Shown: one piece after another, positions 1-34,222 of the stretch
Position numbering within the stretch: the stretch's first letter is position 1
Layout of the letters: the number at the start of each line of letters is the position of its first letter
Source: Candidatus Brocadiaceae bacterium
GTDB taxonomy: Bacteria; Planctomycetota; Brocadiia; Brocadiales; Brocadiaceae
Direction: 5' to 3'
Length of the DNA stretch: 34,222 nt
Assembly (NCBI GenBank): GCA_015661205.1
Contig: JACVXV010000017.1
Span: 1 to 34,222 of the forward strand
Program-made: the position numbers and the translations under genes
Notes under the pieces: model-generated
Databases searched by the model: none
What the model was told of the DNA's origin: nothing
What the model saw: only the letters and a program-made list of their open reading frames with translations

Positions 1-58
1 CCGTGTCCCTACACCAACTCGTTCCCAAGCTTCAGCTTGGGAACAAGGTGAAATGTTG
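1..58. repeat. Palindromic repeat fragment at window edge
   Basis: Bases 21-30 and 35-44 form a perfect 10-bp inverted repeat (GTTCCCAAGC, four-base loop TTCA). The first ten bases match one arm of the hairpin at 723-743, so two repeat types abut here. A diverged relative of the 21-44 hairpin lies at 21249-21271. There is no T-tract, so this is better called a dispersed repeat than a terminator, although it sits just after the stop of the membrane-protein gene read on the minus strand. Confidence 0.6.
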
Positions 59-598
59 CTAAACCTTCTCTTCTTCCTTTTTCCTCTTTTTCACCTCATC
101 GCCAACCACGAGCCGGGAAAAGAGGGTTATCGATGCAATAACAATGGCGATTGCGCCGCCAAAGTATAGCGTTTCTAAAGGTTTTTCCCACATTACGATA
201 TGCTTTAAAAAGGTGATGACGATGACCACAACGGCAGCCGAAATCAATTTCTCTTTCAGGTCATTCAGGTCTCTTATTTTAAGCCAATGGGGGTAGCTGA
301 TGGATTGGTCTTTGTCCACAAATAATTCAAAGAGACCGATCCCCATGACGAACATCACTACGGCGACCATGAACAAATCTATGGCAGAAATAAAATGCAC
401 CGAGAGTTCCAGGCGATGAGAACCGGGTTTATATAATATCTCCAATATGCCAGGGATGCCATTAATAAACTCCCAAATGCCGGCAAAGATCAAAAAACCG
501 GAGGCTAAGATCGTCAGGATGGAGGCTACAGCGACAAAGTACCTTCCTATGTTTATAAACCAGTGGTTAATTTTTGCCAAAATATCTCTTTTTCCCAT
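59..598 (-). CDS. YqhA/UPF0114-family inner-membrane protein
   Basis: This 179-residue protein has four hydrophobic segments, at roughly residues 18-42, 68-92, 115-133 and 143-163, and a charged C-terminal tail (KKRKKEEEK). The stretch ISAIDLFMVAVVMFVMGIGL followed by ELFV, the P-x-WL-x-I motif near 103-108 and DLNDLKEKL near 110-118 match the UPF0114 (YqhA) family of polytopic membrane proteins. The role of that family is not well defined; a channel or stress role has been suggested. A GAGG ribosome site lies five bases before the ATG. The gene follows glgC by 144 bases on the same strand, with a hairpin in the gap, so co-transcription with the glycogen genes is possible but not shown. The family call is firm; the function is not known. 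Confidence 0.8.
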   Translation of the reverse strand: MGKRDILAKINHWFINIGRYFVAVASILTILASGFLIFAGIWEFINGIPGILEILYKPGSHRLELSVHFISAIDLFMVAVVMFVMGIGLFELFVDKDQSISYPHWLKIRDLNDLKEKLISAAVVVIVITFLKHIVMWEKPLETLYFGGAIAIVIASITLFSRLVVGDEVKKRKKEEEKV

Positions 599-722
599 AG
601 TAACCTCTATTTAAAACAATATCAGAAAATCATTGTGCAAATCTTGTACATTTTATTGCAGCAATTTATCAAGCCATAAGGATTTTATTAAGCCTTCAGC
701 GGCTTATTTGTGTTCATACGCA

Positions 723-743
723 GGGACACGGGCACCGTGTCCC
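723..743. repeat. Hairpin overlapping the glgC stop codon
   Basis: GGGACACGG (723-731) pairs perfectly with CCGTGTCCC (735-743) around a three-base loop. The glgC stop codon starts at base 745 on the minus strand and its last base, 743, is part of the hairpin. No T-run follows on either side. Because half of the same sequence occurs at bases 1-10, I read it as a dispersed palindromic repeat that may also attenuate or protect the glgC transcript. Confidence 0.5.
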
Positions 744-1978
744 TACATAATTGGCATCTCTTTTTCTACCACAACAATGCCCTTATCTGAAATGGTAAAA
801 AGTTTCTTGTCTTCTTCCGGATTGTATCCAATACTCTTTCCGTCCGGGATGGTTACGCCCTTATCAATAATGGCATTTCGAATCTTGACGCCTTTGCCAA
901 TCCTTGCCCTCTCCATGATAATCGAATCATAGACCTCCGAATAACACTCAACCCTTACATCGTGGGACAGGACAGACCTTTCCACCCGGGCGCCACTGAT
1001 AATACAACCGTTAGAAATTACCGAATCGAGTACCAAGCTGCACCGTCCGCCAGGATAAAGTTCCGCAAAAACCGTCTTTGCTGGAGGGAGCTGCTGGTGG
1101 TAGGTGCGAATAGGCCAGTTGCTGTCATAAAGATTAAAAATCGGGTCTATCTGGACGAGGTCCATATTGGCCTCCCAGTAGGCGTCGAGCGTTCCGATAT
1201 CCCGCCAATACTTCACGTCTTTATTGTTTTTGTCTTTAAATACGAAGGCATACGCGCGGTCTTTTGCAAGCAGCATTGACGGGATGATGTTTTTACCGAA
1301 ATCGTGAGACGTCTCTCTCTTGGCATCAGCAATTACCCTTTGTACCAGCGTCTCCGTGTTAAAGAGGTAAATCCCCATAGAAACCAGCGCCATTTCAGGA
1401 TTTGAAGGCATCGGTTTGGGGTCTCTTGGTTTTTCATCAAAATGAATAATCTGCTGTTCACTGTCAACCCCCATAACGCCAAACCGGCTTGCGTCCTTTA
1501 TTGGCACCTCGATACAAGGGATGGTGACGTCCGCATTCTTTGCGTTATGAAAGTCAATCAACTCACGATAATCCATCTTATAAATGTGGTCGCCGGCCAG
1601 TATCAGCACCTTTTCAGGGCGTTCCCTTTCAAGGATGTAAATATTTTGGTACACGGCATCTGCCGTTCCCTGATACCAGAGTTCGCTTATCCTTCTTTGG
1701 GGCGGAACGTTCTCAATAAACTCACCCAATTCAGTACTAAATATGTTCCATCCGACCCTGAGATGTCTGTCCAGGGAATATGATTTATACTGTGTCAGCA
1801 CACATACTTTTCTCAGGAAAGAATTAATGCAATTACTCAGGGTAAAGTCAATAATTCGATAAATCCCACCAAAAGGAACTGCCGGTTTTGCTCTATCTTT
1901 TGTTAAAGGATAAAGCCTCTCCCCCTGTCCACCGGCAAGGATCATTACCAGAACTTTTTTAAGCTGATTTTCGTCCAT
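743..1978 (-). CDS. glgC: Glucose-1-phosphate adenylyltransferase (ADP-glucose pyrophosphorylase)
   Basis: GlgC makes ADP-glucose and pyrophosphate from ATP and glucose 1-phosphate, the committed step of bacterial glycogen synthesis, in the cytoplasm. The 411-residue length is normal. Residues 12-36 carry the nucleotidyltransferase signature (ILAGGQGERLYPLT, then RAKPAVPFGG). GTADAVYQN and the LAGDHIYKMDY metal-binding stretch follow, and the C-terminal third has the hexapeptide beta-helix pattern (GCIISGARVERSVLSHDVRV). The gene starts 20 bases after the stop of the receiver gene and 2.1 kb after a sensor kinase in the same direction, so all three are very likely one transcript. The G-rich AGAGAGGGGGC lies inside the receiver's end, rather far from the ATG, which suggests translational coupling. 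The enzyme class is known to be allosterically controlled by glycolytic intermediates; I cannot tell the effector from the sequence. Confidence 0.97.
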   Translation of the reverse strand: MDENQLKKVLVMILAGGQGERLYPLTKDRAKPAVPFGGIYRIIDFTLSNCINSFLRKVCVLTQYKSYSLDRHLRVGWNIFSTELGEFIENVPPQRRISELWYQGTADAVYQNIYILERERPEKVLILAGDHIYKMDYRELIDFHNAKNADVTIPCIEVPIKDASRFGVMGVDSEQQIIHFDEKPRDPKPMPSNPEMALVSMGIYLFNTETLVQRVIADAKRETSHDFGKNIIPSMLLAKDRAYAFVFKDKNNKDVKYWRDIGTLDAYWEANMDLVQIDPIFNLYDSNWPIRTYHQQLPPAKTVFAELYPGGRCSLVLDSVISNGCIISGARVERSVLSHDVRVECYSEVYDSIIMERARIGKGVKIRNAIIDKGVTIPDGKSIGYNPEEDKKLFTISDKGIVVVEKEMPIM

Positions 1979-1998
1979 TTTAAATCCATGCCCCCTCT

Positions 1999-2361
1999 CT
2001 ACTCGTTTTTAGCCAACAGCTCTTTTATTTTTGATTTTAATTCTGTTAAATCGGAAGACTTGATAATATAAGCATCCGCTGACCATGACATAAAATTATC
2101 CTTGTAGTTACTGTATGCCGTGTTAATGATAATAGGTATTTTCCGCTGTTCGCCCAGGATTTTCCCCATCGCTTCAATACCGTTCATTCTGGGCATATTA
2201 ATGTCCATCACAATGATATCAGGGAAACGTTCTTTTACCATTTTTACCGCTTCACTGCCGTCTTTTGCCGCAATAACGGTGTATCCTTCCAACGTTAATT
2301 CATGTTGATAGAGTAAGATTTGATTTTTATCATCTTCTACCACGAGAATCTTCTTTTGCAT
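1999..2361 (-). CDS. Stand-alone response-regulator receiver domain (CheY-like)
   Basis: This 120-residue protein is a single receiver domain. It has the acidic pair D10/D11, the phospho-acceptor D53 in IVMDINMPRMNG, T81 and the conserved K101. There is no DNA-binding or enzymatic output domain. It lies 23 bases after the sensor kinase gene and 20 bases before glgC, on the same strand, so the kinase is its likely phosphodonor. Without an output domain it must act by binding a partner protein, or pass the phosphate on. That the partner is a glycogen enzyme is inference from position only. The fold assignment is firm. Confidence 0.93.
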   Translation of the reverse strand: MQKKILVVEDDKNQILLYQHELTLEGYTVIAAKDGSEAVKMVKERFPDIIVMDINMPRMNGIEAMGKILGEQRKIPIIINTAYSNYKDNFMSWSADAYIIKSSDLTELKSKIKELLAKNE

Positions 2362-2384
2362 TGCTTACTCCTCCATAAAATAAT

Positions 2385-4097
2385 TCATTCCGTTTTTATC
2401 GGCAAGTAAACTGAAAAGGTTGTTCCACTGTATCCAGAACTTTTCACCAGTATGGTTCCCCCGTGTTCATCTACGATCTTTTTCGACACGGCCAGTCCTA
2501 TGCCGGTGCCATCCACCTTTGTGGTAAAAAACGGTTCAAAGACGCGCTGTATGGTTTCAGCAGGTATTCCCTTGCCGGTGTCAGTGACGTTGATCTTGAC
2601 GTACTTGTCATCCGACGTGGTTTCCAGGATAAGCGTGCCGCCATCAAGCATTGATTCGACGGCGTTTTTCATCAGATTTACAAATACCTGTTTCATTTGG
2701 GTCGAATCCATCGTAACGGGAGGCGCCGATTCGTTGAATTTTTGAATCAGTTGAATATTGCTGCTTTTGAAATAGGGTCCCATCAGGGAACAGGTGTTTT
2801 CCAGGAGATCGTTTACTTGAAACACGCCCTTAACGGGTTTCAATGGCTTGCCAAAATCCGTAATATTTGCAAGAATTTTTTCCAAACGATTAACTTCTTC
2901 AACAATAATCTCAGCGCTCTGTTTAGCGTGAGGGTCTTGATTCGATATCCGTGAAATAGACCGCGCAAAACCGCCGATGGTCACCAAGGGGTTACGGATT
3001 TCATGAGCGATATATGCAGCCATATTCCCTATAACAGCAAGCCGTTCAGAGCGGATCAACCTTTCTTGCGCATCTTCCAGTTGTTTAATCTTCTCCTCAA
3101 GACTCTTATATGCTTCAGCATTTTCAATTGCCAGCGCGGCGCGGCTGGCAACGGTAACCAACATCTGCACCTGATCCTCTGTTACCGGTTTTTTGCTGTA
3201 ATGATTGTCTACACAAATCACCCCGATGGCCTCTTCTCTTGCTATCAACGGCACACAAACAAATTCATCGGCGCCGATCATACTCACGAAATTCCTGCTC
3301 ATCGTGGGGTCATGAAATGCGTTTTTCCCCCAAATGATGTTCTTGTGTTTTACACAGGAAACAATCGGCTCACTTTCATCCGCTAAAGAATAAACCATTA
3401 ACCTCGTGGTCGCGTGCAGCGGTGTATCTTCCTGATACTTATCTTTAGAGGCGCTAATTAGGTCTTCCAGGCTTTCATATTTACTGATAATTTCACTCCA
3501 GACCTTAACCGCCTCCTCATAACTGGAAGGACCGACAGCCATCTTGCCATAGACAACGTTCCGTTTTTTATCCACGAGAAAAAGCCTTGCGCGATTGAAG
3601 CCGAGCGCCGTCCCCGCGGTAACGCAGGTCAAGATGAGATGCAGTAACCGGTCGATATGCAACGTCCCCTGCATCATATCGGCAAATTTTCTTAACAATG
3701 AAAGCTGGCTGATCTTTTCTTCTTTCTCGGTAACGTCTAACGAGAGTTTTAAAAAGTACCCGACAGCACCCTTTTCATCTTTCACGGGTATTGAGATATT
3801 CTTGATATATTTCCTGCCGCCCTTTTCCGAGATGAACTGGATATCAGAAACATTTCTTTCGCCGTTGGAAAGGCCGCTAACTGACGAACAGTGGCTAGCA
3901 TCTTTACATGCACACCCATATACCTCATAACACTTTTTCCCAACCACGCTGTGTTTTGAGTGTAGCATACGACGAAGGTTCTCATTAGTCCAAATAATGT
4001 TCAGGTCTTTGTCTACAACGGACAACCCCGCATTAAGGGACGCCATGATACCGCGAAGAATGTCATCGACTTTATCTTTTAAAATAGGGGGAAGCAT
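2385..4097 (-). CDS. PAS-GAF sensor histidine kinase, soluble
   Basis: In this 570-residue kinase, residues 12-125 form a PAS domain, 140-330 a GAF domain, 330-352 a short coiled linker, and 353-420 the HisKA dimerisation domain with the phospho-acceptor H365 in AHEIRNP. Residues 428-567 form the ATPase domain (N478 of the N box, DTGKG 506-510, GTGIGLA 530-536). No membrane segment is visible, so it should sense a cytoplasmic signal. The PAS domain carries four cysteines in a short stretch (C56, C62, C64, C70), a pattern seen in PAS domains that may bind metal, an Fe-S cluster or respond to redox; this is inference. It precedes the lone receiver and glgC with minimal gaps. GGGTGG seven bases before the ATG is a plausible ribosome site. 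The signal is unknown. Confidence 0.93.
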   Translation of the reverse strand: MLPPILKDKVDDILRGIMASLNAGLSVVDKDLNIIWTNENLRRMLHSKHSVVGKKCYEVYGCACKDASHCSSVSGLSNGERNVSDIQFISEKGGRKYIKNISIPVKDEKGAVGYFLKLSLDVTEKEEKISQLSLLRKFADMMQGTLHIDRLLHLILTCVTAGTALGFNRARLFLVDKKRNVVYGKMAVGPSSYEEAVKVWSEIISKYESLEDLISASKDKYQEDTPLHATTRLMVYSLADESEPIVSCVKHKNIIWGKNAFHDPTMSRNFVSMIGADEFVCVPLIAREEAIGVICVDNHYSKKPVTEDQVQMLVTVASRAALAIENAEAYKSLEEKIKQLEDAQERLIRSERLAVIGNMAAYIAHEIRNPLVTIGGFARSISRISNQDPHAKQSAEIIVEEVNRLEKILANITDFGKPLKPVKGVFQVNDLLENTCSLMGPYFKSSNIQLIQKFNESAPPVTMDSTQMKQVFVNLMKNAVESMLDGGTLILETTSDDKYVKINVTDTGKGIPAETIQRVFEPFFTTKVDGTGIGLAVSKKIVDEHGGTILVKSSGYSGTTFSVYLPIKTE

Positions 4098-4413
4098 TAT
4101 AAACCACCCTTAGCACATACGTGTTAAGTCAAGAAATGAAAAGACGGACAAACTCAGCCTAACCGTATTTGCAATGATAGCCCCAAAGGGGCGCAATACG
4201 ACAGCCTAGGGCAGCGCCCTAGGTTTGGCATTATTAGCAAAACAAGCCCTGAAGGGGCGATATTAGGTATAAAATAACGGTTCATTCTGTATTACGCCCT
4301 TTCAGGGCTGAATGGTTTAATCTTGTTCCCAGGGCGCTGCCCTGGGCTATTCTATTTAGCCCCTTCAGGGCTAGTTGAAACAAGGGTTTGGTGGTAATTA
4401 TAGATTCTTTAAC
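4098..4413. repeat. Large composite palindrome (REPIN/MITE-like) between glgA and the kinase gene
   Basis: A perfect 14-bp inverted repeat, CATACGTGTTAAGT at 4116-4129 and its complement at 4412-4425, bounds this gap. Inside, two half-elements face each other. Each has a GCCC-TTC-GGGC type palindrome, an 8-bp-stem palindrome (4205-4223 left; 4328-4346 right) and a second GCCCC/GGGC palindrome, in mirrored order. This is the layout of a REP doublet (REPIN), a non-autonomous repeat usually moved by a RAYT transposase elsewhere. The right outer arm overlaps the 3' end of glgA. No coding sequence is seen in the gap. Confidence 0.7.
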
Positions 4414-5886
4414 TTAACACGTATGCCCTTTAGCAACCTTTTTGTAAAGCGCTAAGTATTCCTTTGCGCTTCTTTCCCATGACCAGTCTTGCGCCATTCC
4501 ATTTTTCATAAGCCTTTGCCACGGGTCTTTTTTTCTAAACAAATCGATTGCCCTTACCAGCGTTGCAAAAAGCAAATCTGCGCTATACTCTTTAAACAAA
4601 AACCCGTTCACCCGCCCGCCGTCAACCGGTTCTGAGCGAACGTCGATAATCGTGTCGGCAAGCCCCCCGGTACTTCTAACAATAGGTACCGTCCCGTATT
4701 TCAGGCTGTATAACTGATTCAATCCACACGGCTCGTAGTGAGACGGCATCAAGAACACATCGGCCCCGGCCTCTATCTCATGTGCCGATGGTTCGTCAAA
4801 CGTTAATTTTACCGCTACTTTTTCGGGAAAGACCTTCGCGAATCCCTGAAAAATCTCGTGGAACATTGTATCTCCGGAACCTAATAATACGAACTGTATG
4901 TCGAGTTTCATAAAATCATGAAATTTGGCTATGATTAAATCCAGGCCTTTTTGTTTCGCCAAACGGGTTACCATTCCAACGACAGGCACGTCTCGTTCCG
5001 GGAGTTTATACGTCCTTTGCAGGGATTTTTTACAAAGTTGCTTTCCAGCAAGCTTTTTTATGCCATAATTGGCAATAATATATTTATCGGTTTCCGGGTT
5101 CCAAATGGTATAGTCAATCCCGTTTATAATACCATAGAGGTCTTTCGAGCGTTCATGCAGCACGCCTTGTAAACCGTCGCCACATTCCATGGTCTGGATT
5201 TCTTCAGCATACGTTTTACTGACGGTCGAAATGGCGTCGCTAAAGACAATGCCCCCCTTAAGAAAATTCAATTGTCCGTAGAATTCCAGTTGTTTCCAGT
5301 TGAAAAGAGACCGGTCTAATCCCGTCAAGTCCATGTCGGATTTACCGAAACGTCCCTGATATACGAGATTATGCAGGGTCTGTAGCGACTTTGTGTTTCG
5401 AAAACATGCTTTGCCGGCATACGTCGTTTTTAAATACACGGGAACAAGCCCGGTCTGCCAATCGTTACAGTGCACGACGTCGGGATGCACCTTTAATTGC
5501 TCTATAACTTCCAGGGCGCCTCTTGCAAAGAAAATGAAACGCTCGCTATTGTCCGGAAAGTCGTTCGTTGTGCCGGGGTAGTTGTACAACCCCATCCGGT
5601 CAAAATACCGTTCACTTTCCAGGAAATAAACGGGCACATGCGTATCGGGTAAAAACCCTTTATGAACGCCTCCTATATTAACCCTATCGCCAATTTTTAC
5701 CTCAAACTGTATATCGATTTTTTCCAACGAATGCTTATCGGCCTTTACGTTTCCATAAAAGGGGGTAATTACGATAACCTCTGCGCCAAGCTTTTTTAAG
5801 CTTTGCGGCAACGCCCCCGATACATCCGCCAAGCCGCCAGTCTTTGAAAATGGCGCAACCTCCGGCGATAAATAGACAACCTTCAA
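4414..5886 (-). CDS. glgA: Glycogen synthase, ADP-glucose dependent (GT5)
   Basis: GlgA adds glucose from ADP-glucose to the non-reducing end of alpha-1,4-glucan. The 490-residue protein has the two-domain GT-B layout of the GT5 family. It begins with K15 in SKTGGLADV (the ADP-glucose loop) and has H139 in [11 protein letters not shown]308 and K313 in [10 protein letters not shown], and the acidic residue E385 in [11 protein letters not shown] followed by STGGLADT. The start is set by the 4-base overlap with the upstream galT-like gene, a sign of translational coupling. The last codons (G-H-T-C-stop) and the stop are contributed by the outer arm of the palindromic element that follows, so the native C-terminus may have been slightly altered. 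The call is certain from the motifs. Confidence 0.97.
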
Positions 5887-6908
5887 TGATATTTCTCCGT
5901 TAATGGTTTCTCAATATTTGCATCTCTAAGAAACTCTGCGGCGCTTTCCGGTGTGACCGTATTTATATAAAAACCGGTTCCCCATTCAAACCCTGCAATC
6001 TTTGTCAACCGAGGAATAATTTCAATATGCCAGTGATAGTGTTCCACTTCACCGAAGGCAAATGGAGTCGTGTGTATTATGTAATTATAGGGTGGAAATT
6101 CCAATGCGATCTCCAGCTTGAAAAGCACCGTGCGTAACACTTGCGCCAATTCTCCAATCTCCATCTTTTGTAAATTTTCAAAATGTGACGAGTGATTCTT
6201 GGGTAAAATCCAAATTTCAAAGGGAAAACGCGAGGCATAAGGGGCAAACGCCAGGAAATTATCGCCTTCAAACACAATCCTAACTCCCGCAGATAACTCT
6301 TGTTGCACCATATCGCAAAAGAGGCATCGTCCTCTATACTTGTAAAAATCCATACAACCATCCATCTCATGCTTAACCGATATGGGGACAATCGGCGTGA
6401 CAATGAGCTGTGAGTGGGAATGCTCCAAAGAAGCGCCTGCCGTTACGCCAACGTTTTTAAAGATCAATCCGGAAACAAATCGCCTGTCTTTTTTGAGATC
6501 AACAAGCCGGTCCCGGTAAGCCCACAACACCTCTTCGACCTGTGGGTTACTCAGTTCGGCCAAAGAAATAATATGCTTCGGGCTTTCAATAATCACCTCA
6601 TGCGCGCCGATACCGTTCATGGTATCGTAGATGCCCTCGCCGTGTTTGTTTAAGTTGCCTTCTATCCTCAGTGCGGGGAACTTATTGGACACCACCCTTA
6701 CGCGCCATCCCTTTTCGTTTGCCAGGGTTCCCTTTTCCCTGTATGCAATAATTTCCGGCGGCGTTTTATCTTCATTTCCTTCACAAAAAGGGCAGAAGCC
6801 GCCTTTAATAGGCTGCGGTCCTGATTTAAAATCACTCGGACGTGTAGACCTTTCTGTAGCAATTATTATCCAACGCCCGGAAACGGGATCTTTGCGAAGC
6901 TCAGGCAT
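5883..6908 (-). CDS. GalT-family nucleotidylyltransferase (UDP-Glc:Gal-1-P uridylyltransferase or ADP-glucose phosphorylase)
   Basis: This 341-residue HIT-superfamily protein is of the GalT type. C39 and C42 (FCPFC), H112 and H163 correspond to the zinc site of the family, and H165 in HSHSQ (163-167) is the expected nucleophile that carries the nucleotidyl group. The C-terminal half has the second metal and HWHIEIIPR motif. GAGGAGG before the ATG is a strong ribosome site. The classic product is UTP-hexose-1-phosphate exchange in galactose use, but no other Leloir gene is near and the gene overlaps glgA by four bases. The active-site HSHSQ differs from the HPHGQ of enteric GalT. A GalT homologue in Arabidopsis acts as an ADP-glucose adenylyltransferase, which would fit this operon better; that is inference, so I leave the symbol empty. 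Confidence 0.85.
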
Positions 6909-7104
6909 CTTTGTTATCCTCCTCTTTTTTGAACCAACACAACTTCTGATTTAATGTTTAGAAAATTCCATGCCGTAGCGCGGGGGTTTATCCCCCGCTG
7001 GGCGTGCATACCCAACGCCATTGCCGGCCATGAAGGCCGGCGCTACACAAAACCGCCACCGCACGCGAACTAATTTACAGCCTTACACCTGCCACATTAT
7101 ACCT
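6909..7104. repeat. Intergenic palindromes between the GH57 gene and galT
   Basis: Three hairpins stand in a row: GCGGGGG/CCCCCGC at 6980-6998, GGCGT/ACGCC at 7001-7019, and GCCGGCC/GGCCGGC at 7023-7041. They are GC-rich against an otherwise AT-leaning gap and lack T-runs. They look like dispersed palindromic repeats and could partly uncouple the two genes. The galT ribosome site lies just upstream of 6908. Confidence 0.55.
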
Positions 7105-9249
7105 TCAAAATCCTTTGACGGCCGGAACTCTTTGAATTATCTCTTCATCCCTCACCAACTCAACAAAAAATTCGATTTCAACGTTAGGAAGCAATCCCAA
7201 ATCGGCAAAAGCGCACGACAACTCCAATATTTTATCTAAAAAGATAGTATCAAAATATTTTTCGACAGACACCTGGTTACTGTTTTTAATCTTAAACCTG
7301 AGCGGTTTATCGGAAAAGCTTGACGTTAGTATTTGCATCTCGGTAGGCTGAACAAAGGTAATCACACATTTCCCATTTTTTCTATATTGAGAAAAAGCCT
7401 CCTTGTCAAAACCTAATCTGATACATAAATTATTAACGTCAAATCCAAAATACATTTCCTTAATCGGCTGCCCGGAGGTCCTGTGCATTGCATCCATATC
7501 CTTACCCACGGTGTAAACGCCTGCGCTCAACCATTCGAAATAATTGCTTACAACCCCGTCAAGTTTGATTTCCAAAAACCCCGTGGGAAGCGTATAAGGC
7601 TTTCTTCTGTCAGCCTTTGCCGCAACGGGGACATCCAATACCTTTGGATAATCCACGTTCAGCAATTTATATACGTTTTTTAAATGTATCCGGAATAAAC
7701 TGTCAAACTCGTTCTTATAGGCGGTGAAATGGTCGTCACCAAACCACCAAAACCAGTCACTTCCTTCTGCAATAAAAACTTCGTCCCATGCATCGGCAAT
7801 AATTTTATTTCCAACGGGAAGCATTGTGCCTTCTGTATGTTTTACTAAAAAAGACCGCGTATTTTCCAATAAATCCCACGCCATGTTTTTTTCCTCATGT
7901 CCGATCCATGTCGCCAGATTATGCCCGATCCACGAGCCGGGGCTAATGTGATGGAGCGTGTGTTCCGGCGGATGGGCGTCTATATAATCACCGATCCGAA
8001 CGCACTCCACGTCAGGACAGGAGCTTATCGTTTCATAAAGCTTGCGCAAGAAATCCAAACCGCTGTTAGGGTAATACTCCCAGGCGTTTTCTCCATCCAA
8101 AATAATCGTCACGAGAAGCGGCCTTCCGTTGTTGTCGTACTTCTTCAAACTATCAAGCCTGCCCATGAAATTGGACACCGCAGCATCCACGGAATACTTT
8201 GAGTATTGAAACCCAATTAGGTCGGAAAGATTATGGTCACGAAACACCATATTCACCGAGTGGTCACCGACACAGACGCGATACGGCTTGTACAAGATTT
8301 CCGGGGTTACAACGTCGCCATATTCATTTCTCCGTATTTTACTATCGAGAGAACAATCCAGGATTTCTTCGTCAGACGCCAGCCAGTTGATTCCTGCCGC
8401 GGCCACAATGGGAATAACGTTGTCGCTTACAGCACCTTCGGAAGGCCACATGCCCCGCGGTTTTTGCCCAAAATGTCTTTCATAGGCCTGTACCGCCCTT
8501 TGCACGTGAAATTTAGCATCTTCACCAGCAAGCATTCTTTTCTTGGGCAGCAACAATCTCGGTAAAACAACCTGCGCCGATTCCTGGTTACATAACAAGG
8601 GTAAAATAGGATGATAATAGGGAGACGTTGTCACCTCGATTTGCTTCATGTATTGTAATCGTTTGTGCAGCGGGATGACCTGTCTGATTACTTCTATCTG
8701 TCGTGACAGAACGTATTCTTTATCCTCCTGCGTAAAGCCTTCACCTTTCTTAAACAGCTCAATCAGCGCCGTATCCTGCCGAACAACTAACGGGTGATAC
8801 CAGGTGAGGTTTGCCCACACTTGCAGGTCTTGAAAATCACTGTCGGAAAAATCCTTAAGAACGTCCTTGGGCCGTTTTCTTCTGAAATTTCTTTTCTGTA
8901 ATAATTCTTTATATCTCGGATACGGCTCAATCATATTTTGATGATTTGCGGAGAAGAAATTATCTAATATCCAGAGTTTGTCGCTTTCCGCTAAATCATA
9001 AGGAGCTAATTTTGTTAACCTCCAGAATAAATCGGTGGCATGGTTTTCTCCGTAATCTACGATCTGTTCTAACAAACATCCTACATAATTGAAGGTTTGG
9101 CGGACTTTGGGGAATTCTTCTAAAAGCAACGCCATGCCAATGTAATCCTTTATCGCGTGCAGCCTTACCCAGGGCATAGAGTATTCGCCGGTTAGATTAT
9201 TCTTGTAATACGGTTGATGTTGGTGCCAGTAAAATGCGACGTTAATCAT
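7105..9249 (-). CDS. Glycoside hydrolase family 57 alpha-glucan enzyme
   Basis: This 714-residue GH57 enzyme has the N-terminal WHQHQPYY (8-14) signature, the catalytic nucleophile E271 in MWPSEGAVSD and the acid/base D385 in ILDGENAWEYY; both residues are present. The first roughly 400 residues form the catalytic barrel. A helical region follows, and the C-terminal roughly 180 residues look beta-rich, as in the accessory domain of amylopullulanase-like members. GH57 enzymes cut or transfer alpha-1,4 or alpha-1,6 bonds (amylase, amylopullulanase, glucanotransferase, branching enzyme). The motifs resemble the amylase/amylopullulanase group more than branching enzyme, but I cannot fix the specificity. 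No signal peptide is seen, so it acts on cytoplasmic glycogen. It lies 22 bases after the cytochrome gene. Confidence 0.93.
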   Translation of the reverse strand: MINVAFYWHQHQPYYKNNLTGEYSMPWVRLHAIKDYIGMALLLEEFPKVRQTFNYVGCLLEQIVDYGENHATDLFWRLTKLAPYDLAESDKLWILDNFFSANHQNMIEPYPRYKELLQKRNFRRKRPKDVLKDFSDSDFQDLQVWANLTWYHPLVVRQDTALIELFKKGEGFTQEDKEYVLSRQIEVIRQVIPLHKRLQYMKQIEVTTSPYYHPILPLLCNQESAQVVLPRLLLPKKRMLAGEDAKFHVQRAVQAYERHFGQKPRGMWPSEGAVSDNVIPIVAAAGINWLASDEEILDCSLDSKIRRNEYGDVVTPEILYKPYRVCVGDHSVNMVFRDHNLSDLIGFQYSKYSVDAAVSNFMGRLDSLKKYDNNGRPLLVTIILDGENAWEYYPNSGLDFLRKLYETISSCPDVECVRIGDYIDAHPPEHTLHHISPGSWIGHNLATWIGHEEKNMAWDLLENTRSFLVKHTEGTMLPVGNKIIADAWDEVFIAEGSDWFWWFGDDHFTAYKNEFDSLFRIHLKNVYKLLNVDYPKVLDVPVAAKADRRKPYTLPTGFLEIKLDGVVSNYFEWLSAGVYTVGKDMDAMHRTSGQPIKEMYFGFDVNNLCIRLGFDKEAFSQYRKNGKCVITFVQPTEMQILTSSFSDKPLRFKIKNSNQVSVEKYFDTIFLDKILELSCAFADLGLLPNVEIEFFVELVRDEEIIQRVPAVKGF

Positions 9250-9271
9250 TTTGAAACAAATAGCCCTCGCG

Positions 9272-10624
9272 TTAATTCAGTTTTTTTAAAATTTCTTCGG
9301 GGTGCTTGATCTTTTCCCAATATTCATCAAATTTGAATTTTACACTATGCTCACTATCATGGCACGTAACGCACCGGCCTTCACCCGCGGAGCGGTGTTT
9401 ATAGGCCGTATCATTAACGTTTGCAATATGCAGGCTTCCGGCGCCGTGGCAACTTTCACATCCGACGTCTATCAAATATTTATTCTCTTTCTCAGACAGA
9501 AACCCGGAAACGTAACCATAGCCGGTGGTATGGCACGCAATACATTCGGGGTCAAATTGCTGTCCCATAGCCACTAGGGTATTATAAGCCGCGCCATGCC
9601 TTGTTTTAAGCCAATGGAGGTATACTGCCTTATGGCATATACCGCAGGACGCGCTCCCCACGTATGACGCTCCGTCTTGAAGGGGCTCCTGCACCGTTTT
9701 ACCCAGCAAATCTTCGTCAATCAACATCTGCTGATATTCCTTCAACAATGAAGCCATTCCCGGTGAATCCTTTTGAGCATGACCCAACGGCATAAGGGAG
9801 ACGGACTTCCTCGTTAGACCGGCTTTATCCATAGAATACGTAACAACACCAAGATGTTTGCCCTTTGTGCCTGCGGTAACGATTAACGTGTTGTTAAGGT
9901 ACGTTACGGCATCCTCCGGCTCATCGATGCCGTGTCCGGTAATAATCAAGGCTATTTCCGGGAACAATTTTGCAATTTCAATAGACTCTTCAAGCGGCGC
10001 ATGAGAAAGCAAAACAATGAGGTCCACACTACCGCGTAAATCTTTTACAAGCGGCCTTAATGCCTCTACCGGGTCATGAACGTTTACACCATCGGAGAAA
10101 TGCTCACTTATCAGGGATTTCGATACAATCCCTATAAAAGCTATTTTACAAGGCCGTGCAGCGCCGGAACACTCTTTTACAAGGAATTGATTACGTTCCA
10201 AAGGAAGCTGGTCGGCAAACTCAACGTTACCGGAGAGAAACTTCACCTTATACGCTTGCGATAAATAACTCATTAACGGCAGCCCGATTTCAAGGTCTTT
10301 TTCACCGAGGTTATGCGCCACGTAACCCATTTCATCCATTGCACGGCACAGCATCTCCGTTTTGATCTCTTGTTGCCTCCCAAAGCCTTTCGGCAAATCC
10401 CCCAAACTTACGGGTATCACCGTCTTTTTCTGCTTTCTCAACGAATCAATCAGAGCGCCTCGGCGGGAAATCCCTCCTATCTGCCCTTCGAAGCAACCGC
10501 AGGGTTCAAGGCTACCCAGTTCTTCACCGGAAAACACGATCAAAACTTCACCGGAAGAGGCATAAATGCTTGCAGGCAAGAAAAGAATTAAAAACAACAA
10601 AAGATACTTGAAGATCACACCCAT
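9272..10624 (-). CDS. Exported phosphoesterase-like protein with C-terminal tetrahaem cytochrome domain
   Basis: From the ATG at 10624 the protein has 450 residues; an upstream TTG at 10663 is less likely because the signal peptide (MGVIFKYLLLFLILFLPAS) begins at this ATG. The N-terminal half resembles the calcineurin-like phosphoesterase/5'-nucleotidase fold in the subfamily with LEPCGCFEGQIGGISRRG. SLGDLP, LLSHAP and ITGHGID remain, but the usual D-x-H and GNHE ligands are replaced (SGEELG, LGEKDL), so metal binding may be lost. The C-terminal part holds four CxxCH haem motifs (CGICH, CIACH, CESCH, CVTCH) in a cytochrome c554-like arrangement starting at YVGSASCGICH. It should be exported and carry four c-type haems. 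It heads the glycogen block, 22 bases before the GH57 gene. Its redox partner is unknown. Confidence 0.88.
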   Translation of the reverse strand: MGVIFKYLLLFLILFLPASIYASSGEVLIVFSGEELGSLEPCGCFEGQIGGISRRGALIDSLRKQKKTVIPVSLGDLPKGFGRQQEIKTEMLCRAMDEMGYVAHNLGEKDLEIGLPLMSYLSQAYKVKFLSGNVEFADQLPLERNQFLVKECSGAARPCKIAFIGIVSKSLISEHFSDGVNVHDPVEALRPLVKDLRGSVDLIVLLSHAPLEESIEIAKLFPEIALIITGHGIDEPEDAVTYLNNTLIVTAGTKGKHLGVVTYSMDKAGLTRKSVSLMPLGHAQKDSPGMASLLKEYQQMLIDEDLLGKTVQEPLQDGASYVGSASCGICHKAVYLHWLKTRHGAAYNTLVAMGQQFDPECIACHTTGYGYVSGFLSEKENKYLIDVGCESCHGAGSLHIANVNDTAYKHRSAGEGRCVTCHDSEHSVKFKFDEYWEKIKHPEEILKKLN

Positions 10625-10811
10625 AGATATTTTTAGATTATTACAGCAACGAATTAACCCCAATACGGCAACCGTAAGTTGCGATTAACACAAAATCGAA
10701 TATCGAACAAGGAATAACGAATGTCGAATGATATCCGTATCCATACTTCATAAATTCGAAATTCCTTACATAGTTAAATACAGTGAAAACCCTATATTAT
10801 CAATATACTCA
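10625..10811. repeat. Short gap with a CGAA-rich degenerate repeat
   Basis: Around 10694-10735 the motif TCGAA recurs within a short span, with AAGGAATAACGAA between copies. This resembles a dispersed intergenic repeat of environmental bacterial genomes. I see no gene and no T-tailed hairpin. Confidence 0.4.
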
Positions 10812-11348
10812 CTACCACACTCTTGGTTTAAACCCTTTGTCGTTTAAGATTTTCACACTCTCTTCCCCACTTTGTGCTATCACAAACATCCCCTTTTTGT
10901 ATGCGTATCTTTCCGCCCCTTCTTCTATTAAAATCCCTCCTACGGCGCCTATCACATTTCTGTCTTTATATTCCGGGAAAAAATACTTGAATTTATTCAA
11001 CCTTTCCTCATGTTCCTGCACGTCCTCTATTTTTAAAGTGCTTTTTGCCTCTACGAGCACCGCATATTTTCCATCAATTGCCAAAATATCTATTTCTATG
11101 GTGTTTCCATCCTTGTGTGTTTTTATCCTTTGATATACTTTATCTACCACTATACCTCGCGCCTTAAATAGCTTTTCTACTGCGGGCGCAATCAACCCCT
11201 CAACAAACTTACTCCACTTACCGGTAAGGTCGCCAACGACCTTTAAGGTGTTTTCAATTTTTTTATCCGTTTCTTTAAATCTTTTATCCGTTTCTCTATA
11301 AAGGTCCCATATCTCTTTGAACCCTTTTTCCATTTCTTTCTTTGTCAT
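10812..11348 (-). CDS. Coiled-coil protein with PD-(D/E)XK nuclease-like core
   Basis: The protein has 178 residues from the ATG at 11348; AAAGGGGA about eight bases upstream supports this start over a longer frame that begins at 11387. Residues 1-50 are charged and helical with a repeated pattern (YRETDKRFKETDKKIEN). Residues 75-140 carry the core of the restriction-endonuclease fold: E85-I-D87 in NTIEIDILAI and E100-A-K102 in YAVLVEAKSTL. This architecture is common in families of predicted nucleases of unknown role that are often present in several copies in cyanobacteria and planctomycetes. The likely active-site residues are all present, so catalysis is possible. A housekeeping or defence role cannot be told from context. 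It lies 104 bases after the DUF1573 gene on the same strand. Confidence 0.72.
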   Translation of the reverse strand: MTKKEMEKGFKEIWDLYRETDKRFKETDKKIENTLKVVGDLTGKWSKFVEGLIAPAVEKLFKARGIVVDKVYQRIKTHKDGNTIEIDILAIDGKYAVLVEAKSTLKIEDVQEHEERLNKFKYFFPEYKDRNVIGAVGGILIEEGAERYAYKKGMFVIAQSGEESVKILNDKGFKPRVW

Positions 11349-11452
11349 AGTAATTTCCCCTTTACAACCTCTGGAGACGCACACCATGTTTTCTCAGGGT
11401 TTCTGAATTGAAATTATATTTTACGTCAATTAAAAAATGAGAATGGTATCCC

Positions 11453-12487
11453 TTATTCTTTAACCTCACCATTAATCGGAATACTGATAACCGGTTGAAC
11501 GCTACTCGTGGTATATATCTTTATACCACCGGTAATCTTACCGAGCGGGCGATTGTCACCCAGGATAATTTCCAACCTTTTACTCTTTTTGTTTAAATCA
11601 GATAGCGCATGCTTTATAAAATCGGGATGTACTTCAACCTTCTCTATTTTCACGTCACTATTTACCAGATTAATAATTACGGTCCTTTTTGACTCCAGCT
11701 TTTGTTTAATAGTGCCGAAAGACACCGCTTCAGGATAAAAGGTTAAGTCACCAATAGCCTCGCCGGAAAAGGGAACGTCTACCCTTTCCTGCCTGGCGCC
11801 GGTCGTGTATACAAAGATCATTCCATTATAATTCCCGATATAGTCATACTTGTTGAACGTTATCTGATAAACACTGGAATCATCAGCACCATCCTTATCC
11901 TTAGAAATAGTTAGGTAAGGACTGGGTGACTCCACCTTCGTTACCTGGATATTCAGCCCAGTGAGCGGTTTAATTTCCAACGTCTTTGTAACCGAATCCC
12001 CTTTTCGGCTGGTTCCAAAGTTAATTCGCCGTGGATTAACAACAACCTCTTCAATTATAACACCTGAAATCGTAAGCTTATACGTGGGCGTTTCGGGGTC
12101 GTTTGAATTTACCGTGACCGTCTTTGAAACCTTGCCCACGAATTTTCCCGGATTAAACTTTACATCTATCTCACCGGACTCATTGCTGAGCAATTTATCC
12201 TTCGATACCAGAGCGGCAGTGCATCCACAGGAAGTCTTGACGCTATTTATTATCAACTCCCCTTTCCCGGCATTTTGGAATTTAAACTTATACGTAACAA
12301 CGTCTCCTCCAAAAATCTTACCAAAATCATACACCTGCTTTTCAAAGGATATTTTCGGTTTTTCAGCCAGTTTTTCAACCTTATCCACAACGTTAGTCGT
12401 GTCGCCTTCGCCGGCTATTGCTAAATCAGAAAACCCAAAACCAACGGCAAATACGGTCGAAATTAAGTATATTTTCAATTCTTTCAT
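11453..12487 (-). CDS. Exported DUF1573 protein, Ig-like repeats
   Basis: This 344-residue protein has an N-terminal signal peptide (positive start, hydrophobic 6-18, likely cut after AIAG near 26). Residues 45-150 form a DUF1573 domain with the typical start ISFEKQVYDFGKI and the conserved KTSCGCTAA motif (C87, C89), then NSNDPETP. Two more Ig-like beta repeats follow (ASPM-SPD2-Hydin type), each opening with a phrase like INFGT or VSFGTI. DUF1573 proteins are abundant in planctomycetes and Bacteroidetes; their job is not established and they probably bind other cell-envelope proteins. The GGAG ribosome site lies ten bases before the ATG. It is not clearly part of an operon with the nuclease-like gene. 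Confidence 0.85.
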   Translation of the reverse strand: MKELKIYLISTVFAVGFGFSDLAIAGEGDTTNVVDKVEKLAEKPKISFEKQVYDFGKIFGGDVVTYKFKFQNAGKGELIINSVKTSCGCTAALVSKDKLLSNESGEIDVKFNPGKFVGKVSKTVTVNSNDPETPTYKLTISGVIIEEVVVNPRRINFGTSRKGDSVTKTLEIKPLTGLNIQVTKVESPSPYLTISKDKDGADDSSVYQITFNKYDYIGNYNGMIFVYTTGARQERVDVPFSGEAIGDLTFYPEAVSFGTIKQKLESKRTVIINLVNSDVKIEKVEVHPDFIKHALSDLNKKSKRLEIILGDNRPLGKITGGIKIYTTSSVQPVISIPINGEVKE

Positions 12488-12661
12488 TGCAAATCATCTC
12501 CAATTTTAGCAACAGAAAACTATAGACAACCAAGGAATACCGGCTCTGGTGCCGAATATGCCTTTAATGATTGTTAGCGTAACAGAGACCCAAGCCAGTT
12601 AAATACTATTGGAACCACAGATTTCGTTTTCAATTCTATCATAAACATGCGCAAATAATAA

Positions 12662-12802
12662 ACAGAATTTAGTCCTGCTTCAGGATACCGTCAAAGCCTA
12701 AAAGATTTTATCAATGACAAGTTCGATGAATTCCGCGCAGAGATGGACAATCAAATTAAAGCCTTCGGCAACTTTCTTTTTATACGTAGGGCAAGGCTTT
12801 AG
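12662..12802 (+). pseudogene. Possible reading-frame remnant cut by a palindromic repeat
   Basis: An open stretch without a start codon encodes a charged helical segment (SLKDFINDKFDEFRAEMDNQ). It runs straight into the GCAAGGCT palindrome, whose sequence supplies the stop at 12800-12802. The amphipathic helix resembles the coiled-coil part of families like the nearby nuclease-like protein, but I cannot identify it. It could be chance. Confidence 0.25.
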
Positions 12803-13320
12803 CCTTGCGGCTGTCTGTATACGCAACAGGGCACGCCCTACAACAGGCCCGAAGGGCTGAAAGGATATAGCCAGGGGTAAAGCCCCTGGTAAATGCAACA
12901 ACATAGCCAGCCCCGAAGGGGTGACAGAAAAGGACGCATAACATGGTCAGGACATCTATTTTTTCTGGAATTTAGTATTGTTTTAGTCACGAAAACAAAA
13001 CATCCTGCCTCCCCTTCGGGGCTTGTATTATTTTATGATCTTCACAGGGGGCTTCACCCCCCGCTATATCCTGTCGGCCTTTCAGGCCTGACTTTCAAGT
13101 TCCTATACAGGTCGCTCCTACGGAGCTTTTGCGGTGTTTAGATTCTTTATTCTACAAACAGGCCACCCCTCTGGGGCTATATTCGCCCAACTCCGGCAGT
13201 CTTCAGTTTAACGCTTAGATACAAAATAAATGAATGCGTTGCAAAGTTCCGTCAGGAACGAAATAGTGGTAGAAAACAAACACAAAAACGGTCTTAGTTC
13301 CGTAGGAACGACATATTCGT

Positions 13321-13416
13321 AGAAAAACCAATGGGCTTTGAATATTTCATGCCTACGGTACTTTATGGTTGTATGCCCTTGCTATTTCTACCGATATTTT
13401 GTCCCTACGGGACATT
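13321..13416. repeat. Dispersed ~97-bp repeat, copy 1
   Basis: This stretch aligns with 22361-22456 with about eleven mismatches and no gap. The best-conserved part is the 3' end, ACCGATATTTTGTCCCTACG, which includes a GTCCC/GGGAC hairpin. The two copies lie nine kilobases apart in unrelated gaps, so this is a dispersed element and not a gene part. Confidence 0.75.
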
Positions 13417-13668
13417 ACGTCACTACTCAGGTAGATAGGCTGAAGGCCGAAGGATTAAATTCCCTTGTATGCCTTGAAAAGCCTGATAAAATCAAAGCGC
13501 ACAAGAGTAACGCAAAAATGATAAAAACTGATAGAAAAGCCCTGGAATTTATGGTTTAATATCTGAAACGTACCACTGAAACCCTAACCCGAACGAGTCG
13601 AAAGAGAAAATTTTTCTGTTTTCCGCTAAAAGTTGGACAGCGTTAAAATAGGATTGGGAAACACCACT

Positions 13669-14706
13669 TTGTTAAAAATAGGAATTGTCGGCGCCACGGC
13701 TTATACCAGCCTTGAACTCATAAAAATCCTTCTACGCCACCCAAAGGTAAAAATCACCTATCTTGGCGTCCGGAAAACGGATAATCCCAAAATCTCGGAC
13801 ATATTTCCTGCTCTAAAGCATATCCTGGATTTACCCTGTACAACGATAGATCAAAAAGATATCCCTACCACTATAGACCTAGCATTTATTACCCTGCCGC
13901 CTACCGTCTCTATGCAATATGTACCATTGTTTACGAAAAACGGGATTAAGGTCATTGATTTTAGCGCCGATTACCGCTTTCGTGACAAATCGCTTTACGA
14001 AAAATGGTACAAGGCGCAGCATACAGATAATAACGGCATAGAGACCGCCGTTTACGGCCTGCCGGAGCTTTTTCGGAACGAAATTAAAAAGACCGCGCTG
14101 GTAGGCAATCCCGGCTGCTACACCACGGCAACAATCCTCGCACTAGCTCCGTTGCTTGCAAAAGGACTCATCTACCCGGAGGATATTATTGTAGACGCCA
14201 AATCAGGGGTATCAGGGCGCGGACGCGAACCGAAGGAAGACACCCACTACTGTGAATGCAACGAGAACATTGAGGCATACAGCGTTGGAGGACATCGGCA
14301 CAGCCCGGAAATAGAACATATTCTGTCCATTAAGACACATCAGAAGGTGTCAATACAATTTGTCCCCCATCTTATCCCGATGAATCGCGGTATTCTTTGT
14401 ACTATCTATGCCAAACCGAAGAATGCGGTAGCCGGCGGCGCTTTGTCTTTACGAAACGAAGAAATTTTTGAACTTTACAAGGAAGCATATAGTAAAGAGC
14501 CTTTTATCCGCCTAAAAGAGGGGCAAGAGGTTCCCAGGACAAAAGACGTGGCATATACCAACTTTTGCGATATCTCCGTGAAGGCCACCGAGAATCGCAT
14601 CGTTATCCTTTCCGCCATCGACAACCTCATCAAGGGCGCTTCAGGCCAGGCAGTACAAAATATGAATGTAATGTGTGGATTTGACGAAAAAATGGGGTTG
14701 CTATAA
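13669..14706 (+). CDS. argC: N-acetyl-gamma-glutamyl-phosphate reductase
   Basis: ArgC reduces N-acetylglutamyl 5-phosphate with NADPH to the semialdehyde, the third step of arginine synthesis. I start at the TTG at 13669 because the protein then begins MLKIGIVGATAYTS, the Rossmann start of the family, and has 345 residues, the usual length; a TTG at 13633 would add twelve residues of no family match, and AGGATTGGG lies upstream of the chosen start. C150 in VGNPGCYTT is the catalytic cysteine, and HRHSPEIEHIL supplies the active-site histidine region. GASGQAVQNMN near the end is typical. It is followed 51 bases later by uppP on the same strand, though the two functions are unrelated. The call is certain; the exact start is not. 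Confidence 0.95.
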   Translation: MLKIGIVGATAYTSLELIKILLRHPKVKITYLGVRKTDNPKISDIFPALKHILDLPCTTIDQKDIPTTIDLAFITLPPTVSMQYVPLFTKNGIKVIDFSADYRFRDKSLYEKWYKAQHTDNNGIETAVYGLPELFRNEIKKTALVGNPGCYTTATILALAPLLAKGLIYPEDIIVDAKSGVSGRGREPKEDTHYCECNENIEAYSVGGHRHSPEIEHILSIKTHQKVSIQFVPHLIPMNRGILCTIYAKPKNAVAGGALSLRNEEIFELYKEAYSKEPFIRLKEGQEVPRTKDVAYTNFCDISVKATENRIVILSAIDNLIKGASGQAVQNMNVMCGFDEKMGLL

Positions 14707-14757
14707 AATACAATACCGGAATTATTCTGAAAAAGAGGCTACGAAAGGGAGCGAACC

Positions 14758-15537
14758 ATGACGTACTTAGCGGCACTAATCCTTGCGGTAATTGAAGGCA
14801 TTACGGAGTTTTTACCCGTCTCATCTACGGGCCACATGATAATTGCATCCTCATTCATGGGCATCAGTGAAAATCCCCTTACGAAGAATTTTGAAGTCGT
14901 CATTCAACTGGGCGCTATTTTGTCGGTAGTAGTGATCTATTGGCGTAAATTTCTAGCCTCTTTCCGGTTTTACCTGAAACTGGCCGTTGCATTCATTCCG
15001 GCGGCAATTGCAGGTTTTATTCTGAACGACTATATTGACTGCTTGTTATCCAATATATGGGTCGTAATTATTTCTCTATTCGTCGGGGGTATTATCCTGA
15101 TCTTTGTCGATACATGGTTTAAACATGCGGAAGGCACGGAAGAGCAGGATATGACCTGGTTCCAGGCGTTTAAAATCGGCTGCTTTCAGTGTATTGCGAT
15201 GGTGCCGGGCGTATCAAGGTCAGCGTCCACAATCATCGGGGGGATGGTTGTCGGCCTCAACCGGAAAAACGCCGCTGAATTCTCGTTTTTCCTTGCAGTG
15301 CCAACCATGCTGGGCGCCAGCGCAAAAAAGCTCATGGATTCCCACAAGACGATTCAGTCCGATGACGCGTTACTATTATTGTTGGGAACCTCCGTGGCAT
15401 TCATCGTGGCGCTGTTTGCCATCAAGTCCTTTATCTCATTCCTACAGCGGCATGGCTTTAAATGGTTTGGCTATTATCGCATTGTACTTGGCGTGGTTTT
15501 GGCTGTTGTGGTGCTTGTGTTGAAAATAAGATTATAA
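14758..15537 (+). CDS. uppP: Undecaprenyl-diphosphatase
   Basis: UppP (BacA) removes one phosphate from undecaprenyl diphosphate, which recycles the lipid carrier for peptidoglycan and other envelope polymers. It confers some bacitracin resistance when abundant. The 259-residue protein is polytopic and has both family signatures: [14 protein letters not shown] (13-26), with the glutamate-rich active site, and [10 protein letters not shown] (150-159), with the catalytic serine/arginine. About seven membrane segments are visible. AAAGGGAG lies before the ATG at a good distance. It may be co-transcribed with argC. It converges with pgsA; the 58-base gap shows no clear T-tailed terminator. Confidence 0.96.
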
Positions 15538-15595
15538 TACCGGGTGGTTTTGTATTAATTCTTACCTACTGGTCTGAAAATGCCTGTCCATTATA

Positions 15596-16171
15596 CTACT
15601 TCATCAGTAACGAAGGCCCTGCCTTAACTAAATATTTTACCCCGGAAACCAGGGTAATAATCACGGTCATCCACAACATAACGACGATCCCCAGTTTGAT
15701 CTCCTCAAAACACTGAAGATACGCATAGAAGAGGAGAATCAAGCTTATCGTCAGCGATTGGATAAACATCTTTGCCTTTCCCCATATCGTCGCCCCAAAC
15801 TCAATCCCCTTCGATTCAGAGTAGCTTCTGATACTGTTTACCAGGAATTCCCTGGCAACGATCACCACCACCATCCACGGAGGAACAATGCCGTTTGCGT
15901 GCTGTATGAGTAAGATAAACCCGCCGCAGACGATGATCTTATCGACAAAGGGGTCCGCAATACGTCCAAAATCCGTCAAAAGTCCCTTTTTCCGGGCCAT
16001 ATAGCCATCCAGCCAATCCGTAATCCACGCCAGTATATAGGAAAAAAAGGCGATGTCATACCAACGGTACGATAAGAAAGCAAAGAAAATGATGGACAGC
16101 ACAAACCGCATCATGGTTAACCGGTTTGGTAGGTTAAACGCCGCACATTTTGAAAGTTCGAACGAATTCAT
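15596..16171 (-). CDS. pgsA: CDP-alcohol phosphatidyltransferase, probably phosphatidylglycerophosphate synthase
   Basis: This enzyme joins CDP-diacylglycerol and glycerol 3-phosphate to give phosphatidylglycerol phosphate, the precursor of phosphatidylglycerol and cardiolipin. The 191-residue protein shows the full CDP-alcohol phosphotransferase signature: D55-G56-x2-A59-R60-x8-G69-x3-D73-x3-D77. Four to five hydrophobic segments surround it. NLPNRLTMMRF at the N-terminus matches the typical NIPN-LT-R start of PgsA. GAGGGG lies four bases before the ATG. A related enzyme with another alcohol substrate cannot be fully excluded, but the N-terminal motif favours PgsA. Confidence 0.92.
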   Translation of the reverse strand: MNSFELSKCAAFNLPNRLTMMRFVLSIIFFAFLSYRWYDIAFFSYILAWITDWLDGYMARKKGLLTDFGRIADPFVDKIIVCGGFILLIQHANGIVPPWMVVVIVAREFLVNSIRSYSESKGIEFGATIWGKAKMFIQSLTISLILLFYAYLQCFEEIKLGIVVMLWMTVIITLVSGVKYLVKAGPSLLMK

Positions 16172-16502
16172 TTACCCCTCTTTTGTATTTTCCAACCTGA
16201 AGTATTTAGCGAGGTAGAGCCTCAGACCGATTAAAAAAGCTCGAAAACCACAGATTTCACAGATTACACAGATTTTGTATTAATAAAACCCACAGATTGT
16301 TTTAGCGTTCGTAATTAGTTCACATAGTACCTGTAATGGCTGATGCCCCCCTTGCCACAACCTCATTTTTTAAGGGAGGATTTCGAAAATCCCTATTTAG
16401 ATAATGTATTGAGGCGGCCTCATCTCTGGCTTTTTTAATCTGTGAAATCTGTGGTTCCAGCAGTTCTTTCCAAAACTTGACTCATTTGTAAAGATAAATA
16501 GT
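16172..16502. repeat. 331-base gap with a perfect 20-bp inverted repeat
   Basis: Bases 16246-16265 and 16437-16456 are perfect inverted copies of a 20-mer containing ACAGATTTCACAGAT. The left copy continues as a direct ACACAGATT repeat. They enclose about 170 bases with no gene. A half copy (AACCACAGATTTC) lies at 12613-12626. This looks like a miniature inverted-repeat element. The pgsA ribosome site lies at the left edge. No promoter is clear. Confidence 0.55.
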
Positions 16503-17882
16503 TCACGTGGCAAACGCCCCTACCAAATCATATTCCGCTATGTCGGTAATACGCACGTCCCTAATATCGCCCGCCTTCAAACGGCCTTCTTTTGAGGCAT
16601 CGACAGCCTTCTTTTGTCTTCCTTTCGGATGGGCATGGAGAGGATTTCCGTGAATAACCACCTTGCAATCCACGTCCGGGGCGTCGCCACAAGTCCTTCC
16701 GATCCATCCGCCCTGCTCCCGGTCCTCTTCATCGACCATAACGGAAATGGTCTGCCCGACCATCCCCTTATGCCTCTCCAAAACAATCTCTTGCTGCGCC
16801 AGCATCACCTCTTTCAGTCGCCGATCCTTAACCTTTTTGGGTACCTGGTTCTTAAAAGAAGCCGCAGGAGTGCCTTCTTCTTTTGAGTAAGTAAACACCC
16901 CCAGTCTTTCAAACCGTGTCGCCTTAATAAACCCTAAAAGCTCTTCAAATTGTTCTTCCGTCTCTCCGGGAAATCCAACGATAACGGACGTCCTTACGTA
17001 TATGCCCGGAATGGCGTTGCGCAAACTAGCGATGAGTTCTTCAATGCGCGCGCGGGTTACACCGCGTCCCATTTTTTCCAAAATCGCGTCGTTGACGTGT
17101 TGAATGGGCAAGTCGATATACCGGCATATCTTTTCATACCGCGCCATTACCTGAATAAGTTCAGGGTAAAAATACCTCGGATGGGTGTAAAGGACGCGTA
17201 TCCATACGATACCGGGTATCGCCGCCAGCTTTTCAAGCAATAGGTGCAATTGCCGTTTACCGTACAAATCAACCCCGTAAGAGGTGGTGTCCTGTGAAAT
17301 AATGTTGACCTCTTTTACCCCTTCACGGGCCATTTGTGCGGCCTCTTCCAGTATATTCTCCATCGTCCTGCTATAAAACCTGCCGCGTATGCCCGGAATA
17401 GCGCAATAACTACAGCGATTATCGCACCCGTCGGATATCCTGAGATAGGCATAGTGGCTGGGTGTGAGCCGGATTCGATTACGCCAGTCGTCATTGCATT
17501 GTGAAGGAGGCAGTTTCGGTTTTTTCCGTCCCGAACCTGACAACTCAGTCAGGGTAGTAAAATCCTTCAATCCCACCACATGATCGATCTCCGGCACCTC
17601 CTCCTTCAACTCAGTGGAATACCGCTGTGCAAGGCAGCCCGTCACGATAAGTTTCTTGCAATGCGCATCATCCTTCAGTTTCGCCGCCTTGAGGATGGTG
17701 TCTATCGACTCCTGCTTCGAGTCGTTAATAAAACCACAGGTGTTGATAATCAACACCTCTGCATCCTCCGGATATTGACAGATCGTGCTGCCGCTGTCGG
17801 CTATCCGCCCAATCATCTCTTCTGCATCCACCAAATTCTTCGAACAACCCAGATTAATTAAAGCCACCTTTTTTGATTTCAT
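16503..17882 (-). CDS. rimO: Ribosomal protein uS12 methylthiotransferase
   Basis: RimO is a radical-SAM enzyme with two Fe-S clusters that adds a methylthio group to a conserved aspartate of ribosomal protein S12. I start at the ATG at 17882 (MKSKKVALINLGCSKN), which matches the family start; a longer frame reaching 17936 adds eighteen unrelated residues. The protein has 459 residues. C13, C49 and C83 (GCSKN, NTCGF, GCLAQR) bind the auxiliary cluster, and C153, C157 and C160 (CDNRCSYC) the radical-SAM cluster. A TRAM domain occupies about 385-455. The LGCSKNLVDAE start and the YLRISDGCDN context distinguish RimO from MiaB. It is transcribed divergently from pgi. Confidence 0.96.
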   Translation of the reverse strand: MKSKKVALINLGCSKNLVDAEEMIGRIADSGSTICQYPEDAEVLIINTCGFINDSKQESIDTILKAAKLKDDAHCKKLIVTGCLAQRYSTELKEEVPEIDHVVGLKDFTTLTELSGSGRKKPKLPPSQCNDDWRNRIRLTPSHYAYLRISDGCDNRCSYCAIPGIRGRFYSRTMENILEEAAQMAREGVKEVNIISQDTTSYGVDLYGKRQLHLLLEKLAAIPGIVWIRVLYTHPRYFYPELIQVMARYEKICRYIDLPIQHVNDAILEKMGRGVTRARIEELIASLRNAIPGIYVRTSVIVGFPGETEEQFEELLGFIKATRFERLGVFTYSKEEGTPAASFKNQVPKKVKDRRLKEVMLAQQEIVLERHKGMVGQTISVMVDEEDREQGGWIGRTCGDAPDVDCKVVIHGNPLHAHPKGRQKKAVDASKEGRLKAGDIRDVRITDIAEYDLVGAFAT

Positions 17883-18268
17883 AATAACGGACAAGCAACC
17901 CCCGGAACAACTTTCTACGGTAATAATTGATAGCAACGCGTCACACCGCTCAAATTTGCCGGTATGTATTTTTCAGTGTCTTGATTTTACCCAATTTCTA
18001 AGGCCTTGCAAGGAAATTTACTTCGTTAGATAGTAAGATTCGCTGCACAAAGAAGCATTAATGCTTTAAAATATTGAATATTTGACTTATAATGATAAAT
18101 TATTATATTATATCTTCACATTTTTAAATTAAGCAGACAATTTTTGATGGACGTCCCGATTTGATTTTGAAATACTTATGAGTAAGGTTTGCATTATCGT
18201 CCTTGATTTTACGCGCAAAGACCCGGTAATTTTAAATTAAAATAGAAGACAAATAGGAGGATAAGCCT
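17883..18268. other. Divergent AT-rich control region between rimO and pgi
   Basis: This 386-base gap has no gene. The part from 18050 to 18140 is strongly AT-rich and holds the likely pgi promoter. The final 20 bases contain AGGAGG. No strong hairpin is seen. Confidence 0.5.
18082..18111 (+). promoter_or_regulatory. Candidate sigma-70-type promoter for pgi
   Basis: TTGACT at 18082-18087 is a near-consensus -35 box. TATATT at 18104-18109 (16-base spacer) or TATTAT at 18106-18111 (18-base spacer) would be the -10 box. It would leave a leader of about 150 bases before pgi. It is one of several AT-rich matches in this gap, hence the modest score. Confidence 0.4.
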
Positions 18269-19663
18269 TTGGAAATTAAATTCGACTTAAACAATATGTT
18301 TTCTTCCCTTATTTCACCCCCTTACGGAATAGATGGTAAGGAGATAGATGCACTATCTAATCAATTAAGTAAGGCGCACGCGAACATCTCTTCAATGAGA
18401 AAAAAAGGTGAGTTGGTGTTCCTTGACATGCCTTATAAAGAAGAATTTATAAATCAAGTTGACGAGATTGTAAAGCTTAAGAAGGGTAAATTCGAGAATT
18501 TTGTCAACATAGGCATTGGCGGCTCGGCGCTTGGATCCATTGCTGTTTTTAATTCCTTAAGCCATCCCTTTCATAATTTATTAGAGAGCAGCCGGCGTAA
18601 CAATGCACCACGCATGTTTTTCCCGGATAACATAGATCCGGATGGAATTGACGGACTGTTCGACGTCCTTGACATTAAAAAAACAGTAATAAATATAACC
18701 AGTAAAAGCGGCGGCACCGTAGAGCCCATTTCAACCTTCTTGCTTCTCCGCCAAAGAATTATAGATAAAGTCGGAATAAAAGCCTATAAAGACCATATCA
18801 TTGTTACAACGTCTGAAAGCCAGGGAGAATTGAGGCAAATTGCAAAAGAAGAAGGATTTAGTTCTTTATCTATACCGAATGATCTTGGGGGAAGATACTC
18901 TGTCCTTTCTCCTGCCGGATTGTTATGCGCGGCATTATTGGGGTACAGCGTAAAAGAATTTATGGATGGGGCAAAAATGATGGATAAAAAAACGAGTGTA
19001 CAGGACGTTTGGAAAAACCCTGCATACCTTTATTCTGCACTCCATTACATTGCCGACCAAAAGAAAGGACTCAACATATTTGTTATCATGCCCTATAGTA
19101 ACGCCCTCCGCACCATCGCGGATTGGTATGCACAATTAGTCTCTGAGAGCCTTGGAAAAGTATCTGGAAATGGCTCCCTGGTTGGGCCTACCCCTGTCAA
19201 GGCATTAGGAGTTACAGACCAACATTCCCAATTACAACTATACGTAGAAGGAAGAAGGGATAAAGTCGTAACCTTTATTGCAGTCGATAGTTTTAGCGCT
19301 AGTCTTACTATTCCAAAGGCTTACGACAAATACGACTCAATTGGTTATCTTGGAGGGCATACCATAACGGAATTGTTTGATGCTGAAAGGAAGGCTACAG
19401 AGCTATCATTGACAAAAAACAACAGGCTCAATTGCACTATTTCTCTTCCACAAATAAACCCTCATACGTTGGGGCAGCTTTTCTACTTCTTCGAGGTTTG
19501 TACTCTATTTTTGGGGCAATTATATAATGTCAATCCGCTTGATCAGCCCGGGGTGGAAGAGAGTAAGGATTATGCAAGGGCGTTCATGGGGAAAAAAGGT
19601 TCCGAAGGCAAAAAACTGGAAATTGAGAAACTATCAAAAAAAGACAGCAAATATTGTTTCTAA
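18269..19663 (+). CDS. pgi: Glucose-6-phosphate isomerase
   Basis: Pgi interconverts glucose 6-phosphate and fructose 6-phosphate; here it would link gluconeogenesis to glycogen formation. The 464-residue protein has the family motifs GIGGSALG (82-89), SKSGGTVEP (145-153), DLGGRYSVLSPAG (205-217), E294 in SESLGK as the catalytic base and H319 in DQHSQLQLY. It belongs to the shorter form near 450 residues rather than the 550-residue enteric type. The start is TTG, supported by AGGAGG eight to nine bases upstream. It precedes the PEP carboxylase gene by 65 bases on the same strand. Confidence 0.96.
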   Translation: MEIKFDLNNMFSSLISPPYGIDGKEIDALSNQLSKAHANISSMRKKGELVFLDMPYKEEFINQVDEIVKLKKGKFENFVNIGIGGSALGSIAVFNSLSHPFHNLLESSRRNNAPRMFFPDNIDPDGIDGLFDVLDIKKTVINITSKSGGTVEPISTFLLLRQRIIDKVGIKAYKDHIIVTTSESQGELRQIAKEEGFSSLSIPNDLGGRYSVLSPAGLLCAALLGYSVKEFMDGAKMMDKKTSVQDVWKNPAYLYSALHYIADQKKGLNIFVIMPYSNALRTIADWYAQLVSESLGKVSGNGSLVGPTPVKALGVTDQHSQLQLYVEGRRDKVVTFIAVDSFSASLTIPKAYDKYDSIGYLGGHTITELFDAERKATELSLTKNNRLNCTISLPQINPHTLGQLFYFFEVCTLFLGQLYNVNPLDQPGVEESKDYARAFMGKKGSEGKKLEIEKLSKKDSKYCF

Positions 19664-19715
19664 GAATAATTTATTCAGTATTGTTTTATCTCTTCAGTAT
19701 TTTTTTCTCTCCGGT

Positions 19716-19721
19716 TATAAT
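19716..19721 (+). promoter_or_regulatory. Candidate -10 box directly before ppc
   Basis: A perfect TATAAT ends eight bases before the first ATG (19729). TTCAGT at 19693-19698, 17 bases upstream, is only a weak -35. If used, transcription would begin at or next to the start codon, giving a leaderless message; there is no Shine-Dalgarno sequence to argue against this. Confidence 0.35.
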
Positions 19722-19728
19722 ATAAATT

Positions 19729-21222
19729 ATGAATAACATGAGAAAAATACCCAGGACAATGAGTACGCAGCACCCGGACAACGTAACCATGCCGTTCTTT
19801 ACGGAGGGATCATCTTTTAACGGTGAAGATGAAATAAAAGAGGCGTTTTACGTGTTTTCACATCTGCGGTGTGACGAACAAATGTGGGACTGCGAAGGAA
19901 AGGAAGTCGATGAGTTTGTAATCAAGAAATTGTTGACCAGGTATGATAATTATTTCAAGGACCACAGAATCGGCAAAGAGGTGTTTATTACCTTGAGGGT
20001 GCCTAACCCGGCCGTGGAAAAGAGCGAGGCAAAGATTCTCTTGGAAACGCTGGAGAGCGCGCCCCGCTCGTACGACGCGGCACACCTGTTCTATGAGAAT
20101 AATAACGACGCCGACCCTATACCGCCCATCTTTGAGGTCATCCTTCCTATGACTACCAGCGCTGCGTCGCTGAATCGTGTCTACTATTACTACCGGGATT
20201 TTGTGGTGGGAAAACAACACAAAAAATGCTTTGAGAATGATATTACGATCAAGGAATGGATCGGTGAATTTCAACCAGAAACGCTGGAGGTTATCCCGTT
20301 ATTTGAGGATATTCCTTATATGCTATCCGCGGACGCCATGGTGCAGAGCTACTTAACCGACAAGCAGCTTCCTTACCAGCGCGTGTTTATCGGTCGTTCA
20401 GACCCGGCGTTGAACTATGGGCTGTTGCCGGCCGTATTAGTGGTCAAAATCGCCTTACAGCGGTTGCATCACTTGCAGGAAAAAATCAAGATACCCATCT
20501 ATCCCATTCTTGGATTGGGCGGCAATCCCTTTCGCGGCAATTTAACGCCGCTCAGCGTAGATGAATGCCTCAGTGAGTATCCGAGTGTTCAGACGTTTAC
20601 TATTCAATCGGCATTTAAGTATGACTATGATGAGGATATTGTCAGGAATGCCATTGAGAAGATTAATAACCATCCGAGGCGGCAACCTACGGTTATAGAC
20701 GAGGAAATAGCCCTGGATATTGTAGAAAGGCTCACATCTGCGTACCGGGAACAGATAAAGGAATTGGCACCGTTGGTTAACGGAATAGCCCGTTTTGTAC
20801 CTCGCCGGAGGATGCGTAAGCTGCACATAGGGCTTTTTGGATACTCCAGGAACGTGGAGGGGATTACCTTGCCGAGGGTCATCTCTTTCTGTGCGTCCCT
20901 TTATTCAATCGGGTTACCGCCGGAACTACTGGGGCTGCATTGTCTGACCGAAAAAGACGTTGCTTTTCTCAAAACCGCTTGTCCTTCATTCCTTGACGAC
21001 GTGTCGCTGGCGGCCTCGTATTACAACCGAGACGTAAAAAAACTGATATCCCCAAAGATTGCGGATAACGTTGCCCGTGTGTTAGACATGGTGAAACACA
21101 CGGAGAACATCCTCCATAGTGAGTACACCGCACAAATCATTCGGGACATTCTTTCTAAAAAAGAGGATACGATTACGGAAAACATCATTGTGGCAGGGAA
21201 GGTTAGGAGGTTTTTGGGGTGA
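19729..21222 (+). CDS. ppcA: Phosphoenolpyruvate carboxylase, archaeal type
   Basis: This enzyme adds bicarbonate to PEP to give oxaloacetate, replenishing the TCA-type pathways. At 497 residues it is the short archaeal-type enzyme, not the roughly 900-residue bacterial form. The N-terminus (RKIPRTMSTQHPDNVTMPFF) is diagnostic for that family, as are the LRCDEQMWDCEGKEVDEF stretch near residues 45-62, PMTTSAAS, and LGLGGNPFRGNLTP. Two in-frame ATGs, at 19729 and 19738, are possible; the second gives the start seen in archaeal relatives. No ribosome site is visible before either. The gene lies 65 bases after pgi. Bacterial members are sparse and the family is thought to have moved between archaea and bacteria. 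Confidence 0.95.
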   Translation: MNNMRKIPRTMSTQHPDNVTMPFFTEGSSFNGEDEIKEAFYVFSHLRCDEQMWDCEGKEVDEFVIKKLLTRYDNYFKDHRIGKEVFITLRVPNPAVEKSEAKILLETLESAPRSYDAAHLFYENNNDADPIPPIFEVILPMTTSAASLNRVYYYYRDFVVGKQHKKCFENDITIKEWIGEFQPETLEVIPLFEDIPYMLSADAMVQSYLTDKQLPYQRVFIGRSDPALNYGLLPAVLVVKIALQRLHHLQEKIKIPIYPILGLGGNPFRGNLTPLSVDECLSEYPSVQTFTIQSAFKYDYDEDIVRNAIEKINNHPRRQPTVIDEEIALDIVERLTSAYREQIKELAPLVNGIARFVPRRRMRKLHIGLFGYSRNVEGITLPRVISFCASLYSIGLPPELLGLHCLTEKDVAFLKTACPSFLDDVSLAASYYNRDVKKLISPKIADNVARVLDMVKHTENILHSEYTAQIIRDILSKKEDTITENIIVAGKVRRFLG

Positions 21223-21360
21223 GTTGATTATAAACGGCACAACCTCTCGTTCTCAAGTCCCAGCTTGGGAATATGCCTGCATCAGAAGCTCCTGCTTCAT
21301 TTTTTTTCGGAAGAGACGAGTGGGTGGATTCGCTTCGCCTAATCCTCCCTCCGCAAATGG
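21223..21360. repeat. Dispersed hairpin pair after ppc
   Basis: Bases 21249-21271 are a diverged copy of the GTTCCCAAGC/GCTTGGGAAC hairpin seen at 21-44. GAAGC-TCCT-GCTTC at 21285-21298 follows, and then a T-run at 21300-21307. The second hairpin plus T-run could act as a terminator for ppc. Confidence 0.45.
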
Positions 21361-22203
21361 TTAAAAATATTTACGGATGCTGGTGAAGAAAAACAGTTTT
21401 AAGAGAATGCCGCCAATGATTAGACCGACGACGACCCCAATAACGGCAACGGTATAGTATTGGAACTTTGTGCCTACGAAATAGCAACGGCCGGCGGCTG
21501 CTTTGCTATCGCCGGGAAGTGCCACGGCGACTGGACTACGGATCGTTTCCTCCTCGATTTTTTCGCTATTAACGCAAGGCGATGCGACGGATGCCGGCTG
21601 GTTAAGAGTGCCGCTAAGAAGCCGATAAGAGGTCTGTGCAAAATAACTACACCAGCATGCAATGCCAAGCAACTTGGCCCCGTCTTCAAAAAAATACTCA
21701 CGGCACCACACCTGGTCTACTGCAACGGAAGTCGAGAAGAATCCCAGAGCCAACAACAAGACGAAGAAATTTGTCCGTAATATAATTTGTCTAAACGTGA
21801 TGAGATGAGTTACTATAGCAATAAACAAAGACGCGGTAACGGTTTTTTCGTTTAATCCTAAATACTCAGAAGCCAACTCCTCATGAATTTGAAACAAATC
21901 ATCAAACATGAGATAAGATGTCAAGACCGCAGAGAAAAGAAGGAACCGGAACGCATCTCCCTGCTTACCCTTGAGAATAGTCAACGCCGCAAAAAAACAT
22001 ATTGATGCTGCCGCACACCATAAGAGAACCCCAAGACTCGAAACAAAGCCCGAAAGAGGGTGAATCCCCCCAAGGGAGGCAGGGTCCTGGGTCATGGTAT
22101 GGATACTTATTTTATAAAATTCTTTTACCAATCCCACGACAACCATAATAGATATAGGTGGAACAAAGGTAATCAATAATTGCCGTGCTGAAACTGTCCT
22201 CAA
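21361..22203 (-). CDS. Polytopic membrane protein with DDLFQIHEE motif, unknown function
   Basis: I do not recognise the function. The 280-residue protein has about seven hydrophobic segments (near 10-27, 55-77, 85-100, 125-140, 147-165, 178-195 and 250-275) and a soluble loop of about 50 residues before the last one. The acidic motif FDDLFQIHEE at about residues 101-110 is placed at a membrane edge and has spaced D, H and E residues that could bind a metal. Similar DD-x-F-x-x-HE motifs occur in scattered uncharacterised membrane proteins. The start is TTG, with AAGGA seven bases upstream; an in-frame stop lies just before it, so no longer form exists. It stands alone on the minus strand and converges with ppc. 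Confidence 0.7.
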   Translation of the reverse strand: MRTVSARQLLITFVPPISIMVVVGLVKEFYKISIHTMTQDPASLGGIHPLSGFVSSLGVLLWCAAASICFFAALTILKGKQGDAFRFLLFSAVLTSYLMFDDLFQIHEELASEYLGLNEKTVTASLFIAIVTHLITFRQIILRTNFFVLLLALGFFSTSVAVDQVWCREYFFEDGAKLLGIACWCSYFAQTSYRLLSGTLNQPASVASPCVNSEKIEEETIRSPVAVALPGDSKAAAGRCYFVGTKFQYYTVAVIGVVVGLIIGGILLKLFFFTSIRKYF

Positions 22204-22636
22204 TGCAAATCCTTAAATTTTTTAAAGTATGCCCACGGTGGCTTTCACGTAGGGCAAGGCTTCAGCCTTGCAATTCTCTGAATACGCACCAAGGGTTGCA
22301 ACCCTAACGGGTCACCTTACCGCTGCTTTGAAATTCCTATAGCATGAACGATATATTGATAGAAAAATGATTGGGCTTCAAATATATCATGCCTACGGCA
22401 TTTTATGTTTGTATGCGCTTGTTATTTCTACCGATATTTTGTCCCTACGGGACATTAAAAAAAAGAAGTTTTTACCGGGTAATACTATAATGCATTCACA
22501 CCAAATTTGGCAAATGCTTCGCCCCTACAACGTATCATTCGCGCTGTCAGTTTAACAAAAACGGAAAAAATTGCAAGTGTATTGCTTCATAGAATTTATT
22601 GAATATCGAGGAAGAGAGAAGGCAAAAAGGACGGCG
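22204..22636. repeat. Repeat-bearing gap, 433 bases
   Basis: GCAAGGCT/AGCCTTGC at 22254-22271 matches the palindrome at 12791-12808 together with its flanks (GTAGGGCAAGGCTT). The roughly 97-base repeat copy follows at 22361-22456. I see no gene; short open frames here come from the repeats. The last 80 bases follow the purN stop on the minus strand and show no terminator. Confidence 0.6.
22361..22456. repeat. Dispersed ~97-bp repeat, copy 2
   Basis: It aligns with 13321-13416 with about eleven mismatches, in the same orientation, and ends in the GTCCC-TAC-GGGAC hairpin. In both places it follows other palindromic repeats within a few hundred bases. Confidence 0.75.
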
Positions 22637-23257
22637 CTAAAGTATCCGAACCCTTCTTCCCTCTATTTTCAATCGTCCTTCCGCAAAGAGGCGTATTGCC
22701 TCCGGGTATGCCACGCATTCCTCTTTAAATACGCGGGTAGCAAGGGAGTCGGGGGTATCGTTTTCGAGTACGGGAACTGCCCTCTGGATGATGATGGGGC
22801 CTTTATCATACTCGTTGTCGGCAAAATGCACCGTGCATCCGGAGACCTTTGCCCCATAGTTTATAACGGCCTCGTGTACCTTGTGTCCATAATAGTGGTG
22901 GCCGCAAAAAGCAGGGATGAGGCCGGGATGGATGTTCATTACCATCCCATTATACTTTTCAGGGATTTTGTATAAATGCAGAAAGCCTGCGAGAGTAACA
23001 AGGTCTATGGGGTATTTTTCCAATTCGGAGGTGATTGCATGGCTGAAGCTGTCGATGTTTTTATGGTTTTTATAGGGGATAACCGCTGTAGGGACGTTGT
23101 GTTTGATTGCCCGCGCCAGGCCTGCAACGTCGGCTTTGCTGCTAACAACCACCTGGATATTTGCGTTTAATTTTCCCGCTTCAATGTGGTCTATGAAGTT
23201 CTGAAGGGTCGTGCCGCTACCGGAAATTAGAACGCCTAATGATATTTTTTTAGTCAC
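22637..23257 (-). CDS. purN: Phosphoribosylglycinamide formyltransferase
   Basis: PurN transfers a formyl group from 10-formyl-tetrahydrofolate to GAR in purine synthesis. The 206-residue protein has the P-loop-like GSGTTLQ near the start. N and H of MNIHPGLIPAF and the aspartate of HFADNEYDKGPIIIQ make the expected catalytic triad N-H-D. The stretch after it reads FCGHHYYGHKVHEAV, differing from the usual FPGLHAH, but this keeps the loop length. The start is GTG and overlaps the sbtB-like stop by eight bases, so translation is probably coupled. Folate-linked one-carbon units also run through the Wood-Ljungdahl pathway, which gives a possible reason for linkage to carbon uptake; that is inference. 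Confidence 0.93.
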   Translation of the reverse strand: MTKKISLGVLISGSGTTLQNFIDHIEAGKLNANIQVVVSSKADVAGLARAIKHNVPTAVIPYKNHKNIDSFSHAITSELEKYPIDLVTLAGFLHLYKIPEKYNGMVMNIHPGLIPAFCGHHYYGHKVHEAVINYGAKVSGCTVHFADNEYDKGPIIIQRAVPVLENDTPDSLATRVFKEECVAYPEAIRLFAEGRLKIEGRRVRIL

Positions 23258-23576
23258 GGGGATTGGGTGGATTGCTTTGTGTGCGTCCTATTCTTTGAAT
23301 GACATCGGAGACAATGCATATTCCTCCGAATTTATGGATAATCGGGCATACCGCCTCTACGATGGTATTCATCTCTTTTTCATTGCAGACTATCATGATG
23401 TAATTGTTTTTAAACAGTTCCGTTAATCCATCATCACCTCTAATGCCCCTTGTGCCTTTTCCTATAACGTCTTTGATAACGCTATAGCCGGATACGCCAA
23501 CCTCGTCCAGGAGTTTTACAATACTATCCAGTTTTATTGCATCAGTTACAATTTCTACTTTACAGGCATGGTTCAT
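23250..23576 (-). CDS. sbtB: PII-like signalling protein, SbtB type
   Basis: SbtB proteins are trimeric PII-fold regulators that bind adenine nucleotides, including cAMP in cyanobacteria, and block or tune the bicarbonate transporter SbtA. This 108-residue protein begins with a ferredoxin-like strand (CKVEIVTDAIKLDSIVKLL). It has a T-loop region at about 38-58 (IGKGTRGIRGDDG) and a second strand-helix unit (YIMIVCNEKEMNTIVEAV). It lacks the C-terminal CGPxGC redox loop known from cyanobacterial SbtB and instead ends NPPNPRD. Its ATG overlaps the sbtA stop (ATGA) and its end overlaps purN. The pairing with sbtA is the best evidence for the name. Confidence 0.85.
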   Translation of the reverse strand: MNHACKVEIVTDAIKLDSIVKLLDEVGVSGYSVIKDVIGKGTRGIRGDDGLTELFKNNYIMIVCNEKEMNTIVEAVCPIIHKFGGICIVSDVIQRIGRTQSNPPNPRD

Positions 23577-24577
23577 GGTATTTCCAGTAAAACGGGGATG
23601 AATTTATTTGTTTTTGCAATAAGATAATAATATAAGGGTATCCCCACCGTGATGTTAAAGGGGAACGTTATTGCCAGCGCCATGGGGACGTACAAACTTG
23701 GATTTGCCTCCGGCAGCGAAAGCCTCATCGCCGCGGGCACTGCAATGTACGATGCGCTTGCGGATAGGATGGCAAACATAAAGGTATTAGCAGGGTGCAG
23801 TCCGATAAGCCTTCCGATGACAATAGCCATACACGCGTTTAATACGGGAACTATTATAGCAAAAGGTGGAAGAAAAAATCCAGCGCTTTTTAAATCGCCG
23901 ATGCGCTTTGCCGCCAAAAGCCCCATGTCTAACAGGAAGAAGCTGAGCATGCCTTTAAAAATATCTTTGGTGAAAGGCTTGAGTGTATCCCATCCCTCTT
24001 CCCCTGAAATAACCCCTATCAGCAGGCTGCCGGTGATAAGGAGTACGGAGCCGTTTAAGAATGCCTCCTTAAAAACCTCACCCCAGGAAAATTCATTATC
24101 TTCCGTTTTCGGGGCAAATAATCTTGCCAGGACGATGCCAATGACGATTGCAGGCGCTTCCATGAGCGCCAGCGCGGCAACCATGTATCCGCCCGGTTCA
24201 ATACCCAATGTTTGGAGAAAGGTAACGGCGGTGATGTAGGTTACAGCGCTTATGGAACCGTATGTGGCTGCAATCGCAGCGGAATTATAAACATCCAGTT
24301 TTATACGGAGAATAAAAAAAGCGTAGATAGGCACTACGACGGCCATGAAAAGCGCGGCAGATAAAGCGTAGACAACTTCATGGCTAATGCCGGTCTTGCG
24401 GAGTTCCACACCGCCGTGAAATCCTATGGCAAGCAGTAGGTATAGTGAGAACAACTTAGGAAGCGGTTCCGGTATTTTAAGGTCCGATTTTACAAAAGAG
24501 GCGATCATACCCAGGAAAAAGAAGAGTATCGGCGGGTGTGATAAATTGCTTAAGATGAGTTGGAAGTCAATACCCAT
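23573..24577 (-). CDS. sbtA: SbtA-family sodium-dependent bicarbonate transporter
   Basis: SbtA imports bicarbonate with sodium across the inner membrane. The 334-residue protein has about ten hydrophobic segments and the two-fold inverted arrangement of the family. It shows FFLGMIASFVKSDLKIPEPL near the start, GFHGGVELRKTG at 52-63, ATYGSISAVTY in the first core repeat and ILSASASYIAVPAAMR in the second, which match the DUF897/SbtA signature regions. AGAGGAAAC before the ATG is the ribosome site. It heads an overlapping trio with the PII-like gene and purN. A bicarbonate importer would feed carbon fixation and the PEP carboxylase encoded 2.4 kb away. The substrate is inferred from the family and the SbtB partner. 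Confidence 0.9.
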   Translation of the reverse strand: MGIDFQLILSNLSHPPILFFFLGMIASFVKSDLKIPEPLPKLFSLYLLLAIGFHGGVELRKTGISHEVVYALSAALFMAVVVPIYAFFILRIKLDVYNSAAIAATYGSISAVTYITAVTFLQTLGIEPGGYMVAALALMEAPAIVIGIVLARLFAPKTEDNEFSWGEVFKEAFLNGSVLLITGSLLIGVISGEEGWDTLKPFTKDIFKGMLSFFLLDMGLLAAKRIGDLKSAGFFLPPFAIIVPVLNACMAIVIGRLIGLHPANTFMFAILSASASYIAVPAAMRLSLPEANPSLYVPMALAITFPFNITVGIPLYYYLIAKTNKFIPVLLEIP

Positions 24578-24687
24578 GTTTCCTCTTTACCTGAAAAAGT
24601 TGGTTGGTGCGTCAATGGGCTATTGCAAGCCTATTGGTCGGAACATCTCCTTCCGAATAGCCGGTAAAGTGTATATATAACCAAAAG

Positions 24688-24710
24688 CCTCCATTTTTCA
24701 AAAACGGAGG
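24688..24710. terminator. Hairpin with A/T flanks upstream of sbtA
   Basis: CCTCCATTTTT and AAAAACGGAGG pair at ten of eleven positions around a single-base loop, so the true loop will be larger. It is symmetric, so it could end transcription in either direction or form a leader structure of sbtA. There is no long T-run beyond the stem. Confidence 0.35.
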
Positions 24711-24873
24711 TTGAATTTCCCCGTATTTACTAGTTTCGTCATCGAAGACCTGATGTTTTTGGCTGTAATCATGATATAGCGCAAAAAAAGTTCCAAAGGC
24801 TGTATAATTGTAAAACATATTGTTTCTGCTTCACCAGTGACAACTTAAACACGCAGGAGAAAGGTCACGGTTG

Positions 24874-25104
24874 ATGTGTGGTATGTGTTTGGGGGATTCA
24901 TCGGCGCACCCACCATTTCACTTTGAAATTACGCTGCAGTTCATGGCATTATGCTATTTTATTAAGCATGTTTGTGGCCGTGGTGTTTTATTCATAATAA
25001 TAACTTTTTGTTTTGCAATAGGTTATGCCTTTGAAAAAAAACAAAACATTGATTATTTTGCAAAATGTATTATTATAAGCGTATATGATTTAATTAAGAT
25101 ATAA
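24874..25104 (+). CDS. Possible small cysteine-rich membrane peptide
   Basis: This 76-codon frame starts ATG with AGGAGAAAGG about ten bases upstream (a TTG directly before it is also possible). The peptide begins MCGMCLGDSS, has a hydrophobic segment near residues 37-51 (GVLFIIITFCFAIGYAF) and ends with a charged then hydrophobic tail. I do not recognise it, and the base composition is AT-rich like the flanking non-coding DNA. The good ribosome site is the main argument for it. Confidence 0.3.
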   Translation: MCGMCLGDSSAHPPFHFEITLQFMALCYFIKHVCGRGVLFIIITFCFAIGYAFEKKQNIDYFAKCIIISVYDLIKI

Positions 25105-25272
25105 TCTATAATTAAAAATTCTTCATGTATTGCAATGCAAACCCACAATTTTCCCGTTTGACGTGAAAAACGTTCCCTCCTCAACGCCTTGCCAAAATGA
25201 AGACCGGTGTTAATCGTATCGAGATTTCAGCATAAAAAAATAAGAAAAAGTTATTTTAAATAAAAAAGCATA

Positions 25273-26262
25273 ATGATTATTGTTACCGACAAAATACTTG
25301 AAAAAGAGATAAAAGAAACCATCCTGAAATCTCAAGGTGGAAAAGAGGCAACACCGTCTCCCCGTATTATATTTTATACTGCCGGCAATGAAACCCCGCA
25401 GAAAAATGCGCCATACCAGCAATCAAATCTCTCTCAGCAGCTCTCAGCCGTGATCAATGGCTGCAAGTCTGAAAACGTAATATTTGCTTCTCCAAACATT
25501 ACTTACAACGTAATTACCGACGTTATGCTTAACTACGCTGAGAAGCCCTATAAATTCAACGTGCTGAAAAGTTTGTATGAAAAAATCGTAGGGCAGGTCA
25601 GGGCATCAAGCAAAATTGGGGAGTTATGCGTAGTCAACTTGTTAAAAGAAAACCTCCCTGTTACGAGTAGATGGGTTAAAAGGTTCATGGATATATTTTT
25701 CTCATGTATCATGGGAATTCTTTTCCTCCCGGTACTGGTAATAGTGCCTATTCTCATAAAATTAACGAGTAAGGGGCCTGTTATCTATATACAGATGAGA
25801 GCGGGACTTAATGGGAAACCATTCAAACTGTATAAATTTCGCACTATGGTGTTAGATGCGGACAAGTTGCTAGGTAACTATGTAGATATCAATCAATTAA
25901 AAGAACCGGTCTATAAATTTAAAAACGATAAGAGGGTGACGCCTTTAGGAAGGATATTACGAAGGACAAGTATTGACGAATTGCCACAAATATTTAATGT
26001 GCTCAAAGGTGACATAAGCCTGGTTGGGCCGAGGCCTGAAGACGTAAAAATTGTCAAACGTTACAATGCCTTATTTAAAGAGCGGCTTTTGATAAAGCCG
26101 GGTGTTACAGGACTGCAGCAAATAAATTGCAGAGGCAACACTTCAATGGCAGAAAGAATAAAGTATGACAAGCAGTACATGGAAAACCAATCTCTATGGC
26201 TCAACTTAAAGATACTTGCCAAGACGGTAAAGGTTGTGTTGTCATGCGATGGCGCGTGGTAG
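25273..26262 (+). CDS. Polyprenyl-phosphate sugar-1-phosphate transferase (bacterial sugar transferase family)
   Basis: This enzyme family moves a sugar 1-phosphate from a nucleotide sugar to undecaprenyl phosphate, the first step in making a polysaccharide or glycan. In this 329-residue protein, residues 134-329 are the catalytic domain. It has RFMDIFFSC (137-145), one membrane/re-entrant helix at 143-163, KFRTM (188-192), SIDELPQ (233-239), DISLVGPRP (247-255) and KPGVTGLQQI. The N-terminal 130 residues are soluble and lack the four-helix membrane module of WbaP/WcaJ-type enzymes. They resemble the short regulatory or CoA-binding-like region of some EPS proteins, but I cannot name the domain. 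No ribosome site is visible before the ATG. The sugar is unknown and no glycan cluster surrounds it. Confidence 0.9.
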   Translation: MIIVTDKILEKEIKETILKSQGGKEATPSPRIIFYTAGNETPQKNAPYQQSNLSQQLSAVINGCKSENVIFASPNITYNVITDVMLNYAEKPYKFNVLKSLYEKIVGQVRASSKIGELCVVNLLKENLPVTSRWVKRFMDIFFSCIMGILFLPVLVIVPILIKLTSKGPVIYIQMRAGLNGKPFKLYKFRTMVLDADKLLGNYVDINQLKEPVYKFKNDKRVTPLGRILRRTSIDELPQIFNVLKGDISLVGPRPEDVKIVKRYNALFKERLLIKPGVTGLQQINCRGNTSMAERIKYDKQYMENQSLWLNLKILAKTVKVVLSCDGAW

Positions 26263-26460
26263 TAGCGTAACCCAACTTCGACAAACTTGGTTGTATAGAG
26301 TTCGTTTTATTTAAGCGGGTTTGCGGGTAGGTGTAACAATTGATACGGCAATGCGAAGCAAGCTTGTATGCTATGGGAAACCCACCCCTGCGTACCCTCC
26401 CCAGGAGGGAAATTTGGCTGATGCTTTATTTGGGAAAACAGAGGCTTTTGGCTATCGCGC
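26263..26460. repeat. Short gap with a CCTCCC/GGGAGG hairpin
   Basis: CCCTCC-CCA-GGAGGG near 26396-26410 is a small hairpin between the ends of two convergent genes. It could end either transcript but has no T-run. Other than this I see no structure. Confidence 0.35.
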
Positions 26461-27504
26461 CTACCGGTTTTCAAATTCTGACATAGTCTTTTTCGGTTTG
26501 AAGAAATAGATGCACAAGCAAGCGGCTACGCCAAGCCAAATTTGTATTACCACGATGTAGTAAATAAACCCTCTAGCCATCTTACCGAAGTAAGGTTTTT
26601 CAATCGTTACTTGAGCATACTTTTTCTTTGGGTCTCTAAACAAGGCCGAACCGACGCTTTTGAATGGTTTGAAAAGGTCTTTATATGCAGGGTCTTTCTT
26701 GTCGATCTTTATATATGCCGATTTGTAGTCGGGATCGAGCTTTATGGACGACCGTAAGTCTGTAAGCACGCTGAGTTGCTCTTTCGGTGTTCCTTCCTGA
26801 GGCTTTAATTCCCGCATTATCGGGGGCTTTTTCCCCAGGGCTACAAGAGACCTTGATTCCTCCGGTGTTGGTATCGCCGGTTTTGCAGCTTCCGGTTTCT
26901 CCTTTTTTTCGACCAGTTCAACCGGCCGGGACACGATAACCTTTTTCTCCACTGGATCCGCTTCTGGAGGCCTTACGACAACGGGCTTACGTTCTTCCTT
27001 CACAGGCTCCGGTTCCGGTTTTGGCTTCTCTACTTGTTCCTTAGGCGGTGGTGGAGGGGTAACGGGTTTTGCCACCTGCGGTGCGCCTCCGCCTCCCATA
27101 GACTGCATCCGCTCTTCGATTAACTTTTTATATTTGGCAAGCTCTTCCTCTGCCCTGTCATTCATCCCTAATTTTTTATACGCCAACCATAACCGCTGGT
27201 AGGCCTCAACGTATTCAGGCTTGATTTTGGTGACCTTGGTAAATTCCTTAACGGCGTCGTCAAACATATTTTGGCGAAAGTAGATGCTCCCCATCCCAAA
27301 ATGGGCTTCGGCGTGGTCAGGGGTAATTGCGACGACCTTTTTCAACACTTCCAGGGACTGCTCCAATTTGCCTAGCTTGTACTGATTATAGGCTTCAAGG
27401 TAGAGTTTATTGGATTCTTCATCTTCTGCGGCAAACAATATCTGAGCCTGCATGATACCCGCAATTACGACCGTCAGGAAAATTAAAAATAGGTTTTTCT
27501 TCAT
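26461..27504 (-). CDS. TPR protein with signal/anchor, proline-rich linker and C-terminal membrane helix
   Basis: From the ATG at 27504 (a TTG at 27522 is the alternative) the protein has 347 residues. It opens with MKKNLFLIFLTVVIAGIMQAQ, a signal peptide or anchor. Three TPR units follow at about 30-130 (for example SLEVLKKVVAITPDHAEAHF, then AVKEFTKVTKIKPEYVEAY). Next is a proline- and charge-rich linker at about 145-215 with repeated KPEPEP and VEKK phrases, then a conserved-looking segment. A membrane helix at about 310-333 (GFIYYIVVIQIWLGVAACLC) comes before a short basic tail. It probably acts as an envelope scaffold. The TPR part is related to the 140-residue protein encoded at 28047. 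The function is unknown. Confidence 0.8.
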   Translation of the reverse strand: MKKNLFLIFLTVVIAGIMQAQILFAAEDEESNKLYLEAYNQYKLGKLEQSLEVLKKVVAITPDHAEAHFGMGSIYFRQNMFDDAVKEFTKVTKIKPEYVEAYQRLWLAYKKLGMNDRAEEELAKYKKLIEERMQSMGGGGAPQVAKPVTPPPPPKEQVEKPKPEPEPVKEERKPVVVRPPEADPVEKKVIVSRPVELVEKKEKPEAAKPAIPTPEESRSLVALGKKPPIMRELKPQEGTPKEQLSVLTDLRSSIKLDPDYKSAYIKIDKKDPAYKDLFKPFKSVGSALFRDPKKKYAQVTIEKPYFGKMARGFIYYIVVIQIWLGVAACLCIYFFKPKKTMSEFENR

Positions 27505-28046
27505 AGTCAAGAATGATAACAATTATTTACCGTTTTGAGAAATAAATTTAGGAGTATGTATCATAATTTTAACGAATGCCATGCCTTCCTACCATTATCA
27601 TCAGGGCGAAAGCCCATTTCAGTGGTCATCACGAACCCCAGCCTAAAGGCTGGGGTTAATCGCCGGATATTTGAACAAAAGCACTACGGCATCCAACAAC
27701 GTACCGTCCATCACGAACCGCAGCCCAAAGGCTGGAGTAATGGCTGAAGACTTGGGCGCAAGCGCTAAGGGTCATCCACGAACTGCCGGTCATTAACCCC
27801 AGCCTTGAGGGCTGGGGCGCCGGACACACGCCAAACCCTGGCTTTAGCCCTGACGGCACGCAGCTTGGTATTCTTCACGCTTCGTCCATGCTCTTGAGTA
27901 ACTGGCCACCTCGTTTGTCTGCCTTTTCATTTCTTAGCTTAAAACGCCTGCCACTCCCCACCCGACGACGAGGGACAGTGGTCTGCCATATTCCTGTAAC
28001 TTTCGTACCGTTGTTGGTCACGAGGCGCGGACAAACAAGGTTTGTC
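27505..28046. repeat. Palindrome cluster between the two TPR genes
   Basis: This gap of about 540 bases has no convincing gene. It contains an 11-bp perfect hairpin around CCCCAGCC at 27634-27657, a weaker copy near 27720-27735, and CCCCAGCC/GGCTGGGG at 27797-27817, all of one repeat type. GGACAAAC/GTTTGTCC at 28029-28047 closes the gap and overlaps the last base of the next gene's stop. A short minus-strand stretch near 27875-27960 encodes a basic peptide that I take as non-coding or a remnant. Confidence 0.6.
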
Positions 28047-28469
28047 CTACTTTTTGCTTCCCGAAAGTTTTTCGTATGATGCAAGCGCTTTTTTCGCCTC
28101 TTCTTCCAACCCCTTTTTCTTGTAAACCAGGTACAATTCCTGGTAAATGCTGGTTAGTTCCGGGTTAATGGTCAATGCGGACTTAAACTCGGTAATCGCC
28201 TCGTCGAGCATGCCCTTTCTTGCGTACAACATGCCCAACGCTACACGCGCCTCCGCGTACATGGGGTTTTTATTCAGCGTTTCTTTTAATGCTGCAACGG
28301 CATTATCGACCTTGCCATCCGGCAATTGTTGGATGCTCTGCTCCAACGTCTGAAGGCTCGACTTATTCATTGCGCTGTGCCTATTTTTCAAATAGATAAA
28401 TGAGCTAATGGAAATCAAAAGCAATATCAGGGCAGCGCCGATAAAGAGCATGAACAGTTTGTTTTTCAT
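28047..28469 (-). CDS. Small membrane-anchored TPR protein
   Basis: The 140-residue protein has an N-terminal membrane helix at about 5-28 (LFMLFIGAALILLLISISSF) with lysines in front, so the rest probably lies outside the cytoplasm. Two full TPR units and a partial one follow (AVAALKETLNKNPMYAEARV; AITEFKSALTINPELTSIYQ). The repeat region aligns well with the TPR part of the protein at 26461-27504, so the two are paralogues. It begins 37 bases after the aspS stop on the same strand and is probably co-transcribed with it. A hairpin directly after its stop may end the message. The role is unknown. Confidence 0.78.
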   Translation of the reverse strand: MKNKLFMLFIGAALILLLISISSFIYLKNRHSAMNKSSLQTLEQSIQQLPDGKVDNAVAALKETLNKNPMYAEARVALGMLYARKGMLDEAITEFKSALTINPELTSIYQELYLVYKKKGLEEEAKKALASYEKLSGSKK

Positions 28470-28506
28470 AATGATTGTTTTGCGCGAAAATGGTCTCTGT
28501 TTTTTG

Positions 28507-30270
28507 TTAAAGCGTCCGTATACCTAATTCTTTCAACTGTTGCGGGTCCACCTCCGACGGCGCCTCGGTCATAAGACACGTAGCCTTTTGTGTTTTTGGG
28601 AATGCAATGACCTCGCGGATATCGTCAAGCTGCAAGAGTAGCGTTACCATGCGGTCTACTCCCAGCGCTATTCCGCCGTGAGGAGGCGCGCCATACTTTA
28701 ACGCATCCAACAAAAACCCGAATTTCTTGTGGGCGCTTTCGTCGTCTATACCGAGAAGACGGAAGACCCTTTTTTGTATTTCCGGGGTATGGATACGGAT
28801 GCTTCCTCCGCCCAATTCCACGCCGTTGAGCACCAGGTCGTAAGCACGCGCCTTGACATCCAAAGGCTTCTCTTCCATAAGGGGAAGGTCTTTGGGATGT
28901 GGGGAGGTAAAGGGGTGGTGAAGCGCCTCGTACCGTTTCATATCTTCATTGTAATCAAACAAGGGGAAATCCACAACCCATGAAAAATTAAACACCGTGG
29001 TGTCGATAAGTTTGTTTTTATGCCCCAAATGCAGCCTGAGTTGGGCGAGCGATTGGTTAACCACCTTGGGTTTGTCGGCAACAAAAAGGAGCAAATCCCC
29101 TTTCTTTGCCTCCATATACGCCTGCAGCTTTTGCAGGGTTTCTGCCGGGAAAAATTTTGCTATCGAAGAGGTGAGTCCGCTATCCTCTACCTTGAACCAA
29201 GCCAGCCCTTTGGCACCAAACTGGGCTACAAAGGCAGTTAAATCGTCGATGTCTTTCCTCGAATAATGGCCACAACCGACGGCATTGATACCCCGTACCA
29301 GGCCACCTGACTTAAGCGTTTCAAGAAACACCTTGAACTCGGATTTTTGAATAATATCGGATACGTTTTTTATTTTCAGGCCAAAACGCAGGTCAGGTGC
29401 GTCGCATCCATACGAGGTCATTGCCTCATCATAAGAAATCCTGGGGAAAGGCACGGTGACCTTCTTTTCGAGGACGCGCTCGAAAATAGTCGCCATAAGC
29501 CCCTCAATGACCTGGATAATGTCGTTTTCATCCACGAACGACATTTCCATATCCATTTGAGTGAACTCCGGCTGCCGTTGGGCGCGGAGGTCTTCGTCAC
29601 GAAAACACCGCACAATCTGGAAATACCGGTCATACCCCGCCACCATAAGTATCTGCTTAAAAAGCTGCGGCGACTGGGGCAGCGCGTAAAACTTTCCCAG
29701 ATTAACCCTGCTTGGCACCAGATAGTCCCTTGCCCCTTCCGGCGTGCTTTTTGTCAGCACGGGAGTTTCAATGTCAACGAAATTGAGGCGGTCGAGGTAC
29801 TCGCGTATTGTTTGGCAAATCTTGTGGTGGAAGGTCAGCCGCCTCTGCATCAAAGGCCTTCTGAGATCAAGGTAGCGATGCTTCAACCGCAATTCCAGCG
29901 ATACGTTGTTATCGTCAACGATGTCAAAGGGGGGTGTTTCCGACTTGTTCAACAGATCGAGGGTATCCACATAGACCTCAATCTCCCCCGTTGCAAGGTT
30001 GGGATTTGACGTGCCGAACGGTCTGGCGGCAACCTGCCCCTGCACGGCGATTACGTATTCGGGACGCAACTGCTGCGCAAGCTCAAAGAATTCCTTTCCC
30101 CTGTCAGGATTGAAGACTACCTGGGTAACGCCGTACCGGTCCCGCAAATCAATAAAAATCAACCCGCCATGGTCACGGATACTGCTTGCCCAGCCCGACA
30201 GGGTTACGGTGGATTTTACGTCTTTGCCGCGTAATTGGCCACAGGTATGTGTTCGCTTCAATGTTGACAT
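28507..30270 (-). CDS. aspS: Aspartyl-tRNA synthetase
   Basis: AspRS charges tRNA-Asp; in organisms without AsnRS it also mis-charges tRNA-Asn for the amidotransferase route. The 587-residue protein is of the bacterial type with an N-terminal OB-fold (RDHGGLIFIDLRDRYG). QSPQLFKQ is the flipping loop, FRDEDLRAQRQPEFTQMD is motif 2, and a GAD insertion spans about 290-420. GGIALGVDRMV near the end is motif 3. All expected motifs are present. The start is ATG with GGAG upstream. The downstream TPR gene is probably in the same transcript, and hisS lies 138 bases upstream, with a hairpin repeat between. Confidence 0.97.
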   Translation of the reverse strand: MSTLKRTHTCGQLRGKDVKSTVTLSGWASSIRDHGGLIFIDLRDRYGVTQVVFNPDRGKEFFELAQQLRPEYVIAVQGQVAARPFGTSNPNLATGEIEVYVDTLDLLNKSETPPFDIVDDNNVSLELRLKHRYLDLRRPLMQRRLTFHHKICQTIREYLDRLNFVDIETPVLTKSTPEGARDYLVPSRVNLGKFYALPQSPQLFKQILMVAGYDRYFQIVRCFRDEDLRAQRQPEFTQMDMEMSFVDENDIIQVIEGLMATIFERVLEKKVTVPFPRISYDEAMTSYGCDAPDLRFGLKIKNVSDIIQKSEFKVFLETLKSGGLVRGINAVGCGHYSRKDIDDLTAFVAQFGAKGLAWFKVEDSGLTSSIAKFFPAETLQKLQAYMEAKKGDLLLFVADKPKVVNQSLAQLRLHLGHKNKLIDTTVFNFSWVVDFPLFDYNEDMKRYEALHHPFTSPHPKDLPLMEEKPLDVKARAYDLVLNGVELGGGSIRIHTPEIQKRVFRLLGIDDESAHKKFGFLLDALKYGAPPHGGIALGVDRMVTLLLQLDDIREVIAFPKTQKATCLMTEAPSEVDPQQLKELGIRTL

Positions 30271-30408
30271 GTATTAACCATCTCCACTCGATATTTAGTA
30301 GGTCAACCGTCCCCGGTTGACAGTATGATTTTTCCTTGTTCCTCTGAATAAGGAATTTTGTTATGACAAGCGGGGACGCTTATCCTACCAATGAAAAAAA
30401 GGGCAAAC
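30271..30408. repeat. Hairpin repeat between hisS and aspS
   Basis: GTCAACCG (30302-30309) pairs with CGGTTGAC (30314-30321) around a four-base C-rich loop. A related GGGGACG-containing stretch, reversed, lies near 30369-30386. It looks like a dispersed palindromic element. It partly separates the two synthetase genes. Confidence 0.5.
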
Positions 30409-31740
30409 TCAACACTTGGAGGGCGTATGCCTTCCGAGCAACCACGTGAGGACGTCGCTTTGTTTCATGGTGACCTCTTCACTCGTTTCCATAAGCTTGA
30501 TCTTAACGTCGCCGCGCGCGGATTCGTCAGGCCCCAGCATAATCACGTATTTTGCACCCACCTTGTTGGCCGTGCGCATCTGAGCCTTGATGCTCCTTCC
30601 CTCATAATCAAAATCTGCGGACAGGTCGGATTTTCTTATCATGTTCAGAAGGTGAAAACTCTGCTTTTTCGTCTCTTCACCCATAGAAATAATATACACC
30701 AGCGGTGAAGAGCAGAGCATATCCTGGGCAACGGGCTTGTTTTTCTTTGCCATGACGTTTTCTATTGCCAGAATGGTCGCCTCCATTCCTATAGCGAACC
30801 CAACCGAACCGATGGAGGGGCCTCCGATATCCGCAATCAGATTATCGTACCGGCCTCCCGCGCAGATAGCGTCGCGCGCCCCCAGCGATGAGTGGCTGAT
30901 TTCATAGACAGTCTTTGTATAGTAATCCAATCCCCGCACCAGGTGTGCGTCTGCAATATATGGAATGCCGATCTCCAACAGCGCCTCCCTTACCGACTTG
31001 GCGTGTACCTGACACTCTACGCATAAATAGTCGTTAATCGATGGCATGTGGTAGCTGATCGCCTTACACTTCTCGTTCTTGCAATCGAGTATGCGAAATA
31101 CGTTTCGATTGAGACGTGACTGGCAAAGTTCGCACAACCCCTTTTCATGTTCACAAAGCTTTTCTTTGAGGATATTTCGAAAGACGGGCCTGCATTTTTC
31201 ACATCCGATGGAATTGATCTTGACCTTGTATCCTTCAAGGCCGATGCGGTCGAATATCCGGGTGGCGACGCTGATCGTTTCCACGTCGAGCAACGGATCG
31301 TTAGCGCCAACAGCCTCAATGCCCATCTGATGGAATTGACGAAGCCTTCCGGCCTGGGGGCGTTCTTTTCTGAATTGCGGCCCGATATAGTAGAACTTCT
31401 GAAACTTTTTTATCTTATGCAACTCGTACTCTAAATAAGCGCGCATCACCGGCGCCGTGCTTTCAGGGCGAAGCGTTATGCTGGAGTCTTCGCTGTCGGC
31501 AAAGGTATACATTTCCTTTTCAACAATATCGGTAACCTCTCCAATGCTCCTGACAAACAAACGGGTGTCTTCAAAAACCGGCGTGCGTATCTCGTAATAT
31601 CCGCAAAGGTCAAACACCTGCCGTCCGGTATTCTCAAGCAATCTCCACAGTTCCCATTTTCCCGGCAACACGTCCTCGGTGCCTCTGGGCGCTTTAAAGA
31701 CGTAGTCGTTTTTCTTCTCCGTCTTTGTCGTTACATCCAT
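30409..31740 (-). CDS. hisS: Histidyl-tRNA synthetase
   Basis: HisRS charges tRNA-His. I start at the ATG at 31740, where TAGGA sits about nine bases upstream; this gives 443 residues. A longer open frame to 31908 adds a stretch with no family match. Motifs: PRGTEDVLPGKWELW at the N-terminus, RPESTAPVMRAY and FRKERPQAGRLRQFHQMG (motif 2 region), LVRGLDYYTKTVYEI (histidine-binding) and the YDNLIADIGGPSIGSVGFAIG motif 3 region. The C-terminal anticodon-binding domain covers about 340-435. A cysteine-rich stretch around residues 195-250 (CEKC, CELC, CKNEKC, CVEC) is an insertion-domain zinc-ribbon look; this variant is known in some HisRS. The call is certain. Confidence 0.96.
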   Translation of the reverse strand: MDVTTKTEKKNDYVFKAPRGTEDVLPGKWELWRLLENTGRQVFDLCGYYEIRTPVFEDTRLFVRSIGEVTDIVEKEMYTFADSEDSSITLRPESTAPVMRAYLEYELHKIKKFQKFYYIGPQFRKERPQAGRLRQFHQMGIEAVGANDPLLDVETISVATRIFDRIGLEGYKVKINSIGCEKCRPVFRNILKEKLCEHEKGLCELCQSRLNRNVFRILDCKNEKCKAISYHMPSINDYLCVECQVHAKSVREALLEIGIPYIADAHLVRGLDYYTKTVYEISHSSLGARDAICAGGRYDNLIADIGGPSIGSVGFAIGMEATILAIENVMAKKNKPVAQDMLCSSPLVYIISMGEETKKQSFHLLNMIRKSDLSADFDYEGRSIKAQMRTANKVGAKYVIMLGPDESARGDVKIKLMETSEEVTMKQSDVLTWLLGRHTPSKC

Positions 31741-31953
31741 AGAACTCATTCCTATCAATTTTAAACGATATACAAAAGTAACAATTATATCACTCATGAC
31801 ACAATATGCAAGGCTTTTTGAGGGGCGACACAAATACCTCAAACGTTTTTGTTTACCATCAAAAGATGCCGAAGTAGCGCGGGCTTCCAGCCTGCCGGTT
31901 CCTTTCATTAAACGAATGCAGGCTGGAAGCCTGCGCTACCTGGACAGCCATTC
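31741..31953. repeat. Long hairpin between hisS and the ABC ATPase
   Basis: Bases 31874-31895 and 31918-31939 are inverted copies with 21 of 22 matches and a 22-base loop. The core is GGCTTCCAGCCTGC, a repeat type common in environmental genomes. No T-run follows. The gap otherwise holds the hisS leader and no gene. Confidence 0.65.
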
Positions 31954-32640
31954 TCAGGTATTGAGAATGCCTTTTTCGAGCCTTCTGATAAGGTGGGACT
32001 TTTCTGCTGCGTGGGGGTCGTGGGTAACCATGATGATGGTCTTGCCAAAAGATTGGTTTAGATTGCTCAAAAGCGACAACACCTCCCCGGCTGATTTTCC
32101 GTCAAGGTCGCCGGTGGGTTCGTCCGCTACAAGGATGGTGGGATCGGTGACAATTGCGCGGGCGATGGCGACACGTTGCTGCTGACCACCTGACAATTGA
32201 GACGGGTAATGGTCTATCCTGTCCTCAAGGCCAACCATCTGAAGTGCCGTTGACACGTGTTCGCACCTGTCCTTCCTGGAGAGCCCCGTTAATAGAAGGG
32301 GTAGCTCCACGTTCTCAAAGGCGGTAAGCACGGGTATCAGGTTGTAAAATTGGAAGATAAACCCGACGTTGGCCGCCCGCCAGCGGGCAAGCTCGCTTTC
32401 CGTCAGGGTGGTGACATCAATCCCGCCTATCTTTATAGTACCGCTGTCCGTTTTGTCGATGCCTGCAATAAGGTTTAGCAGGGTGCTTTTGCCGGACCCC
32501 GACGGCCCCATTAACGCCAGAAACTCACCCTCAGGTATGTCAAAACTGATGTTTTCTAAAACGGGAATCACCTGTGTTCCACGGCGGTACGACTTCGAGA
32601 GATTCCGTATTTCAACGATTGGCTGTCTTTTGTTTTCCAT
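31954..32640 (-). CDS. ABC transporter ATP-binding protein, LolD/MacB type
   Basis: This 228-residue ATPase powers a transporter of the LolCDE/MacB/FtsE class, which moves lipoproteins or other substrates without true import. I start at the ATG at 32640 (MENKRQPIVEIRNLSKSYRRG), the usual family start; a longer frame to 32727 adds a short hydrophobic stretch of doubtful reality. Walker A is GPSGSGKST (45-53), the Q-loop glutamine is Q97, the signature is LSGGQ (149-153), Walker B is ILVADEPT (169-176) with E174, and THDPHAA gives the switch histidine. No permease gene lies next to it: hisS is 213 bases downstream and a divergent damaged hsdM lies upstream. It is therefore an orphan ATPase in this window, or its partner lies elsewhere. 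Confidence 0.9.
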   Translation of the reverse strand: MENKRQPIVEIRNLSKSYRRGTQVIPVLENISFDIPEGEFLALMGPSGSGKSTLLNLIAGIDKTDSGTIKIGGIDVTTLTESELARWRAANVGFIFQFYNLIPVLTAFENVELPLLLTGLSRKDRCEHVSTALQMVGLEDRIDHYPSQLSGGQQQRVAIARAIVTDPTILVADEPTGDLDGKSAGEVLSLLSNLNQSFGKTIIMVTHDPHAAEKSHLIRRLEKGILNT

Positions 32641-32907
32641 AAAAAGGTATAGTAACATGCTAAACAATATTTTGGTAACATAAAAACTTTTCATGTTTTG
32701 ACCAATTTCTCGATATGGCATTTGCACGATTTACCAATAATGGGGAAAAAGTATTTTCCTATCATCTCCCCCAAATAACATCCTCTTTCTTGTTTATTGC
32801 TGCTAAAATGATATACCCAATTAGGCAACACAACCCCCACGCCTCAAAGGTGTATCGCATCCTTGCGGCGCGCAAGAGAAAAGAAATTGTAACCATAGAG
32901 GTAAGAC
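32641..32907. other. Divergent gap before hsdM
   Basis: This 267-base gap should hold promoters for the ABC gene and hsdM. GAGGTAAGAC before the hsdM ATG is a plausible ribosome site. I see no strong -35/-10 pair and no repeat. Confidence 0.4.
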
Positions 32908-33894
32908 ATGTTTGAGCAGACCTTCAAGAATATTGATGACATTCTCCACAAAGACGCCGGATACAGTAGCGAACTGGATTATGTGGAGCAGACTTCCTGG
33001 ATGCTTTTCCTGAAATATCCGGACGACTTTGAAAAAGACAATAAGACTCCCGCAGAATTGGCAGGACAAACCTACACACCGATTATCAGCAAGGAATACC
33101 GCTGGAATGTATGGGCTGCCCCCAAAAAAGGCGGAAAACTCGATCATCATTCGGCGCGGACCGGCGATGACCTCAAGGATTTTGTAGATCATAAACTGTT
33201 CCCCTATTTAAAGAAGTTTAAGACGGAAGCGGAAAGCCCGGACACAATTGAATACAAGGTAGGCAAAATCTTTTATGAACTGAAAAACAAGCTACAGAGC
33301 GGATACAACCTCCGCGAAGTCCTCAGCATGATCAATGAGCTTCGCTTTCAGTCACGGGCAGAAAAGCACGAGACGAGCCACCTGTACGAAGGTAAAATCC
33401 AGATTTTAAAAGCGGGCGGCCGCGCGGGCGTAGTTATCAAGAACACCTTTTTGTCCAATACCGATAACGCCTCGGTGAGCCTGCGCAAACTCCTTCTGGA
33501 AAGCTGCAATCTCCGTACCATGCTTGACCTTCCCGGCGGAATATTCTCCGGCGCTTGTGTGAAGACGGTGGTGCTTTTTTTTGAAAAGGGTGCGCCCACA
33601 CAAAAGGTCTGGTTTTATCAGCTCAACCTTGACCGCAACCTCGGCAAGACCAATCCGCTGAATGAAGATGACTTGGCTGATTTTGTGGCGTTGCAAAGTA
33701 CCAAAGCCGATTCGGAAAACTCCTGGTCGGTGAATGTGGCCGATGTGGATAAAACCACATTCGACCTGTCGGTGAAGAATCCGCGTAAAAAGGATGAAAT
33801 GGCGCTGCGTGAACCCGGAAAAATTCTGGATGAGATGAAGGCGCTGGATGAAGAAGCGGCGGGAATCGTTAAGAAAATCAAGGGGATATTATGA
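32908..33894 (+). pseudogene. hsdM: Type I restriction-modification methyltransferase subunit with catalytic core deleted in frame
   Basis: HsdM normally binds SAM and methylates adenine as part of the HsdRMS complex, and is around 500 residues long. This frame has 328. Residues 1-163 are the helical N-terminal domain (FLKYPDDFEKD, FRWNVWA-like, FQSRAEKHETSHLYEGKI). At about residue 164 it jumps straight to LKAGGRAGVVIKNTFLSNT, which in intact proteins comes after the catalytic core, and from there the C-terminal part is complete. The SAM-binding DPACGSG-type motif, the GEYYTPR motif and the NPPF catalytic motif are all absent. The frame stays open over the junction near 33397-33405. It cannot methylate; it might still fold as a partner, or it may be dead. 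Its stop overlaps the next start (ATGA). Confidence 0.85.
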
Positions 33895-34034
33895 AAAACA
33901 CATTAGCTGTCTTTGAAAATTTCAAAATCCGCAGGATTTACGATGAAAAATCCGAAACTTGGTTTTTCCCGGTTGTGGATATTATTCAGGTGTTAACCCG
34001 ACCTTCGCAATTCGAGGGGTATACGAGCCGCTAA
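33891..34034 (+). pseudogene. Bro-N-type protein gene cut off by a repeat
   Basis: The ATG overlaps the hsdM stop. The first 36 codons give MKNTLAVFENFKIRRIYDEK and then a segment ending VVDIIQVLT, the start of a Bro-N (phage antirepressor/BRO) domain, which often sits inside type I restriction loci. After VLT the sequence enters the 79-base repeat at 33994, and eleven repeat-encoded codons lead to a TAA at 34032. The domain is normally about 100 residues, so this copy is truncated. Confidence 0.75.
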
Positions 34035-34072
34035 GCCAGTAAATTCAAGGGGTCATGTAAAAAGGTCGACAC
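33994..34072. repeat. 79-bp direct repeat, copy 1
   Basis: It matches 34144-34222 with one mismatch (A at 34069 against G at 34219). It begins exactly where the Bro-N reading frame loses its family match, so it marks an insertion border. The copies are 150 bases apart start to start. Confidence 0.9.
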
Positions 34073-34143
34073 TACAGACCCGTTTGTCCGGTGGTATAAA
34101 CTTTGGGCGGCGGTTGATCGGGAAGCGACAATCCCAGTTGCGC
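34073..34143. other. 71-base segment between the direct repeats
   Basis: Together with one repeat copy it makes a 150-base unit. It is GC-richer than its surroundings and holds no gene. It could be the unique part of a tandem unit or the end region of a mobile element. Confidence 0.5.
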
Positions 34144-34222
34144 TAACCCGACCTTCGCAATTCGAGGGGTATACGAGCCGCTAAGCCAGTAAATTCAAGG
34201 GGTCATGTAAAAAGGTCGGCAC
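34144..34222. repeat. 79-bp direct repeat, copy 2, runs to the window end
   Basis: It is identical to copy 1 except for one base. The match continues to the last base of the window, so the real repeat may be longer, and a tandem array or an insertion sequence may follow. Confidence 0.9.

Follow-up and report, generated by a model that had tools for sequence, protein, structure and literature searches.

The metal site of E. coli UshA is built, as we take it, from D41, H43, D84, N116, H217, H252 and Q254, with H117 as the catalytic residue. SoxB, a thiosulfohydrolase, is periplasmic and acts on an Ig-like partner that carries a cysteine, and cytochrome c554 of Nitrosomonas has three bis-His haems and one open haem. 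A family of UshA-like proteins, modelled as NF041198 (UshA-like (seleno)protein, UshA_like_PCGU), has been published as a selenocysteine (Sec) family with the motif CxU (PMC2398784, PMC13188914). The second paper lists DUF1573 itself as a Sec family, with the motif UGC, and gives the motif CxxU for UshA-like (seleno)protein family 2 (NF049981), which differs from the PCGC of the protein described below (PMC13188914).

This protein is encoded in a stretch of 34,222 nucleotides (the window; contig JACVXV010000017.1, positions 1 to 34,222) from a Candidatus Brocadiaceae bacterium. It belongs to a known but functionally uncharacterised family, and its architecture, its relatives and its gene neighbours were compared with the systems above.

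Architecture of the protein

The gene lies on the minus strand (Table 1), opening with ATG at 10624 and ending with a stop codon at 9274..9272. A longer frame would start from TTG at 10663; we favour the ATG, since a hydrophobic, signal-peptide-like stretch begins there and aligns with the ATG starts chosen for the relatives. A sequence-only reading of this DNA had described an exported phosphoesterase-like domain and four haem sites in one protein. Both are present, together with the signal-peptide-like start, all four CxxCH motifs are intact, and the 22 bases that were counted between the stop of this gene and the start of the GH57 gene are exact.

The protein scores 282.7 bits against NF041198 (curated cut-off 275), and at E 5.2e-84 the match to this whole-protein family is therefore not due to chance. 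Positions 354-518 of the 519 in the model are the haem region, which is covered by the second match stretch of the window protein; the fusion of the two halves is therefore the family's own architecture. The proposal that the protein would be a novel electron carrier thus did not hold, as this architecture has already been modelled and relatives are found across several phyla. The likeness to NF041198 consists in the PCGC motif and the tetrahaem C-terminal half, whereas the window protein differs in having Cys in place of Sec, in an E-D-E-H-H pocket (E34, D76, E108, H208 and H231) and in the Brocadiales setting of its gene, with DUF1573 upstream and glycogen genes downstream. The match to NF049981 is weak (27.9 bits against a cut-off of 140, residues 42-122 of the 463-aa frame).

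Relatives were collected by a scan of named genomes, in a search seeded from haem-region patterns alone. The best 80 of at least 500 confirmed relatives were aligned with the window protein, and all members of this set (81/81) match the NF041198 model at 1e-5 or better. Among the matches listed, the closest relatives come from Brocadiaceae, which are anammox bacteria, and the relatives span Planctomycetota, Armatimonadota, Verrucomicrobiota and others. The hosts of the best 80 include Ca. Brocadia, Jettenia, Kuenenia, Scalindua and Anammoxibacter, and also Pirellulales, Armatimonadota, Verrucomicrobiales, a Poribacterium and a TA06 bacterium.

The haem region of the window protein matches PF13435 (Cytochrome_C554) with 54.4 bits (gathering cut-off 20.8), and the family profile matches Nitrosomonas cytochrome c554 (1bvb) with E 1.3e-24, the four CxxCH motifs aligning in order. 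The order of these motifs is thus shared with c554, but in the window protein the haem domain is fused behind a nucleotidase fold, and the c554 equivalog model NF043010 is not reached (39.8 bits vs 400). The haem sites are intact in 80/80 of the best 80 relatives, a count that is biased by selection at sites 2 and 3 since both were part of the search patterns. Beyond the histidines of the CxxCH motifs, H343, H399 and H441 are invariant in the same 80 relatives; in 12 of 13 Sec copies of the family a Cys stands at the third of these positions, perhaps through misalignment at the end of the protein. By analogy with c554, three invariant extra histidines would be enough for three bis-His haems and leave one haem open, probably that of site 2, whose c554 counterpart is presumably the five-coordinate haem.

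An AlphaFold model of the window protein, built from this protein and the best 80 relatives, has a pLDDT of 93.1 and a pTM of 0.92. The predicted N-terminal domain matches 5'-nucleotidases with Z about 30-32 (for the T. thermophilus enzyme, 2z1a, Z 32.2 over 276 residues at 2.6 A), in agreement with the phosphoesterase fold that had been read from the sequence. The fold is shared with SoxB as well (Z 28.8, 281 residues, 3.5 A); against the SoxB model TIGR04486 the protein scores 54.5 bits, where the cut-off is 550.

Alignment to E. coli UshA showed that D84, H217 and H252 are kept as D76, H208 and H231, while D41, H43, N116 and Q254 are replaced by E34, L36, E108 and I233 and the catalytic H117 by K109. 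The window protein thus keeps three of the eight catalytic positions (seven ligands and the catalytic His). The loss of the D-x-H and GNHE metal ligands, which had been seen earlier without mention of the three that are kept, was confirmed, and a complete two-metal site, looked for by sequence, is not present, four of the seven ligands being replaced. Among the best 80 relatives none of the eight positions is kept in 6, one in 38, two in 7 and three, the maximum, in 29. No Pfam match to the C-terminal 5'-nucleotidase domain was found in the window protein up to E 0.01, and the C-terminus is occupied by PF13435. In summary, the N-terminal fold and three metal ligands are shared with UshA and the 5'-nucleotidases, and the differences are the PCGC insertion, the replacement of the catalytic His and four ligands and the absence of the C-terminal nucleotidase domain. 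The architecture of an exported, non-canonical phosphoesterase fold joined to a tetrahaem c554-type domain is supported.

Table 1. Features of the locus, with positions numbered along the window
Feature	Position	Strand	Basis
UshA-like tetrahaem protein, NF041198 family, 450 aa	9272..10624	minus	ORF and family profile match
Signal-peptide-like N-terminus, residues 1-22	10559..10624	minus	hydropathy only
5'-Nucleotidase-fold domain, about residues 25-315	9680..10552	minus	predicted structure, UshA alignment
E34, at UshA metal ligand D41	10523..10525	minus	UshA alignment; in E-D-E-H-H set
PCGC motif, residues 41-44	10493..10504	minus	alignments; some relatives have TGA (Sec) for the second Cys
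D76, at UshA bridging ligand D84	10397..10399	minus	UshA alignment; in E-D-E-H-H set
E108, at UshA ligand N116	10301..10303	minus	UshA alignment; in E-D-E-H-H set
H208, at UshA ligand H217	10001..10003	minus	UshA alignment; in E-D-E-H-H set
H231, at UshA ligand H252	9932..9934	minus	UshA alignment; in E-D-E-H-H set
Tetrahaem cytochrome c554-type domain, residues 321-442	9299..9664	minus	PF13435
Haem site 1, CGICH, residue 327	9632..9646	minus	CxxCH motif
Haem site 2, CIACH, residue 361	9530..9544	minus	CxxCH motif
Haem site 3, CESCH, residue 389	9446..9460	minus	CxxCH motif
Haem site 4, CVTCH, residue 418	9359..9373	minus	CxxCH motif
191-aa ORF between DUF1573 and cytochrome genes	10812..11387	minus	ORF list
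DUF1573 protein, three Ig-like (ASH/PapD-like) domains, proposed partner	11453..12487	minus	PF07610, predicted structure
CGC in TSCGCT motif of DUF1573 protein, residues 87-89	12221..12229	minus	sequence motif
GH57 enzyme, first gene of glycogen block	7105..9249	minus	PF03065, E 1.7e-67
GalT-type nucleotidylyltransferase	5883..6908	minus	Pfam match

The PCGC motif and the former metal pocket

Residues 41-44 fall in a stretch that is missing from E. coli UshA in the alignment. Among the best 80 relatives P, C and G of the PCGC motif are present in 80/80 and the second Cys in 79/80, and these counts are unbiased by selection since the search was seeded from haem-region patterns only. The exception is a planctomycete protein, L102, which has PCGF, four intact haem sites and four of the five pocket residues; one member therefore does without the second Cys. 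More distant members carry PCAC, PCDC, VCGC or KCGC. PCGC as a fixed four-letter motif was thus rejected for the wider family, in which only CxC is constant and P or G varies. Among the 76 further frames that were examined, many repeat one gene and those starting just after a TGA are without the motif; two that appear unrelated or misaligned (L154_10285 and L155_3734) were left out as members.

Of the 17 regions retrieved for TGA copies, 13 contain a copy with four CxxCH motifs in which an in-frame TGA stands exactly at the second Cys. SelB was found over its cut-off in 18 of 19 genomes with a TGA copy among the matches listed, and in 36 of the 40 genomes examined, that of the window included; the Sec machinery was therefore rejected as the cause of the choice between Cys and Sec. 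In the genome of the window a full-length SelB is encoded at G000:C19:591-2495, so that selenoproteins may be made there even though the present gene has Cys. In the 54 bases after the TGA a small hairpin can be seen by eye in most of the 13 copies. When SECIS energies were compared with mononucleotide shuffles, 12 of the 13 lay within two standard deviations and that of L154 lay 2.2 below; the hairpins were not counted as evidence for Sec insertion.

In some genomes of the phylum (L156, L157, L158, L160 and others) another family copy, with VCGC and a different pocket, stands immediately behind a PCGU copy, and in L160 the pair sits behind a sigma factor and a zf-HC2 protein. At L131:4315-7886 the family gene stands behind a 931-aa protein without a Pfam match and a 259-aa DUF4159 protein, in place of DUF1573; L123, L132 and L134 have genes of similar size and order.

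Of the 81 aligned members, 26 have all five pocket residues, one (L102) has four and 54 have two or fewer; no member has exactly three. The holders of all five are the window protein, 20/20 Brocadiales, one TA06 bacterium, three Armatimonadota and L085. On a quick midpoint-rooted tree, in which some supports are low, the full set appears in four places, or five with L102. Among the 13 Sec copies, D76, E108 and H208 are kept in 10, most of the copies having another residue at 34 or 231, and three of the five residues are found in 8. The high-scoring distant members L034-L039 have three or four of the five: H208 and H231 are kept, 76 is Asp or Asn and 108 is an acid. An all-or-none rule for the pocket, clear among the 81, is thus broken by the Sec copies and by L034-L039; as the latter still hold most of the pocket, the likelihoods given below were left unchanged. 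In the window's own group the E-D-E-H-H set is suggestive, from these alignments, of a pocket that was rebuilt and did not simply decay.

DUF1573 and the glycogen genes as neighbours

The DUF1573 protein of the window matches PF07610 with 106.8 bits (gathering 26.1), and with 78.8 bits it stays below the cut-off of 100 for NF041425 (OS_HP2). Its predicted structure (pLDDT 89.7) appears to consist of three Ig-like domains of the ASH/PapD type. It gives the one DUF1573 match in the whole genome of the window. Elsewhere, DUF1573 genes were found with a profile seeded from the window protein and five neighbours, all six of which match PF07610. Among the best 80 relatives, a DUF1573 gene lies on the same strand within 1.5 kb in 19/20 Brocadiales and 33/60 others (52/80). 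It is upstream of the cytochrome gene at all 52 loci but L086, and 51 of the 52 proteins contain CxC. At the twentieth Brocadiales locus, L076, a contig end cuts DUF1573.

The pairing was rejected as a universal rule, since DUF1573 was not found within 1.5 kb in 27 of the 60 non-Brocadiales relatives, and the 17 regions retrieved for TGA copies, 13 of them with a PCGU copy, gave no DUF1573 either. Within the best 80 relatives it is present at 25/26 loci with four or five pocket residues and at 27/54 without them; outside Brocadiales the corresponding figures are 6/6 with the pocket set and 27/54 (p 0.03, kinship ignored).

In 33 genomes of the host family both genes occur in 27, and they are adjacent by coordinates in 27/27. 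Neither gene was found in G014, G016, G018 and G027, G008 has DUF1573 only, and G006 has the cytochrome only by Pfam (Fisher p 0.0006 for co-occurrence, kinship ignored). Contig ends explain the missing partner in G006 and may do the same for G027, where the contig stops inside GH57. The DUF1573 gene of G008 is divergent, and the 482 bases left after it were searched and contain no cytochrome match.

In genome G034, from the same order, DUF1573 (with a CDCT motif) and the UshA-like tetrahaem protein form a single 681-aa frame (L031:1492-3534). A check of 117 cytochrome frames, some of them duplicates, gave no second fusion; 56 of 62 genomes of the order match the fused protein, and full-length alignment is seen in G034 alone. 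In G005, G010 and G011 both genes are in one frame with a stop between them.

The 191-aa ORF that separates the two genes in the window has no Pfam match up to E 0.01, and two weak paralogues of it occur elsewhere in the window genome. In 19/19 Brocadiales relatives measured the gap is too short for this ORF, being 5-33 bases in 17 of the loci and 118 and 195 in the other two.

Downstream of the cytochrome gene GalT is found at 19/20 and GH57 at 14/20 of the Brocadiales loci among the best 80 relatives, the recurring order being cytochrome, GH57 or a gap, GalT, GlgA, kinase, regulator and GlgC. At one Brocadiales locus (L075:9350-10586) GH57 is split over several frames; at six others of the 20 it is missing after the cytochrome gene, and five of these still have GalT. 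GH57, GalT and GlgA gave no match at 60/60 non-Brocadiales loci of the best 80, in flanks that reach at most 8 kb and are often shorter. The adjacency of cytochrome and glycogen genes is therefore a Brocadiales arrangement among the loci seen and lies outside the family's basic function, and the genes possibly form one operon. DUF1573 is the older neighbour of the cytochrome gene. The puzzle that had been raised over the glycogen neighbours is thereby eased in part: among the best 80 relatives the glycogen genes follow only in Brocadiales. A scan for promoter-like sites (12 found, where shuffles average 8.1, sd 3.1) and terminator-like sites (1 found, shuffle mean 4.0) gave no usable signal.

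Possible function

The domain architecture, the conservation of CxC, the relatives with TGA in place of the second Cys, the frequent pairing with DUF1573 and the one natural fusion are all observed; we infer in addition that the protein is redox-active, that thiol exchange takes place with DUF1573 and that electrons pass through the haems. We give an even chance to the protein being a periplasmic thiol-to-haem oxidoreductase that works with DUF1573. The old nucleotidase domain would then no longer carry out phosphoesterase chemistry, and the PCGC loop beside the former metal pocket would act as a redox pair, disulfide or dithiol (a selenol in other species). The c554-type tetrahaem domain would move electrons, in either direction, between this pair and the periplasmic cytochrome c pool. 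DUF1573, an Ig-like chain with a CxC of its own, would be the physical partner of the cytochrome and would either present a thiol/disulfide substrate or hand on electrons by thiol exchange. This redox reading is weakened by the absence of DUF1573 near the TGA copies and near the 27 non-Brocadiales relatives of the best 80, by the DUF1573 gene of G008 with no cytochrome match after it and by L102, which has no second Cys. A Cys pair can also bind metal instead of undergoing disulfide cycling, a further point against an oxidoreductase.

The sequence-only reading had taken the degenerate phosphoesterase for a binding module of the tetrahaem cytochrome. A degenerate fold joined to a tetrahaem domain is indeed what is found, with the catalytic His and four of the seven metal ligands lost, two or fewer of the window's pocket residues in 54 of the 81 and all haem sites intact in the 80 relatives (sites 2 and 3 being part of the search patterns). 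That a dead fold merely docks the tetrahaem to a partner, as part of a plain electron carrier, is nevertheless unlikely, and a passive module is made doubtful by the retention of CxC or Sec. The conservation of PCGC (79/80) equals that of the haem sites, distant members keep CxC and others have Sec, which suggests a redox active site rather than a docking surface and is hard to explain for a passive one; the pocket set is also whole in the window's group. This pocket could instead be a rebuilt metal site of E34, D76, E108, H208 and H231, perhaps with C42/C44, that is redox-active or hydrolytic and uses the haems as a wire. The distribution over the 81 members (26 with five residues, one with four, none with three), the four or five places on the tree, the retention of D76, E108 and H208 in 10/13 Sec copies and of H208 and H231 in L034-L039 all speak for it, and Sec or Cys is a metal ligand in formate dehydrogenase and NiFeSe hydrogenase. 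But the all-or-none pattern fails in the Sec copies and L034-L039, and 54 of the 81 have two or fewer of the residues and yet keep CxC and the haems, so that a rebuilt site is not the family's core function; we consider it somewhat less likely than the docking module as the explanation of the protein.

The fold shared with SoxB and the resemblance, by analogy, of its cysteine-carrying Ig-like partner to DUF1573 with CxC invite a further version, a periplasmic system like SoxB/SoxYZ with a cytochrome added and of non-Sox descent. Here the CxC of a DUF1573 carrier would hold substrate or electrons, the UshA-like domain would work on that cargo with an E-D-E-H-H metal pocket beside Cys or Sec, and the tetrahaem, perhaps via one open haem, would take or give electrons; in anammox bacteria the glycogen genes would be co-expressed with this system, glycogen being the store of energy that is drawn on or replenished in the same redox state. 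SoxYZ is absent from the structural matches listed for DUF1573, which proves nothing either way, and DUF1573 resembles ASH/PapD-like domains. Taken as a whole, this version seems quite unlikely. Metal handling, in which both the UshA-like domain and DUF1573 would bind a soft metal such as Cu, Zn or Hg through their CxC pairs and the haems would change its redox state, draws on the presence of CxC in both partners and on the common use of CxC in soft-metal thiolate sites; as there is no metal transporter among the window proteins and sampled neighbours that were scanned, and as Sec substitution favours catalysis, it is very unlikely. A direct role in glycogen metabolism is extremely improbable. 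The gene order does recur in Brocadiales, with GalT downstream at 19/20 loci, and one genome of the same family (G016, 99% complete) has no match to GalT, DUF1573, the nucleotidase half or the full cytochrome protein alike; against this, GH57 is missing at 6/20 Brocadiales loci, GH57, GalT and GlgA have no match at the 60 other loci, and the cytochrome and the glycogen enzymes are in different compartments.

No published work on the function of the protein, the DUF1573 pairing or the E-D-E-H-H pocket was found in the literature covered; the pairing is perhaps already in Haft and Tolstoy 2025, which lies outside that literature and reportedly deals with selenoprotein neighbourhoods. What may be new is the link with DUF1573, including the fusion, and the E-D-E-H-H pocket.

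The family is widespread and is named in selenoproteome lists, and DUF1573 is likewise without a known function. The Cys/Sec pair with its fused tetrahaem, the CxC partner with its natural fusion and the lineage-dependent pocket offer handles for testing the thiol-to-haem oxidoreductase. If true, the link between thiol and haem would be the first function for two orphan selenoprotein families at once, and would add an electron route outside the anammox cytoplasm.
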